Assembly (NCBI GenBank): GCA_030537195.1
Contig: JAUNOK010000020.1
Location: 1-51,807, forward strand
DNA: 51,807 bases
Direction: 5' to 3'
Origin: Eubacteriales bacterium
GTDB taxonomy: Bacteria; Bacillota; Clostridia; Lachnospirales; Lachnospiraceae
In this document: positions 1 to 51,807 of the stretch, piece after piece
How positions within the stretch are numbered: position 1 is the first letter of the stretch
Layout of the letters: each line of letters opens with the position of its first letter
Notes under the pieces: model-generated
What the model was told of the DNA's origin: nothing
Database searches by the model: none
Seen by the model: only the letters and a program-made list of their open reading frames with translations
Translations under genes and position numbers: made by a program

Positions 1-246
1 TTGGTTAATAAGTCCATTTTTAGATGAAATCTGAGTTTTTGATTGTGGAAAACTTTTTGGACAGTTTAAAACATCTGTCAAGCAATTATTGAATTAAATA
101 CAATCTGATTTTCTTTTTGGTAAGGATGCACAAGCTTATTTTTGTCAATATTTGTTTTTAAATTTTTTATAGAAATATCCAGTATTTTCCTGTATTATAG
201 TAACGATATTATTGAAATTAAATCGTTTTAAGAAAGGCATATTATT

Positions 247-975
247 ATGAAAAAAACTATAGTTATAACTGGTGCTTCCCGTGGAATCGGAAGAGCCATT
301 GCAATAGAACTCGCCGGAAAAGATACTAATATTGTTATTAACTGTGTGAATAATGTGGATAAACTAAACGAAGTGAAAGCCATTATTGAAGAAAAAGGAA
401 GTGAATGTGTAACATTTGCAGGCGACATGGGCAATTACAATGACGTACAGAAAATGTTTGATATGTGCCTGCAGCGTTTCGGACAGGTGGATGTACTTAT
501 TAACAATGCCGGAATATCAGTTGTCGGACTTTTTCAGGATATGAGCGAAGATGAATGGCATAGGATATGTAACACCAACATCGATTCTGTGTTTAACTGC
601 TGCCATTTTGCAGTCAAGGATATGATGAAAAGACACTGTGGTAAGATTATTAATATATCTTCTGTGTGGGGATTGTATGGTGCAAGCTGTGAAGTTGCAT
701 ATTCAGCAACCAAAGGGGCAGTCAATTCATTTACAAGGGCGCTGGCAAAGGAGCTTGCTCCTAGTGGAATTCAGGTCAATGCTGTTGCCTGTGGAGCTAT
801 TGACACAGAGATGAACGGTCATCTATCAGACGATGACAAGGCAGAACTTGCCGAAGAAATTCCTGCAGGCCGTTTTGGAAGCCCACAGGAAGTTGCAGAA
901 CTTGTTAAGTCGCTTTCCGGCATGAACAGTTATCTTACCGGTCAGATAATAACTCTTGATGGCGGCTGGATTTAA
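247..975 (+). CDS. SDR family oxidoreductase, FabG-like 3-oxoacyl-ACP reductase type
   Basis: A classical short-chain dehydrogenase/reductase of 242 residues, the usual length for FabG-type enzymes. The NAD(P)-binding motif TGASRGIG is at residues 8-15, NNAG at 86-89, the structural Asn at 111, and the catalytic Ser138/139, Tyr152 and Lys156 in the YSATK segment. The C-terminus ends in the family signature LDGGW. The family reduces keto groups with NAD(P)H in the cytosol. FabG of fatty acid synthesis is the nearest well-known member, but no fab genes lie nearby, so the substrate is open. ATG start with AGAAAGG about 9 nt upstream. It stands alone and converges on the CDF gene with no gap between the two stop codons. 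The 246 bases before it hold no gene that I can see. Confidence 0.85.
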   Translation: MKKTIVITGASRGIGRAIAIELAGKDTNIVINCVNNVDKLNEVKAIIEEKGSECVTFAGDMGNYNDVQKMFDMCLQRFGQVDVLINNAGISVVGLFQDMSEDEWHRICNTNIDSVFNCCHFAVKDMMKRHCGKIINISSVWGLYGASCEVAYSATKGAVNSFTRALAKELAPSGIQVNAVACGAIDTEMNGHLSDDDKAELAEEIPAGRFGSPQEVAELVKSLSGMNSYLTGQIITLDGGWI

Positions 976-2160
976 TCAGCCCGTATAACTTTTATCAATC
1001 TTAATCACGGCGCGGCACTCACTCTGCTTCTCCGTGATTTTTTTCTGTATCTGATACTTTATCTCATCGTCTGAAAGATGATAGTTGTAAGGAACAAGCA
1101 CATCAAATATAAGATTTGTTATATATGGACCTTTAACTGTCCTGAAATCATGTATATCCAGTTCTTCTCCTACTGACTTTACAACCTCGACAGTCATCTT
1201 TTTCAAATGATTGATTACCTCATCATCTGTGATTACCGGATCCATATGTATGCTTATGAAGCATTTCATGTGTTTCTCAACTCTTCGTTCAGCCATGTCT
1301 ATATAATCATGTGCTTCCATCATGTCCATATTAGCCGGAACTTCTGCATGAAGCGATGCATATACCCTGCCCGGCCCGTAATTATGCACAATCAGGTCGT
1401 GAACTCCTATTATATGCTTATCCTGGAGCACGATGTCCTCAAGCTCTTTAACATATTCTTTCGTTGGCGGCTGGCCAAGAAGCGGCTGTAATGTATCTTT
1501 AGCTGCACCAAAGCCCGCAAGTATTACGAATACAGCAACGACTACTCCGGCTATACCATCTATATTAATATTAGAAAACAATGTAAGCAGCACGCCTATA
1601 AGAACTACCGATGTTGCAACACAGTCTGATAAGCTGTCTGTTGCTGTAGCCTTCATTGCTGCAGAATCCACCTTATTGCCAAGATATTTGTTGAATTTAG
1701 CCATCCACATTTTCATAAGGATTGATAACACAAGTATTATAAGAGATGGGATTGATACCTCAAGCGGTGTAGGGTGAAGTATTTTCCTGAATGATGTTGT
1801 CAGCAGTTCAAAACCCATGATTATAATTGCACCTGATACTATGAATCCCGATATATATTCGATTCTTCCATGACCATAAGGATGCTCGTAATCAGCCGGT
1901 TTTCCTGCAAGCTTGAAGCCTATAAGTGTAACAACTGATGAACCGGCATCTGATAAGTTGTTCACAGCATCTGCCATAATTGAAACTGAAGCTGTAAGCA
2001 CTCCTGCCAGTATCTTTGCCGAGAACAGTATCAGATTGCAGATTATTCCTACAATGCCTGCAAATATTCCGTATCTCGTCCTTACCTGTGGGTCTTTGGT
2101 CTTATCGTAGTCCTTTACGAATGTCTTAAGTAATAAATCTATCATTTCCTTCTCCTTCAT
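976..2160 (-). CDS. Cation diffusion facilitator (CDF) family metal transporter
   Basis: A 394-residue member of the CDF (FieF/ZitB/MamM) family of proton-coupled exporters of divalent metals such as Zn, Fe or Mn. About six membrane segments fill residues 25-225. Metal-site Asp residues are in ADAVNNLSD (helix 2) and ATDSLSD (helix 5), and the loop HPYGHGRIE follows helix 2. A cytosolic ZT-dimer domain with HNYGPGR and HAEVP follows, then about 90 extra residues beyond a minimal FieF. Two starts are possible: the first ATG (2160) has GGAGG only about 3 nt away, whereas Met6 (2145) has AAGGAG at 6 nt and is probably the real start. The metal cannot be told from sequence. Confidence 0.88.
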   Translation of the reverse strand: MKEKEMIDLLLKTFVKDYDKTKDPQVRTRYGIFAGIVGIICNLILFSAKILAGVLTASVSIMADAVNNLSDAGSSVVTLIGFKLAGKPADYEHPYGHGRIEYISGFIVSGAIIIMGFELLTTSFRKILHPTPLEVSIPSLIILVLSILMKMWMAKFNKYLGNKVDSAAMKATATDSLSDCVATSVVLIGVLLTLFSNINIDGIAGVVVAVFVILAGFGAAKDTLQPLLGQPPTKEYVKELEDIVLQDKHIIGVHDLIVHNYGPGRVYASLHAEVPANMDMMEAHDYIDMAERRVEKHMKCFISIHMDPVITDDEVINHLKKMTVEVVKSVGEELDIHDFRTVKGPYITNLIFDVLVPYNYHLSDDEIKYQIQKKITEKQSECRAVIKIDKSYTG

Positions 2161-2291
2161 GCTCCTCCGACATATTTATACTCAGTATATACTATATTCA
2201 ATCCAATTTAAAGATTCATATTTTTCATTTACAGCAAATGCAATAAGGGATTATAATAGGGGCAATTATTGCGAAAATATGGAGGACAGCA

Positions 2292-3725
2292 ATGTTAGAC
2301 TTTGAAAAGGTAAGACCGGAAGATGTGGGGATATCTTCCAAAGGACTTATCAAATTTGCCAGAAGGCTTGAATACAACAATATTCCGATGCACAGCATAA
2401 TTGTCATGCGACACGGCAAGATATGTATGGAAAGCTACTATGCACCATACACTAAGAATACTCTTCACAGAATGTTTTCTGTCACCAAATCTTTCGTTTC
2501 ACTTGCAATCGGGCTGCTTGCTGATGAAGGTAGAATCTCTCTCGATGACCATATTGTTGATTATTTCCCTGAGAAGCTGCCAGAAACAGGCGCTCACCCT
2601 TACATGCAGATGCTCACAATAAGGCAGATGCTCAGTATGAGAACATGTCATGATAAAAATGCTTATAAAACCGGAGGTTCTCCTGACTGGGTAGGCTCGT
2701 TCTTTACTGTTACACCTGACCATGTTCCGGGAACTAATTTCTCTTATGATACAGCTTCAACACATACATTATGTGCGCTTGTTGAAAAGCTCACCGGCAT
2801 GAATATGCTTGATTATCTGAGAACTAAATTCTTAGACGAGATAGGTTTTTCTAAAGATGCATTTTTACTAAAATCTCCTGACGATGTAACAAGCATGGGT
2901 GGTTCAGGAATGTGTGCTACTCCAAGAGATGTTCTTAAAGTTATGTATGTCGTATCACAGGACGGAAAGCTTGACGGAAAGCAGCTCCTTCCTTACGGCT
3001 ATCTTAAGGAGGCAACCATTAAGCAGAGTGACCCTTATGGCAAATCAGGGACTTGGGAAGAGATGCAGGGCTACGGCTACCAGTTCTGGATTACAACCCA
3101 CAACGGCTATGCATTCTACGGAATGGGTGGACAGCTTGCAATATATTATCCTGACAAAGATGTTATTCTTGCCACAACTGCCGACACACAGGGGCGTCAG
3201 GGAGGAGTGCAGTGGATATATGATGCATTTTACGAGGAAGTGTACGACCATATTGATACATGTACTGATAACGTTGATTACGAAGAATTCCAGAAATTCG
3301 AGAATTCACGCCAGCTTCTTGTTGAACCGGGTGAATATGATTCTGACCTTATAAGCAAAATCAACGGAAAGAGCTATGCATTTGACGATAATCCATGTGG
3401 TGTAACAGACATGAAGCTTACATTTACAGGTGATGAAGGAACATTTTTCTATACTAATGCAACAGGAAAACATGAACTACGTTTCGGGCTTGGAAAGAAT
3501 GTATTCCAGAATTTCCCTGATTATGATTTCAAATGTGGTGCAAGTGCCGCTTTCAGGACAGATAATAATCTTCTTATCAAGGTGCAGATTATTGACAGTG
3601 CCATCGGCAATCTGTATATATCATTAAGCTATATTGATGATTATGTTACAGTTATGATGAGAAAAATTGAAGAGACATATTTTAATGAATACAATGGAGT
3701 ATTCAGTGGTAAATTAAGCATTTAG
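2292..3725 (+). CDS. Serine hydrolase, class C beta-lactamase/esterase fold
   Basis: A 477-residue protein of the AmpC/EstB/penicillin-binding-protein superfamily. The nucleophile motif SVTK is at residues 63-66 (Ser63, Lys66). Tyr152 in SYDTAS fits the second catalytic element, and GMGGQ about 110 residues later takes the place of the KTG/HxG motif. The hydrolase domain covers about residues 10-330. The last 130 residues form a separate beta-rich tail without a motif I recognise. No signal peptide is visible, so it is probably cytosolic, which argues for an esterase or D-amino-acid hydrolase rather than antibiotic resistance. GGAGGA lies 6 nt before the ATG. It is a single-gene unit followed by a hairpin terminator. 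Confidence 0.8.
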   Translation: MLDFEKVRPEDVGISSKGLIKFARRLEYNNIPMHSIIVMRHGKICMESYYAPYTKNTLHRMFSVTKSFVSLAIGLLADEGRISLDDHIVDYFPEKLPETGAHPYMQMLTIRQMLSMRTCHDKNAYKTGGSPDWVGSFFTVTPDHVPGTNFSYDTASTHTLCALVEKLTGMNMLDYLRTKFLDEIGFSKDAFLLKSPDDVTSMGGSGMCATPRDVLKVMYVVSQDGKLDGKQLLPYGYLKEATIKQSDPYGKSGTWEEMQGYGYQFWITTHNGYAFYGMGGQLAIYYPDKDVILATTADTQGRQGGVQWIYDAFYEEVYDHIDTCTDNVDYEEFQKFENSRQLLVEPGEYDSDLISKINGKSYAFDDNPCGVTDMKLTFTGDEGTFFYTNATGKHELRFGLGKNVFQNFPDYDFKCGASAAFRTDNNLLIKVQIIDSAIGNLYISLSYIDDYVTVMMRKIEETYFNEYNGVFSGKLSI

Positions 3726-3733
3726 ATATTAAA

Positions 3734-3762
3734 GGACGGTCACACTTATGACCGCCCTTTTT
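3734..3762 (+). terminator. Rho-independent terminator after the serine hydrolase
   Basis: Nine-base-pair stem (GGACGGTCA with TGACCGCCC, one imperfect pair), 6-base loop and TTTTT directly after it. It sits between convergent genes. Read on the minus strand it is followed by TTTAAT, so it may also end the ABC operon. Confidence 0.8.
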
Positions 3763-3764
3763 CT

Positions 3765-4397
3765 TTACTTTTCTATAATTCTTCCTTCGCTGATCTCAAT
3801 TATCTCATCAGAGAGCATCTCAAGCTCTTCCTTATCGTGGCATGCAATTATGATAAGTGCACCTCTCTTCTTCTGCTCCTCAAGTATCTCATGCACCTGC
3901 TTTGCTCCGGCTTCATCAAGTGCATTGATAGGCTCATCAAGTATGATAAGGTCAGGGTTCTCCATGTATGCTGCTGCAATTCCAAGCTTCTGCTTCATAC
4001 CAAGAGAATATTTCCTGTATGTTCTCTTATCATCAGGGTCAAGACCCACCTGACGTATCACCTCTCTTATATGTTCATCATCGACTCTGTTCTGGATTGA
4101 AGCAAGCACCTTAAGGTTCTTAAACCCTGTATAATTGCCGATAAATGCCGGATTCTCAATTAACACTCCGACGCTGTCCGGAAATGTCATATCCTTTCCA
4201 AGAATTTTGCCGTCTATCTCAACAGTTCCCTCTGTTGCTGATATAAGACCACATATAACTCGCATAAGCATTGTCTTTCCTGAACCATTCTTGCCCTTTA
4301 ATCCATACACTTTACCGCTTGTAAGTTCCAGATTAATATTATCAAGAACCTTTGCCTTCTTTATAACCTTTGAAACATTTGTAAGCTTTATTACCAT
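3765..4397 (-). CDS. ABC transporter ATP-binding protein
   Basis: ATPase subunit of an ABC transporter, about 210 residues. Walker A GKNGSGKT, a degenerate signature YSLGMKQKLGIA, Walker B LIILDEP followed by the D-loop, and the switch His in IIACHD are all present. LGMKQ signatures are usual in ABC-2 exporters of drugs, lantibiotics or surface molecules. A TTG five codons upstream (4412) would overlap the previous gene, but the ATG at 4397 has GGAGGG 7-8 nt before it and follows the upstream stop by 2 nt, so I use it. It is the last gene of a six-gene minus-strand operon and should power the membrane subunits encoded just upstream. Confidence 0.9.
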   Translation of the reverse strand: MVIKLTNVSKVIKKAKVLDNINLELTSGKVYGLKGKNGSGKTMLMRVICGLISATEGTVEIDGKILGKDMTFPDSVGVLIENPAFIGNYTGFKNLKVLASIQNRVDDEHIREVIRQVGLDPDDKRTYRKYSLGMKQKLGIAAAYMENPDLIILDEPINALDEAGAKQVHEILEEQKKRGALIIIACHDKEELEMLSDEIIEISEGRIIEK

Positions 4398-4399
4398 AA

Positions 4400-5248
4400 T
4401 TACACCCTCCAATCACTCTTCTTTAATATATCCATTCTCCCAAACGATGCATATCCTGCAATTACTGAAACAACTATCAGCACAATATCTGCAATAACCG
4501 TCAGCGTAAGACTTCCGCCTTCCGGTGTATACATAATATTTCTTAATGCCATGTAGCCGTTACCTATAAACAGGAATGACCTGAAAAACACTCCCATAAT
4601 CAATATAACTACGACAGCAATATATCCGATAATCGGTCCCATAATCTGTGAAACACATATCTGTACAAGACATATTGCGATTGTTGTTAGAAGCCCCACA
4701 ATAATCATATACACTGCAAGTCTTGTAAGATTCGGATTATTCTTTATCAGTGTTTTGTCGTAACCGTCTATACTGATACACACCTGCTTATTGACCTGCA
4801 GACTCAGTCTTCCGCCTGCCAGAGAAACACCGGCTATCTCAAGTATTAATATTCCATAACAGATACATGCAGTAAGCACCGCCCATATACATTTGGAAAT
4901 CCACCATACCAGTTTCTTACCGGCTCTCATAAGAACCATTCCGCCATAACCGTTAATGTCCTTGAATGGATAATTACCTATTGCAAAACCAATAAGAATA
5001 TTCGGAAGTATGTATGCTGTCGGAATATTAATATCCGTCTGTACATCCACAATCCAGCGCATCCCGCGGAAGATATATAATATGATATCCGATGATGTGT
5101 ATTGTCCCATAAAATGTTTTGTCTTACAGCGCACAAGAAAGTCTGTGATAAGGACGGCATACACCACTGCAATCAGAAGAAATTTCTTCCACTGATGCAC
5201 TATTCCATTAATAAAATCATATTTTATCTGAAACATCACATTTTTCAT
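4400..5248 (-). CDS. ABC transporter membrane subunit, ABC-2 type
   Basis: About 282 residues with a basic N-terminus and about six hydrophobic helices separated by short loops; an extracytoplasmic stretch lies near the middle. No enzymatic motif is seen. Its place next to the ATPase makes it a permease subunit. The frame is open to 5335, but that would overlap the preceding gene by 91 nt. The ATG at 5248 overlaps the preceding stop as ATGA and has AAAGGAC upstream, which is typical translational coupling, so the shorter form is chosen. Substrate unknown. Confidence 0.75.
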   Translation of the reverse strand: MKNVMFQIKYDFINGIVHQWKKFLLIAVVYAVLITDFLVRCKTKHFMGQYTSSDIILYIFRGMRWIVDVQTDINIPTAYILPNILIGFAIGNYPFKDINGYGGMVLMRAGKKLVWWISKCIWAVLTACICYGILILEIAGVSLAGGRLSLQVNKQVCISIDGYDKTLIKNNPNLTRLAVYMIIVGLLTTIAICLVQICVSQIMGPIIGYIAVVVILIMGVFFRSFLFIGNGYMALRNIMYTPEGGSLTLTVIADIVLIVVSVIAGYASFGRMDILKKSDWRV

Positions 5249-6000
5249 CTGAAAAAGTCCTTTCTTCTGATAATCACAGTTGTTACCAGTGACACAGCCA
5301 GACACAATATCAGCGGATACAATATATTCCTCCATATCTGTACGCCGTTCACATAGATATTGCCTCTTAACTTGTAATAATATGTAAGAAATCCCATATA
5401 CGCCATGTTCTCAAAACTGCTCACAGCCAGTGCTGCAAGGAAACCTGTCCACTGGTTATTAGTAAGCCACCACACAATCATCATAAGTGTGCCTGATACA
5501 TACAGTATTGCAAATGCTTCTATAACGAATGCAATTATAAAAAGCCACAGCGATGGACGATTCTGTATTATATCTCCCGTCGCCATGAATGCCTTACTGA
5601 ATTTTTCATCCCAGTTATATACTTTTCCTGTCATCAGATACCCGGCTGTTAAAGTTACCACCATAATATACACAGAGAAAAATCCTGCTGCCACAACCAT
5701 ATTAATCTGTGAATTAATCCACACATTTCTTACATTCTTTCTTCTTATAACTATTGCGCTGTTCAGATCATATTTCTGAATATAAAGAACATAAAACAAT
5801 ACAAACGGAACAACATACCTCCATATTGTACTTACATTCACACTGATAAGTGCATCATACAGGCACGGATTTCCATTAATAACAGACTGATTGATAAGTT
5901 TTAGAATGATATCCATCGGTACAAGTGCTGTTACTAACACAAACACGGCCGCAGTAAGTGCAGCCTCACTTACATTAAATAATAATTTTAATTTCTTCAT
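5245..6000 (-). CDS. ABC transporter membrane subunit
   Basis: A 251-residue integral membrane protein with about six helices (near residues 15-35, 60-75, 95-120, 145-180, 185-205 and 225-245) and a very basic C-terminus (IIRRKDFFR). I cannot assign a named family; position, size and topology fit an ABC-2-like permease subunit. The ATG overlaps the upstream stop as ATGA, and its own stop overlaps the next start in the same way, so the three genes are tightly coupled. Two dissimilar permeases plus a third upstream suggest a heteromeric exporter or two half-systems sharing one ATPase. Confidence 0.7.
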   Translation of the reverse strand: MKKLKLLFNVSEAALTAAVFVLVTALVPMDIILKLINQSVINGNPCLYDALISVNVSTIWRYVVPFVLFYVLYIQKYDLNSAIVIRRKNVRNVWINSQINMVVAAGFFSVYIMVVTLTAGYLMTGKVYNWDEKFSKAFMATGDIIQNRPSLWLFIIAFVIEAFAILYVSGTLMMIVWWLTNNQWTGFLAALAVSSFENMAYMGFLTYYYKLRGNIYVNGVQIWRNILYPLILCLAVSLVTTVIIRRKDFFR

Positions 6001-6566
6001 CCATCTATACCCCTGATTACAATCGCCTGTCTTACAGGATAAGCCTTAAAACACAGATATATATCTTCATGAAGAAGCTTATCCAGCTTCTTTTCACTCA
6101 GATAATTTTTACTGATGACATATGCCAGCGTAAATTCTTCACCCTCTCCTTTATCAACAGATACATTATCTTCACATATCATTCCCTGATTTTCATAACC
6201 ATACGGATATATAACAAGGTTAGAGTCCGTCACAATACTGAACACATTAAACTTATCCTGTGACTCATTAAGAACATTAATCTTTATCACTATATAATTG
6301 AATCTGCCCAGTTCCTTGACTCCTGCATTATATTTTTCATTAACTTCATGATCACTGCAGTAATCAATCCCTGTAACCTTAATCTTTACCCCATCAGAAT
6401 ACTGTACCCATTCATCCACCTCTGCTATTTCTTCATCCGGCTCTGGAAATCTGTGATTCACATCTATATATCCAACTGCAACTACCACAGCAATTACTGC
6501 CATTATTATAAATGCAATTATAAACGGGTGCTTTCTTATGCTGAATCTGCTTTTAGTATGTTTCAT
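5997..6566 (-). CDS. Membrane-anchored extracytoplasmic protein in an ABC operon
   Basis: 189 residues: a basic N-terminus, one membrane helix at about residues 13-34 (FIIAFIIMAVIAVVVAVGYI) and an outside domain of about 150 residues with an acidic start. The beta-strand pattern with NYIVIKINVLNES resembles the telokin-like/DUF4352 immunoglobulin fold often found in exported Firmicutes proteins; this is an impression from pattern, not a search. It lies between two permease genes, overlapping the one upstream by 14 nt, with GGAGGG before its ATG. A role as an accessory or sensor subunit of the transporter is inferred. Confidence 0.65.
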   Translation of the reverse strand: MKHTKSRFSIRKHPFIIAFIIMAVIAVVVAVGYIDVNHRFPEPDEEIAEVDEWVQYSDGVKIKVTGIDYCSDHEVNEKYNAGVKELGRFNYIVIKINVLNESQDKFNVFSIVTDSNLVIYPYGYENQGMICEDNVSVDKGEGEEFTLAYVISKNYLSEKKLDKLLHEDIYLCFKAYPVRQAIVIRGIDG

Positions 6567-7374
6567 GCTTAAGCCCTCCTATAAAATACACAACAACCCC
6601 AAGAACCAGTAATACTGCTATATACACTATGAACGATGCTCCTGTATTGGTCTGTGCCATATTAAAAAGCTTTGTCGGCGCAATGCCTCTCAGCCATTTC
6701 TTATCAGACATTCGCAGTATCGCATTGGCAAATTCAGTAATAATATATGGTGCAAGAATAGCCACAAATCTGTTATTAACTATATTAGATACAATAAGCG
6801 CTATTGTTGCCATAAGACCTCCACACACAAAAAGCAGAATCATGTACATAATCATATAAATGTGTGGATGTGTATAGAATACTGCTGACCATATACTTTT
6901 TGGAGAACTCGCAAATACACCAACCGGCCACACCAGTGATGGAAGAATAGTTATTGCGGTCAGATAATTAATAAGCAATGGCATAACCACTACCACACCT
7001 CCCGTCACAAACACTGCAATATATTTGGCAACAAGATAATTAAACTTAGCTGTTCTCGTTACATAATTCTTAATAATTCCGCTTTTAATATCCGACAGAT
7101 ATGTAACTGCATACGGCATAGCCGCCAGTATAGGAATGAGCCTTATAAACAGGCTGTATTCAAACGATACGCCGTTACCAATCCACACCTGAAATGCACT
7201 TATCGGCATTAATGTAGCATTATCAGGCATATATCCCATCAGCGGATTCATAGCTGCCGGTATAATTCTGGTTATAATCTGTGCTATGCTTAACCCCAGC
7301 CCGATTATAAGAGCCAGCCACAGGCTCCAGCTTTTAAATGCTCTTTCGAGCTCTGTCTTAATCATCACCTTCAT
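6553..7374 (-). CDS. ABC-2 type permease
   Basis: 273 residues with the usual ABC-2 layout: an amphipathic N-terminus (MIKTELERAFKS), a first helix at 17-38, then helices around 80-100, 115-145, 175-200, 205-225 and 245-268. The N-terminal pattern KTELERAFKSWSLWLALIIG is common in Firmicutes multidrug or lantibiotic-type exporters. AGGAGG lies 7 nt before the ATG. It is the second gene of the operon, 15 nt after the lipoprotein gene, and overlaps the following gene. Confidence 0.78.
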   Translation of the reverse strand: MKVMIKTELERAFKSWSLWLALIIGLGLSIAQIITRIIPAAMNPLMGYMPDNATLMPISAFQVWIGNGVSFEYSLFIRLIPILAAMPYAVTYLSDIKSGIIKNYVTRTAKFNYLVAKYIAVFVTGGVVVVMPLLINYLTAITILPSLVWPVGVFASSPKSIWSAVFYTHPHIYMIMYMILLFVCGGLMATIALIVSNIVNNRFVAILAPYIITEFANAILRMSDKKWLRGIAPTKLFNMAQTNTGASFIVYIAVLLVLGVVVYFIGGLKHETY

Positions 7375-7389
7375 ACTGTTTCCTCCTGG

Positions 7390-8283
7390 CTACTTGTCTA
7401 TATCAAGCTTTACTATCGGAGAACCAACAGGAAACGCTTTATCAGTTGTACTGTAGCATGTATACAACGAATCTATAGTAAGACCATCCGTTGTTATATC
7501 CTTATATGTATCTATATATTCACCCCCGACATTAGCAGTTGTTCTTGTGTATGAAGTAACAAATTCATAAGGAATGAATTCCATTGCAACAACTTCTTTA
7601 GTTTCTCCCGGCTTAATTGTAAGATGATGTCTGAATATTTCATGGTCATCATGAATATTAAGATATGATTGTCTGCTTTCTATGGTTGAATAATATGTTG
7701 CATCATCCTGCTTGTTATATCTGAAACAGTACAAGCGGAATCCGTTCGACAAAAACTGAAAATCTTCATCACCATTATTAGTAATCTTTAATTTCATCAG
7801 CAAAGCAACCTGCTTCATACCTTTTCTATCATTTGCAAATGTTCCATCTTCATTAATCATCTTGTCATATGCACTGAATTTTTCTGGTGTTTCAGTATCA
7901 TATTTTATATATTCGGCTATGTCCTCCTCGCTCATCAGCTTAGATAACTCATCAACATTTTCAGCAATGGCTGTTTCCCCTATGCTGTATGTAAATTTGG
8001 TAACCAGCTTTCCTGTATGAATCTCCATATCAACATCTGAAAATCTTTCAGCGTATTTAGGACTGCTTGAAACCATTCCCGCAAACACATTATCAACTTT
8101 TTTCTCGCGTGATTCATTCTCCTGAATAACGCCTGTCTGATTTGACTGATTGGTCTTATTCTCTACGGCTGTGCTTGTCTCCTCAAAACGCCTCACATCT
8201 TCAATGCTCTGTCTGCTGCAGCCTCCCATTACTAATGTTCCTGCCATAAGAACCGGAATAATTAAACATTTTCTTCTCCCCAT
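7390..8283 (-). CDS. Lipoprotein, first gene of an ABC transporter operon
   Basis: About 297 residues. The signal peptide MGRRKCLIIPVLMAGTLVMG ends at a lipobox with Cys at about residue 22, so it is a membrane-tethered lipoprotein. A polar linker follows and then two beta-rich parts; the second (ALLMKLKITNNGDEDFQF and later LTIKPGETKEVV) looks telokin-like. I suspect a DUF5027-type domain, but this is unverified. The frame is open to 8385, but AAGGAGG 5 nt before the ATG at 8283 and the signal peptide decide the start. It may act as a ligand-binding or immunity subunit for the exporter; no peptide substrate gene is visible nearby. Confidence 0.75.
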   Translation of the reverse strand: MGRRKCLIIPVLMAGTLVMGGCSRQSIEDVRRFEETSTAVENKTNQSNQTGVIQENESREKKVDNVFAGMVSSSPKYAERFSDVDMEIHTGKLVTKFTYSIGETAIAENVDELSKLMSEEDIAEYIKYDTETPEKFSAYDKMINEDGTFANDRKGMKQVALLMKLKITNNGDEDFQFLSNGFRLYCFRYNKQDDATYYSTIESRQSYLNIHDDHEIFRHHLTIKPGETKEVVAMEFIPYEFVTSYTRTTANVGGEYIDTYKDITTDGLTIDSLYTCYSTTDKAFPVGSPIVKLDIDK

Positions 8284-8352
8284 AAGTACCTCCTTGATAT
8301 AAGTTCTCTTACACTTATATACGAAATACATTTGTAAAAAGTTGAAAAATAA

Positions 8353-8405
8353 TAAAAAATTCCCGACAGACCATTGTGTATTCACACTTCCGGTCTGCCG
8401 GGAAT
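8353..8405 (-). terminator. Rho-independent terminator of the zinc-ribbon membrane protein gene
   Basis: Long stem pairing 8359-8372 with 8391-8405 (ATTCCCG and CAGACC arms around one mismatch). Read on the minus strand it is followed by TTTTTT. It separates the gene at 8437 from the ABC operon, which must therefore start from a promoter in 8284-8352. Confidence 0.85.
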
Positions 8406-8436
8406 CATTAATTATAATCCTGTATTAAATTCTTAA

Positions 8437-9312
8437 TTAGAACATAAGTCTTAATACCCATGTAAGGAAATTAACTGCAACATATGAGATTGCCATTATA
8501 AGAGGTATCTTCTTCTCATCCTTGCATAATGCACGGATTGCTATGTATACAAATGCATATCCTGCCACATTAGAAAATACTGTTATGCATGTAGATATTC
8601 TGTCAATGAATCCTACTGATGTAAGACCTGTTACCCAGCTGAGTAACTCTGCTGGTATACCAAGTACTGCTGTAATCGCATATACTGCAAGGCCCTGCAT
8701 ATATGTAACATTAGCCTTGTTAAATGCCTTTGCAAGAAGCATAACTACAAGTGCAATTACTGCTGCTGCAACTGCTACCAGAAGAATCTCAAGAAGCATA
8801 TTCTTGAATATTGAGCCTGCTGGATATGGCTTGGTATTAGTATATGAGCTGTAGTAAGATGAAAGTAAGCTGTCAAGCTCTTTACTTCCTGTTGTAACCT
8901 TAGCCTTACTATTGGCAATTAACATGTTAAATAATCTTGTAAGCATGTTAATAATTGCCTGGCCACCAATAAGAACTGCTATCATAATGACATTAGCCTT
9001 AGCAACAAATGCTGATACTATCTCTACTGGTGAAGTAAATAATCCCTTTAAGATGTTAACATAGTCAAGTGCTGCATTAGCTCCTGCTTTCTTAACAGCA
9101 TCCATCTGTTGTGAAGCCTGCTGCTGATATGCATTCTGCTGTGCCTGCTGGCCTGCTCCCTGCTGGAATGTCTGCTGCGCTGCCTGCTGGTTAAATCCCT
9201 GCTGTGGCTGTGCTGCTCCGGCTGGCTGCTGTGATGCTGCCTGCTGTGCCTGCTGACATGTACAGATTTCTCCATCCTGTAACTGTCTTCCGCAATACTT
9301 GCAAAAACTCAT
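8437..9312 (-). CDS. Zinc-ribbon membrane protein with Q/A-rich linker, Yip1-like
   Basis: About 291 residues in three parts. First, an N-terminal zinc ribbon with CKYC and CTC metal ligands (MSFCKYCGRQLQDGEICTC). Then a low-complexity linker of about 70 residues of Gln, Ala and Gly, encoded by a CTG/CAG-rich tract. Last, five or six membrane helices in the final 190 residues. The layout matches Firmicutes zinc-ribbon proteins with a Yip1-like or uncharacterised membrane domain. AGGAGGG lies 7 nt before the ATG at 9312. The frame extends to 9417, but that part reads through the promoter region. It has its own promoter and terminator. Function unknown. Confidence 0.75.
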   Translation of the reverse strand: MSFCKYCGRQLQDGEICTCQQAQQAASQQPAGAAQPQQGFNQQAAQQTFQQGAGQQAQQNAYQQQASQQMDAVKKAGANAALDYVNILKGLFTSPVEIVSAFVAKANVIMIAVLIGGQAIINMLTRLFNMLIANSKAKVTTGSKELDSLLSSYYSSYTNTKPYPAGSIFKNMLLEILLVAVAAAVIALVVMLLAKAFNKANVTYMQGLAVYAITAVLGIPAELLSWVTGLTSVGFIDRISTCITVFSNVAGYAFVYIAIRALCKDEKKIPLIMAISYVAVNFLTWVLRLMF

Positions 9313-9373
9313 TTCTTTTCCCTCCTGAAAGTAAAAGTTATAATATTGTACGGTTGTTGTCCCAACCTCTGTT

Positions 9374-9402
9374 ATAATACCATATATATTTATTTTCAGC
9401 AA
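9374..9402 (-). promoter_or_regulatory. Candidate sigma-A promoter of the zinc-ribbon membrane protein
   Basis: Minus strand TTGCTG (9402-9397), 17-nt spacer, TATTAT (9379-9374), about 60 nt before the ATG at 9312. Confidence 0.5.
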
Positions 9403-9438
9403 TGACGATATATGCACATTACCATGCTGTAATGTATC

Positions 9439-9467
9439 AAAAATGAGCTTTTATATGTTACTGCTCA
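9439..9467 (-). terminator. Weak terminator at the end of aroA
   Basis: Minus-strand TGAGC / GCTCA stem with a long loop, followed by TTTTT. The stem begins just before the aroA stop codon. Only five base pairs, so the call is tentative. Confidence 0.4.
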
Positions 9468-10753
9468 CACGCCTGCTTAAGTACATCGAAATAATTCTCA
9501 AATGTCTTACAACAGCACTCATAATTATCAATTATTATGCCATCAACTCGCAGTCCAATAAGTGCGAAAGACATTGCCATTCTATGATCATTATAAGTAT
9601 CAACCACTCCCGGCTTAACCTTTCCCGGAGATATCTCGATACGGTCTCTTCCCTCCTTGACATCAACGCCAAGATTGTTAAGCTCGTTGACCATTGCCTC
9701 AATTCTGTCAGATTCCTGTAATCTTATATGTTCAATATTCTTAATAATAGTAGTAGTCTTGGCAAATGGAGCGATAGCTGCAAGTGTCATTGACTGATCT
9801 GAGAAATCATTCATATCAACATCCACACCGCAATATTCGCCATCCTTAGGACCGCTGACACATATGCCCTCGCGCTCCTCTGTCACAGCACAGCCCATCT
9901 GTTTAAGTACATCTATGAACTTAAGGTCTCCCTGCATTGAATTAGAATGTACTCCCTTAACGATAGCTGTTCCGCCTGTAAGTGCTGCTGCTGCATAGAA
10001 ATAGCATGCTGCTGAAACATCCGGCTCTATGTAATATGTCTGTGGATAATAACCTGAACCAGCTGGCACTATATATTCAGAACCTTCATGGTCTACTACA
10101 CATCCGAACTGTTCCATCATCTTGGCTGTTATACGCACATATGAACCTTCTGTCTTATCACTTGTAATATGAACATGCATTCCCTCTTCAAGCATAGGAG
10201 ATGTCATCATAAGTGCACTTAAAAACTGTGTACTTTCACTTATGCTTATTGATACATGGTTCTGTGGTTTCTTTCCACCATATGCTGCACCCTTTACATT
10301 AACTGGAAGATGTCCGTCTTTCTCAAGGAATTCTATCTCTGCTCCCATGCTCTGTAATGCTTCAAAAAGAGGAAGCATTGGTCTTTTCTTCATCTGTTCA
10401 GAAGCTTCAATAGTATACTCACCATCTGATAATGCAAGCATGGCTGTAAGGAATCTTGCTGCTGTTCCGGCACTTCCTACATTAATTGTAGCTCTCTTCT
10501 TAGGAATATCCCTTCCGTGTCCATGAATGATAACATATCGTTCAACTTCGTTTACTTCGATAATATATCCAAGCGCGATAAGACTTAAAAGAAAATGTCT
10601 TGAATCGTCACTGAATAAAACTCCTTTAAGGGTACATTCACCCTGTGATAATGCTGCCATAAGCAGCGCTCTGTTAGTAATACTCTTTGAACCAGGCACT
10701 TCAACTGTACAGTGAATCGGGTGGTCCAGCTTCTTAACCTTGTACTGTGACAT
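9458..10753 (-). CDS. aroA: 3-phosphoshikimate 1-carboxyvinyltransferase (EPSP synthase)
   Basis: Transfers the enolpyruvyl group from PEP to shikimate-3-phosphate, the sixth step of the shikimate pathway, in the cytosol. The length of 431 residues is typical. The signature regions are in order: PGSKSITNRAL (20-30), GSAGTAARF (93-101), the substrate-binding SESTQFLSALMM region, the PEP-binding RLQESDR, and NDHRMAMS (388-395). ATG start with GGAG about 10 nt away. It follows the citrate synthase gene by 25 nt on the same strand with no terminator between, so the two are probably co-transcribed. No other aro genes are in the window. Confidence 0.97.
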   Translation of the reverse strand: MSQYKVKKLDHPIHCTVEVPGSKSITNRALLMAALSQGECTLKGVLFSDDSRHFLLSLIALGYIIEVNEVERYVIIHGHGRDIPKKRATINVGSAGTAARFLTAMLALSDGEYTIEASEQMKKRPMLPLFEALQSMGAEIEFLEKDGHLPVNVKGAAYGGKKPQNHVSISISESTQFLSALMMTSPMLEEGMHVHITSDKTEGSYVRITAKMMEQFGCVVDHEGSEYIVPAGSGYYPQTYYIEPDVSAACYFYAAAALTGGTAIVKGVHSNSMQGDLKFIDVLKQMGCAVTEEREGICVSGPKDGEYCGVDVDMNDFSDQSMTLAAIAPFAKTTTIIKNIEHIRLQESDRIEAMVNELNNLGVDVKEGRDRIEISPGKVKPGVVDTYNDHRMAMSFALIGLRVDGIIIDNYECCCKTFENYFDVLKQACEQ

Positions 10754-10778
10754 AATTTTACTACTCCATTAAACGTAA

Positions 10779-12152
10779 TTATCTCTCGTCCATATCAACA
10801 TATGGTCTGTGATGTCCAACATATTTGTAAGCAGGACGGATAATCTTACCTGCATTAACAAGTTCCTCAAGTCTGTGTGCACACCATCCTGAAATTCTTG
10901 AAGTTGCAAACATTGGTGTAAACATTTCTTCAGGAATACCAAGCATTGTGTATACAAATCCACTATAGAAATCGACATTGGCACAGACTGGCTTAAACAT
11001 CTTTCTCTTATTCATGATAAGCTGTCCTGCCTCGCTCTCAACAAGCTCATATAATGCAAATTCCTTCTGCATACCCTTCTCTTCTGAAAGCTGCTTGGCA
11101 AACTTCTTAAGAATAACTGCTCTTGGATCTGAATTAGTATATACAGCATGACCCATACCATAGATAAGTCCTGCATGGTCAAATGCTTCTTTATCAAGGA
11201 TCTTGTTAAGATATGTACATATCTCATCTCTGTCATCCCAGTTGCTGCAATGTCCCTTAATATCTGTAAACATTTCCTGAACCTTTAAGTTAGCACCACC
11301 GTGCTTAGGTCCTTTAAGGGATGCAATTGATGAAGCAATTGCTGAGTATGTATCTGTTCCTGATGAAGTAACAACGTGAGTTGTAAATGTTGAGTTGTTA
11401 CCACCACCATGCTCTGCATGAAGAACAAGACAGATATCAAGAACCTTTGCTTCAAGTTCTGTAAAGTTTCCATCATCTCTTAACATGTAAAGAATGTTCT
11501 CAGCTGTTGAATAACCCTTCTTAGGATTCTTTATCATAAGTGTTCCATCAAGCTTAAAATGTCTGTATGACTGATAAGCATATACTGAAAGAAGAGGCAT
11601 CTTGGCTATAAGCTGAAGACTCTGTCTTAATACGTTAGGAATTGAGATATCATCCGGATTCTCATCATATGAATAAAGACTTAAGATACTCTTCATAAGA
11701 GAATTCATAAGGTTAGTACTTGTAGCTTTCATAATAACATCTCTGATGAATGCTCCTGAAAGTTCCTGAAGGTCTGTTAAGATTCTTATGAATCTGTCTA
11801 ACTGATCCTTGTCTGGAAGTACACCGAATAACAGAAGATATGTAGCTTCCTCAAATCTGAATCTGTCAAGGCTGCTTCTCTTGATAATCTCCTCAACATT
11901 ATATCCCTGAAAATATAACTCTCCGTCTACAGGTATCTTTCTACCGTGAACGCTCTGGTTACCTAATACATCTGATATCTCTGTAAGACCTGTAAGTACA
12001 CCGTTACCATTACTGTCACGAAGACCTCTCTTAACGTCATACTCCGTATAGAGATTCTGATCGATTATACCTGAGGCTGTACACTCTTTTACGAGTTCCT
12101 CAAAATCGCTCTTATCTACTGTTGAAAGTTCCATCATTTCCTGATTGTTCAT
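10779..12152 (-). CDS. Citrate synthase
   Basis: Condenses oxaloacetate and acetyl-CoA to citrate; in a fermenting anaerobe this is likely the entry to 2-oxoglutarate and glutamate. About 457 residues, long for the family because of an N-terminal extension of about 60 residues, as in clostridial citrate synthases. Catalytic segments are present: HAEHGGGNNSTFTTHV, the GPKHGGAN His, GMGHAVYTNSDPRA, and the Asp in NVDFYSGF. AGGAGG lies 6 nt before the ATG at 12152; the frame runs ten codons further upstream without an RBS. A consensus promoter lies just upstream and aroA follows. Confidence 0.95.
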   Translation of the reverse strand: MNNQEMMELSTVDKSDFEELVKECTASGIIDQNLYTEYDVKRGLRDSNGNGVLTGLTEISDVLGNQSVHGRKIPVDGELYFQGYNVEEIIKRSSLDRFRFEEATYLLLFGVLPDKDQLDRFIRILTDLQELSGAFIRDVIMKATSTNLMNSLMKSILSLYSYDENPDDISIPNVLRQSLQLIAKMPLLSVYAYQSYRHFKLDGTLMIKNPKKGYSTAENILYMLRDDGNFTELEAKVLDICLVLHAEHGGGNNSTFTTHVVTSSGTDTYSAIASSIASLKGPKHGGANLKVQEMFTDIKGHCSNWDDRDEICTYLNKILDKEAFDHAGLIYGMGHAVYTNSDPRAVILKKFAKQLSEEKGMQKEFALYELVESEAGQLIMNKRKMFKPVCANVDFYSGFVYTMLGIPEEMFTPMFATSRISGWCAHRLEELVNAGKIIRPAYKYVGHHRPYVDMDER

Positions 12153-12204
12153 AGCTTTCCTCCTCTTAATTATTTCCCGCATAGCTAAAAACGCAGATGA
12201 AGAT

Positions 12205-12234
12205 ATTATATCTGCTAATACTAGTGTTTGTCAA
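12205..12234 (-). promoter_or_regulatory. Sigma-A promoter for citrate synthase-aroA
   Basis: Minus-strand TTGACA (12234-12229), 18-nt spacer, TATAAT (12210-12205). The -10 is inside a dyad (GCAGAT...ATCTGC, AGATATAATATCT) that could be an operator. It begins directly after the stop of the YcxB-like gene. Confidence 0.75.
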
Positions 12235-12235
12235 T

Positions 12236-12778
12236 TTACTGTTGTTCCTGACTTCTCATGTCGATTACAGAGTCAGCAAGCTGTATCAGATTCTCTGCAC
12301 TTCCCTGCATAAAGCCCTTTTTGCTTACAACAAGACAGTTATCATCTCCAACGAACAGATATATGTTGTCCTGATCCTGATCCCATCTTACAACATCATT
12401 CCAGCTGAATGTGTCACTGTCATTTTCTTCATCTGTGATAATAATATTCTCTGCATCTATTTCATATGAGAATTTAACGCCAATCATCTTTCCATATATA
12501 TTATGGAACTTTCGTCTGTTACTCTTGTCCATTCCTATAATTCCAATATATAGAAAAACCACAGCCACAACTCCGAACAGCAGAATCATGAATGTATCTG
12601 CCTGTGCATTGCCTGTCAGCTTCATCACAAGTTCTCTTACCATCATCATTGCGAATATTATTCCGAACAGCTTATATATAAGCTTAAATGTTTTATACTT
12701 GCTATTACCTGTCTCACAGACACGCATAGCCCCTTCCATACATTCCTTTGTAAATGCTGTATTATTCCTTATTGTCAT
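12236..12778 (-). CDS. Membrane protein with YcxB-like C-terminal domain
   Basis: 180 residues. Two membrane helices at about 35-55 and 60-85 are followed by a soluble beta-rich domain: SYEIDAENIIITDEEND, then the acidic WNDVVRWDQDQDNIYLFVGD, then VVSKKGFMQGSAENL. This spacing is the hallmark of the YcxB-like domain, whose function is unknown. GGGAGG lies about 6 nt before the ATG. It is divergent from the SDR gene and ends two bases before the citrate synthase promoter. Confidence 0.75.
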   Translation of the reverse strand: MTIRNNTAFTKECMEGAMRVCETGNSKYKTFKLIYKLFGIIFAMMMVRELVMKLTGNAQADTFMILLFGVVAVVFLYIGIIGMDKSNRRKFHNIYGKMIGVKFSYEIDAENIIITDEENDSDTFSWNDVVRWDQDQDNIYLFVGDDNCLVVSKKGFMQGSAENLIQLADSVIDMRSQEQQ

Positions 12779-12991
12779 GTATTCCTCCCTTGCATTATCC
12801 CCATATGTAAACCACTAAATGGTATCCGTCTAAATAATAATTTTAAGCCCGGCGGGCTAGGTGTGTCAATGTTATATTGCAGGGGTGCGGTGGGCGGCGG
12901 TGTGTCTTTAATGACGAGTTTGCTATATGGCATAAACTGCGTGAATCTGCTATAATGTTTACATATATTTCCTATAGAAAGGAGACTTCTT

Positions 12992-13756
12992 ATGAAACTT
13001 GCGTGTATTACCGGAGCATCATCCGGCATCGGAAAAGAATTCGCATATCTGCTTGCAGACCTTGAATATGACCTGATTCTGGTTGGAAGAAACACAGATG
13101 CGCTGCATGAAATTGCTGATAATGTAGCTGTCCGGTGCAAATGTATCACATGTGACTTATCTGATGAGAAATCCTGTGTAAAGCTTGGCAAGAAACTCCG
13201 CAAATATCCACTCGATATTATGATTAATAATGCCGGATTCGGAGAGCTTGGAGAATTCACAGAAACAAAGTTAAAGAATGACCTGAACATGATTAATGTT
13301 AATATTAAAGCTGTGCATATACTTACAAAGGCTGTACTTCCGGGCTTTATACAGCGTGACAGAGGCTACATCATGAATGTTGCATCAAGTGCCGGGCTGC
13401 TTCCTGGTGGACCATATATGTCTACCTATTATGCAACCAAGGCTTATGTGACAAGCCTTACCACTGCAATCCACGGTGAGCTGCGCGACTTAAAGAGTAA
13501 TGTCCATATAAGCATGCTCTGTCCGGGTCCTGTTGATACCAACTTCAACAATGTTGCCAATGTGAAGTTCGCATTATCAGGAATTCCTGCTGATTACTGT
13601 GCTTATTACGCACTCTGTAAAATGTTTACAGGAAAACTTACTATTGTTCCGACATTTACGATGAAAGCCGGAGTTTTTGGCAGCAGATTCCTGCCAAGAC
13701 AAGTGCTTGCCTTTATGACAGGACACCAGCAAAAAAAGAAAACAGACAGCATCTGA
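12992..13756 (+). CDS. SDR family NAD(P)-dependent oxidoreductase (DltE/YqjQ type)
   Basis: 254-residue short-chain dehydrogenase. The nucleotide-binding motif TGASSGIG is at 7-14, NNAG at about 80, the catalytic Ser in NVASSAG and Tyr/Lys in YYATKAY, followed by CPGPVDTNF. The longer C-terminus, with a hydrophobic MFTGKLTIVPTF segment, is typical of SDRs annotated as DltE or YqjQ-like, which act on lipid or small carbonyl substrates. AAAGGAG lies 7 nt before the ATG. The 213-nt divergent upstream region contains an AGCCCGGCGGGCT hairpin and a G-rich stretch around 12880-12905 unlike the surrounding DNA. The stop codon lies within a 7-bp hairpin (13747-13766), and the gene converges on the dus gene. 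Confidence 0.82.
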   Translation: MKLACITGASSGIGKEFAYLLADLEYDLILVGRNTDALHEIADNVAVRCKCITCDLSDEKSCVKLGKKLRKYPLDIMINNAGFGELGEFTETKLKNDLNMINVNIKAVHILTKAVLPGFIQRDRGYIMNVASSAGLLPGGPYMSTYYATKAYVTSLTTAIHGELRDLKSNVHISMLCPGPVDTNFNNVANVKFALSGIPADYCAYYALCKMFTGKLTIVPTFTMKAGVFGSRFLPRQVLAFMTGHQQKKKTDSI

Positions 13757-13775
13757 TACGATGCTGCCTGATGCT

Positions 13776-14795
13776 CTAGAATTTTTTTGAAAATATTATA
13801 TTCTTTCTTTCAACGAGTACTGCCTTGTTAAAAAACACATCAACTGCTGCCTTGTAATCAGCCATTCTCTGGGATTTCTTGATTGCCTTGATTTCTTTCT
13901 TGCAGTCATCAAACACATATTCCATGTAACACCACATTTCTTTCATTCTGTGTATGGCATGTGTGTCGCCCGGCATTATGGCTGTGCGGGCTGCGTATAC
14001 AAGGTCGTGAAGCTCCTTCATCAGCTTCTTGTCCGCATTAAGGTCACGCACCATCTCCGCAGGATTATCGTCTGTTAATACATTAATCAGACCTGGGTCT
14101 GCGATAAGCCCTCTTCCAAGCATAAATGTATCAACCTCCGGGAACATCTCCTTCATCTCAAGGAAATTCTTCCTTGTAAATATGTCTCCGTTAAGCACAA
14201 GTTTATTCCTGCTGTTATCCACCGCGTAACGGAAAGCATCAAGATGAAGCTCATTTCTATAGTAATCTGTGCGCACTCTCGGATGTACAATAAGCTCCTC
14301 AAGCGGATAGGAATTATACACATCCATTATCTGTGGGAAACTGTCGTCATCCTCAACTCCAATTCGTGTCTTGACCGAAACCTTGATATTCTCTCTTATA
14401 AATGCGTCCTCAAACACCGCATCAAGAAAACGGTCAAGCTTTTCTGTGTCACGCAGCATTCCTGACCCTTTGTCCTTTGACACAACTGTGCCTGACGGAC
14501 AGCCGGCATTAAGATTAATCTCGCTGTAACCGTATTTTTCATAAAGCATTTTTGCCGTCCAGATAAAATCCTTAGCTTCATTAGTCATGACCTGCGCAAC
14601 CGTGTAAGTATCCTTATTATGCTCACGGTCTATGTCTCTTATCTCTCTTGCAAGGAAATTTTCTGACTTGTTGGGCGAGATAAATGGTGTGAAGTATTTC
14701 GCAATTCTGCCTTTTCCAAATGTTTTCTCATAGGCATTACGGTATGTAAAATCTGTAAGCCCCTCCATCGGAGCCATATATATAGTATTATTCAT
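13776..14795 (-). CDS. tRNA-dihydrouridine synthase
   Basis: FMN enzyme that reduces specific uridines to dihydrouridine in tRNA. 339 residues. The FMN-site start MAPMEGLTD, the catalytic Cys in NLNAGCPSGTV, the VKTRIG loop, IVHPRVR, NGDI and MLGRGLI are all in order. GCPSG (rather than GCPAP or GCPVK) and the TPFISPN segment fit the Firmicutes Dus type; the exact subfamily is not assigned. The gene starts 16 nt after the M18 aminopeptidase stop, so both belong to one transcript. The RBS is weak (AGAAAG). Confidence 0.92.
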   Translation of the reverse strand: MNNTIYMAPMEGLTDFTYRNAYEKTFGKGRIAKYFTPFISPNKSENFLAREIRDIDREHNKDTYTVAQVMTNEAKDFIWTAKMLYEKYGYSEINLNAGCPSGTVVSKDKGSGMLRDTEKLDRFLDAVFEDAFIRENIKVSVKTRIGVEDDDSFPQIMDVYNSYPLEELIVHPRVRTDYYRNELHLDAFRYAVDNSRNKLVLNGDIFTRKNFLEMKEMFPEVDTFMLGRGLIADPGLINVLTDDNPAEMVRDLNADKKLMKELHDLVYAARTAIMPGDTHAIHRMKEMWCYMEYVFDDCKKEIKAIKKSQRMADYKAAVDVFFNKAVLVERKNIIFSKKF

Positions 14796-14811
14796 GTACT
14801 GTATCTTTCTG

Positions 14812-16143
14812 TTATTCTAGTGTAAATGTACCGTTGCTGTTAGTAACAATGGCTGTCTCAAAAAATTCTTTAACTGCCTTTATCATGTATTCTGTGTCCA
14901 TGATTCCTGCTGTCTCGTAAGGCGAATGCATTGCAAGCTGCGCAAGCCCGATATCCACTGTGTTCATTGACACATGGCAGTTAGCTATATTTCCGAGTGT
15001 TGAACCACCCGGAATATCTGAACGGTTGGCAAATTCCTGCGTCGGAACTCCTGCCCTTGTACATATTTCTTTAAATATTGCCGCAGAAACCGCGTCTGTA
15101 GTGTATTTCTGGTTGGCGTTGTATTTGATGACTATGCCTTTATTCATATGAGGTCTGTTAGTCGGGTCGGCTTTTTCCTGATAATTAGGGTGAACCGCAT
15201 GGGCGTTGTCTGCTGAAAGCATGAAAGAACCTGCACACGCTCTTATATAATCCTCATTATCCTTGCCGGCACATGCTGCAATACGCATAAGCACATCTGA
15301 TAAAAATGTTGAATCAGCTCCCTGCTTGGTACTGCTGCCAACCTCTTCATTGTCAAATACTGCACATACCGCAACACTCTCCTGATTGCTCTCGTCACTG
15401 TCTATAAGTGCATTCATGCATGAATATGCACACATCACATCATCAAGTCTTGGCGCTGATATGAATTCGTTATCCGCGCCCCAGATAGTTCCTGCCTGTC
15501 TGTTGTACAGGAACAGATCACTGCTTATCACTGACTCTTTATCTGTCTGTGCAGCGTCAGCAATTATGCTGTCAAAAAGACCTTTGGACTCTGCCTCACC
15601 TATAAGCGGAATCATGTCTTTCTGCGCATTATAATTAAGTCCTGTGTTGGCTTCCCTGTTCATGTGAATTGCAAGATTAGGAATTATACACAAATCCCTG
15701 TCCACATTTACAAGGACAGGCTTTAATACTGCACCTTCTCTTACTATTGCCCTGCCTGCAACTGAAAGTGGTCTGTCAAACCAGGGTGCCATAAGCATAC
15801 CACCGTATTTTTCCACATTTAATGAAACATAATTCTTGTCTGGTGTCAGTTCAGGATTCTCTTTCACCTTAAATGATGGTGAATCGCTGTGTGCGGCTGC
15901 TATCTGATAATTGGTAAAGCCCTCTGCCGCCGGCATTCTGAAAGCTATTATGGAAGAATCATTTCTTGTAACATAGTATTTGCCACCCTGTATAAGATGC
16001 CATCTGTCTCTTTCATTAAGACGCACAAATCCTGCGTCGTCCAGCAAATCCATAAAATTCGCCGTAACATGAAATGCACTCGGACTTTTCTCTATGAATG
16101 ACATCATATCCTTCGATACATTAATAAATGTGATTTCTTCCAT
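14812..16143 (-). CDS. apeB: M18 family aspartyl aminopeptidase
   Basis: About 443 residues, the usual size for M18 dinuclear-zinc aminopeptidases, which remove N-terminal acidic (or broader) residues in the cytosol. Metal ligands and catalytic residues appear in AAAHSDSPSF, the DD of RLDDVMCAYS and FDNEEVGSST, with SADNAHAVHPNY later. The frame could begin at a TTG (16155), but the ATG at 16143 has GGAGG 5 nt before it and is chosen. It lies 14 nt after the surface-protein stop and just ahead of dus. Confidence 0.92.
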   Translation of the reverse strand: MEEITFINVSKDMMSFIEKSPSAFHVTANFMDLLDDAGFVRLNERDRWHLIQGGKYYVTRNDSSIIAFRMPAAEGFTNYQIAAAHSDSPSFKVKENPELTPDKNYVSLNVEKYGGMLMAPWFDRPLSVAGRAIVREGAVLKPVLVNVDRDLCIIPNLAIHMNREANTGLNYNAQKDMIPLIGEAESKGLFDSIIADAAQTDKESVISSDLFLYNRQAGTIWGADNEFISAPRLDDVMCAYSCMNALIDSDESNQESVAVCAVFDNEEVGSSTKQGADSTFLSDVLMRIAACAGKDNEDYIRACAGSFMLSADNAHAVHPNYQEKADPTNRPHMNKGIVIKYNANQKYTTDAVSAAIFKEICTRAGVPTQEFANRSDIPGGSTLGNIANCHVSMNTVDIGLAQLAMHSPYETAGIMDTEYMIKAVKEFFETAIVTNSNGTFTLE

Positions 16144-16157
16144 ATGTTCCTCCAATT

Positions 16158-17630
16158 CTATCTTCTGCGTCTGTTATGTCTTCTTTTTCTCTTGTTGTTC
16201 TGCGCCATTATGACTACTGTTATAATTATTGCAGCAACTATTACAACCACAATAACAACAAATATTACAACTATGCTGCTAGATTCTTTCTTTCCATTGA
16301 CATCTGATACTTTATTGTCTGCTGCCTGTGCATTGTCGTCTGATACCACATTTGCAGCATACTCTCTGTAAACAGTCTGGTTACACAGACTGCATGTTCC
16401 TGCTTCTATTCCATCTTTCTTGTCTGTTCCCGTAGCTTCTTTTACAACACTGTAATTGTCAACCTTATGCTCGTGTATTGTGTATTTATCTGAATATGTA
16501 TAACCACATGTGCTGCATGTATGTGTTGTGTAGCCGAAATCCGCTGCTGTTGCTTCTGTCACTGTGTCAGTGTATGAAGGATTGCTGCACATTTCAGGAA
16601 GGAGTGTAACTGAATAATCATATGTCTCATTTCTCTTGAAATCTGATGTGAAGCCTGAATATGCATATGTCCAGTTCATGACCTCACCCATATTAGCCTG
16701 ACAGTATGCACGGCGGTCTGTATTGTCCTCGAAAAATGTTATCATTCCCTTGACTTTGTTGTTAAGCACTTCTCCCTGATATGTCTGTGACAACTCATAT
16801 GGATATACCATATACATTCCGACAAGTCCGCCATCATGCACATAGCCGTGGTCTGAATCATATCCGTCTATTGTTATAGAACAATTTCTTATGTTAAGGA
16901 AACCTGCTGCGTAAGCACCGCCCATAAACTGCTCATCTCTTACTTCTGCATCTGTATCAACGCATACGAGTGTTACATCTGTAGTGATGCCGTCAAGATT
17001 ACCGCTTCCAAATCCGGCAATTCCACCTGTTCCCCACATCTTAGCTGAATCTGTGAGTGACACATATGTATCCTTGATTGTACAGTCTGATATATCACTG
17101 TTATCTGCAAGTCCGGCTATTGGTGCTGCAAAACATGGCTCTGTTGTAGTCACTTCAACTCTCGCACCATATATGTTCAAACCTGTTACTTTCGCATCCT
17201 TAAGCATGCCAAAGAAACCTGCTCCGTATGTTTCGTACTCTTTTCTGTTACCGTCATAGGTCATCATTGTCTGCTTACTTACTGTCTTTACTGACAGGTT
17301 AAGTATGCTGTGCCCGTTACCATCAAATGTGCCTGAAAAATCCCAAGGTGTCCACTCAATTCCAGTCATATCAATATCAGTCATCAGCTTGTAATTACCT
17401 GTGACATTCTTTGCAGCTTCCACAAGCTCTGATGCTGTGCGGATTTCTGTGTACTCTGCTGCCGTACTTCCTGAATTCTCCGCTACGCTGCCTGCTGTCA
17501 CATTATTCCCTGTAACACTACTTCCTGTTGTCTGTGTATCTGCATTTGCCATATTAACCGGCAGGGCTGTTGCTGCAAGTATTACTGCGGCTATCGCTGC
17601 GGCTTTTTTAATGTATGATTTGTTAAACAT
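16158..17630 (-). CDS. Membrane-anchored surface protein with beta-helix-like N-terminal half
   Basis: About 490 residues. A signal peptide (residues 1-31, ending MANA) precedes a Thr/Ser/Gly-rich stretch. Then comes a region of TDIDMTG / GTFDGNGHSILNLSV units like GLUG-type or pectate-lyase-like surface repeats. Next are two zinc-ribbon-like CxxC units, CSTCGYTYSDKY and CSLCNQTVYREY, a repeat style common in Lachnospiraceae surface proteins. A very hydrophobic Val/Ile helix follows and then a basic tail ending RRHNRRRR. There is no LPXTG or TGD sorting motif, so it is membrane- rather than wall-anchored. AAAGG lies 7 nt before the ATG; the frame extends to 17672 without support. Function unknown. 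Confidence 0.75.
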   Translation of the reverse strand: MFNKSYIKKAAAIAAVILAATALPVNMANADTQTTGSSVTGNNVTAGSVAENSGSTAAEYTEIRTASELVEAAKNVTGNYKLMTDIDMTGIEWTPWDFSGTFDGNGHSILNLSVKTVSKQTMMTYDGNRKEYETYGAGFFGMLKDAKVTGLNIYGARVEVTTTEPCFAAPIAGLADNSDISDCTIKDTYVSLTDSAKMWGTGGIAGFGSGNLDGITTDVTLVCVDTDAEVRDEQFMGGAYAAGFLNIRNCSITIDGYDSDHGYVHDGGLVGMYMVYPYELSQTYQGEVLNNKVKGMITFFEDNTDRRAYCQANMGEVMNWTYAYSGFTSDFKRNETYDYSVTLLPEMCSNPSYTDTVTEATAADFGYTTHTCSTCGYTYSDKYTIHEHKVDNYSVVKEATGTDKKDGIEAGTCSLCNQTVYREYAANVVSDDNAQAADNKVSDVNGKKESSSIVVIFVVIVVVIVAAIIITVVIMAQNNKRKRRHNRRRR

Positions 17631-17700
17631 ATTAGTGCCTTTCTTTCCTCTTAATACAATCTCTACTGCCATTAATTAAGTTGTTCTTCAACCGGGTTTG

Positions 17701-17729
17701 ATTATAGCTCATAGAAATGGTGGGGTCTA
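17701..17729 (-). promoter_or_regulatory. Candidate promoter of the surface protein gene
   Basis: Minus-strand TAGACC (17729-17724), 17-nt spacer, perfect TATAAT (17706-17701). It implies that the surface protein, apeB and dus need not depend on read-through of the repeat element upstream. Confidence 0.45.
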
Positions 17730-17814
17730 GGGGGTATTGTGTTTTAGTTTGGGGATTATGAGAGGCGAGAGGAGGGGAAGACGGACGCCGTGTTAATTGG
17801 CATATTTCCCTGCA

Positions 17815-17924
17815 CAGACACGCTCTCGCTCGATGAAAAACGTAGCGGTACTAAACTCGCCCGGAGGCAGCCGCCAACGGCGGCTCCCCCGTCTCGTTAA
17901 GTGCCGACGTTTTCCAACGGTCTG
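17815..17924 (+). repeat. 110-bp CAGAC/GTCTG module, element copy 1
   Basis: Starts CAGAC and ends GTCTG and contains an internal hairpin (GCCGCC AAC GGCGGC). The outer 47 nt (17815-17861) and 32 nt (17893-17924) are complementary to 18237-18283 (43 of 47) and 18173-18204 (30 of 32). Confidence 0.85.
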
Positions 17925-18172
17925 CTCCAGGAAATATACACAATTAACACGGCTGGCTTTCTCCCAACCTCTTTCAATCACGAAACTAAACCAGCCCTTC
18001 GGTATCGCTTCGCTCACCGGCGATAGTGGGTCTTGGTGGGTGTGCCTTCATTCAACAACCTCCTGGTCACACACCCCCGCCGGTACCTCCAGATGAGCTT
18101 GCGATATCTGGACGGGGTGCGACATCCGGGAGGCGACAACGTGAGCGGCGGGCGGGTGGATAGTGTTGGTTT

Positions 18173-18283
18173 CAGACCGTTGGAAAACGCCTGCACTTAA
18201 CGAGCTAAGGCTGTCCGCCTTCGGGCGGCTGCCTGTGGCGAGTTTAGTACAGCTGCGTTTTTCATCGAGCGGGAGCGCGTCTG
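18173..18283 (-). repeat. 110-bp CAGAC/GTCTG module, inverted copy in element 1
   Basis: Reverse complement of the module at 17815-17924, with a different sequence in the central hairpin (CCGCC TTCG GGCGG) that keeps the ability to fold. It is enclosed by the GGATAGTGTT / AACGACACTATCTCC pairing. Confidence 0.85.
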
Positions 18284-18358
18284 AAAACGACACTATCTCC
18301 CGCCAGCAGCGTCCCACTGCCACAACCTCCCGTATGTCACATCACCTCACCCCACATA

Positions 18359-18895
18359 TCACAACTCAAACTTAAGTATCTCACAATTCTTTATCTTAAA
18401 AGCCGAAAACTCCTCATTTCCCATATCTTCAAAATATGACTTCACCATTCTTGCAATCCCATTATGCGCAACCAAAAGATATGTTTTATCAGGCTGCGCC
18501 TTGATATCATCAAGCAGATTATATATACGCTGTGCAAGATGAAGCATTGTCTCACCTCCATCAAAGCTGCATATGAAGTTGCATTTGGCTTTTGCAAATT
18601 CTTCTCCATCTCTTGGTGTTGACTCATACTTACCAAAATTCTGCTCCTTAAGTCTTATCTCTTCACGGGCAGGTATTCCTGTAATCTCAGATACATGAAG
18701 TGCTGTATCTTTCGCTCTTATAAGTGGTGAATACAGAATTTCATCTATGTGTATTCCTTCTGCTAAAATCTTCTTTCCTAACTCTATTGCCTGTTCATGC
18801 CCTAAATCTGTAAGTGGTGAATCTGTTGCACCACATATCTTGTTCTCGACATTCCAGACGGTCTGGCCATGTCGGGTGAAATATACTGTTCCCAT
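18359..18895 (-). CDS. Histidine phosphatase family protein (phosphoglycerate mutase-like)
   Basis: 178-residue member of the histidine phosphatase superfamily. The phosphohistidine motif FTRHGQTVWN is at residues 6-15, LTDLGHEQA follows, the catalytic Glu is probably in the RLKEQNFGKYES region, and the second His is in LLVAHNGIARM. The size and motif pattern fit the CobC/GpmB/PhoE group of small phosphatases; the substrate cannot be decided. GGAGG lies 7 nt before the ATG. Its last codons (Glu-Leu-stop) belong to the sequence shared with the end of the AAA+ ATPase gene, because a copy of the G+C-rich element begins there. It lies between the two element copies. Confidence 0.87.
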   Translation of the reverse strand: MGTVYFTRHGQTVWNVENKICGATDSPLTDLGHEQAIELGKKILAEGIHIDEILYSPLIRAKDTALHVSEITGIPAREEIRLKEQNFGKYESTPRDGEEFAKAKCNFICSFDGGETMLHLAQRIYNLLDDIKAQPDKTYLLVAHNGIARMVKSYFEDMGNEEFSAFKIKNCEILKFEL

Positions 18896-18968
18896 TGCGG
18901 GTCCTCCTTTTCTCCTTGTTATGGTTGGTGGATGACGGACGCCATGTTAATTGGCATATTTCCTTCTG

Positions 18969-19077
18969 CAGACACGCTCTCGCTCGATGAAAAACGTAGC
19001 GGTACTAAACTCGCCCGGGGGCAGCCGCCAACGGCGGCTCCCCGCCTCGTTAAGTGCCGACGTTTTCCAACGGTCTG
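18969..19077 (+). repeat. 110-bp CAGAC/GTCTG module, element copy 2
   Basis: Equivalent of 17815-17924, one base shorter next to the central hairpin. Pairs with 19326-19436. Confidence 0.85.
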
Positions 19078-19325
19078 CTCCAGGAAATATACACAATTAA
19101 CACGGCTGGCTTTCTCCCAACCTCTTTCAATCACGAAACTAAACCAGCCCTTCGGTATCGCTTCGCTCACCGGCGATAGTGGGTCTTGGTGGGTGTGCCT
19201 TCATTCAACAACCTCCTGGTCACACACCCCCGCCGGTACCTCCAGATGAGCTTGCGATATCTGGACGGGGTGCGACATCCGGGAGGCGACAACGTGAGCG
19301 GCGGGCGGGTGGATAGTGTTGGTTT

Positions 19326-19436
19326 CAGACCGTTGGAAAACGCCTGCACTTAACGAGCTAAGGCTGTCCGCCTTCGGGCGGCTGCCTGTGGCGAGTTTAG
19401 TACAGCTGCGTTTTTCATCGAGCGGGAGCACGTCTG
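19326..19436 (-). repeat. 110-bp CAGAC/GTCTG module, inverted copy in element 2
   Basis: Equivalent of 18173-18283, with one visible substitution (GCGCGTC to GCACGTC) near its outer end. Confidence 0.85.
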
Positions 19437-19508
19437 AAAACGACACTATCTCCCGCCAGCAGCGTCCCACTGTCACAACCTCCCGTATGTCACACCTCAC
19501 CTCACACA

Positions 19509-20861
19509 TCACAACTCAATCCCCACCAGATCCTCCTTCTCCAGCATTGCCAATATATTCTTATCAACATCCTTCATCCCAACTATCCTCGTTGCCTGAT
19601 TAGATATCGCTTTTTCAAGATAGTTTCTCACATCTCTCGCATTGGCATACCCTTCCGGTTTATTAGCCACACGCTCTGCAAAGAATCTTCTCGCTTCTTC
19701 TAAGGCGTCTCTTGATAACATGTATTCCTGCTTCTTGCAGTTATTTATAAGTATCTCAACCTCTTCCTCGGCTGTGTAGTCCTCAAAGTTGATAAATTTG
19801 TTGAATCTTGAACGCAGTCCCGGGTTGGAATCCAAGAATTCTTCCATAAGTTCTGTATACCCTGCCACTATCACAACTAAGTCATCTCTGTGGTCTTCCA
19901 TTCCTTTTAATAATGTATCTACTGCTTCCTGACCGAAGTCGCCCTGTCCTTTACCATTGGTTAATGTGTAGGCTTCATCGATAAAAAGCACACCACCAAG
20001 TGCAGACTCTATTACTTCTGCGGTCTTTGCTGCAGTCTGACCGATATATCCGCACACAAGCCCTGACCTGTCTACTTCTACAAGGTGACCTTTGGAAATT
20101 GCACCTATTGCCTTATATATTCTGGCAAGCAGTCTTGCAACTGTCGTCTTTCCTGTTCCTGGATTTCCCATGAATACAAGATGCTTGTTGACGCTTGTCT
20201 GCTTCATTCCCATCTGCTCACGCATTTTCTGGACTTTAAGAAGATTAATAAGCGCATTAACATCTTCTTTAACTGCAGTAAGTCCTGTCAGTGAATTAAG
20301 CTCTGCAATAAGTTCATCGGCGTCCGGTTCTTTCTCTTCTGCTGTCTCTGCCTGTATTGCCGCACTCTTGTAATCAGGACGCAGCAGACCGTATGATTTA
20401 AGATTCTCGTCCAACATCACACAATATGATGATAAAACATTTATCTCAGCCTCAGTACTCTCGGTGTTCGCAGCCAGATATTCCTGTCCGAGCTTCCGGT
20501 AGGCTTCTGCCAGCGTACGCGCCTCTTTGTTGTCATATCGGTCGTTCTTAATCTTGTGACCGGCATTGGCAAGTATGAAATACTTAAATGTCTCCGGCAC
20601 TCTTGTGATATATCCTGCGCCAAGCATGTTGCGGTTCTTGATATCAGCCGCCATCGATGCGCTCACATCAAAACCCAGTTTCTTCTTTATAAATGCTTTC
20701 TCTTCCTCACCATATCTTCCATCTATCATCGATATGTATATAAGAAAATGCAGCAGCTCCTTCTTAAGATTGTCACGAAGCTTTGCATTTGTAGCAAGTT
20801 TCACAACACCGTTCTGCTCTATGTAATCACACATTTCATAGCATAAATTAATTGAATCCAT
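19509..20861 (-). CDS. AAA+ ATPase, CbxX/CfqX (SpoVK-like) family
   Basis: 450 residues. The N-terminal 170 residues are helical and resemble a TerB-type domain (LLHFLIYISMIDGRYGEEEK). The AAA+ module follows: Walker A GNPGTGKT (232-239), Walker B VLFIDEA (291-297), sensor 1 VVIVAGYTE, and the arginine-finger region LRSRFNKF. These are hallmarks of the CbxX/CfqX family, which includes the Rubisco activase CbbX and sporulation protein SpoVK; such proteins remodel partner proteins using ATP. The partner here is unknown. It starts 37 nt after the anion permease gene. Its last codons GAG TTG TGA are shared, base for base, with the phosphatase gene end because an element copy begins there. Confidence 0.88.
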   Translation of the reverse strand: MDSINLCYEMCDYIEQNGVVKLATNAKLRDNLKKELLHFLIYISMIDGRYGEEEKAFIKKKLGFDVSASMAADIKNRNMLGAGYITRVPETFKYFILANAGHKIKNDRYDNKEARTLAEAYRKLGQEYLAANTESTEAEINVLSSYCVMLDENLKSYGLLRPDYKSAAIQAETAEEKEPDADELIAELNSLTGLTAVKEDVNALINLLKVQKMREQMGMKQTSVNKHLVFMGNPGTGKTTVARLLARIYKAIGAISKGHLVEVDRSGLVCGYIGQTAAKTAEVIESALGGVLFIDEAYTLTNGKGQGDFGQEAVDTLLKGMEDHRDDLVVIVAGYTELMEEFLDSNPGLRSRFNKFINFEDYTAEEEVEILINNCKKQEYMLSRDALEEARRFFAERVANKPEGYANARDVRNYLEKAISNQATRIVGMKDVDKNILAMLEKEDLVGIEL

Positions 20862-20898
20862 CTTATCTCCTCTCGCATATTACTCTATCGTAAATATC

Positions 20899-22017
20899 TC
20901 ATAATAACTTCGTACACGCATACAACACTATCAGAAATATCACGTTATACACTGTAAATGTAACAAAATATTTTCCTTTACCCTCTGGCACTTCATTGAC
21001 ATACAGCTTATAAGATATAAGGCTCGCCATTGAAGCTATCAGTGTGCCAAGTCCGCCAATATTAACTCCGAGTGCAAGGTTCTTTATATTATGTGTAAAT
21101 CCTGACAGCAGAAGCGCTGCCGGAACATTGCTTATGCACTGGCTTGTAAGGATTCCAACTCCTATCTCCCTGCCATCAGCAATCCCTGATAGAAAATGTG
21201 CGACCGGCTCTATCCTTCCCATATTGCCTGTAAATATAAAGAATCCGACAAATGTCAATAACAGCGCATAGTCTGCTTTTAACAGCACATTTCTTTCTAT
21301 TACAAATGTGGTAACAAGCACCAGTGCTGTAAGTACATACCATGGAAGTACTCTTGCAACAACAAGCAATGCTACAACAAAAAGAATTGTATATAACAAC
21401 ACATTTACAGGAGGAGTTTTCTGTCCTGAATTATCGCCAGTATCTTTCATGCTCACATCAGCATTTTTATCCTTTAAAAGCAGTATTGAAATAATCAACA
21501 GGACTGCAGAAACAACCGTATACGGCAGAAGCCACATTATAAACTGCCCTGCTCCCACTCCCGCAAGTCCGTAAAGATACAGATTCTGCGGATTGCCAAT
21601 CGGTGTAAGCATACTTCCAAGATTCGCAGCTATCGTCTGTAACACAACAACCGGTATCATAAGTTCCTGCCTGCCGCACTGCTTAAGCATCATTATCGCA
21701 AACGGCACAAATGTTATGAGTGAAACATCATTGGTAATCAACATGCTGCTAAAGAAACACAGTGCAACAAGTACGCTGACAAGCTGCCACATTTTACGGG
21801 TTCTGATAAGAAGCGCATGTCCGATTTTTTCAAAGATGCCGTTGTTCATATAACCCTTTGTTATTATCATCAGACTCCACAGTATTCCAAGTGAACGCCA
21901 GTCAATATAACCTGCATATCCTTTATCCGGTCTTACTAAAAATGCTGAAGCAATTGCAAGTACCCAGCTTACCGTCAGCACTATATCCTTCTTTAAATAA
22001 TATATAACTCTGTTCAT
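20899..22017 (-). CDS. Anion permease, ArsB/CitMHS (ion transporter) superfamily
   Basis: 372 residues with about ten membrane helices. The re-entrant substrate motif ANLGSMLTPIGNPQNLYLY at about 130-148 is the signature of the ArsB/NhaD/CitMHS group; SNVPAALLLSGFT in the second half is the matching repeat. The family moves arsenite, citrate-metal or other anions, or exchanges Na+ and H+. No arsR or arsA lies nearby, so arsenite export is not supported. It probably forms an operon with the AAA+ ATPase gene 37 nt downstream. Confidence 0.82.
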   Translation of the reverse strand: MNRVIYYLKKDIVLTVSWVLAIASAFLVRPDKGYAGYIDWRSLGILWSLMIITKGYMNNGIFEKIGHALLIRTRKMWQLVSVLVALCFFSSMLITNDVSLITFVPFAIMMLKQCGRQELMIPVVVLQTIAANLGSMLTPIGNPQNLYLYGLAGVGAGQFIMWLLPYTVVSAVLLIISILLLKDKNADVSMKDTGDNSGQKTPPVNVLLYTILFVVALLVVARVLPWYVLTALVLVTTFVIERNVLLKADYALLLTFVGFFIFTGNMGRIEPVAHFLSGIADGREIGVGILTSQCISNVPAALLLSGFTHNIKNLALGVNIGGLGTLIASMASLISYKLYVNEVPEGKGKYFVTFTVYNVIFLIVLYACTKLL

Positions 22018-22087
22018 ATCTGTCTGCTTTCTTATGTAATAATCACAGTTTATTTTACAATAAATCTCTTATTCTTTACAGTATTAG

Positions 22088-22116
22088 TTGTCAAATATAT
22101 TTTATAAGTTTATAAT
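22088..22116 (+). promoter_or_regulatory. Sigma-A promoter of sstT
   Basis: TTGTCA (22088-22093), 17-nt spacer, perfect TATAAT (22111-22116). The sstT ATG is 33 nt downstream with AGGAGA before it. Confidence 0.8.
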
Positions 22117-22149
22117 GGAAAAAGTTTTGCATAGGAGATACTATAAGAT

Positions 22150-23373
22150 ATGAAAAAATTATTAGACAAATGGATTAGTATTAGCCTCATTAAGAGAATT
22201 ATTGGAGGACTTGCACTTGGTATCATACTTGGTCTGCTCGTTCCTAAAGCAACTGGTATTTCTCTTTTTGGAAGTGTTTTCGTTGGTGCATTGAAGGCTA
22301 TTGCGCCACTTCTGGTTTTCGTGCTTGTCATAAGTTCTTTATGTCATTCAGGAAAAAGTCATGGCGGTGTTATTAAAACCGTAATTATTCTGTACATGTT
22401 CAGTACGGTTCTTGCTTCTGTAATCGCTGTATTCACAAGCAAATTATTCCCTGTTACACTCACTCTTGCAGAAGGTGCTCAGGAAATGTCATCACCCGGA
22501 AGTATCGGTGATGTATTTAACTCTTTATTAATGAATATTGTTGAGAATCCTATTACTTCTCTTACTAAAGCTAATTATGTAGGTATTCTTGCATGGGCTG
22601 TTGTTATCGGTATTGCATGTAGACATGCAAAGGAATCTACTAAAGATATGCTTGTAGATATCTCTAATGGTCTTTCCAAGGTTGTTACATGGATTATTAA
22701 TTTTGCTCCATTTGGTATTATGGGACTTGTATTTGATACTGTATCAAACAATGGTATGTCAGTATTTAAGGAATATGGAAAGCTTCTTATGCTTCTTGTT
22801 GGTACTATGCTTTTTATTTATTTCGTTACCAACCCTATTCTTGTTTTCTGGTGTACACACAAGAATCCATATCCACTTATATTCAGATGTTTAAAGAAGA
22901 GTGCGCTCACTGCATTCTTCACAAGAAGCTCTGCTGCCAACATTCCTATTAATATGAAAGAATGTGAGGATATTGGACTTGACAGAGATACTTACTCTGT
23001 TACTATTCCGCTCGGCGCAACTATCAATATGGACGGTGCGGCAATAACTATTACGGTTATGACACTTGCCGCAGCTAATACTTTAGGTATTACTGTTGAT
23101 ATTCCAAGTGCAATTCTTTTAAGTATTCTTGCAGCGCTTTCTGCATGTGGTGCTTCTGGTGTTGCCGGTGGTTCACTCCTGCTTATACCTATGGCATGCT
23201 CATTATTCGGTATTCCTAATGATGTTGCCATGCAGGTTGTCGGAATCGGCTTCATCATCGGTGTTATTCAGGATTCTGTTGAGACTGCACTTAACTCATC
23301 ATCTGACCTGTTACTTTCTGCTTCTGCTGAATTCAGACAGTGGAGAAAAGAAGGCCGCGAGATTACATATTAA
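22150..23373 (+). CDS. sstT: Serine/threonine:sodium symporter SstT
   Basis: Imports serine and threonine with Na+ in the cytoplasmic membrane. 407 residues, as expected for SstT of the dicarboxylate/amino acid:cation symporter family. The N-terminus (SLIKRIIGGLALGIILGL), the serine-rich hairpin TRSSAANIPINM, the transport motif ATINMDGAAIT and GVIQDSVETALNSSSD are characteristic. It has its own promoter and a strong terminator, so it is a single-gene unit. Codons are richer in T than those of the neighbours, as often seen in highly expressed genes of such genomes. Confidence 0.95.
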   Translation: MKKLLDKWISISLIKRIIGGLALGIILGLLVPKATGISLFGSVFVGALKAIAPLLVFVLVISSLCHSGKSHGGVIKTVIILYMFSTVLASVIAVFTSKLFPVTLTLAEGAQEMSSPGSIGDVFNSLLMNIVENPITSLTKANYVGILAWAVVIGIACRHAKESTKDMLVDISNGLSKVVTWIINFAPFGIMGLVFDTVSNNGMSVFKEYGKLLMLLVGTMLFIYFVTNPILVFWCTHKNPYPLIFRCLKKSALTAFFTRSSAANIPINMKECEDIGLDRDTYSVTIPLGATINMDGAAITITVMTLAAANTLGITVDIPSAILLSILAALSACGASGVAGGSLLLIPMACSLFGIPNDVAMQVVGIGFIIGVIQDSVETALNSSSDLLLSASAEFRQWRKEGREITY

Positions 23374-23385
23374 TATGACTAATGC

Positions 23386-23431
23386 AAAAATGTCTGGCAT
23401 GCTGCACTACTGTGGCATACCAGACATTTTT
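23386..23431 (+). terminator. Bidirectional terminator after sstT
   Basis: AAAAATGTCTGG pairs with CCAGACATTTTT, with further pairing inside. A runs on the left and T runs on the right serve both sstT and the convergent small membrane protein gene. Confidence 0.88.
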
Positions 23432-23448
23432 AATTATTATTGGTTTCT

Positions 23449-23796
23449 TTATCTATTCTTAATCATGCTTACAACTGCTAAAACAGCATTTATAAGGCAC
23501 CATACTGACCAGATTACGAGGTCACTGTAATTGCCATATCCTGCTAATCCGAATACAGCAGCAAGTCCGAAAAGTACAATCAGCGCTATATCGTGTCCCT
23601 TGCCTGTCTTATTTCTTGTTGCTATCGAAACGATTCCGCCTGCAAGCATAAGTATTCCGACTATTACGCCAACGCTTCCTGATATGCCGCCATTATCCTC
23701 AAGTGCATTAACTACTCCTGCGGCGCATGACTGAAACATAACTACTACAAATAATATAATTGATAATATTCCTGATACTAATTTCCAAACTCTCAT
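23449..23796 (-). CDS. Small integral membrane protein
   Basis: 115 residues with three or four helices (7-29, 38-58, 68-85, 92-110). The pattern KLVSGILSIILFVVVMFQSC followed by a short polar loop and a second helix ending in IVSIATRN is one I recognise from many Firmicutes hypothetical membrane proteins, often paired with a DUF4352-type exported protein as here. No function is known. It starts 12 nt after the DUF4352-like gene, so it is co-transcribed. Confidence 0.72.
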   Translation of the reverse strand: MRVWKLVSGILSIILFVVVMFQSCAAGVVNALEDNGGISGSVGVIVGILMLAGGIVSIATRNKTGKGHDIALIVLFGLAAVFGLAGYGNYSDLVIWSVWCLINAVLAVVSMIKNR

Positions 23797-23808
23797 CTTC
23801 TATTCCTC

Positions 23809-24342
23809 CTACTGAAGCTTTATTATTACTTTTTCGCTTGACCATATATTGGCTGTGTATTCCAGCTCGATAGACTCTGCATCAACCGGAACTTCAAATA
23901 TTACGCTGAAGCTCACCTGTCTGCCTGATGAAATGTTGTCGGCGACAAAATCCGTTGCTGACATCATATATTTCTGCTCACAATTAACGTTGTCAGCATA
24001 GCAGTCAAAATCGTATATACTTACATATATATCCCTGTCGCCTGTATTCTCAAATGTGACATCTGCTTTGACATATTTCATGCCGTCTGATGGTGTGTAC
24101 CAGCCATATGGATTATCATAATCTGTATAATCCGTATCAGCGTCTGTCACTGTGCATCTGAGATTCTTCTTCTCAAAGCTTCCTCCGACCATAACAACAT
24201 TGTCGCTTCCTGTGCCTGTCTTGTCCGAAGCACCACTTGCATTACTGTTGTCCACGCTTGTGTCAGAGCCGCTTCCCATTGCCATTGCAGCAAATACTAT
24301 CAGACACAACAGTACCCCTATGTACTTCCTGATTCTTTTCAT
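23809..24342 (-). CDS. Exported protein with DUF4352-like (telokin-like) domain
   Basis: 177 residues. A signal peptide or membrane anchor (residues 1-24, no lipobox Cys) and a Ser/Gly/Asp-rich linker precede one beta-sandwich domain from about residue 52. The sequence KYVKADVTFENTGDRDIYVS, the later aromatic and acidic strand, and SSGRQVSFSVIFEVP are typical of DUF4352/telokin-like domains in Gram-positive exported proteins. GGAGG lies before the ATG, inside the preceding gene. Function unknown. Confidence 0.72.
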   Translation of the reverse strand: MKRIRKYIGVLLCLIVFAAMAMGSGSDTSVDNSNASGASDKTGTGSDNVVMVGGSFEKKNLRCTVTDADTDYTDYDNPYGWYTPSDGMKYVKADVTFENTGDRDIYVSIYDFDCYADNVNCEQKYMMSATDFVADNISSGRQVSFSVIFEVPVDAESIELEYTANIWSSEKVIIKLQ

Positions 24343-24754
24343 ATGATTTCCTCCTCATATCATGTCTTTTTATAATAAAAACAGCCATCAGTTCTGCAAT
24401 TATCTCCACAATAATATCCATCACATCAAATGTCCCCTTTACATATCCGGTAATCTGAAGGACTTCCATAATTGTTGAAAACATGCCTGCTATCACAAAC
24501 ATTTTCCATACATCAGCTGTTTTATTACCTGTAACCAGCATTAATGAAAACACCAGCGCGTACGCCCACAGCATATCTGGCACATAACTACGCAGATTTA
24601 TTACAAATGTGTTCTCCATTCCAACATGCAGACTGACTCCAAGCAGCCTGTCAATATTCTTTACAAATATGACCTGCGGTGAAGTCACATAGTACAGCAG
24701 GCTGCCTGCCAGTATTGGAATGGAAATATTTGCATATATAAACATCTTTTTCAT
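24263..24754 (-). CDS. VanZ-like membrane protein
   Basis: 163 residues with four helices and the VanZ-type motif VLQITGYVKGTFDVMDII at about residues 98-115, which precedes the last helix. VanZ-like proteins are poorly understood; the founding member gives low-level teicoplanin resistance. The last 35 residues (after IIKRHDMRR) are hydrophilic and overlap the start of the next gene by 80 nt in another frame. That is unusual and suggests that the original stop was lost and the frame extended. The neighbours encode exported and membrane proteins. Confidence 0.65.
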   Translation of the reverse strand: MKKMFIYANISIPILAGSLLYYVTSPQVIFVKNIDRLLGVSLHVGMENTFVINLRSYVPDMLWAYALVFSLMLVTGNKTADVWKMFVIAGMFSTIMEVLQITGYVKGTFDVMDIIVEIIAELMAVFIIKRHDMRRKSYEKNQEVHRGTVVSDSICCNGNGKRL

Positions 24755-24803
24755 ATAAGGGATGTTATCACAATGAAGCTTTCAAACTGTGTGCTGACAG
24801 CAC

Positions 24804-24847
24804 AAAAAACAGGACATATATTGAGTAGTCTTCTCAATATATGTCCT
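24804..24847 (-). terminator. Rho-independent terminator of the Ser/Thr kinase gene
   Basis: Perfect 15-bp stem (AGGACATATATTGAG and its complement) with TTTTTT following on the minus strand. Confidence 0.9.
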
Positions 24848-24869
24848 GTCCTGTTATTCATTATTATTA

Positions 24870-26087
24870 TTAATATTGAACAATTACCATAATTATTGCC
24901 AAAAACATTACAAGCATAAAAAAAATTACAAATGCATACATAAATGTCAAAATAGTACTAATTACATTTGCCCTTTTCATCCCTGGGAGTTTGCGTCTGA
25001 CATCAAGATAATTACCAAACCAAAGAGTAAGTCCAAACATGATAATAAAAGCTGCTATCTTATATATAATAAGTTCACCACCTGTCACAGGTGTTCCCGT
25101 TTTGCTATCTGAAACCGTGAACCCGCATGTTATCATAACTATTACTGCGTACCATATTAATGCGGCTATGCAACTAACTATATTAAGACTTCTGAAACCT
25201 GGTAAAAGATACTTTCGCCACGAACTATTAATATTTCTTTTATTCATCTGAGATTTTCTATTCCAATTAACAAGTACATACTTAATATTCTTACATATCC
25301 GCACAAACGAAACCGTATTATCCTCGCCAAACGCTGTCCTGTCGTTCTTATTATCCTGTGCATATGAATTGTAATTAACCATATCAAGCACGCCGCGAAG
25401 CTCTGCCGCCGACTGATATCTGTCCTTGGCGTCTACCATAAGGCATTTCTTAAGAATATCTGAGAATCTGCACTCAGCAATTCCTGCTCCCGGTTTGTCA
25501 CCTGTCATAATATAATTAATTGTTGCTCCCAGACCATATATATCTGTACGCTCATCAGACTGACCGAATCCAAACTGCTCAGGTGCAGCAAAATACACTG
25601 TTCCCAACATTCTGGTATCCTCATTCTTATCTGCATTAACATGTCTTGCCGCATTAAAATCTATAAGATTCACATGTCCGTTTTTTTCAATAATTATATT
25701 AGATGGTTTGATGTCTCTGTGGACAATTGCCGGTTCTAAATTATGCAGCCTCACAAGTATGTCTGCAAGCTGAACTGCAATATTATATGCCTGTTCCTCA
25801 TTAATCAGCCCGTGTTCATCTAATACCTGCTTAAGGCTCCTGCCCTGCACATACTCCTCAACTACTATTAGCTTTCCATCATCAGCAATACATTCCTTTA
25901 CTCCAGGAACACCCCCAATTCTTACAGAGGCAAGCTGCTCATATACATCAAGCGAATATATATCAAGTATCTTCTTAACGCAAAGCTCACTGTTTCTTAT
26001 ATCCTGAACCAGTACTATATTCTGTTTTCCATCAAGTACTGTCAGTTCCCTGTAGAATGACAGCCTGCTCTCCTCTTGTAAAGTCAT
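24870..26087 (-). CDS. Membrane-bound Ser/Thr protein kinase
   Basis: 405 residues: a kinase domain (1-235) followed by a polar linker and three C-terminal helices (about 305-330, 345-365, 378-403). Catalytic loop HRDIKPSN is at 123-130 and the activation segment GTVYFAAPE at 162-170. The metal motif is DFN (143-145) rather than DFG, and the glycine-rich loop is not recognisable, although Lys38/39 could be the ATP-anchoring lysine. LIDFNAAR is common in related clostridial kinases, so activity is likely retained. There is no PASTA sensor domain, so it is not PknB/PrkC. AAGGA lies before the ATG. It is divergent from an HTH gene with an inverted repeat over its -10. Confidence 0.87.
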   Translation of the reverse strand: MTLQEESRLSFYRELTVLDGKQNIVLVQDIRNSELCVKKILDIYSLDVYEQLASVRIGGVPGVKECIADDGKLIVVEEYVQGRSLKQVLDEHGLINEEQAYNIAVQLADILVRLHNLEPAIVHRDIKPSNIIIEKNGHVNLIDFNAARHVNADKNEDTRMLGTVYFAAPEQFGFGQSDERTDIYGLGATINYIMTGDKPGAGIAECRFSDILKKCLMVDAKDRYQSAAELRGVLDMVNYNSYAQDNKNDRTAFGEDNTVSFVRICKNIKYVLVNWNRKSQMNKRNINSSWRKYLLPGFRSLNIVSCIAALIWYAVIVMITCGFTVSDSKTGTPVTGGELIIYKIAAFIIMFGLTLWFGNYLDVRRKLPGMKRANVISTILTFMYAFVIFFMLVMFLAIIMVIVQY

Positions 26088-26108
26088 ATTTTCATCCTTA
26101 TTGTAATT

Positions 26109-26130
26109 TAGTGTTTATTATTATACACTA
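26109..26130. promoter_or_regulatory. Inverted repeat TAGTGT-N10-ACACTA in the divergent promoter region
   Basis: Perfect 6-bp arms spaced by 10 nt. The minus-strand -10 candidate of the kinase gene (TATAAT, 26125-26120) lies in the spacer. A candidate operator for the adjacent helix-turn-helix protein. Confidence 0.5.
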
Positions 26131-26175
26131 TATCAATAGAAAATGTGTACCCTATTGTGAAAGGCGGAATTAATA

Positions 26176-26637
26176 ATGAACGAAAAACCGACTTATGAAC
26201 TTGATAAAATCTTAAGTTCAGTTGAGCCTGAACATTTTAACAGATACCGTAATGAAGAAAACACTGACTCACAGATGACTATCAGCGAATTCTTCAACAG
26301 CTATATAGGACATAATGGACTTGAATTAAGCAATGTTATAAAACACAGTGATATTCCATCCGGTTACGCATATGGAATTCTTAATGGAAATCGCGCTAAT
26401 CCAAGCCGTGACAGAATGATTGCTCTCTGCATAGCATGTCATATGAATCTTACAGATACTAACCGGGCTCTCAAGATTGCCGGTTTAAGCCCTCTGTATT
26501 CCAAAGTCAGCCGCGATGCTGCAATTATAATAATGATTAACCAGGGGGAATCTGACATTCATGTTATTAATGAATTCTTATATACTCACAAGCTCGATAT
26601 TCTTTCTACATCTAACAACAAGGAGGCTTTACAATGA
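26176..26637 (+). CDS. Helix-turn-helix (XRE-like) protein next to a Ser/Thr kinase
   Basis: 153 residues. The central part (about 36-105) fits a Cro/CI-type helix-turn-helix: SEFFNSYIGHNGLELSNVIK, then IPSGYAYGILNGNRANPSRD (the recognition helix region), then ALCIACHMNLTDTNRALKIAG. No ligand domain is visible; the C-terminal 40 residues are helical. Related Lachnospiraceae proteins occur next to kinases with C-terminal helices, as I recall. RBS AAGGCGG. Its stop overlaps the amidohydrolase start as ATGA, so the two are translationally coupled. Confidence 0.75.
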   Translation: MNEKPTYELDKILSSVEPEHFNRYRNEENTDSQMTISEFFNSYIGHNGLELSNVIKHSDIPSGYAYGILNGNRANPSRDRMIALCIACHMNLTDTNRALKIAGLSPLYSKVSRDAAIIIMINQGESDIHVINEFLYTHKLDILSTSNNKEALQ

Positions 26638-27548
26638 ATATAATTGACTCACACATTCATATATGCCGCTGTATCAACGGATTTGGAAACAGCGGAGAGA
26701 TGCAGGCTATAGGCGGAGGTTATGCAAGCTATGCCGACGGCACTATATTCCAGATGATACCGGAATGTCTCGGTGAATATGATGTAACTCCGGAAGCAGT
26801 TCTTAAGGTTATGGACGAAGCCGGTGTTTCCAAAGCTGTTATGCTTCAGGGCAATTTCTTAGGACCTCAGAACCTCTACACTTATGAGGCTGCAAAGAAA
26901 TATCCTGACCGTCTTGCTGCAGCAGCTACTTACGACCCATTCTGCAGAAATGTTGATTCTATAAGAAAGCATTTGTTTGAAGACCTCGGAATTAAGATTG
27001 TAAAGTTCGAGGTAAGTACCGGAAGCGGTCTTATGAGTTATCATCCAACACTTCCTCTTGACGGTGATGTTATTGAGGAAATGCTTTCATATGCTGAAAT
27101 GCATAATAATACTGTTGTTTTCGATATCGGACGCTACCCTGCCGAATGCTGGCAGCCAGAAGCCCTTGCCCGTGCAATCAAGAGACATCCTGACACACAG
27201 TTCGTTGTGTGCCACCTTCTCGCACCAAGAGGTCTTGTTCAGGAAGATGTATGGCTTAAAGGCATGGAGGCACTCACGCTTGACAATGTTGTATTCGACC
27301 TTGCAAGCCTTCCTTCTAATCAGGGCAAAGACGCGAAATACCCTTATCCTGACGCAATTCATTATATCAAACGTGCCATCAAACTTGTCGGAAGTGACCG
27401 TCTTATGTGGGGAAGCGACCTCCCTATGAATCTGTGCAAGGACAGTTACAGACACCTTATTGATTACATTGTTTTAAGCAATGAAATATCAACGCCAGAC
27501 AAGGAAAATATTATGTCTGGGACTGCAGCTAATGTATATTTCAAATAA
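26634..27548 (+). CDS. Amidohydrolase family protein (TIM-barrel, amidohydrolase 2 type)
   Basis: 304 residues. The metal-binding HxH is in DSHIHICR at the N-terminus, a further His in VVCHLLAPRG and the catalytic Asp in LMWGSDLPMN near residue 275. This is the layout of the amidohydrolase-2 group (ACMSD and 2-pyrone-4,6-dicarboxylate hydrolase relatives), which includes zinc-dependent decarboxylases and hydrolases. The natural substrate cannot be told. It is translationally coupled to the HTH gene and followed by a strong terminator. Confidence 0.85.
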   Translation: MNIIDSHIHICRCINGFGNSGEMQAIGGGYASYADGTIFQMIPECLGEYDVTPEAVLKVMDEAGVSKAVMLQGNFLGPQNLYTYEAAKKYPDRLAAAATYDPFCRNVDSIRKHLFEDLGIKIVKFEVSTGSGLMSYHPTLPLDGDVIEEMLSYAEMHNNTVVFDIGRYPAECWQPEALARAIKRHPDTQFVVCHLLAPRGLVQEDVWLKGMEALTLDNVVFDLASLPSNQGKDAKYPYPDAIHYIKRAIKLVGSDRLMWGSDLPMNLCKDSYRHLIDYIVLSNEISTPDKENIMSGTAANVYFK

Positions 27549-27686
27549 TACACATTTTTATATTCTCCTGTTGATTTCCCCGTTGATATGAACTTACCGA
27601 AAATAAACGGTATGGATATCGATAAGTATAGTGTTAACCTCTCTGTAGACCTGGGGGATATTCAGATTAACAGATAATTAATCTAA

Positions 27687-27730
27687 AAAGCAGCAGTTAC
27701 CACTTGTAATTGTGGTAGCTGCTGCTTTTT
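27687..27730 (+). terminator. Strong bidirectional terminator
   Basis: AAAGCAGCAG-T-TACCAC pairs with GTGGTA-GCTGCTGCTTT around an 8-base loop, with A runs before and T runs after. It can end the amidohydrolase transcript and any minus-strand transcript of the remnant frame next to it. The 138 bases between the amidohydrolase stop and this hairpin contain no credible gene. Confidence 0.87.
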
Positions 27731-27731
27731 A

Positions 27732-28019
27732 CTACTTATTCTGTTCTGCTAATAGCTTCTTTAGTCTTGCTATCTCTGCGTCTTTTTCTTCTGATGATGA
27801 CTTTAGTTCATCTGCCTGCTTTAATTTTTCCTGCGGTGTCTCAGCTACGAATAATGACAGATACTTTAGTCTATCTCTTTTCATCTTTTCTGAAACTAAC
27901 TTGTCATTATACTGACTACTGTCATAATCATAATCCGTTATCTTAATACGCCCTTCTCTGATATCAGAATATCGGTATTTTCTGAACGTGTCAAGGCTTA
28001 CAAAATAGTACTTATTGTA
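27732..28019 (-). pseudogene. Truncated reading frame, 3' remnant of an unidentified gene
   Basis: A 95-codon open frame on the minus strand with no usable start; an in-frame stop lies just upstream at 28020-28022. The translation has normal protein composition: YYFVSLDTFRKYRYSDIR, then EGRIKITDYDYD, then a charged helical end ETPQEKLKQADELK and IARLKKLLAEQNK. It ends at the terminator. The only internal Met that would give a 50-residue product has no RBS. I cannot name the family. The flanking large hairpin suggests that the 5' part was deleted during rearrangement. A frame of this length by chance is possible but unlikely given the lysine/glutamate helical pattern. Confidence 0.5.
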
Positions 28020-28030
28020 CTAGCTTTAAA

Positions 28031-28087
28031 CAAAGAACCGGGTCGCAAGAAAATCCCACAAAGGATTCTCTCCGACCCGGTTCTTTG
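28031..28087 (-). terminator. Large hairpin after the Tp47-like gene
   Basis: Perfect 15-bp outer stem (CAAAGAACCGGGTCG and its complement) with a second small hairpin (GAATCC/GGATTTTC) inside the 27-base loop. On the minus strand TTTAAA follows, a weak T tract. Probably the terminator of the surface protein gene; the branched loop is unusual for a terminator. Confidence 0.6.
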
Positions 28088-28128
28088 GCTTGTTTATAGT
28101 TTTATTAGATTTAAGCGTATCAATTCAA

Positions 28129-29601
28129 TTATCTGATATCTTTAATCTTACGTCTGCCTGTTACTGCAACACCTGCTGTTAAAGCAAGTACTGCTGCTGC
28201 GATGTAAGCCATCATGTTGTTTGAATCACCAGTCTTAACATCTGATACAGATGTATCTGATGTACCTGCATCAGTTGTGTTACCAGACTCTTCTGAACCA
28301 GAAGATGTACCTGCATCAACCTTTACTAATGCATTGATTGCTGCTGTAAGATGCTCTGTTGCTTCATCAACATCTGCCTGATATTCTGCAACTGCAAGTG
28401 CATCAACTGCTTCCTCATACTCAAGCTTCATAGCTGCCCAGGATTCTGCTGTGTAATCAGCTTCATTAAGTGCGTCTGCTGCTGCAATAGCTGCTGAAAG
28501 CTTAGATGTATCACTTACAGGTGCTTTAACCTTAACGATATTAGCATCAGTTGCTTCAAAATCAATTGTAGTATCAGTATATCCTAATGCATATACAGTA
28601 AGTGACCAGTAACCTGTTCCATCATATCCTGCTGGTAACTGGCAACGTGCTGAATCTGTAAGTCCAAGCTGGATTCCCATTGATTTGTGCATCCAGTTGT
28701 CTGCTGCAAATTTAGTACCATATGTAGCAACTGCATTAATTCTTGTTGCATCATTACCATAGTATGTCCATTTAACAGCCTGCATCATAGCACCTAATGC
28801 ACCATAACCATCACCATTAATATCAACTCTTAAGAACTCGCCATATGAACCTGTAGCATCTTTTACTGTAGGTGTAATATTAGCAGCTACGCTGATATCC
28901 TGCTCTGCAAATGACTTTCCACTTCCAGTCTGTCTTGCAGAGAATGAATATGTTCCATCTGCATTCTTAACCGCTGTCTTAAGTCCATTAGTATCTGCAT
29001 TAACATCTGCTGTATACTCATATGCCTTAAGTGCATTTTCGCCATATCCACCATATAACTTTTCGCCATTCTTAACAACTCTGTAATGCTGTTCAAAATC
29101 AGCTAGATCAGATGTCTTAACCTTAACTGGAACATACTTAATACCAGTTACTTCATAAGAAGAAAGCTTAGATGTTGTACCATCTGCATTAGTAATTGTT
29201 CCCTTACTATATGAAAGCTGTGTACCATCTGTAAGTATCATCTGCTTTCCATCACTGCTCCATCCAGCAAGCTCATACTTCTTACCATCTTCTGTATCAA
29301 TTGTTGCCATACACTGGTAGCTTCCTCTGTGAAGACCATGGTTAGTTGTAGCTCTTGTTACTGTATCAAAAGCTCCCTTATCATACTCACCGTGTGTATC
29401 CTTCTCATCAGATGTTGTTACATCTCCTGCGTTATATACGCCCTCGTTAGCCCAGTATTCCTGCCATGTAAGTCCAGCATATACATATGAATACTCATCA
29501 TCTGCTGCATGTGTATAAGACACAAGAGCTGGAAGTGCTGTAACAGCAAGAACAGTAGCGGCTGCAACAGCAGCAATCTTAGTGAAAATGTTCTTCCTCA
29601 T
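28129..29601 (-). CDS. Tp47-like (penicillin-binding lipoprotein Tp47 family) wall-anchored surface protein
   Basis: About 490 residues. A signal peptide (1-33, cut near THAA) precedes a region of about 340 residues that I recognise as like T. pallidum Tp47, by recall. Shared stretches are LTWQEYWA (Tp47 LSYADYWA), GAFDTVTRATTNHG (GMFDAVSRATHGHG), NTNGLKT, FSARQ, YYGNDA and ATYGTKFAADNW (ASYGTKHSADSW), all in the same order. Tp47 binds and slowly hydrolyses penicillin. A helical FIVAR-like unit (about 380-430) follows, then a Ser/Thr/Gly linker, VKTGD, a membrane helix and RRKIKDIR, a sortase-type signal. AAGGAGG decides the ATG at 29601. It lies 44 nt after the flavinylated reductase gene, with no terminator between, so they are co-transcribed. 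Confidence 0.8.
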   Translation of the reverse strand: MRKNIFTKIAAVAAATVLAVTALPALVSYTHAADDEYSYVYAGLTWQEYWANEGVYNAGDVTTSDEKDTHGEYDKGAFDTVTRATTNHGLHRGSYQCMATIDTEDGKKYELAGWSSDGKQMILTDGTQLSYSKGTITNADGTTSKLSSYEVTGIKYVPVKVKTSDLADFEQHYRVVKNGEKLYGGYGENALKAYEYTADVNADTNGLKTAVKNADGTYSFSARQTGSGKSFAEQDISVAANITPTVKDATGSYGEFLRVDINGDGYGALGAMMQAVKWTYYGNDATRINAVATYGTKFAADNWMHKSMGIQLGLTDSARCQLPAGYDGTGYWSLTVYALGYTDTTIDFEATDANIVKVKAPVSDTSKLSAAIAAADALNEADYTAESWAAMKLEYEEAVDALAVAEYQADVDEATEHLTAAINALVKVDAGTSSGSEESGNTTDAGTSDTSVSDVKTGDSNNMMAYIAAAVLALTAGVAVTGRRKIKDIR

Positions 29602-29645
29602 AAATCCTCCTTGTTTTATCTTCATTTTTCTATTACAAATCTACT

Positions 29646-31040
29646 TTATTTCTTAGCAGATTTATAAGCGTAGTAAAATGCCTTCTTTATGGCATTGCTT
29701 GATTTAGTAGCACCAGAAACGCTGTCAACTCCTGATGTGCTCTGATTTGCAAGAAGCTGTGCAGTAACCTTTTCATTAGCCATGTTAAAATACTGCACAT
29801 CCTGTGCACCTGCTTCTGAAGTTGCTGTAACTGATGTAATCACATCTCCTGATATAACTATTGTAACCGTTACATTGTAATTATAAGTATCACACACAGC
29901 AGACCCCGTATAAGTTCCGTCTTCTTTAAATGTGATGTTAGCCGGTGTATCACTGCTGCCACCATCTGAAGAATTGTCTGGCTGTGCTGCCTGATTACTA
30001 TTTCCTAAACCACTTACCTGTGAATTGCCAGAAGTATTACCTGGACCTGAATTACCTAAAACCGAATTACCTGCTGCTGAATTATCTGAACCAGAATTGT
30101 CAGACTGTGTATCAGACTGATTATCAACCTGTCCAGCCTCTGTTGTTCCCTCGGCTGTTAAAGCGGCGTCTCCTGCCAGACTGCTCTCTGCCTCCTTAAC
30201 CAACGCTGCGACTGTCTCATCATTAAAGAATTCTTCCCATTCCTCGTCAGAAGCCGCTACTGTTGTCTTTCTTCCAGCAAAGCATGCAACTGTCATAACT
30301 GCACATATAACTAATGCAAGTCCGTACAGAACTGCCTCTGGTCTCTTACCGTATGTCTTTCCGGCTCTTGCTGCCTTTACTGATACAGCCTTTGCTATTC
30401 TCATAGCCGCATATCCTAAGAAAACTATGCTGTAGATAATAACATTTGCAATATATGTACCAAGTCCAAGTCTTGCATATGGAATATTGATAAGCATTAT
30501 ATGTACATACATAAGTCCATAGAATACATATGCTGTACGCTGTAACTGCTTCCATTTCTTAGCCTGCATCTTCTTTCTTACAGCTGGAAATGATGTTACT
30601 GTAAGCACAAGCATTATTGTGATAAGAATAATGCTTATTATTGCTGCTGTAAGCTGTGTGGCTGATAATGCTTTTGGCTTAATGAAAAGCATTTTAAAAT
30701 ATGTCATTCCGTATGTGAAATTATGACACAGGACAAGTATTGCCGCTGTAATTGATAATTCGCCTCTTATCTTCATAAGTGGTGCAATCAGCTTGTTGCC
30801 CTTAGGTAATGCGCCAGTGTACATTACCACAACAAACATTGCCGTTCCAAGAGAGCCTTTTGCAAATATTCCTAATATATTGTTCTTTACAAACAAAGGC
30901 ATTGACAGAAACTCAAGCAGGAATACTGCAATAGAGATTACTGCCACACCTATATAGTAGATACCCGCGTGTTTTTTTAGCGAACCTTTAAGAAAATATA
31001 TGAATAAAGATACGATTATAAGTGATATTATTAATAACAT
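29646..31040 (-). CDS. Ferric-reductase-like membrane protein with C-terminal FMN-binding domain
   Basis: 464 residues. Six helices (1-225) have the MsrQ/YedZ ferric-reductase-like pattern: RGELSITAAILVLCHNFTYG with His106 and QLQRTAYVFYGLMYVHIMLI with His180. The place of a third His in MsrQ (the KRLHR segment) is Gln167. A seventh helix (about 235-255) leads to an outside linker rich in Ser, Asn, Gly and Gln. The FMN-bind domain (about 360-464) ends with DSVSGATKSS, the site where ApbE attaches FMN to threonine (Thr445). The protein should pass electrons across the membrane to a covalent outside flavin. AAGGAG lies 5 nt before the ATG. The promoter carries a TTAGTT site. Confidence 0.87.
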   Translation of the reverse strand: MLLIISLIIVSLFIYFLKGSLKKHAGIYYIGVAVISIAVFLLEFLSMPLFVKNNILGIFAKGSLGTAMFVVVMYTGALPKGNKLIAPLMKIRGELSITAAILVLCHNFTYGMTYFKMLFIKPKALSATQLTAAIISIILITIMLVLTVTSFPAVRKKMQAKKWKQLQRTAYVFYGLMYVHIMLINIPYARLGLGTYIANVIIYSIVFLGYAAMRIAKAVSVKAARAGKTYGKRPEAVLYGLALVICAVMTVACFAGRKTTVAASDEEWEEFFNDETVAALVKEAESSLAGDAALTAEGTTEAGQVDNQSDTQSDNSGSDNSAAGNSVLGNSGPGNTSGNSQVSGLGNSNQAAQPDNSSDGGSSDTPANITFKEDGTYTGSAVCDTYNYNVTVTIVISGDVITSVTATSEAGAQDVQYFNMANEKVTAQLLANQSTSGVDSVSGATKSSNAIKKAFYYAYKSAKK

Positions 31041-31110
31041 GTCTGCTCCTTCTAGTCTTTATATCTACAGTTAGTTTTCATAAACAAAAGTAATTCCATC
31101 TATCTTTGAT

Positions 31111-31126
31111 TAGTTTTTTCTAACTG
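31111..31126. promoter_or_regulatory. Candidate operator TTAGTTTTTTCTAACT at the reductase promoter
   Basis: TTAG-N6-CTAA dyad located at the expected transcription start of the promoter at 31135-31162. A related half-site, GTTAGTTTTCATAAAC, lies at 31070-31085. Similar to the site at 32261-32275 before apbE. Confidence 0.45.
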
Positions 31127-31134
31127 TTCTATAG

Positions 31135-31162
31135 AATATATTTTAGGCCCTGCATTTGTCAA
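31135..31162 (-). promoter_or_regulatory. Promoter of the flavinylated reductase/Tp47-like operon
   Basis: Minus-strand TTGACA (31162-31157), 16-nt spacer, TATATT (31140-31135). Confidence 0.6.
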
Positions 31163-31187
31163 TACAGACTGTTAATAATAATTCTCA

Positions 31188-32228
31188 TTAAGGCTGTCTG
31201 GTAATTATTTCCGTGTTCATATTTGTTGAAAAACTGTCAGCTATTCCCTCTGACACATATACTTTGATTCCATCATAAAGTATCATCTCAAAATCAAGCG
31301 AGCCACTTCTATACAGCTCTTTCGCACCATCATGCCCCATTACAAAAAGTGCCGTTGACAATGCATCTGCTGTAGTTCCGTCAGAGCATACAATTGTAAC
31401 CGAAGTCAGGTCGCTCTCTGATGGATAACCTGTCTGCGGGTCTATAATATGATGGTATACTTGTCCGTCCTGCTCAAAATATCTCTCATATCCACCTGAT
31501 GTTATGACAGCCTTATCCACCGTGCTTAATATTCCAAGATAACTATTCTCACTGGCAGGATTCTGTATGGCAACCCTCCAGTCTGAGCCATCAGTCTTAG
31601 TTCCAAGCACCTGCACATTGCCTCCAAGATTAATGATTGCGTGCTCTATGCCGCAGTCCTTCATAATCTGAATCACCCTTGAAGAAGTATAACCTTTGGC
31701 AATTCCACCAAGGTCAATGCTTGCACCATCTGACAATGTCACCTGCTGCCCGTTAACCTCCACATTTGTATAAGAAACATGCTTAAGTACATCCGCAATC
31801 TCGCTGCTTTCAGGCACTCTGTAATTCTTGGTGGTAAATCCCCACAGCTCCATAACCGGGTATATCGTAATATCGAAAGCACCTTTAGTTTCTTTAGATA
31901 CCTGCATTGCCCTGTTCATTATAAATGCGGTTTCTTCCGATACTTCACCGCTTCCATTTTCATTTATCTTAGTAACATCACTGTCCTCATTTCCTACCGA
32001 AAACATTGCATCAAGCCGGTTAATCTCCTGAACTGCTTTACTTACTGCTTCCTCTGAATTGCTGCCATATGCAGTAAGCGACATATATGTATCCATTGCA
32101 AATATTTCCTGTGTACTCTTGACTGTATCGTCCTTCTCTGGCTTACTGCCACCACATGCCGTCAAAACAGCCGCTGCAAGAATTGCTGTAATTCCTGCCA
32201 ATATATATTTTCTGATATTATATTTCAT
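31188..32228 (-). CDS. apbE: FAD:protein FMN transferase (ApbE), lipoprotein
   Basis: About 346 residues. It transfers FMN from FAD to threonine of FMN-bind domains outside the cytoplasmic membrane. The lipoprotein signal ILAAAVLTACGG places acylated Cys at about residue 23. Family motifs follow: IDLGGIAKGYTSSR, INLGGNVQVLG, HHIIDPQTGYP and the metal/flavin site SDGTTADALSTALFVMG. The neighbouring gene encodes its predicted substrate. The frame opens at 32270, but the lipoprotein signal supports the ATG at 32228; the RBS is unclear (GGAGG about 13 nt away), so the start is less certain than the function. It has its own promoter. Confidence 0.95.
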   Translation of the reverse strand: MKYNIRKYILAGITAILAAAVLTACGGSKPEKDDTVKSTQEIFAMDTYMSLTAYGSNSEEAVSKAVQEINRLDAMFSVGNEDSDVTKINENGSGEVSEETAFIMNRAMQVSKETKGAFDITIYPVMELWGFTTKNYRVPESSEIADVLKHVSYTNVEVNGQQVTLSDGASIDLGGIAKGYTSSRVIQIMKDCGIEHAIINLGGNVQVLGTKTDGSDWRVAIQNPASENSYLGILSTVDKAVITSGGYERYFEQDGQVYHHIIDPQTGYPSESDLTSVTIVCSDGTTADALSTALFVMGHDGAKELYRSGSLDFEMILYDGIKVYVSEGIADSFSTNMNTEIITRQP

Positions 32229-32260
32229 GCTTTTAAGTTTTATCCTCCATCTTATACTGG

Positions 32261-32275
32261 TTAGTTCCATAAAAC
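32261..32275. promoter_or_regulatory. Candidate operator TTAGTTCCATAAAAC at the apbE promoter
   Basis: Lies at the predicted transcription start of apbE and resembles the sites at 31111-31126 and 31070-31085 (shared GTTAGTT then ATAAA). Suggests one regulator for the whole flavinylation cluster. Confidence 0.4.
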
Positions 32276-32302
32276 TTTATAGCATAATAATCAAAATGTC
32301 AA
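32276..32302 (-). promoter_or_regulatory. Promoter of apbE
   Basis: Minus-strand TTGACA (32302-32297), 15-nt spacer, extended -10 TGCTATAAA (TATAAA at 32281-32276). Confidence 0.55.
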
Positions 32303-32329
32303 TCACATACGGTCACACATTCACCACGC

Positions 32330-32357
32330 AAAAACACCCGCAATATAATTGCGGGTG
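32330..32357 (-). terminator. Rho-independent terminator of the beta-helix protein gene
   Basis: CACCCGCAA / TTGCGGGTG stem with a short loop, followed on the minus strand by TTTTTG. Confidence 0.9.
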
Positions 32358-32383
32358 CTCCTGTAAAGAAAATTCTTATGAAA

Positions 32384-35266
32384 TTAGATATCTTTTCTTC
32401 TTCTCATGTATACTGCTGCCATTCCAAGCAATGCACAAAGGCTTGCTGTAGTTAATGCGGCATACATTCCTGCATGGCTCATATCGCCTGTATTAACTGT
32501 TGTATCTGCTCCTGTTGAAGTTCCTGTTGAATCATCTGGTGTCTCGGCAGGATTCTCGTTATCTGATGGATTTCCTTCAACATATTCAGGGTTCTGGTTG
32601 TTCTCACCTTCCCATGTAATATCTAAATTATGAAGCATTGTTGTATTCTGCCATCCACCAGTTCCTGTTGTTCCTGTATGCTGTATTGCAACACCGCCAA
32701 AGCTGTTAGCTGCGATATCTGCTGTAAGGTCAACTACATGAGGATATCCCTTAGCTGCCTGATCTGCGAGCTGTTCTGTTGGTGTCTCAACATGAGCAGT
32801 GAGCTTATTACCTTCAGTCTTTAAACTAATTGTACATCCTGTTACATAGCAGCTTGCAATAACTTCATCAGAAATCTCTGTTACTGTTCCATTGTCATAT
32901 TTTACAAGTACAAATGTTACTGCATTAGATGATGCTTTAGTTCTTATTATTCTTAAGCCATATCCAGTAAGTGTTGATGTATCGAACTTAAGAAGTGCAT
33001 CCATATACTGTCCTGCACTACCAAATCCCTGACCTGCTGTCTTAGCCGGGTCAACTACAAGCTTAAGTGACATATCACCATATGTTCCTTCTACTGGTGT
33101 ATACATAAGTCTTGAACCCTGTGTTCCCTGATATAATCCTGCTCCTACACATCCATTACCTGTTACTCCGTATACCCATGGCTCTTCTGTATCTGCTCCC
33201 TGCCATTTTCCAAAGCTTTCTGTATCTGCCGGACGGTTATAATCTACTGTCCAGAAGCCAGCTTTGATTTCTGACTGCTTTATATTAGGGAAGTTAGAGA
33301 AATCTGTAGAAAGGTTCTTGCTTCTTACATCTTTCACTCCGATTGCCTTGTCATATACTGTATTTACTGGTGTTCCATAATCACTTCTGATGTTCTTAGA
33401 TTCTACCTTAGCCATGATGTAATATCCTACATCACCTGCTGTTAACTTATATGTATACTCTGGTGAATCATTTCTTGTTACTGCTACAAGTATAGGATTG
33501 CTGCCCTCTGCATCTGTACATCTGTACCATGAGATTGCAGACATATCTTCTCTGCTTCCTAAATCAAGTGAGTAATCTACTTTAAGACTGCCCTGTCCGT
33601 CATTAGTAATAACTGGTGCCTTTGTAAATGCTGGTGCTTCAATCTTGCTTGGCTTTACAGTAATTCCAACTGCTGCTTCAAGACCTGACTCTGTTGATGC
33701 ATTTATAATAACTGTCTTAGCTGCATCATCATTATTAGTACCTTCAACCTTGCATGTTCCATCACCATTGTCTGTAAGTTTTACATATGCCTTATCTTCT
33801 TCTGATACGCTGTATGTAACCTTCTGTGTGCTATCCTGTGCTCCATAGAAGTATTTAATTGTACTTCCAACTGAAGCTGTTTCTTTTCCAGATTCAATCT
33901 CTGAAACATCTGATTTTATTGTAAGCTGTGTTGCAACTGCTTCCTGCCCTGCTGCAGCTATTACATCTTTAACTCCTAATGGATCCCAGTCGTCACTGCC
34001 CTTTAAAAGATTATATGTATTGTAATATGTTTTGCCACCTGATACTACCTTGTAGGCATTAAGCACTGATTTTCCTGTCATATCAACGGTTTCTTTAGCA
34101 CCTTCTCCGCCGATTGTGATATTCTTTCCATTATGAACGATGTTACTCTGGTAACATTTTAATGAATCAGATGGGAATTTTGTCCATCCCATTGTTATAG
34201 GTACACTTAAATTACTGTTATATACACAGTCTACTGCAGTTATTGTACCGCCTTCCTTAGTAAAGAACTGTGTTGGTTCTGCCTCTACATTTAATATCTT
34301 ACAATTAAATGTGCAGCCTAAGAATGTTGAACCAGTATTATAAGATGAATATAATGGCCTGTTTCCATAGAAATCAAAATCACATCCTACATATACAGCA
34401 TTTCCATTAAGAGCATCATCGGTACTTTCAAAATGACAGTTATTGTAAAGATTTCTTGAAGCACCACTGATTGGGACAAGGTTAAGTCTGCTTATGAAGT
34501 TACAATTATCTGCAAACATTTTGTCACCAGACATATCAGCAAGCTGTGCCTGAGTGATTGTATCTGTTCTCTTTGCCTGATTAAGTTCACTCATAAGTGG
34601 ATAATCAAGGTCAACACTACAATAATTACCTATTGTTATATTCTTAACTGTGAGTGCGCCACTGCAGTTGAATCTGAACATAGTATAGTTACCGTTAGAG
34701 GCATGTGACTGTCCTCTGTTTCCAGCTAATACAACATTATCAGGATTTCCTGTAAGACCTTTGATAGTAAGATAATCTGAATTAACAACCATTCCATAAG
34801 GTACTGAATATCCTTCTGTCTTCTGTACTGTATCTGTTGCTGCTGGATCATCTATCCAGTATACATATGGTGCAACATATACTGTCATTGGATTGTCTGC
34901 TGTTCCATTCTTTAATGCATCTGCTGACAATGCCTTAGTAATGTCGTTATATACATATGGGTACTGGGCAGCAAGCTCGTCTGATAACGAACCATCAACA
35001 TATATGGCTGTCTCCGACAACTGGATTGTCTCGCCCTGATACTTAATGTAAGTTCCACCGAATTCAACCGGATCAGAACTGTCCATTGGTGTGTAACCTT
35101 CTAATGTTTTGTTGATGTCTTTTACTGCTGAATACCTTCCAGTTTTTACTCCTGTTTCCTGTGCAAATGCATAGTATCCCTGTAATGGAGCTAAGTTGCC
35201 TGCAACAAGAACACCAGTCATGACACTGACAGCAACAGAAGCAATAATTTTGTTTCTTCGTATCAT
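32384..35266 (-). CDS. Large secreted, wall-anchored beta-helix protein, pectinesterase/pectate-lyase-like
   Basis: 960 residues. Signal peptide (1-36, ending AFA). Residues about 60-420 form a right-handed beta-helix pattern with repeated short strands, for example LTIKGLTGNPDNVVLAGN, ALTVKNITIGNYC, NNCHFES, VYVGCDFDFYGNRPLY and STFLGCTFN, as in pectin methylesterases and pectate lyases. An Ig-like domain (about 445-545), a second beta-sandwich (about 547-640) and a carbohydrate-binding or LamG-like domain (about 655-890) follow. The end has a Pro/Thr linker, VNTGD, a membrane helix and RRRKDI, a sortase-type anchor. Pectin as substrate is an inference from fold, the divergent AraC regulator and the lyase-like neighbour; catalytic residues were not confirmed. 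RBS AAGGAGG. Confidence 0.75.
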   Translation of the reverse strand: MIRRNKIIASVAVSVMTGVLVAGNLAPLQGYYAFAQETGVKTGRYSAVKDINKTLEGYTPMDSSDPVEFGGTYIKYQGETIQLSETAIYVDGSLSDELAAQYPYVYNDITKALSADALKNGTADNPMTVYVAPYVYWIDDPAATDTVQKTEGYSVPYGMVVNSDYLTIKGLTGNPDNVVLAGNRGQSHASNGNYTMFRFNCSGALTVKNITIGNYCSVDLDYPLMSELNQAKRTDTITQAQLADMSGDKMFADNCNFISRLNLVPISGASRNLYNNCHFESTDDALNGNAVYVGCDFDFYGNRPLYSSYNTGSTFLGCTFNCKILNVEAEPTQFFTKEGGTITAVDCVYNSNLSVPITMGWTKFPSDSLKCYQSNIVHNGKNITIGGEGAKETVDMTGKSVLNAYKVVSGGKTYYNTYNLLKGSDDWDPLGVKDVIAAAGQEAVATQLTIKSDVSEIESGKETASVGSTIKYFYGAQDSTQKVTYSVSEEDKAYVKLTDNGDGTCKVEGTNNDDAAKTVIINASTESGLEAAVGITVKPSKIEAPAFTKAPVITNDGQGSLKVDYSLDLGSREDMSAISWYRCTDAEGSNPILVAVTRNDSPEYTYKLTAGDVGYYIMAKVESKNIRSDYGTPVNTVYDKAIGVKDVRSKNLSTDFSNFPNIKQSEIKAGFWTVDYNRPADTESFGKWQGADTEEPWVYGVTGNGCVGAGLYQGTQGSRLMYTPVEGTYGDMSLKLVVDPAKTAGQGFGSAGQYMDALLKFDTSTLTGYGLRIIRTKASSNAVTFVLVKYDNGTVTEISDEVIASCYVTGCTISLKTEGNKLTAHVETPTEQLADQAAKGYPHVVDLTADIAANSFGGVAIQHTGTTGTGGWQNTTMLHNLDITWEGENNQNPEYVEGNPSDNENPAETPDDSTGTSTGADTTVNTGDMSHAGMYAALTTASLCALLGMAAVYMRRRKDI

Positions 35267-35394
35267 ATTATTCCTCCTTATATTAAATTGTTTCTGCTTC
35301 TTAAGATGCTTTCATTATATTCACATTGTATTTTTATATATACAAAAAAACAGCACGAAATCTTCCAAAATCAAAAAAATATGTAAAAAATCAG

Positions 35395-35423
35395 TAACAT
35401 TTTCTCTATAAACGACCTATAAT
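35395..35423 (+). promoter_or_regulatory. Candidate promoter of the AraC regulator gene
   Basis: TATAAT at 35418-35423 with a poor -35 (TAACAT) 17 nt upstream. The weak -35 would fit activator-dependent expression. A minus-strand TATAAT for the beta-helix gene lies at 35319-35314. The 209-nt divergent region is otherwise very A+T-rich. Confidence 0.35.
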
Positions 35424-35475
35424 CAGTATATGATTTTGCTTCGTAAGATATTATTCATATACCAAGGAGACGGCA

Positions 35476-36297
35476 ATGTACCATTTTATTAATGACAATT
35501 TCCACACGGATATTGCTACTGTGCCACCATCTTATAAGATGAAACATTTTCATGAACATAACAGATGGGAGCTGATGTTTATATATTCTGGTTCCTGCAC
35601 ACTTTATGTAGGTGATGAAATATATATGTTAAATCCTGGCGGACTTGCTCTTATCCCGCCAGACATGGCGCACATGACTACTTACCTCGCCGGAAGTGAT
35701 CATACAAGATATGTGTTATATTTTAATAATGATGAATTAAAGTGGATTGCTGATGATTCCTCTCAGGATATAGAAAGCATTTTCCATAAACATCCTGTTA
35801 TCCATATTCCCGAAAGACGACTTGATTATATATCATCAATTATCCAGAAGATTTCTTATGAACACAATGGTGTAGATAGTCTGTCTTTATCTTTCATACA
35901 TTCTTATTTTCATGAACTTATACTTTTTATTCTGCGTTGTCAGATGTACGAAGATAATGTTATTACGAAAATGGATACAGGTAATGAACTAATCCAGAAG
36001 GTTATTGAATATATTATCGAGAATTATCACAATGACATAACTATGGCTGCTACTGCCGAACTTTTTAATATGAGTGAATCGAGCCTTTCCAAGAAATTTA
36101 AGGCTTTTACAGGCTTCAGGTTCAGAGAGTATCTTATTAATGTAAGAACGCACGCAGCAGCAGACCTTTTAGTCAACACCAGCCTCTCTATTACTGAGAT
36201 TGCTGACAAATGCGGTTTCGCCGACAGTAATACTATGGGTGGCACATTTAAAAAAATCATGGGCGAAGCGCCCGGAAGCTACAGAAAGAACCATTAA
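35476..36297 (+). CDS. AraC family transcriptional regulator
   Basis: 273 residues: an N-terminal cupin (about 15-95) with HFHEHNRWELMFIYSG and LIPPDMAH, which usually senses a sugar. The C-terminal double helix-turn-helix (about 175-272) carries MAATAELFNMSESSLSKKFK and ITEIADKCGFADSNTMGGTF, ending in GEAPGSYRK, as in all AraC proteins. AAGGAG lies before the ATG. It is divergent from the beta-helix gene and 18 nt ahead of the propeller protein gene, so it probably activates both in response to a plant cell wall sugar. Confidence 0.93.
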   Translation: MYHFINDNFHTDIATVPPSYKMKHFHEHNRWELMFIYSGSCTLYVGDEIYMLNPGGLALIPPDMAHMTTYLAGSDHTRYVLYFNNDELKWIADDSSQDIESIFHKHPVIHIPERRLDYISSIIQKISYEHNGVDSLSLSFIHSYFHELILFILRCQMYEDNVITKMDTGNELIQKVIEYIIENYHNDITMAATAELFNMSESSLSKKFKAFTGFRFREYLINVRTHAAADLLVNTSLSITEIADKCGFADSNTMGGTFKKIMGEAPGSYRKNH

Positions 36298-36315
36298 TTA
36301 TTTTTTTATTTTAGA

Positions 36316-38346
36316 ATGGAGGTTATTATGGCAGATTTTATTTTACTTGATGAAGATTTCTCTGATTTTCCTATTGGTGAATTTCCTTATGATAAGAATC
36401 ATTCGGCAATGGGTGAGTATCATTTTATCCATTATCCCGGATATTATGGTAAATGGTATGACCCGGTATGCAACCACGTTTATAACGGTCAGGGGGCTTC
36501 CTGGATTATTTCTGAATATAATGGAAAACATTTTATGGAGCAGATGCGTATCCGTAATGACAAGCCACACCGCACATTTCCTATGCTCACTAGCGGTGAC
36601 AGATTCTGGCGCGATTATACTATAACTGCAAGTGTGCGTATGTTTACTACCAAATGGGGCAATGCCGGCATTGGTTTTTGTTGTCAGAACTCTGCTAATC
36701 TTCTTGTCCTTGTTTTTGAAGAGCATGAGTTAAGACTTGAGTATCGTCATAAGGAGGAGGTTACTGTACTCAATTCTGTACCTTTTGATTACAACTGTGA
36801 TGATACTTATGTACTTAAGGCTGAGATTAAAGGCAGCCATGTTATATGCAGTGTTGATGATAAGGTTTATTTTGACCTTGACACTGAATATGCAAGGCAG
36901 GGTGGCAAGGTTGCCATTACTGCAACTATCCCAACACAGTTTGGTTTTGTAAATGTTACTACTTCTGAAAGTACTGCTGCTTCTATTGATGCTGCAAGAA
37001 ATGCTTATAAAGCTGAATGTGAAAATGCACAGGCACATTATCCTAAGATGAAGCTTCTTAAGAAAATTGACCTCAAAGGCTGCGGCACCGGAAGACAGCT
37101 TCGTTTTGGTCATCTGCTTGGCAATGGCGAGTATCAGATGGTTATGGCTCAGTGCCAGAAAAGAGTAAATCGTGATGCTTATGGAACAATCAGCTGTCTC
37201 ACCGCATTTGACCTTGATGGCAATATATTATGGCAGCATGGTGAACCTACTGACAATCACGACATTGGAACTATATCAGCAGATATGCCTATGCAGATAT
37301 ATGATATTGACGGTGATGGCTTTGATGAGGTTATTACAGCCAAGAATTTTGAAGTGCTGATTCTTGATGGCAGAACAGGTGAAGTGAAGAAACGTGCCAA
37401 AACACCTTTCTCTACACCAGAAGAGGACGGAACTATTATCGGTGTTCCTGATAAAATCTACGCATTTGACAGAATTAATCCTGATGGTATGCGTATATGT
37501 AATTTCCGTGGTCTTGACAAGCCACGCGATATTCTCATTAAGGACCGTTATTGCAGAGTATATGCACTTAATGATGACCTTGAGGTTATGTGGCATTTCC
37601 AGAGTGATAAGAATACCGGACATTTTCCTTTTGCAATTGATATTAACGGAGATGGACATGATGAACTTTTGGTTGGTTATAACATGCTTGACTGCCACGG
37701 TAATAAAATGTGGACTATGCCTGTTAATGAAGACCATATTGATGAGATTGTTCCAGGCAGATTCGAATCAGGACCACACAAAGGCACTAAATTCTTTGCC
37801 TGTGTTGCCGGAAAGGAAGGCTTCCTGATATCTGATTTTAACGGAAAGCTTCTTAAGAAGGACGGCATCGGTCATGCACAGCGTGTAAGTCTTGCTAATT
37901 ATCTTCCTAACCGCCCGGGCTATGAAATGGTTGTTGTTAATTTCTGGGGACACCAGGGAATTATATATTTCTATGACAGCGAGGGTAATCAGTTATGGGA
38001 AATGGAGAATGAGCTTAATGGTAATCTCTTAACTCCTGTAAACTGGACTGGTGACGGTCAGGACTTCATCCTTCTTAATGCTGATATAGAGCGCGGCGGA
38101 ATGATTGACGGCAATGGTATCCAGGTTGTTAAATTCCCTGATGATGGACATCCTACCATGTGTGCTGAAGCTGTAAACCTCTACGGCGATGCCCGTGATG
38201 AGATTGTCACATGGGATTATGATTCAATGTACATATATACACAGGATGATGCACCTAAGGATGATGTATATGCACCTTTCAAGTATCCTGATTATAATGC
38301 TTCTAATTACCGCGGTGAATACTCTTACCGTGAGAAGTGGTGGTAA
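36316..38346 (+). CDS. Cytosolic beta-propeller protein, rhamnogalacturonan-lyase-like
   Basis: About 676 residues (Met5 at 36328 has GGAGG 9 nt upstream and may be the start). No signal peptide. The N-terminal 215 residues resemble a LamG/DUF1080-type jelly roll (FWRDYTITASVRM, AGIGFCCQNSANL). From about 245 a propeller of FG-GAP-like blades follows, with calcium-loop motifs DIDGDGFDEV and DINGDGHDELLVGYN and repeated GxxLW / GNKMW strands, as in family 11 rhamnogalacturonan lyases (YesW/YesX). A cytosolic member would act on imported oligosaccharides. The exact family (PL11 or another propeller lyase) is not certain. It is co-transcribed with the AraC gene. Confidence 0.65.
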   Translation: MEVIMADFILLDEDFSDFPIGEFPYDKNHSAMGEYHFIHYPGYYGKWYDPVCNHVYNGQGASWIISEYNGKHFMEQMRIRNDKPHRTFPMLTSGDRFWRDYTITASVRMFTTKWGNAGIGFCCQNSANLLVLVFEEHELRLEYRHKEEVTVLNSVPFDYNCDDTYVLKAEIKGSHVICSVDDKVYFDLDTEYARQGGKVAITATIPTQFGFVNVTTSESTAASIDAARNAYKAECENAQAHYPKMKLLKKIDLKGCGTGRQLRFGHLLGNGEYQMVMAQCQKRVNRDAYGTISCLTAFDLDGNILWQHGEPTDNHDIGTISADMPMQIYDIDGDGFDEVITAKNFEVLILDGRTGEVKKRAKTPFSTPEEDGTIIGVPDKIYAFDRINPDGMRICNFRGLDKPRDILIKDRYCRVYALNDDLEVMWHFQSDKNTGHFPFAIDINGDGHDELLVGYNMLDCHGNKMWTMPVNEDHIDEIVPGRFESGPHKGTKFFACVAGKEGFLISDFNGKLLKKDGIGHAQRVSLANYLPNRPGYEMVVVNFWGHQGIIYFYDSEGNQLWEMENELNGNLLTPVNWTGDGQDFILLNADIERGGMIDGNGIQVVKFPDDGHPTMCAEAVNLYGDARDEIVTWDYDSMYIYTQDDAPKDDVYAPFKYPDYNASNYRGEYSYREKWW

Positions 38347-38368
38347 AATTAAGACTATAAATGACTAA

Positions 38369-38403
38369 CAGGGTTGCAGAGTATATAACACTCTGCAACC
38401 CTG
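38369..38403 (+). terminator. Hairpin after the propeller protein gene
   Basis: Perfect 14-bp stem CAGGGTTGCAGAGT with its complement and a 7-base loop. No T tract in either direction, so it may protect mRNA ends rather than terminate; it lies between convergent genes. Confidence 0.55.
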
Positions 38404-38419
38404 CTGTATAATAAGTCCA

Positions 38420-39196
38420 TCAACATTGAATGAGTTTTTTCTCCAGACAGTAATGATACACTCCGTCTTCTTCAACGGATTTACATATGACATCTGCTCT
38501 TGCTTTGACTTCATCAATGGCATTCCCCATGGCCACTCCTGTACCAACAGCTTCTAGCATTTCAATATCATTTCTACCATCACCAAAAGCAATCGCCTCA
38601 TCTTTCGATAATCCATAATAGTTAAGAACTGCATTTACAGCATTTCCCTTACCACAATTCAATGGAATTATATCTGCTGCTTTATCCCACCATGCAGTTA
38701 TCTGGGTATTTTCAGTTCCTTGCAGTATCTGGGCGTATTCTTCTTTTCTGCACGCACACATAATCTGATAAATATCTTCTTTACATAACTCATCGAAATT
38801 GTCTGCAATTGTCAATGTTTCATTTCCAAATTTAAAGTACTCTTCCAGATGCTCATCTGTGCCATTAGTAACAATAAAATGCTCATTGCTGATTGCAGCT
38901 GCTCTGTTCATTTTATTAAGATTTTGAATTATTTGATGTTTATCATTATTATTCAGGGGATTTCTGAAAATAATCTTTTCTCCAGCCATTACATATGAAC
39001 CATTAAATGTAAGCAGCACATCAAATGTAATATCTTTGAATTTAGGGATTGAAAGATAGCCTCTGCCAGTTGCCATACAAAGCAAAATTCCATTCTGGTG
39101 AAGAGAATTTAACGCCTTAACTGTTTTATCTGTCGGTTCTTTATTTCCCATTTTCAACAATGTTCCATCTATATCGAAAAATGCTATTTTAATCAT
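38420..39196 (-). CDS. HAD superfamily hydrolase, Cof type (IIB)
   Basis: About 258 residues. Motif I FFDIDGTLL with the nucleophile Asp is at the N-terminus. MATGR is motif II, Lys in the KGNAVNAVL region is motif III, and FGDGRNDIEML is motif IV. The large alpha/beta cap between motifs II and III defines type IIB (Cof/YidA), which hydrolyse sugar phosphates and similar metabolites. GGAGA lies 7 nt before the ATG at 39196; the twelve extra upstream codons have no RBS. Single-gene unit. Confidence 0.9.
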   Translation of the reverse strand: MIKIAFFDIDGTLLKMGNKEPTDKTVKALNSLHQNGILLCMATGRGYLSIPKFKDITFDVLLTFNGSYVMAGEKIIFRNPLNNNDKHQIIQNLNKMNRAAAISNEHFIVTNGTDEHLEEYFKFGNETLTIADNFDELCKEDIYQIMCACRKEEYAQILQGTENTQITAWWDKAADIIPLNCGKGNAVNAVLNYYGLSKDEAIAFGDGRNDIEMLEAVGTGVAMGNAIDEVKARADVICKSVEEDGVYHYCLEKKLIQC

Positions 39197-39376
39197 ATAT
39201 GGATCTCCAATCATATCTGCCAACTTTATCAAAAAAAGTTGTTATTGTACTTTTCTATTCTTCTCTGGATACAACTTTTATAATTCTACCACTCTTTGTG
39301 CTTACAGTTGTCATATAAACATCTATCCAAAATAATATTTTTCATTATATTATAATAATACCACAGTTCACAAACT

Positions 39377-39410
39377 AAAAAAACACCCCGGAACCGAAAT
39401 TCTGGGGTGT
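39377..39410 (-). terminator. Rho-independent terminator of rplM-rpsI
   Basis: ACACCCC / GGGGTGT stem extended by GAA/TTC, followed on the minus strand by TTTTTTT. Confidence 0.92.
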
Positions 39411-39455
39411 AACATACTTTTCTGAAGCGCAATAAGACGCTTTGGATTGTAAATA

Positions 39456-39860
39456 TTATCTCTTTGAGAACTGTGGAGCACGACGAGCTGCCTTGAGACC
39501 GTACTTCTTTCTCTCCTTCATTCTTGGATCTCTTGTTAAGAAACCAGCCTTCTTAAGTGATGGACGGTACTCGTCTGAATCAACCTGAAGAAGTGCTCTT
39601 GAGATACCATGTCTGATAGCACCAGCCTGACCTGTGTATCCGCCACCGTGTACGTTAACGATTACATCAAACTTGTCAGCTGTCTCTGTGAGAGCTAATG
39701 GCTGCTTTACAACAACCTTAAGTGTCTCAAGACCGAAATACTCATCAAGTGATCTCTTATTTATTGTGATATTACCTGTACCTGGTACTAAATATACTCT
39801 AGCAATACTGCTTTTTCTTCTACCTGTTCCGTAGAACTTTCCGTTTGCTTTCTTAGCCAC
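39456..39860 (-). CDS. rpsI: 30S ribosomal protein S9
   Basis: 134 residues. [19 protein letters not shown] at the start, [15 protein letters not shown] in the middle and the conserved C-terminus [17 protein letters not shown], which reaches into the P site of the 30S subunit. It lies 30 nt after rplM, the universal rplM-rpsI pair, and is closed by a strong terminator. Confidence 0.98.
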
Positions 39861-39890
39861 TGTTAATTCCTCCTTATATGTGTCCTTATA

Positions 39891-40319
39891 TTAAAACTTT
39901 AATACTTCTGGCTTCTGAGCTGCCTGCTCATGATCTGGACCAGCATAAACATGAAGCTTTGTGAACATCTGACGTCCTAAAGGTCCCTTTGGAAGCATTC
40001 CCTTAACAGCAAGCTCGATAACCTTCTCAGGCTTCTTTTCCATCATTTCCTTAAGTGTTGTTTCCTTTAAACCACCAACATAGTCTGAGTGGCTGTAGTA
40101 AACTTTCTGGTCAAGCTTCTTTCCTGTGAACTTAACCTTATCAGCGTTAATTACGATAACATTGTCACCACAGTCAAGGAATGGTGTGTAAGTTGGCTTA
40201 TTCTTTCCTCTTAACACAGCAGCAACCTGTGATGCTAAACGACCTAATGTATAATCTGCAGCATCTACTACATACCATTTTCTTTCGATTGTAGATGCAC
40301 TAGCCATATAAGTTTTCAT
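39891..40319 (-). CDS. rplM: 50S ribosomal protein L13
   Basis: 142 residues, full length. The start [19 protein letters not shown] and [29 protein letters not shown] and [15 protein letters not shown] are standard L13 landmarks. AGGAGG lies before the ATG. It has its own consensus promoter and a leader of about 117 nt. Confidence 0.98.
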
Positions 40320-40436
40320 TAGTTTTCCTCCTGAAATATTGCTATAATGCTTAATTATTAATGTATATAAATGTCTCTCCGGGGCATTGGTGAAACACTT
40401 AAAACCTTAATTATGGGCGCACTTATCACGCCACAT
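40320..40436 (-). promoter_or_regulatory. rplM leader, possible L13 autoregulatory RNA
   Basis: About 117 nt from the predicted start to the rplM ATG, long for a simple leader. Firmicutes rplM genes carry an L13-binding leader; whether this sequence fits that consensus was not tested. GTGGCG and GCGCCC patches could pair. Confidence 0.4.
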
Positions 40437-40442
40437 TCCTGA

Positions 40443-40471
40443 ATTATATAACACATAACCACGTGTGTCAA
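40443..40471 (-). promoter_or_regulatory. Consensus promoter of rplM-rpsI
   Basis: Minus-strand TTGACA (40471-40466), 17-nt spacer, TATAAT (40448-40443): both hexamers perfect. Confidence 0.9.
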
Positions 40472-40511
40472 TATACTTTTGCAAATGTTTTATCCAAAAA
40501 AGTTATCCACA

Positions 40512-41273
40512 TCAGACAACCCTTGCATCATCATTATCCACATATTCAATGCCAACAAGTGTAAGTCCCTGTGGAGGAGCAGTCTGCCCTGCAACAGTCC
40601 TGTCCTTTGCCTCTAACATCTGCTTCACATATTCAGGCTTGAATCTTCCTTTTCCTACCTGAATAAGCGTGCCTGTAATAATTCTTACCATGTTGTATAA
40701 GAATCCATTTCCTTTAACACGGATAATTATCTCACTGCCTTCCTGCAGAACCTCAAGTGAATATATAGTCCTGACAGTCGATTCTGCCTGAGTTCTCACA
40801 CAGCAGAAGCTTTTGAAATCATGTTCACCAACAATATATGCTGCAGCTTCTTTCATCTTTTCAATATCAATACTTCCAGTAACATGCCATGTGAAATTGC
40901 GCTTCTGAGGCAACGGAACAGCAGTATTAAGTATGCGGTATTCGTAAGTCTTTCTTGTGTTACAGTGCCTTGGGTGAAAATCAGAAGACACTTCCCATGA
41001 ATCCTGAATAACAATTGAATCCGGCAGGAATCTGTTTAGTGCAAATGTGAATCTGTCTCCAGGTATTGTCGATTCCGTATCAAATACAGCTACATTTCCA
41101 TATGCATGCACACCTGCGTCTGTACGGCTTGCTCCGGTCACATGCACATTTTCACCTGTAAGCTCATGAATTGCCTTGTCAAGATACATTTCTATAGTTG
41201 GTGCTTCCGGCTGAATCTGCCAGCCGGAATATTCTGTTCCATCATAAGCTACGATAAGCTTTATTCTTCGCAT
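40512..41273 (-). CDS. truA: tRNA pseudouridine(38-40) synthase
   Basis: 253 residues. Converts uridines 38-40 of the tRNA anticodon arm to pseudouridine. The catalytic Asp is in GASRTDAGVHAYGNV (about residues 47-61). DGTEYSGWQ near the start, NRFLPDSI, TRKTYEYRI and FLYNMVRIITGTL are the remaining family blocks. AAGGAGG lies before the ATG. It follows ecfT in the conserved ecfA1-ecfA2-ecfT-truA-rplM-rpsI order. Confidence 0.97.
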   Translation of the reverse strand: MRRIKLIVAYDGTEYSGWQIQPEAPTIEMYLDKAIHELTGENVHVTGASRTDAGVHAYGNVAVFDTESTIPGDRFTFALNRFLPDSIVIQDSWEVSSDFHPRHCNTRKTYEYRILNTAVPLPQKRNFTWHVTGSIDIEKMKEAAAYIVGEHDFKSFCCVRTQAESTVRTIYSLEVLQEGSEIIIRVKGNGFLYNMVRIITGTLIQVGKGRFKPEYVKQMLEAKDRTVAGQTAPPQGLTLVGIEYVDNDDARVV

Positions 41274-41335
41274 GGCGTTCCTCCTTAAAAGCCAGAATCA
41301 AACTATTATAAATGTCATATCTGTATACACACTGA

Positions 41336-42145
41336 TTATATTAACTTAAGCGTAACCTTAACCACAATAATGCATACAAGATACAATGCGATAATAAGAT
41401 ATGCATTAATATCTCTTCTGGAGTATTTCAGCGGCTTCATCTTGGTTCTTCCTTCAGAACCATGATAACATCTCGCCTCCATAGCCATTGCAAGTTCATT
41501 AGCCCTTCTGAACGCTGATATGAATAAAGGCACAAGAATAGGTATCATGGCTTTTGCCTTCTTAATAATATTACCTGACTCAAAGTCTGCACCTCGCGCC
41601 ATCTGTGCCTTCATTATCTTATCTGTTTCCTCAATAAGAATCGGGATAAACCTCAATGCAATTGACATCATCATTGCAATTTCATGAACCGGAACTTTAA
41701 TGTATTTAAGAAATCCAAGTCCCTTTTCAAGCCCGTCTGTAAGGTTATTAGGCGTTGTTGTAAGTGTCATAAGGGATGAACCCATAATAAGAAAAATAAG
41801 CCTTATAACCATGAATACAGCCGTATTAAGGCCTTCATGCGTTATTGTCAGCTTCCATATCTTAATAAGGGGCGTTCCTGGCGTCAGAAACAGATTAAAT
41901 GCCGCACTGATTACAATTAATATTACAATTGCCTTAAGACCTTTAACAATGAATTTAAGAGGTATCTTTGACAGTGCAATTACAATCGCCAAAAATGCTG
42001 CTACAACCAGATACATCCATACATTACTTCCCAGAAACAGGGATATTACGAATATTAAGGTACCCATAAGCTTAACTCTCGGGTCCAGTCTGTGTATTAC
42101 CGAATCAGCCTGATAATACTGTCCTATTGTTATATCTCGAATCAT
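41336..42145 (-). CDS. ecfT: ECF transporter transmembrane subunit EcfT
   Basis: About 269 residues with five or six helices. The coupling helices carry the two Arg motifs, AQMARGADF and AMAMEARCY, which contact the ATPases. In energy-coupling-factor transporters of group II this module serves several vitamin- or metal-binding S subunits encoded elsewhere; none is in the window. AAGGAAG lies before the ATG at 42145; the 16 codons further upstream would overlap ecfA2. Gap of 10 nt after ecfA2. Confidence 0.95.
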   Translation of the reverse strand: MIRDITIGQYYQADSVIHRLDPRVKLMGTLIFVISLFLGSNVWMYLVVAAFLAIVIALSKIPLKFIVKGLKAIVILIVISAAFNLFLTPGTPLIKIWKLTITHEGLNTAVFMVIRLIFLIMGSSLMTLTTTPNNLTDGLEKGLGFLKYIKVPVHEIAMMMSIALRFIPILIEETDKIMKAQMARGADFESGNIIKKAKAMIPILVPLFISAFRRANELAMAMEARCYHGSEGRTKMKPLKYSRRDINAYLIIALYLVCIIVVKVTLKLI

Positions 42146-42155
42146 ACTACTTCCT

Positions 42156-43001
42156 TTATCCCAAAGCTGACAAAATGCTTTCCTTCGCTTCATCTATTGT
42201 GATAGCATCCGTATTCACATCAAAGCCCGCCTGCTTTAAATCATTCATCAAATAAGTTACCTGTGGTGCTGCAAGACCAATTGCCTCCAGCTCCTTGTAA
42301 TGCTTAAATACATTTCTTGGTGTGTCATCATATGTCAGCACACCGTCATTCATTACCATAATTCTGCTCACATAGTTAGCAACATCGTCCATGCTGTGTG
42401 ATACAAGAATAATAGTCATTCCAGTCTCTTCCCTTAGGTACTTGAGACAATTAAGGATATCATCTCTTCCCTTAGGGTCAAGTCCGGCAGTAGGCTCATC
42501 CAGAATAAGCACATCCGGTTTCATCGCAAGTACACCTGCAATTGCAACCCTTCTCTTCTGACCACCTGATAAATCAAATGGTGACTGAAAAAACATTTTC
42601 TCATCAATTCCTACAAGTCTTAATGACTCTTTTGCCCTCTTTTCTATCTCGTCTTTTGAAAGTCCGAGATTCTTAGGGCCAAAACACACATCTTTGAATA
42701 TCTCAGTCTCAAAAAGCTGGTGTTCAGGATACTGAAATACCAGTCCAACCTTGCTTCTTAAGTCCTTCATGCTAAAATCCTGATCATATATATCTTTACC
42801 GTTGTAATATATATGACCTTCTGTTGGTTTAACAAGACCATTAAGATGCTGTATAAATGTGGATTTACCCGAACCTGTATGTCCAATAAGTCCGATAAAT
42901 TCACCATCTTCTATTGTACAGCTTACATCCTTTAAGGCCTGCCTCTCAAAGCCAGTACCTTTTTCATAAATGTAGCTGATATTATCTACTTTTATTGACA
43001 T
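42156..43001 (-). CDS. ecfA2: ECF transporter ATPase EcfA2
   Basis: About 281 residues. Walker A GHTGSGKS, Q-loop VFQYPEHQLFE, signature LSGGQKRRVAIAGV, Walker B VLILDEPTAGLD, H-loop LVSHSMDD. PEHQLF with the long C-terminal tail marks the A2 type. The ATG at 43001 has GAGGG 5 nt upstream and gives a 20-nt overlap with ecfA1; the frame opens at 43013. Confidence 0.95.
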   Translation of the reverse strand: MSIKVDNISYIYEKGTGFERQALKDVSCTIEDGEFIGLIGHTGSGKSTFIQHLNGLVKPTEGHIYYNGKDIYDQDFSMKDLRSKVGLVFQYPEHQLFETEIFKDVCFGPKNLGLSKDEIEKRAKESLRLVGIDEKMFFQSPFDLSGGQKRRVAIAGVLAMKPDVLILDEPTAGLDPKGRDDILNCLKYLREETGMTIILVSHSMDDVANYVSRIMVMNDGVLTYDDTPRNVFKHYKELEAIGLAAPQVTYLMNDLKQAGFDVNTDAITIDEAKESILSALG

Positions 43002-43863
43002 TGAAACCCTCATTTCTAACTCTAATGAGTTCCTCTGTGAATTCTTCTGAAGTTAATATTCCGTTTCTTAGCGGAACGCCTTCCTTCTGAAGTTCATAGG
43101 CTAATTCTGTAACATGTGGCACATCAAGTCTTAACTCTTTTAACTTATCCACCTGAGAGAATATTTCTCTTGGTGTTCCTGACATTACCAGCTTTCCATC
43201 ATCCATTACATAAAGCTTATCTATATCAATTACTTCCTCCATGTAATGAGTAATAAGTATAACTGTTACATTCTCCTGCCTGTTTAATTCATGAAGTACC
43301 TTAAGTACATCTTTTCGTCCTAATGGATCAAGCATTGCCGTTGGTTCATCCAACACTATACATTTAGGTTTCATTGCTACAATTCCCGCAATCGCTACCC
43401 TCTGCTTCTGTCCTCCAGATAGCTTGTTTGGCGACTGGTTTCTGAAAGCATACATTCCTACCGCTTTCAGGCTTTTTTCAACTCGTTCCCATATTTCATC
43501 TGTCGGAACACCAATATTCTCTGGTCCAAATCCAACCTCTTCATCAACAAGAGTTCCAACTATCTGGTTATCAGGGTTCTGGAATACCATTCCTGCAGTC
43601 TGTCTGACCATTAAAGTATTCTCCTCTTCCCGGGTGTCCATACCATCAACCCACACAGTTCCCTCTGTCGGCATAACGAGTGCATTCAGATGCTTTGCAA
43701 ATGTTGATTTACCTGAGCCATTATGACCTAACACAGCAACAAAATCGCCCTGTTTAATGTCTATACTCACATCATCAACAGCTTTAGTTATTCCCTCAAC
43801 ATTACCGTCTTCATCGCGTCTTACATATTCAAATGTGAGGTTTTTAGCTTTAACTATTCCCAT
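42982..43863 (-). CDS. ecfA1: ECF transporter ATPase EcfA1
   Basis: About 293 residues. Walker A GHNGSGKS, Q-loop VFQNPDNQIVG, signature LSGGQKQRVAIAGI, Walker B CIVLDEPTAMLD and H-loop LITHYMEEV. NPDNQ in the Q-loop marks the A1 type. AGGAGG lies before the ATG at 43863; 13 upstream codons are unsupported. It follows the rplQ terminator, so expression needs read-through or a promoter that I did not find. Confidence 0.95.
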   Translation of the reverse strand: MGIVKAKNLTFEYVRRDEDGNVEGITKAVDDVSIDIKQGDFVAVLGHNGSGKSTFAKHLNALVMPTEGTVWVDGMDTREEENTLMVRQTAGMVFQNPDNQIVGTLVDEEVGFGPENIGVPTDEIWERVEKSLKAVGMYAFRNQSPNKLSGGQKQRVAIAGIVAMKPKCIVLDEPTAMLDPLGRKDVLKVLHELNRQENVTVILITHYMEEVIDIDKLYVMDDGKLVMSGTPREIFSQVDKLKELRLDVPHVTELAYELQKEGVPLRNGILTSEEFTEELIRVRNEGFNVNKSR

Positions 43864-43900
43864 ATTACCTCCTGCCCTTTTAAGTCTTACCGCAGATTTC

Positions 43901-43931
43901 AAAAAAAGCGGATAAGTTTCCTTACCCGCTT
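43901..43931 (-). terminator. Terminator between rplQ and ecfA1
   Basis: AAGCGGGTAAG / CTTATCCGCTT stem with a 4-base GAAA loop, followed on the minus strand by TTTTT. Confidence 0.9.
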
Positions 43932-43946
43932 AGATTGCAATTGAAA

Positions 43947-44483
43947 TTAAACTAATTCAAGAAGAACTTCCATTGCTGCATCACCTTTTCTTAAACCGAT
44001 CTTAACGATTCTTGTGTAACCGCCCTGACGATCAGCATACTTAGGTGCGATCTCATCAAATAACTTGTTTGTAAGATCTACAGTCTTAGTATTCTTCTTC
44101 TTTCCAGCAGCTGCTGTAGGAACTTCTGTAACTGTGTAAAGAACCTTATCCATCTGCTTTCTAGCGTGAAGTCTTGAAGGAAGATCCTTCTTGATTTCCT
44201 TCTCTACTGTCTCGTATACAGTAACCTTCTTGCCATCAACAACTTCCTTAACTCTCTTGCCTTCAGCATCCTTCTTAGGAACCTTAGCTGAAACCTTAAC
44301 TGTCTCGTAGTTGTCTTTCTCTTTAACTGCAAGTGTGATGAGCTTTTCAGCCATCTTCTTAACTTCCTTGGCTCTTGCCTCTGTAGTAACAATCTTGCCA
44401 TTCTCGATTAATGCTGTTACCTGACCTCTTAATAAAGCCTTTCTCTGGCTAGATGTTCTGCCGAGCTTTCTATATTTTGCCAT
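43947..44483 (-). CDS. rplQ: 50S ribosomal protein L17 with insertion
   Basis: 178 residues, against about 113-127 for usual L17. The conserved start ([20 protein letters not shown]) and end ([25 protein letters not shown]) are normal. An extra block of about 48 charged residues sits at 54-101 and the middle linker (117-136) is expanded with [10 protein letters not shown]. Flanks remain in frame, so it is a real insertion rather than a frameshift. GGAGG lies before the ATG. Last gene of the ribosomal operon. Confidence 0.96.
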
Positions 44484-44552
44484 GATTTACCTCCATTTGT
44501 AACAGCTATACATGCGCTTATGGACTTACTGTATAGCCGCCGTATCTACAAA

Positions 44553-45521
44553 TTAATCTTCATTAGGTCTAAGATGTAAGCCCATTTCCTTAAGCTTAAG
44601 GAGAACCTCATCTAAAGACTTCTTACCTAAGTTTCTTACCTTCATCATATCATCTGATGTCTTATTGCAAAGCTCTTCAACTGTGTTGATACCAGCTCTT
44701 CTAAGACAATTAGATGAACGAACAGATAATTCAAGATCTTCAATGCTCATTGAAAGGACCTTAGTTGTCTCATCCTCTTCCTGCTCAACCATGATTTCCA
44801 CTTTCTGAGCGTTCTCTGAAAGATTGATGAATCCCTTTAAATGTTCACTTAAAACCTTAGCTGCGAGACTTAAAGCCTCATCTGGTTCTATTGTACCATT
44901 AGTAAAAATATCAAGTGTAAGTTTATCAAAATCTGTATCCTGACCTACACGAGTATTCTGAACTGCCATATTAACTCTCTCTACTGGTGTGTAGATTGAA
45001 TCAACAGCGATAACGCCTGCTGGCTGATCATCTCTCTTATTCTTCTCTGAGCTTACATAACCACGTCCATTAGTGATTGTAAGTTCCATTGAGAGCTTGC
45101 TGTCTGCACCATTAAGATGTGCAATAACAAGATCCGGATTAATTATTTCAATATCAGGATCAACCTGAATATCTGATGCTTTAACTACACCTTCGCCTAC
45201 GAAGTCGATATGGGCTTCCTTAGGCTCAACAGAATTTCCGTTGTTCTTGATTGATAACTGCTTGATGTTCATGACGATCTCAGTAACATCTTCCTTAACA
45301 CCTGGAATTGAGCTGAATTCATGAAGTACACCTTCAATCTTGATACTGCTTACAGCTGTACCAACTAATGAAGAGAGCATAATTCTTCTTAAAGAATTAC
45401 CTAATGTTAAACCATAACCTCTTTCGAGTGGCTCAACAACAAATTTACCATACTTGCCATCTTCTGATTTTTCTGTCATCTCAATCTTTGGCATCTTGAA
45501 ATTAAAATCTGCATCAACCAT
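44553..45521 (-). CDS. rpoA: DNA-directed RNA polymerase subunit alpha
   Basis: 322 residues: N-terminal assembly domain with [23 protein letters not shown], and the C-terminal promoter-binding domain with [15 protein letters not shown] and [24 protein letters not shown] lies before the ATG. A GCTATAC/GTATAGC hairpin sits in the 69-nt gap before rplQ. Confidence 0.98.
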
Positions 45522-45578
45522 GTATAGTCCCTCCTTTTTATGGGTTTTATAAGTTTTATTCTATATTTCCGATACGGA

Positions 45579-46172
45579 TTACTTAGAATATAACTCGACG
45601 ATAAGCATCTCGTTTACAGGAACGTCAATAACTTCTCTTGTAGGGATTGACTTAACTGATCCCTTAAGAGCGTCTGCATCTGCCTCTAACCACTCTGGAA
45701 CAAGTCTTCCATTAGTAGCCTCAAGGATTTCCTTGTATCTTGCTGATGACTTAGACTTCTCTCTGATTTCGATAACATCTCCAGCCTTTACAAGGTATGA
45801 AGGGATGTTTACGCACTTACCATTAACTAATACATGCTTGTGATCAACGATCTGTCTTGCTTCTTTTCTTGTTCTAGCGAATCCTAATCTAAAAAGAACG
45901 TTGTCAAGTCTGAGCTCGAGCATGATCATAAGGTTCTCACCAGTCATACCCTTCTGTCTCTCAGCCTTCTTATAGTAATTTCTGAAAGGCTTCTCTAATA
46001 CACCGTAGATGAACTTAGCCTTCTGCTTCTCACGAAGCTGCATACCATACTCGCTAACCTTTCTACCAGCGTTCTTTGCCTTTCTTCTAGATTTCTTATC
46101 TATTCCTAAATATACAGGATCCATTTCAAGAGATCTACATCTCTTGAGGACAGGTGTTCTATTAACTGCCAT
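45579..46172 (-). CDS. rpsD: 30S ribosomal protein S4
   Basis: 197 residues. The S4 RNA-binding domain [20 protein letters not shown] followed by DHKHVLVNG is clear, and the C-terminus ends [11 protein letters not shown]. The N-terminus lacks a Cys4 zinc motif (the zinc-free type). S4 often represses its own operon. Confidence 0.98.
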
Positions 46173-46192
46173 TGTAATCTTACCTCCCTAAA

Positions 46193-46588
46193 TTAAACTC
46201 TTCTACGCTTTGGTGGACGGCATCCATTGTGTGGAACTGGAGTAACATCCTTGATACTTGTAACTTCAAGACCAGCTGCTGAAAGTGCTCTGATAGCTGC
46301 TTCTCTACCTGAACCTGGTCCCTTAACCATAACGTCTACAGACTTTAATCCGTGAATTAATGCAGCCTTTGTTGCTGTCTCTGCTGCCATCTGTGCTGCA
46401 TAAGGAGTAGACTTCTTAGATCCTCTGAATCCGAGTCCACCTGCAGATGCCCATGATAAAGCATTTCCTTCTGCATCTGTTAAAGTAACTATTGTATTAT
46501 TGAAAGATGACTGAATATGTGCCTGTCCTCTTTCAACATTCTTCTTAACACGCTTCTTTGTCACTTTTTTTGTAACTTTCTGAGCCAT
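46193..46588 (-). CDS. rpsK: 30S ribosomal protein S11
   Basis: 131 residues with [18 protein letters not shown], the [16 protein letters not shown] block and the C-terminal [13 protein letters not shown]. The Asn-Gly in PHNGCR is the site of isoaspartate formation known in bacterial S11. RBS AGGAGG. Confidence 0.98.
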
Positions 46589-46621
46589 GATAACTAACCT
46601 CCTGTGAGTTTAACAATTCAA

Positions 46622-46996
46622 TTATTTCTTCTTATTAGCTACAGTCTTCTTAGGACCCTTACATGTTCTTGCGTTAGTCTTTGTCTTCTGACCTCTGCAT
46701 GGAAGTCCCTTTCTATGACGGATTCCTCTGTAGCATCCGATTTCCTTTAATCTCTTAATGTTCATGGCAACTTCTCTTCTTAAGTCACCTTCTACTAAAT
46801 GCTCTGGATCAGCATCGATAACCTTAGCAATCTTTGCTACTTCTTCATCTGTAAGATCCTTAACACGTGTATCTGGATTAACGCCAGCCTCTTCAAGAAT
46901 CTTAGATGCTCTTACTCGGCCAATACCGTAAACATAAGTAAGTCCTATTTCAATACGCTTTTCTCTTGGTAAGTCTACACCTGAAATACGAGCCAT
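46622..46996 (-). CDS. rpsM: 30S ribosomal protein S13
   Basis: 124 residues. [18 protein letters not shown] at the start, [12 protein letters not shown], and the basic tail [25 protein letters not shown] lies 11 nt before the ATG. It is the first gene after a promoter and leader inside the operon. Confidence 0.98.
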
Positions 46997-47126
46997 GTGT
47001 TCTTTAACCTCCGTTTGATCAATTAAATTAATATTAATATAGATAGAAAAATGTAGTCCGATTCCTACGCAGCTCGTTCTAGGCTCTATCCCCCGCTTCG
47101 AACGCCTGAAATGTGTGCGTCACCTT
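46997..47126 (-). promoter_or_regulatory. rpsM leader, candidate ribosomal-protein-binding RNA
   Basis: About 130 nt between the predicted start and the rpsM ATG. Two stems can be drawn: GCGTTC...GAACGAGC and GTAGGAATCGGACTAC. The region is much longer than other gaps in the operon. Autoregulation by S4 or another product of rpsM-rpsK-rpsD is a guess. Confidence 0.45.
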
Positions 47127-47132
47127 CAGTCT

Positions 47133-47162
47133 ACTATATTTGATAGCAATGAACACCGTCAA
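47133..47162 (-). promoter_or_regulatory. Internal promoter upstream of rpsM
   Basis: Minus-strand TTGACG (47162-47157), 18-nt spacer, TATAGT (47138-47133). A short palindrome (GAGAAGTA-CTTC-TACTTCTC, 47276-47295) between rpmJ and this promoter may slow or process the incoming transcript. Confidence 0.6.
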
Positions 47163-47308
47163 CTTATCCGGATGTGTCATCGCTGCAGCCGCAAAACTGT
47201 TCTCTGTCCATCATAATACAGACAGAATTAGTTACAATATCAACTAGTGAGATTGATATCATAACGCAGAAATATGAGAAGTACTTCTACTTCTCTGCTT
47301 CAGGGAAA

Positions 47309-47422
47309 TTAACCCTGTCTCTGCTTGTGCTTAGGGTTTTCACAGATAATTCTGATGCTACCCTTTCTTTTAATGACTTTGCATTTTTCACAAATTGGTT
47401 TAACTGATGATCTAACCTTCAC
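47309..47422 (-). CDS. rpmJ: 50S ribosomal protein L36 (GTG start)
   Basis: 37 residues, starting [15 protein letters not shown] and ending NPKHKQRQG. The zinc ligands Cys11, Cys14, Cys27 and His32 are all present (zinc-binding form). The start is GTG, with AAAGGAGG 8 nt upstream. Standard position between infA and rpsM. Confidence 0.96.
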
Positions 47423-47540
47423 TGCAAAAGCCTCCTTTCAGACAAGTTCGGTTGCTATTATAGCACAACCTTTTCTATCAACGCAAGGAAAATTTTACAA
47501 AATTTATAAAGAATATTTTGTACATATATTCCTATTGTTT

Positions 47541-47759
47541 TTATTTATCTCTCCAAATGATTCTTCCCTTTGTTAAATCATATGGTGATAACTCGATTGT
47601 TACCTTATCACCAGGAAGAATTCTGATGAAGTTCATTCTTAACTTACCACTGATTGTAGCAAGTATCTGATGTCCATTCTCAAGTTCTACTTTAAAAAAT
47701 GCATTAGGTAATTTCTCAACTACCTTTCCTTCGATTTCAATTACATCTGCCTTTGACAT
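47541..47759 (-). CDS. infA: Translation initiation factor IF-1
   Basis: 72 residues, a single S1/OB-fold: [35 protein letters not shown] and [13 protein letters not shown]. Standard length. AGGAGG lies before the ATG. It lies 16 nt after the KOW gene. Confidence 0.98.
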
Positions 47760-47775
47760 ATAAGTTTACCTCCTA

Positions 47776-48045
47776 TTATTTGGCACTGGTTTTAATCTGC
47801 TTAATCGCATATTTTATTTCTTCATTACTTATAAACAGGTTTTTCTCTATCTTTTCTGCAAGATCACTATCTTTTTGTTTTATGAGCTGAACATGTTTCA
47901 GCTTTTTCTTTTTAAGTTTATCTGTCGGTCTTAACTTACCGTCCGACAGATAAACATATACATCATCAGATTCGAGAATCATATATACAGTACCTTTGTC
48001 ATGGCCTGCTTTAGAACTTGCAAAATATCCTTTTATATCACTCAT
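47776..48045 (-). CDS. KOW-domain RNA-binding protein, ribosomal L14e-like
   Basis: 89 residues. The N-terminal half is a KOW-type domain (GYFASSKAGHDKGTVYMIL, then VYVYLSDGKLRPTDKLKKK), as in eukaryotic/archaeal L14e. The second half is charged and helical. Such genes lie just before infA in many Clostridia, usually after map. Its role is unknown; ribosome or RNA binding is inferred. It is 6 nt downstream of adk. Confidence 0.85.
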   Translation of the reverse strand: MSDIKGYFASSKAGHDKGTVYMILESDDVYVYLSDGKLRPTDKLKKKKLKHVQLIKQKDSDLAEKIEKNLFISNEEIKYAIKQIKTSAK

Positions 48046-48051
48046 AGATGA

Positions 48052-48693
48052 TTAACCTAAGATCTTAACTATTGCAGCAAATACATCATCCATAGGCTGT
48101 GTACCATCAACTTCTTTAAGTACACCCTTTCCTGAATAGTATTCGATCAATGGCTGTGTCTGCTCATGATATACTGAAAGTCTGTTTTTTACTGTCTCTG
48201 GCTTATCGTCATCTCTTAAGATAAGCTTCTCGCCACATGCATCACATATTCCTTCAACCTTTGTTGGGTTGAACTGGATATGGTATGTTGCTCCACAACC
48301 TACACATGCTCTTCTTCCAGACATTCTGTTTATTATATTCTCATCAGGAACTTCGACATTGATTGCATAATCAACTGACTCTCCATTAGCACTAAGAGCC
48401 TTATCAAGTGCCTCTGCCTGAGGAATTGTTCTTGGGAATCCATCAAGAACATATCCGTTAGCACAATCTGCTTCCTTGAATCTGTCCATGATAAGATCAA
48501 CTACTAATTCATCAGGTACGAGCTCGCCCTTATCCATGTATGTCTTTGCCTTCTGTCCAAGCTCTGTATTGTTCTTAATATTAGCTCTGAAAATATCTCC
48601 TGTAGAGATATGTGGTATAGCATATTTTGCTGCTATCTTCTTAGCCTGTGTACCTTTTCCTGCTCCTGGAGCACCTAACATAATTATCTTCAT
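48052..48693 (-). CDS. adk: Adenylate kinase, zinc-containing LID type
   Basis: 213 residues. Interconverts ATP, ADP and AMP. P-loop [10 protein letters not shown] at 7-16, NMP-binding STGDIFR, and VLDGFPRT. The LID domain carries four cysteines (CVGC and CDAC), the zinc-binding form found in Gram-positive bacteria. GGAG lies before the ATG. Confidence 0.98.
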
Positions 48694-48749
48694 AATATTT
48701 TCTCCATTCCAAAATCATAAATATTCGTAATAAATCATAATACACAAAG

Positions 48750-48777
48750 GACTTACCCGGCATAAACCGGGCAAGTC
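48750..48777 (-). other. Hairpin in the secY-adk gap
   Basis: GACTTGCCCGG / CCGGGTAAGTC stem with a short loop and no T tract. It lies in the 120-nt gap between secY and adk; a pausing or RNA-processing site is more likely than a terminator. Confidence 0.5.
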
Positions 48778-48813
48778 AATATTTTATACTAATATCATCC
48801 GCGATATAAAGAA

Positions 48814-50133
48814 TTACTCACTGAGGAATCCCTTATAGTAACGATTGCACATCTGAGACTCAATCTGCTTTAATGTTTCAAGTACAACACCAACGATAAT
48901 GATGATTGATGTTCCACCGAATGAAACTGAAGCATTAAAGAATCCTGTACACATTATTGGAATGAGGGCAATTATTAAAAGTCCGACAGCTCCAATAAAT
49001 ACGATATAATTAAGTATTTTGTTAAGATATTCGCTTGTAGACTTACCAGGTGTTATTCCTGGAATAACTCCACCCGCTTTCTTTAAGTTATCAGCTACCT
49101 CAATTGGGTTAAATGTTATTGATGTATAGAAGTATGCAAATATTATAAGCAGTACTATGTATACTATTAAACCAATTGAATACTTTGGAGCTTCAACTCT
49201 GCACCAGTATGATGAGCTAAGATATCTGGTCCACTCATATGATTTACCAAATAACTGGGCGATTATAACTGGGAACTGCATAAGTGATGATGCGAAAATA
49301 ATTGGCATAACACCTGCAGTATTAACCTTTAATGGAATGTTTGTTGACTGTCCGCCAACTGTTCTTCTACCACTAACCTTCTGAGAGTACTGAACTGGAA
49401 TTCTTCTCTCTCCATCCTGAAGGAAGCATACAAGAACAACCATAACAATAAGAATTGCTAATATTATTGCTGCTGCTAAAACACCCTTTGCAGGTGTCTT
49501 TGGTGCAACAAATGTGCTATATAATGTAGCAAAATCACTAGGCATACCTGATATGATATTAATCAAAAGTACTATTGAAATACCATTTCCAACACCCTTT
49601 TCAGTGATTCGCTCACCAAGCCACATTAATACTGCTGAACCAGCTGTAAGTGCAGCTACAACTACGATTATACATACTACGTAATGTAATGTGCTAAGCT
49701 GTGCTGAATCTTTGATAAGACCTGATCTACCAAATCCAACTGCCATAGCAATACTTTCTATTAAAGAAAGACCAATTGTTACGTATCTTGTAATCGATGC
49801 TATCTTCTTTCTACCATCTTCTCCCTCTTTCTGCATTTCCTCTAACTTAGGAATTGCAATTGTGAGAAGCTGCATGATAATTGAAGATGTGATATATGGT
49901 GTTATGCTCAGCGCAAAGAGGGACATTCTTTCGAATGAACCTCCTGTGAAAGCACTGAGATAACTTAAATCACCAGTATTAATTCCACTAAGTAAGCTAC
50001 TAAAATAATTGGTGTCTACACCAGGGATTGGAAGTAAACTTCCAACTCTGACAACAACAAGAATTAATAATGTATATATTATCTTTTTTCTTATATCTTT
50101 GTTCTTAAAAGCGCCTACAAGTGTTTTAAACAT
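48814..50133 (-). CDS. secY: Preprotein translocase subunit SecY
   Basis: 439 residues, ten membrane helices. PIPGVDTNYF near the N-terminus, the plug and second-helix region SLFALSITPYITSSIIMQLL, GERITEKGVGNGISI, and the C-terminal QMCNRYYKGFLSE are standard. It forms the protein-conducting channel with SecE and SecG. It starts 1 nt after rplO. Confidence 0.98.
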   Translation of the reverse strand: MFKTLVGAFKNKDIRKKIIYTLLILVVVRVGSLLPIPGVDTNYFSSLLSGINTGDLSYLSAFTGGSFERMSLFALSITPYITSSIIMQLLTIAIPKLEEMQKEGEDGRKKIASITRYVTIGLSLIESIAMAVGFGRSGLIKDSAQLSTLHYVVCIIVVVAALTAGSAVLMWLGERITEKGVGNGISIVLLINIISGMPSDFATLYSTFVAPKTPAKGVLAAAIILAILIVMVVLVCFLQDGERRIPVQYSQKVSGRRTVGGQSTNIPLKVNTAGVMPIIFASSLMQFPVIIAQLFGKSYEWTRYLSSSYWCRVEAPKYSIGLIVYIVLLIIFAYFYTSITFNPIEVADNLKKAGGVIPGITPGKSTSEYLNKILNYIVFIGAVGLLIIALIPIMCTGFFNASVSFGGTSIIIIVGVVLETLKQIESQMCNRYYKGFLSE

Positions 50134-50134
50134 A

Positions 50135-50578
50135 TTAGATCACCTCGCAGGTTCCGCCGAGAGCCTCGATCTTCTCCTTAGCTGCAGCACTGAATGCGTT
50201 AGCCTTAACAGTAAGCTTCTTTGTAAGCTCGCCGTTTGCAAGAATCTTGATTCCATCTTTAGGATCCTTAACGATTCCTGACTCGATTAATGTATCTACA
50301 GTAACCTCTGCACCGTTATCAAAACGATCTAATACATTAACATTAATAGCAACGAATTCCTTACGGTTTCTGTTAGTGAATCCTCTCTTAGGAATTCTTC
50401 TATATAATGGCATCTGGCCACCTTCAAAACCTGGTCTTGGTGCTCCTGAACGAGCCTTCTGTCCCTTATGACCCTTACCAGCTGTCTTGCCGTTACCTGA
50501 GCCATGTCCACGACCTCTTCTGAAATTATCGCTTAATACTGAACCTTCTGCAGGTCTCAAATTAGATAAATCCATCAT
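50135..50578 (-). CDS. rplO: 50S ribosomal protein L15
   Basis: 147 residues (or 146 from the second of two adjacent ATGs). [20 protein letters not shown] is the Gly-rich signature; [11 protein letters not shown] and ALGGTCEVI follow. AGGAGG lies before the first ATG. Confidence 0.98.
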
Positions 50579-50597
50579 TGCACCTCCTTATCTGTAA

Positions 50598-50780
50598 TTA
50601 GATTTCTTCTACCTTTAACATATAACCAATCTGCTGAATCTGTCCTCTTGTAGCAGCATTATCTGGAAGTTCAACTGTCTTATGCATCTTTGTAAGACCC
50701 ATAGCTTCAACAGTTTTTCTATGCTTAGGAACAGCGCCGATTGGAGACTTAACTAAAGTTATTCTTAACTTCTCAGCCAT
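50598..50780 (-). CDS. rpmD: 50S ribosomal protein L30
   Basis: 60 residues from the ATG at 50780, which has GGAGG 5 nt upstream; the frame runs 11 codons further without support. LRITLVKSPIGAVPKHRKT and the end RGQIQQIGYMLKVEEI are typical. Confidence 0.97.
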   Translation of the reverse strand: MAEKLRITLVKSPIGAVPKHRKTVEAMGLTKMHKTVELPDNAATRGQIQQIGYMLKVEEI

Positions 50781-50820
50781 TTTAACCTCCATCTCCTGCT
50801 TTGCAGGAATCACAATTTAA

Positions 50821-51330
50821 TTAACCAAGGATCTCGCTAACTGACTTTCCACGAAGTCTTGCAACTTCTTCTGGAGTCTTCATAGACTTAAGTCCTTCGA
50901 TTGTTGCTAATACAACGTTCTGCTTGTTGTTTGATCCAAGTGACTTTGTACGGATATTCTTGATACCTGCAAGCTCAAGGATTGAACGAGCTGGACCACC
51001 AGCGATGATACCAGTACCTTCTGGAGCTCTCTTTAATAATACTGTAGCTCCTCCGAACTTTCCAAGAAAATCATGTGGAACTGATCCGTTCTCATCGATT
51101 GGAACTTCTACTAAATGTTTGATAGCATCTTCTTTTCCCTTGCGGATAGCTTCTGGAATTTCAGCTGCCTTACCAACACCTGCACCTACGTGTCCGTTGC
51201 CGTCACCAACAACTACTAATGCTGCAAAACGCATGTTACGTCCGCCCTTTACAACCTTTGTTACACGCTTGATTGATACTACATTATCATTTAATTCTAA
51301 CTGACTAGCATCAATTATTGTACGTTTCAT
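50821..51330 (-). CDS. rpsE: 30S ribosomal protein S5
   Basis: About 169 residues from the ATG at 51330; an upstream open stretch overlaps rplR and is not used. The double-stranded-RNA-binding part [18 protein letters not shown] and [17 protein letters not shown], and the C-terminal [16 protein letters not shown], are standard. Confidence 0.97.
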
Positions 51331-51349
51331 ACTGTAATCTCCCTTCCGC

Positions 51350-51718
51350 TTAGAATTCAAGGCCAGCTTCACGAGCTGCCTCTGCTAATGCCTTAATTTT
51401 ACCTGCATAAATGAAACCGCCTCTGTCATAAACAACAGTCTTGATTCCCTTTTCTAATGCTCTCTTTGCTACGACTGTACCAACAGCAGCTGCTGCTTCA
51501 ACATTGTTTGTCTTCTCAAGCTCTGCCTTAACTTCCTTATCAAGTGTTGATGCTGATACAAGTGTCTTTCCAACTGTGTCGTCAATAATCTGAGCATACA
51601 TATGATTATTGCTTCTGAACACAGCTAAACGTGGTCTTTCTGCAGTACCACTGAAACGATTACGTAATCTTCTATGCTTCTGTTCGCGAACTACTGTTCT
51701 TGATTTCTTACTAACCAT
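51350..51718 (-). CDS. rplR: 50S ribosomal protein L18
   Basis: 122 residues. [20 protein letters not shown] and the end [21 protein letters not shown] are conserved. L18 binds 5S rRNA. Starts 17 nt after rplF. Confidence 0.98.
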
Positions 51719-51735
51719 TATGTTTTCTCCTTTAA

Positions 51736-51807
51736 TTATTTCTTACCAGTCTTACCAACTTTACGTCTGATAACTTCATCAGCATACTTGATACCCTTGC
51801 CCTTATA
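51736..51807 (-). CDS. rplF: 50S ribosomal protein L6, C-terminal end (cut by window edge)
   Basis: Last 23 codons plus stop: [18 protein letters not shown] and then TGKK. This is the universal L6 C-terminus and fits the gene order rplF-rplR-rpsE. The rest lies beyond the window. Confidence 0.93.

Follow-up and report, generated by a model that had tools for sequence, protein, structure and literature searches.

Two near-identical, G+C-rich blocks in a Lachnospiraceae genome are likely, in our assessment, to be head-to-head pairs of units from a family of miniature transposable elements that occurs across Lachnospiraceae, encodes no protein and forms hairpins. The blocks lie in the window, the whole 51,807-nt stretch of DNA analysed, and flank a histidine phosphatase gene (Table 1). 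They are direct copies of about 590 bp, as the original prediction had described; their alignment (580 identities, 8 mismatches and 9 gap columns) gives 97% identity, not the ~98% it had estimated. Its other descriptive claims largely stand. G+C content is 0.568 and 0.566 in the blocks against 0.391 in the remaining window, and the blocks do follow the stops of two same-strand genes, beginning at the phosphatase and AAA+ ATPase stops; the sequence common to both extends across these stop codons. The 100 bp flanking the two blocks are unrelated (28% and 24% identity), and only short open reading frames cross the blocks. Folding is more stable than in dinucleotide shuffles (z −9.58 on the plus strand and −10.32 on the minus strand, with 0 of 100 shuffles as good). 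The many nested inverted pairings first reported resolve into two separate hairpin units of opposite orientation.

Table 1. Coordinates of the blocks, their units and cores, and neighbouring genes in the window. R1 is the covariance model of the core.
Feature	Position	Strand	Details
Composite element 1	17776..18370	+	Left unit, ~150-bp spacer and right unit, head to head; 595 bp
Left hairpin unit, element 1	17768..17972	+	Inverted repeat; outer arms 17787-17799 / 17941-17953
Conserved core, left unit 1	17807..17933	+	R1 103.1 bits
Right hairpin unit, element 1	18121..18339	-	Ends by eye: GACATCCGGGAGG / CCTCCCGTATGTC
Conserved core, right unit 1	18164..18291	-	R1 100.6 bits
Composite element 2	18930..19519	+	590 bp; 97% identity with element 1
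Conserved core, left unit 2	18961..19086	+	R1 99.2 bits
Conserved core, right unit 2	19317..19444	-	R1 97.7 bits
Histidine phosphatase gene	18359..18895	-	Host gene between elements 1 and 2; Pfam His_Phos_1, E 1.7e-38
AAA+ ATPase gene	19509..20861	-	Host gene, upstream of element 2
504-aa host gene	16158..17672	-	Downstream of element 1; no Pfam match at E 0.001

Each unit is built from an imperfect palindromic core of ~110 nt set within palindromic outer arms. Most cores start with CAGACRCGCT and finish with GGTCTG. The core recurs elsewhere in the window's genome and in its relatives; the arms vary by copy yet tend to stay complementary. Among 88 copies in genome G036 there are 73 distinct 14-nt left arms, and arm positions 1-12 are each Watson-Crick paired in 65 to 80 copies, with all 14 positions paired in 21. 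The outer arms of the left unit of element 1 are present in genomes G017 and G002 too; the outermost ends of the window's units are judged by eye only. We dropped the idea that arms are copied from the target, since those of G130, G009 and an Agathobacter MAG look by eye like diverged copies of one end sequence. A pattern taken from G009 gave no match in G130 with 3 mismatches allowed.

The family is widespread in Lachnospiraceae. We built R1 from 39 copies of the core found by DNA similarity to the window, and it identified 23 copies in the window's genome. Copy counting across the family, proposed when the blocks were first described, was applied to 250 genomes sampled evenly across Lachnospiraceae and yielded matches in 105 of them, or 104 of 249 genera; this survey scored 14 candidates per genome, making copy numbers lower bounds. 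R1 also matched 13 of 196 genomes in an order-wide sample, and all 13 belong to the same family. G036 carries at least 150 copies, with all 150 scored candidates matching R1. Analyses of this genome used 89 of 115 matches, leaving out 15 in six earlier loci and 11 that were cut or weak. Near-identical cores are scattered among sites, and contig ends fall inside units.

The repeats correspond to nothing catalogued in the collections we searched. Rfam, including its ROOL, GOLLD and group II intron families, gave 0 matches at gathering score in the window, in keeping with the earlier statement that the sequence is no recognised RNA, and 0 in six loci of relatives; at E values up to 10 nothing rose above chance (best E 1.6). 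The window element had no match among plasmids and phages, and viral contigs held no exact match to two core patterns. A literature search that missed most subscription papers found no description of this repeat family. The kind of element, a MITE or interspersed palindromic repeat, is already known; a folded core shared by unlike-ended backbones across a bacterial family is absent from the papers found and from Rfam.

Relatives, rather than the window, support the original reading of a non-autonomous mobile element, through inverted ends, target duplications, presence/absence differences between sibling species and dispersal. Units in genome G246 are bounded by inverted ends (CACGGTAAACGCATG...) and total ~268 bp in most intact copies. 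Their 10-bp target duplications are perfect in 7 of 22 candidates and match at 8 or more of 10 positions in 13 of 22, compared with 0 of 462 cross-pairings; the candidate count keeps the best-matching end pair per place, a treatment that favours matches and was not given to the control, and includes 4 probably wrong end pairings. Units in the Agathobacter MAG have inverted ends unlike those of G246 (.TCCCATTTCGGAATTGTGTTC...) and total ~180 bp. There, 8-bp duplications at 6 or more of 8 positions accompany 16 of 37 anchored copies versus 5.3% of controls (10 of the 47 copies could not be anchored). Of the 28 combinations of offset and length that were compared, this one (offset −1, length 8) scored best; offset 0 with length 10 came second, at 27% versus 0.3%. 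Both genomes also contain core-deleted derivatives with intact ends. By eye, the ends of the backbones bearing the core look unrelated. Of the features of a MITE, the repeats show short length, lack of coding sequence and multiple copies, and, in G246 and the Agathobacter MAG, terminal inverted repeats at fixed ends.

Duplications of such kind are typical of DDE enzymes, and we propose that the units would be moved by a transposase supplied in trans and acting on the ends. No transposase with matching ends appeared among 88 G246 end sites, as judged by spacing, or in 365 kb of the Agathobacter MAG. In that MAG, 17 of 74 end sites have no core nearby, and beside these 17 we recognised no transposase among the open reading frames, judged by their first 60 residues.

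Within the window's own genome, the units appear old and fixed. A target-duplication scan covered 18 of 23 copies there, 10 of 16 in G130, 10 of 14 in G009 and 86 in G036. In that order, it found 0, 1, 0 and 6 duplications at 10 bp (control means 0, 0, 0.2 and 5.2), 2, 0, 1 and 13 at 9 bp (0.8, 1.0, 1.2 and 11.8), and 0, 0, 0 and 4 at 8 bp (0, 0, 0.2 and 1.4). The first three genomes are therefore at control level and G036 shows at most a weak signal. Run on 10 G246 copies, the scan likewise detected no duplication, which shows how low its sensitivity is. Because the own genome gives no duplication signal, mobility is transferred to it from relatives. Of its 23 units, 19 sit where G002 or G017 also has one, with no sign of recent movement in the genus. 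Shared positions and the control-level scan together lead us to regard the window's units as old and fixed, in a family that is mobile elsewhere. Occupancy does differ in G009: its gap between the phosphatase gene and the next gene has no unit where the window, G017 and G002 have a pair, and it carries a unit before a citrate-transporter gene where those three have none.

Head-to-head pairing is the prevailing arrangement of close copies. Among pairs less than 700 nt apart, 32 of 38 face each other against an expected one quarter (p 3e-14 if independent), and the pairs are not independent: 24 come from G036, 8 from the window's genome and six were picked by hand, with G017 and G002 pairs excluded as counterparts. 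The pairs mostly do not lie between convergent genes; the 30 with both neighbours known comprise 20 co-directional, 7 convergent and 3 divergent settings. We considered composite transposons carrying genes between units and rejected them, as nine longer open reading frames between facing G036 units look mutually unrelated by eye. Of the G036 copies, 12 of 89 fall in an open reading frame by a simple caller.

Paired architecture also speaks against the large RNA that the original prediction offered as its other main reading. Each block consists of two inverted units, and the spacers of 17 facing G036 pairs look unrelated by eye beyond ~25 nt, so one transcript cannot carry both units in the same sense. 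A single 590-nt RNA is thereby rejected, and a new large RNA class is not supported as stated. Large ornate RNAs such as ROOL, GOLLD, HEARO and OLE resemble the blocks in size and strong folding. They are Rfam families, and the blocks differ from them in their two inverted units and in giving no Rfam match at gathering score.

At the scale of the single unit, the core is a conserved fold. The covariance check on collected copies, suggested with the original prediction, drew on 65 copies that span about thirty genera, with some MAGs besides, and 28 of 32 pairs of the core fold change on both sides. Paired cells reach 95.8%, versus 73.2% in shuffles (0 of 500 as high) and at most 39.0% in slid controls, in an alignment (A4) made by aligning to the model and so leaning toward its structure. 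The core includes a 2-bp mini-hairpin with a four-column loop, both pairs of which show two-sided change (columns 18-19 with 24-25: GC 59 and AU 4; CG 55 and UA 10). On the CAGAC-starting strand, G-U cells outnumber A-C cells 73 to 24; 38 of the 73 come from a single conserved wobble U-G (38 of 65 sequences), and the ratio is 35 to 24 without that column. The conserved entity is probably a folded single strand of one polarity, a reading that leans heavily on the one column.

Because the core covaries strongly and prefers one strand, a small structured module of RNA or single-stranded DNA made from the ~110-nt core is possible. Arm-to-arm copying during replication can also yield paired changes, so covariation alone is no proof of RNA. 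That the core is retained while ends change suggests that it serves the element itself. We suggest that the core would be selected as a folded single strand, either as single-stranded DNA in replication or as RNA after read-through, and that this selection most likely serves the element's own survival, not regulation of neighbours. More tentatively, and with the chances well against it, the core may be a folded and functional module, either RNA or single-stranded DNA and with the mini-hairpin at a three-way junction, that several unrelated transposon backbones took up and that spread through Lachnospiraceae. Such a cassette might aid its carriers, for example if it recruited a host factor, protected neighbours against transcription or controlled excision, and be kept while ends and arms were replaced.

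One alternative is a REP/BIME-REPIN system, in which a Y1 (RAYT) transposase would mobilise inverted doublets of palindromic repeats in the form of single-stranded DNA. Our units share with REPINs and BIMEs the high copy number, extragenic placement, folded single strand with a preferred polarity (73 G-U against 24 A-C cells) and inverted doublets, which account for 32 of the 38 close pairs; alternating or inverted doublets are described in PMC2817692 and PMC3116915. The present units are much longer, however, at ~160-280 bp versus the 20-40 bp given for REPs in PMC3733652. A RAYT-type mobilising enzyme is unlikely: of 14 carrier genomes searched for Y1_Tnp (PF01797), 5 gave no hit, the window's included. 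Y1 enzymes would not be expected to leave target duplications like the 8- and 10-bp ones of this family. We accordingly hold this explanation to be unlikely.

Alternatively, the copies could be functional sites of a structured RNA (a 3'-UTR element, terminator-like stabiliser or small RNA) rather than transposon copies. Strong covariation that includes the mini-hairpin, the conserved wobble U-G and a sense bias relative to the 5'-side gene all agree with such a role. Within 150 nt of that gene, sense and antisense copies number 15:7 in the window's genome (22 copies), 34:8 in G036 and 6:2 in G246. Against this, the ratio is 5:5 in G130, and the bias is gone beyond 150 nt in G036 (18 sense, 28 antisense). 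It is likewise absent from 53 copies in other genomes, two each from G009 and G007 of the window's genus among them, with 21 sense and 19 antisense within 100 nt. Because the ratios vary by genome and distance, sense placement is no general rule, and we rejected the 3'-UTR function that the bias in the window's genome and G036 had suggested. The strand preference is weak once the single wobble column is removed, and target duplications, core-deleted derivatives and near-identical scattered cores all fit transposition. A structured RNA is thus improbable as the explanation of the copies. Least probable by far is that a long terminator-like palindrome belonging to no family was simply duplicated in tandem at this locus. 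This would account for the near-identity of the window's two blocks, but it is refuted by the 23 genomic copies and the 105 carrier genomes, which also rule out the lone tandem duplication that the original prediction had envisaged as its possible undoing.

As miniature transposable elements, the units most closely recall bacterial MITEs with folded cores, such as Correia/NEMIS, RUP and QMITE2 of Coxiella. These too are short, protein-less, intergenic and multi-copy, with inverted ends and a stable stem-loop, and QMITE2 target duplications of 7-9 bp, as given in PMC10969869, are similar in size to those of the present family. Here, by contrast, an internal core is conserved between unlike ends, duplication lengths differ and close copies as a rule face each other. 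ERIC and YPAL/RU-2 of enterobacteria are likewise short mobile repeats inserting between genes, but come from another phylum; PMC2229807 puts YPAL at 168 bp with duplications ranging from 3 to 26 bp and attributes to ERIC a presumed effect on mRNA stability. MITE transcripts form stable stem-loops, according to PMC10969869. By analogy with these related small hairpins, the present family may have an effect on mRNA stability or through a stem-loop transcript.

If our reading is right, a widespread repeat family, undescribed within our searches, shapes the intergenic DNA of a major gut bacterial family. Its copies seem to break draft assemblies, and their covariation makes them mistakable for regulatory RNA. 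A core conserved between unlike transposon ends would provide a testable case for what the interior of a MITE does. The repeats would also offer sites for recombination, as in the window.

The near-identity of the window's two copies appears to reflect local recombination. Genomes G017 and G002 have the same genes in the same order, including the same neighbours of the phosphatase gene, with a pair of units after the phosphatase gene and a single right-hand unit after the AAA gene; the locus thus holds three units in each of them and four in the window. The window's right units share 96.6% identity with each other and 75-78% with the corresponding units of G017 and G002, unlike the phosphatase gene, which is 92.9% and 88.3% identical to those of G017 and G002. 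The AAA-side units of G017 and G002 are closest to each other (94.3%). From these comparisons, conversion or unequal exchange in the window's lineage probably overwrote the AAA-side unit with a copy of the phosphatase-side pair. Element 2 would then have been copied from element 1 when the right-hand units already present in both gaps recombined. At C6:15462, too, a core has been replaced in place.

The unit with an exchanged core in the window's own genome has probably undergone local conversion, as judged by comparing the same locus in three species. The insertion site and the outermost arms are the same in all three; in the window's genome the core and inner arms belong to another subtype than in the two counterparts, L344 and L330, and resemble those of a unit 1.7 kb away.

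Cores are also lost outright. Derivatives that retain the inverted ends and lack the core occur in two carrier genomes, G246 and the Agathobacter MAG. Two or more distinct deletion junctions are represented among them, a pattern that hairpin slippage would be expected to leave. At three further Agathobacter loci no core comes after the end sequence, but a different repeat that these loci share; this is a second repeat family, adjoining the first or lying within it.

Three draft contigs of the copy-rich carrier G036 have position 1 within a unit. The repeat therefore seems to have broken this assembly, and copy numbers as counted are probably too low.

Coordinates of the features described
Feature	Genome	Location	Compared with
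Unit with exchanged core	G000 (window's genome)	C6:15462-15578 (L054)	L344, L330
Core-less derivatives	G246	L373, L374, L375, L376	
Core-less derivatives	Agathobacter MAG	L238:5792, L260:4978	
End sequence plus second repeat	Agathobacter MAG	L237:3059, L253:2299, L294:79	
Units at contig starts	G036	C11, C12, C7 (L171, L183, L186)	
~62-bp tandem repeats	G017, G002	L038:6070-6310, L039:5500-5640	
504-aa protein gene	Window	16158-17672	

A ~62-bp tandem repeat lies between the AAA and phosphatase genes of G017 and G002, relatives sharing this gene order, with about three and two copies, respectively, by eye; no copy was seen at the corresponding place in the window. The 504-aa protein encoded beside element 1 had no Pfam match at E 0.001, and the corresponding proteins of relatives have a very basic C-terminal tail.
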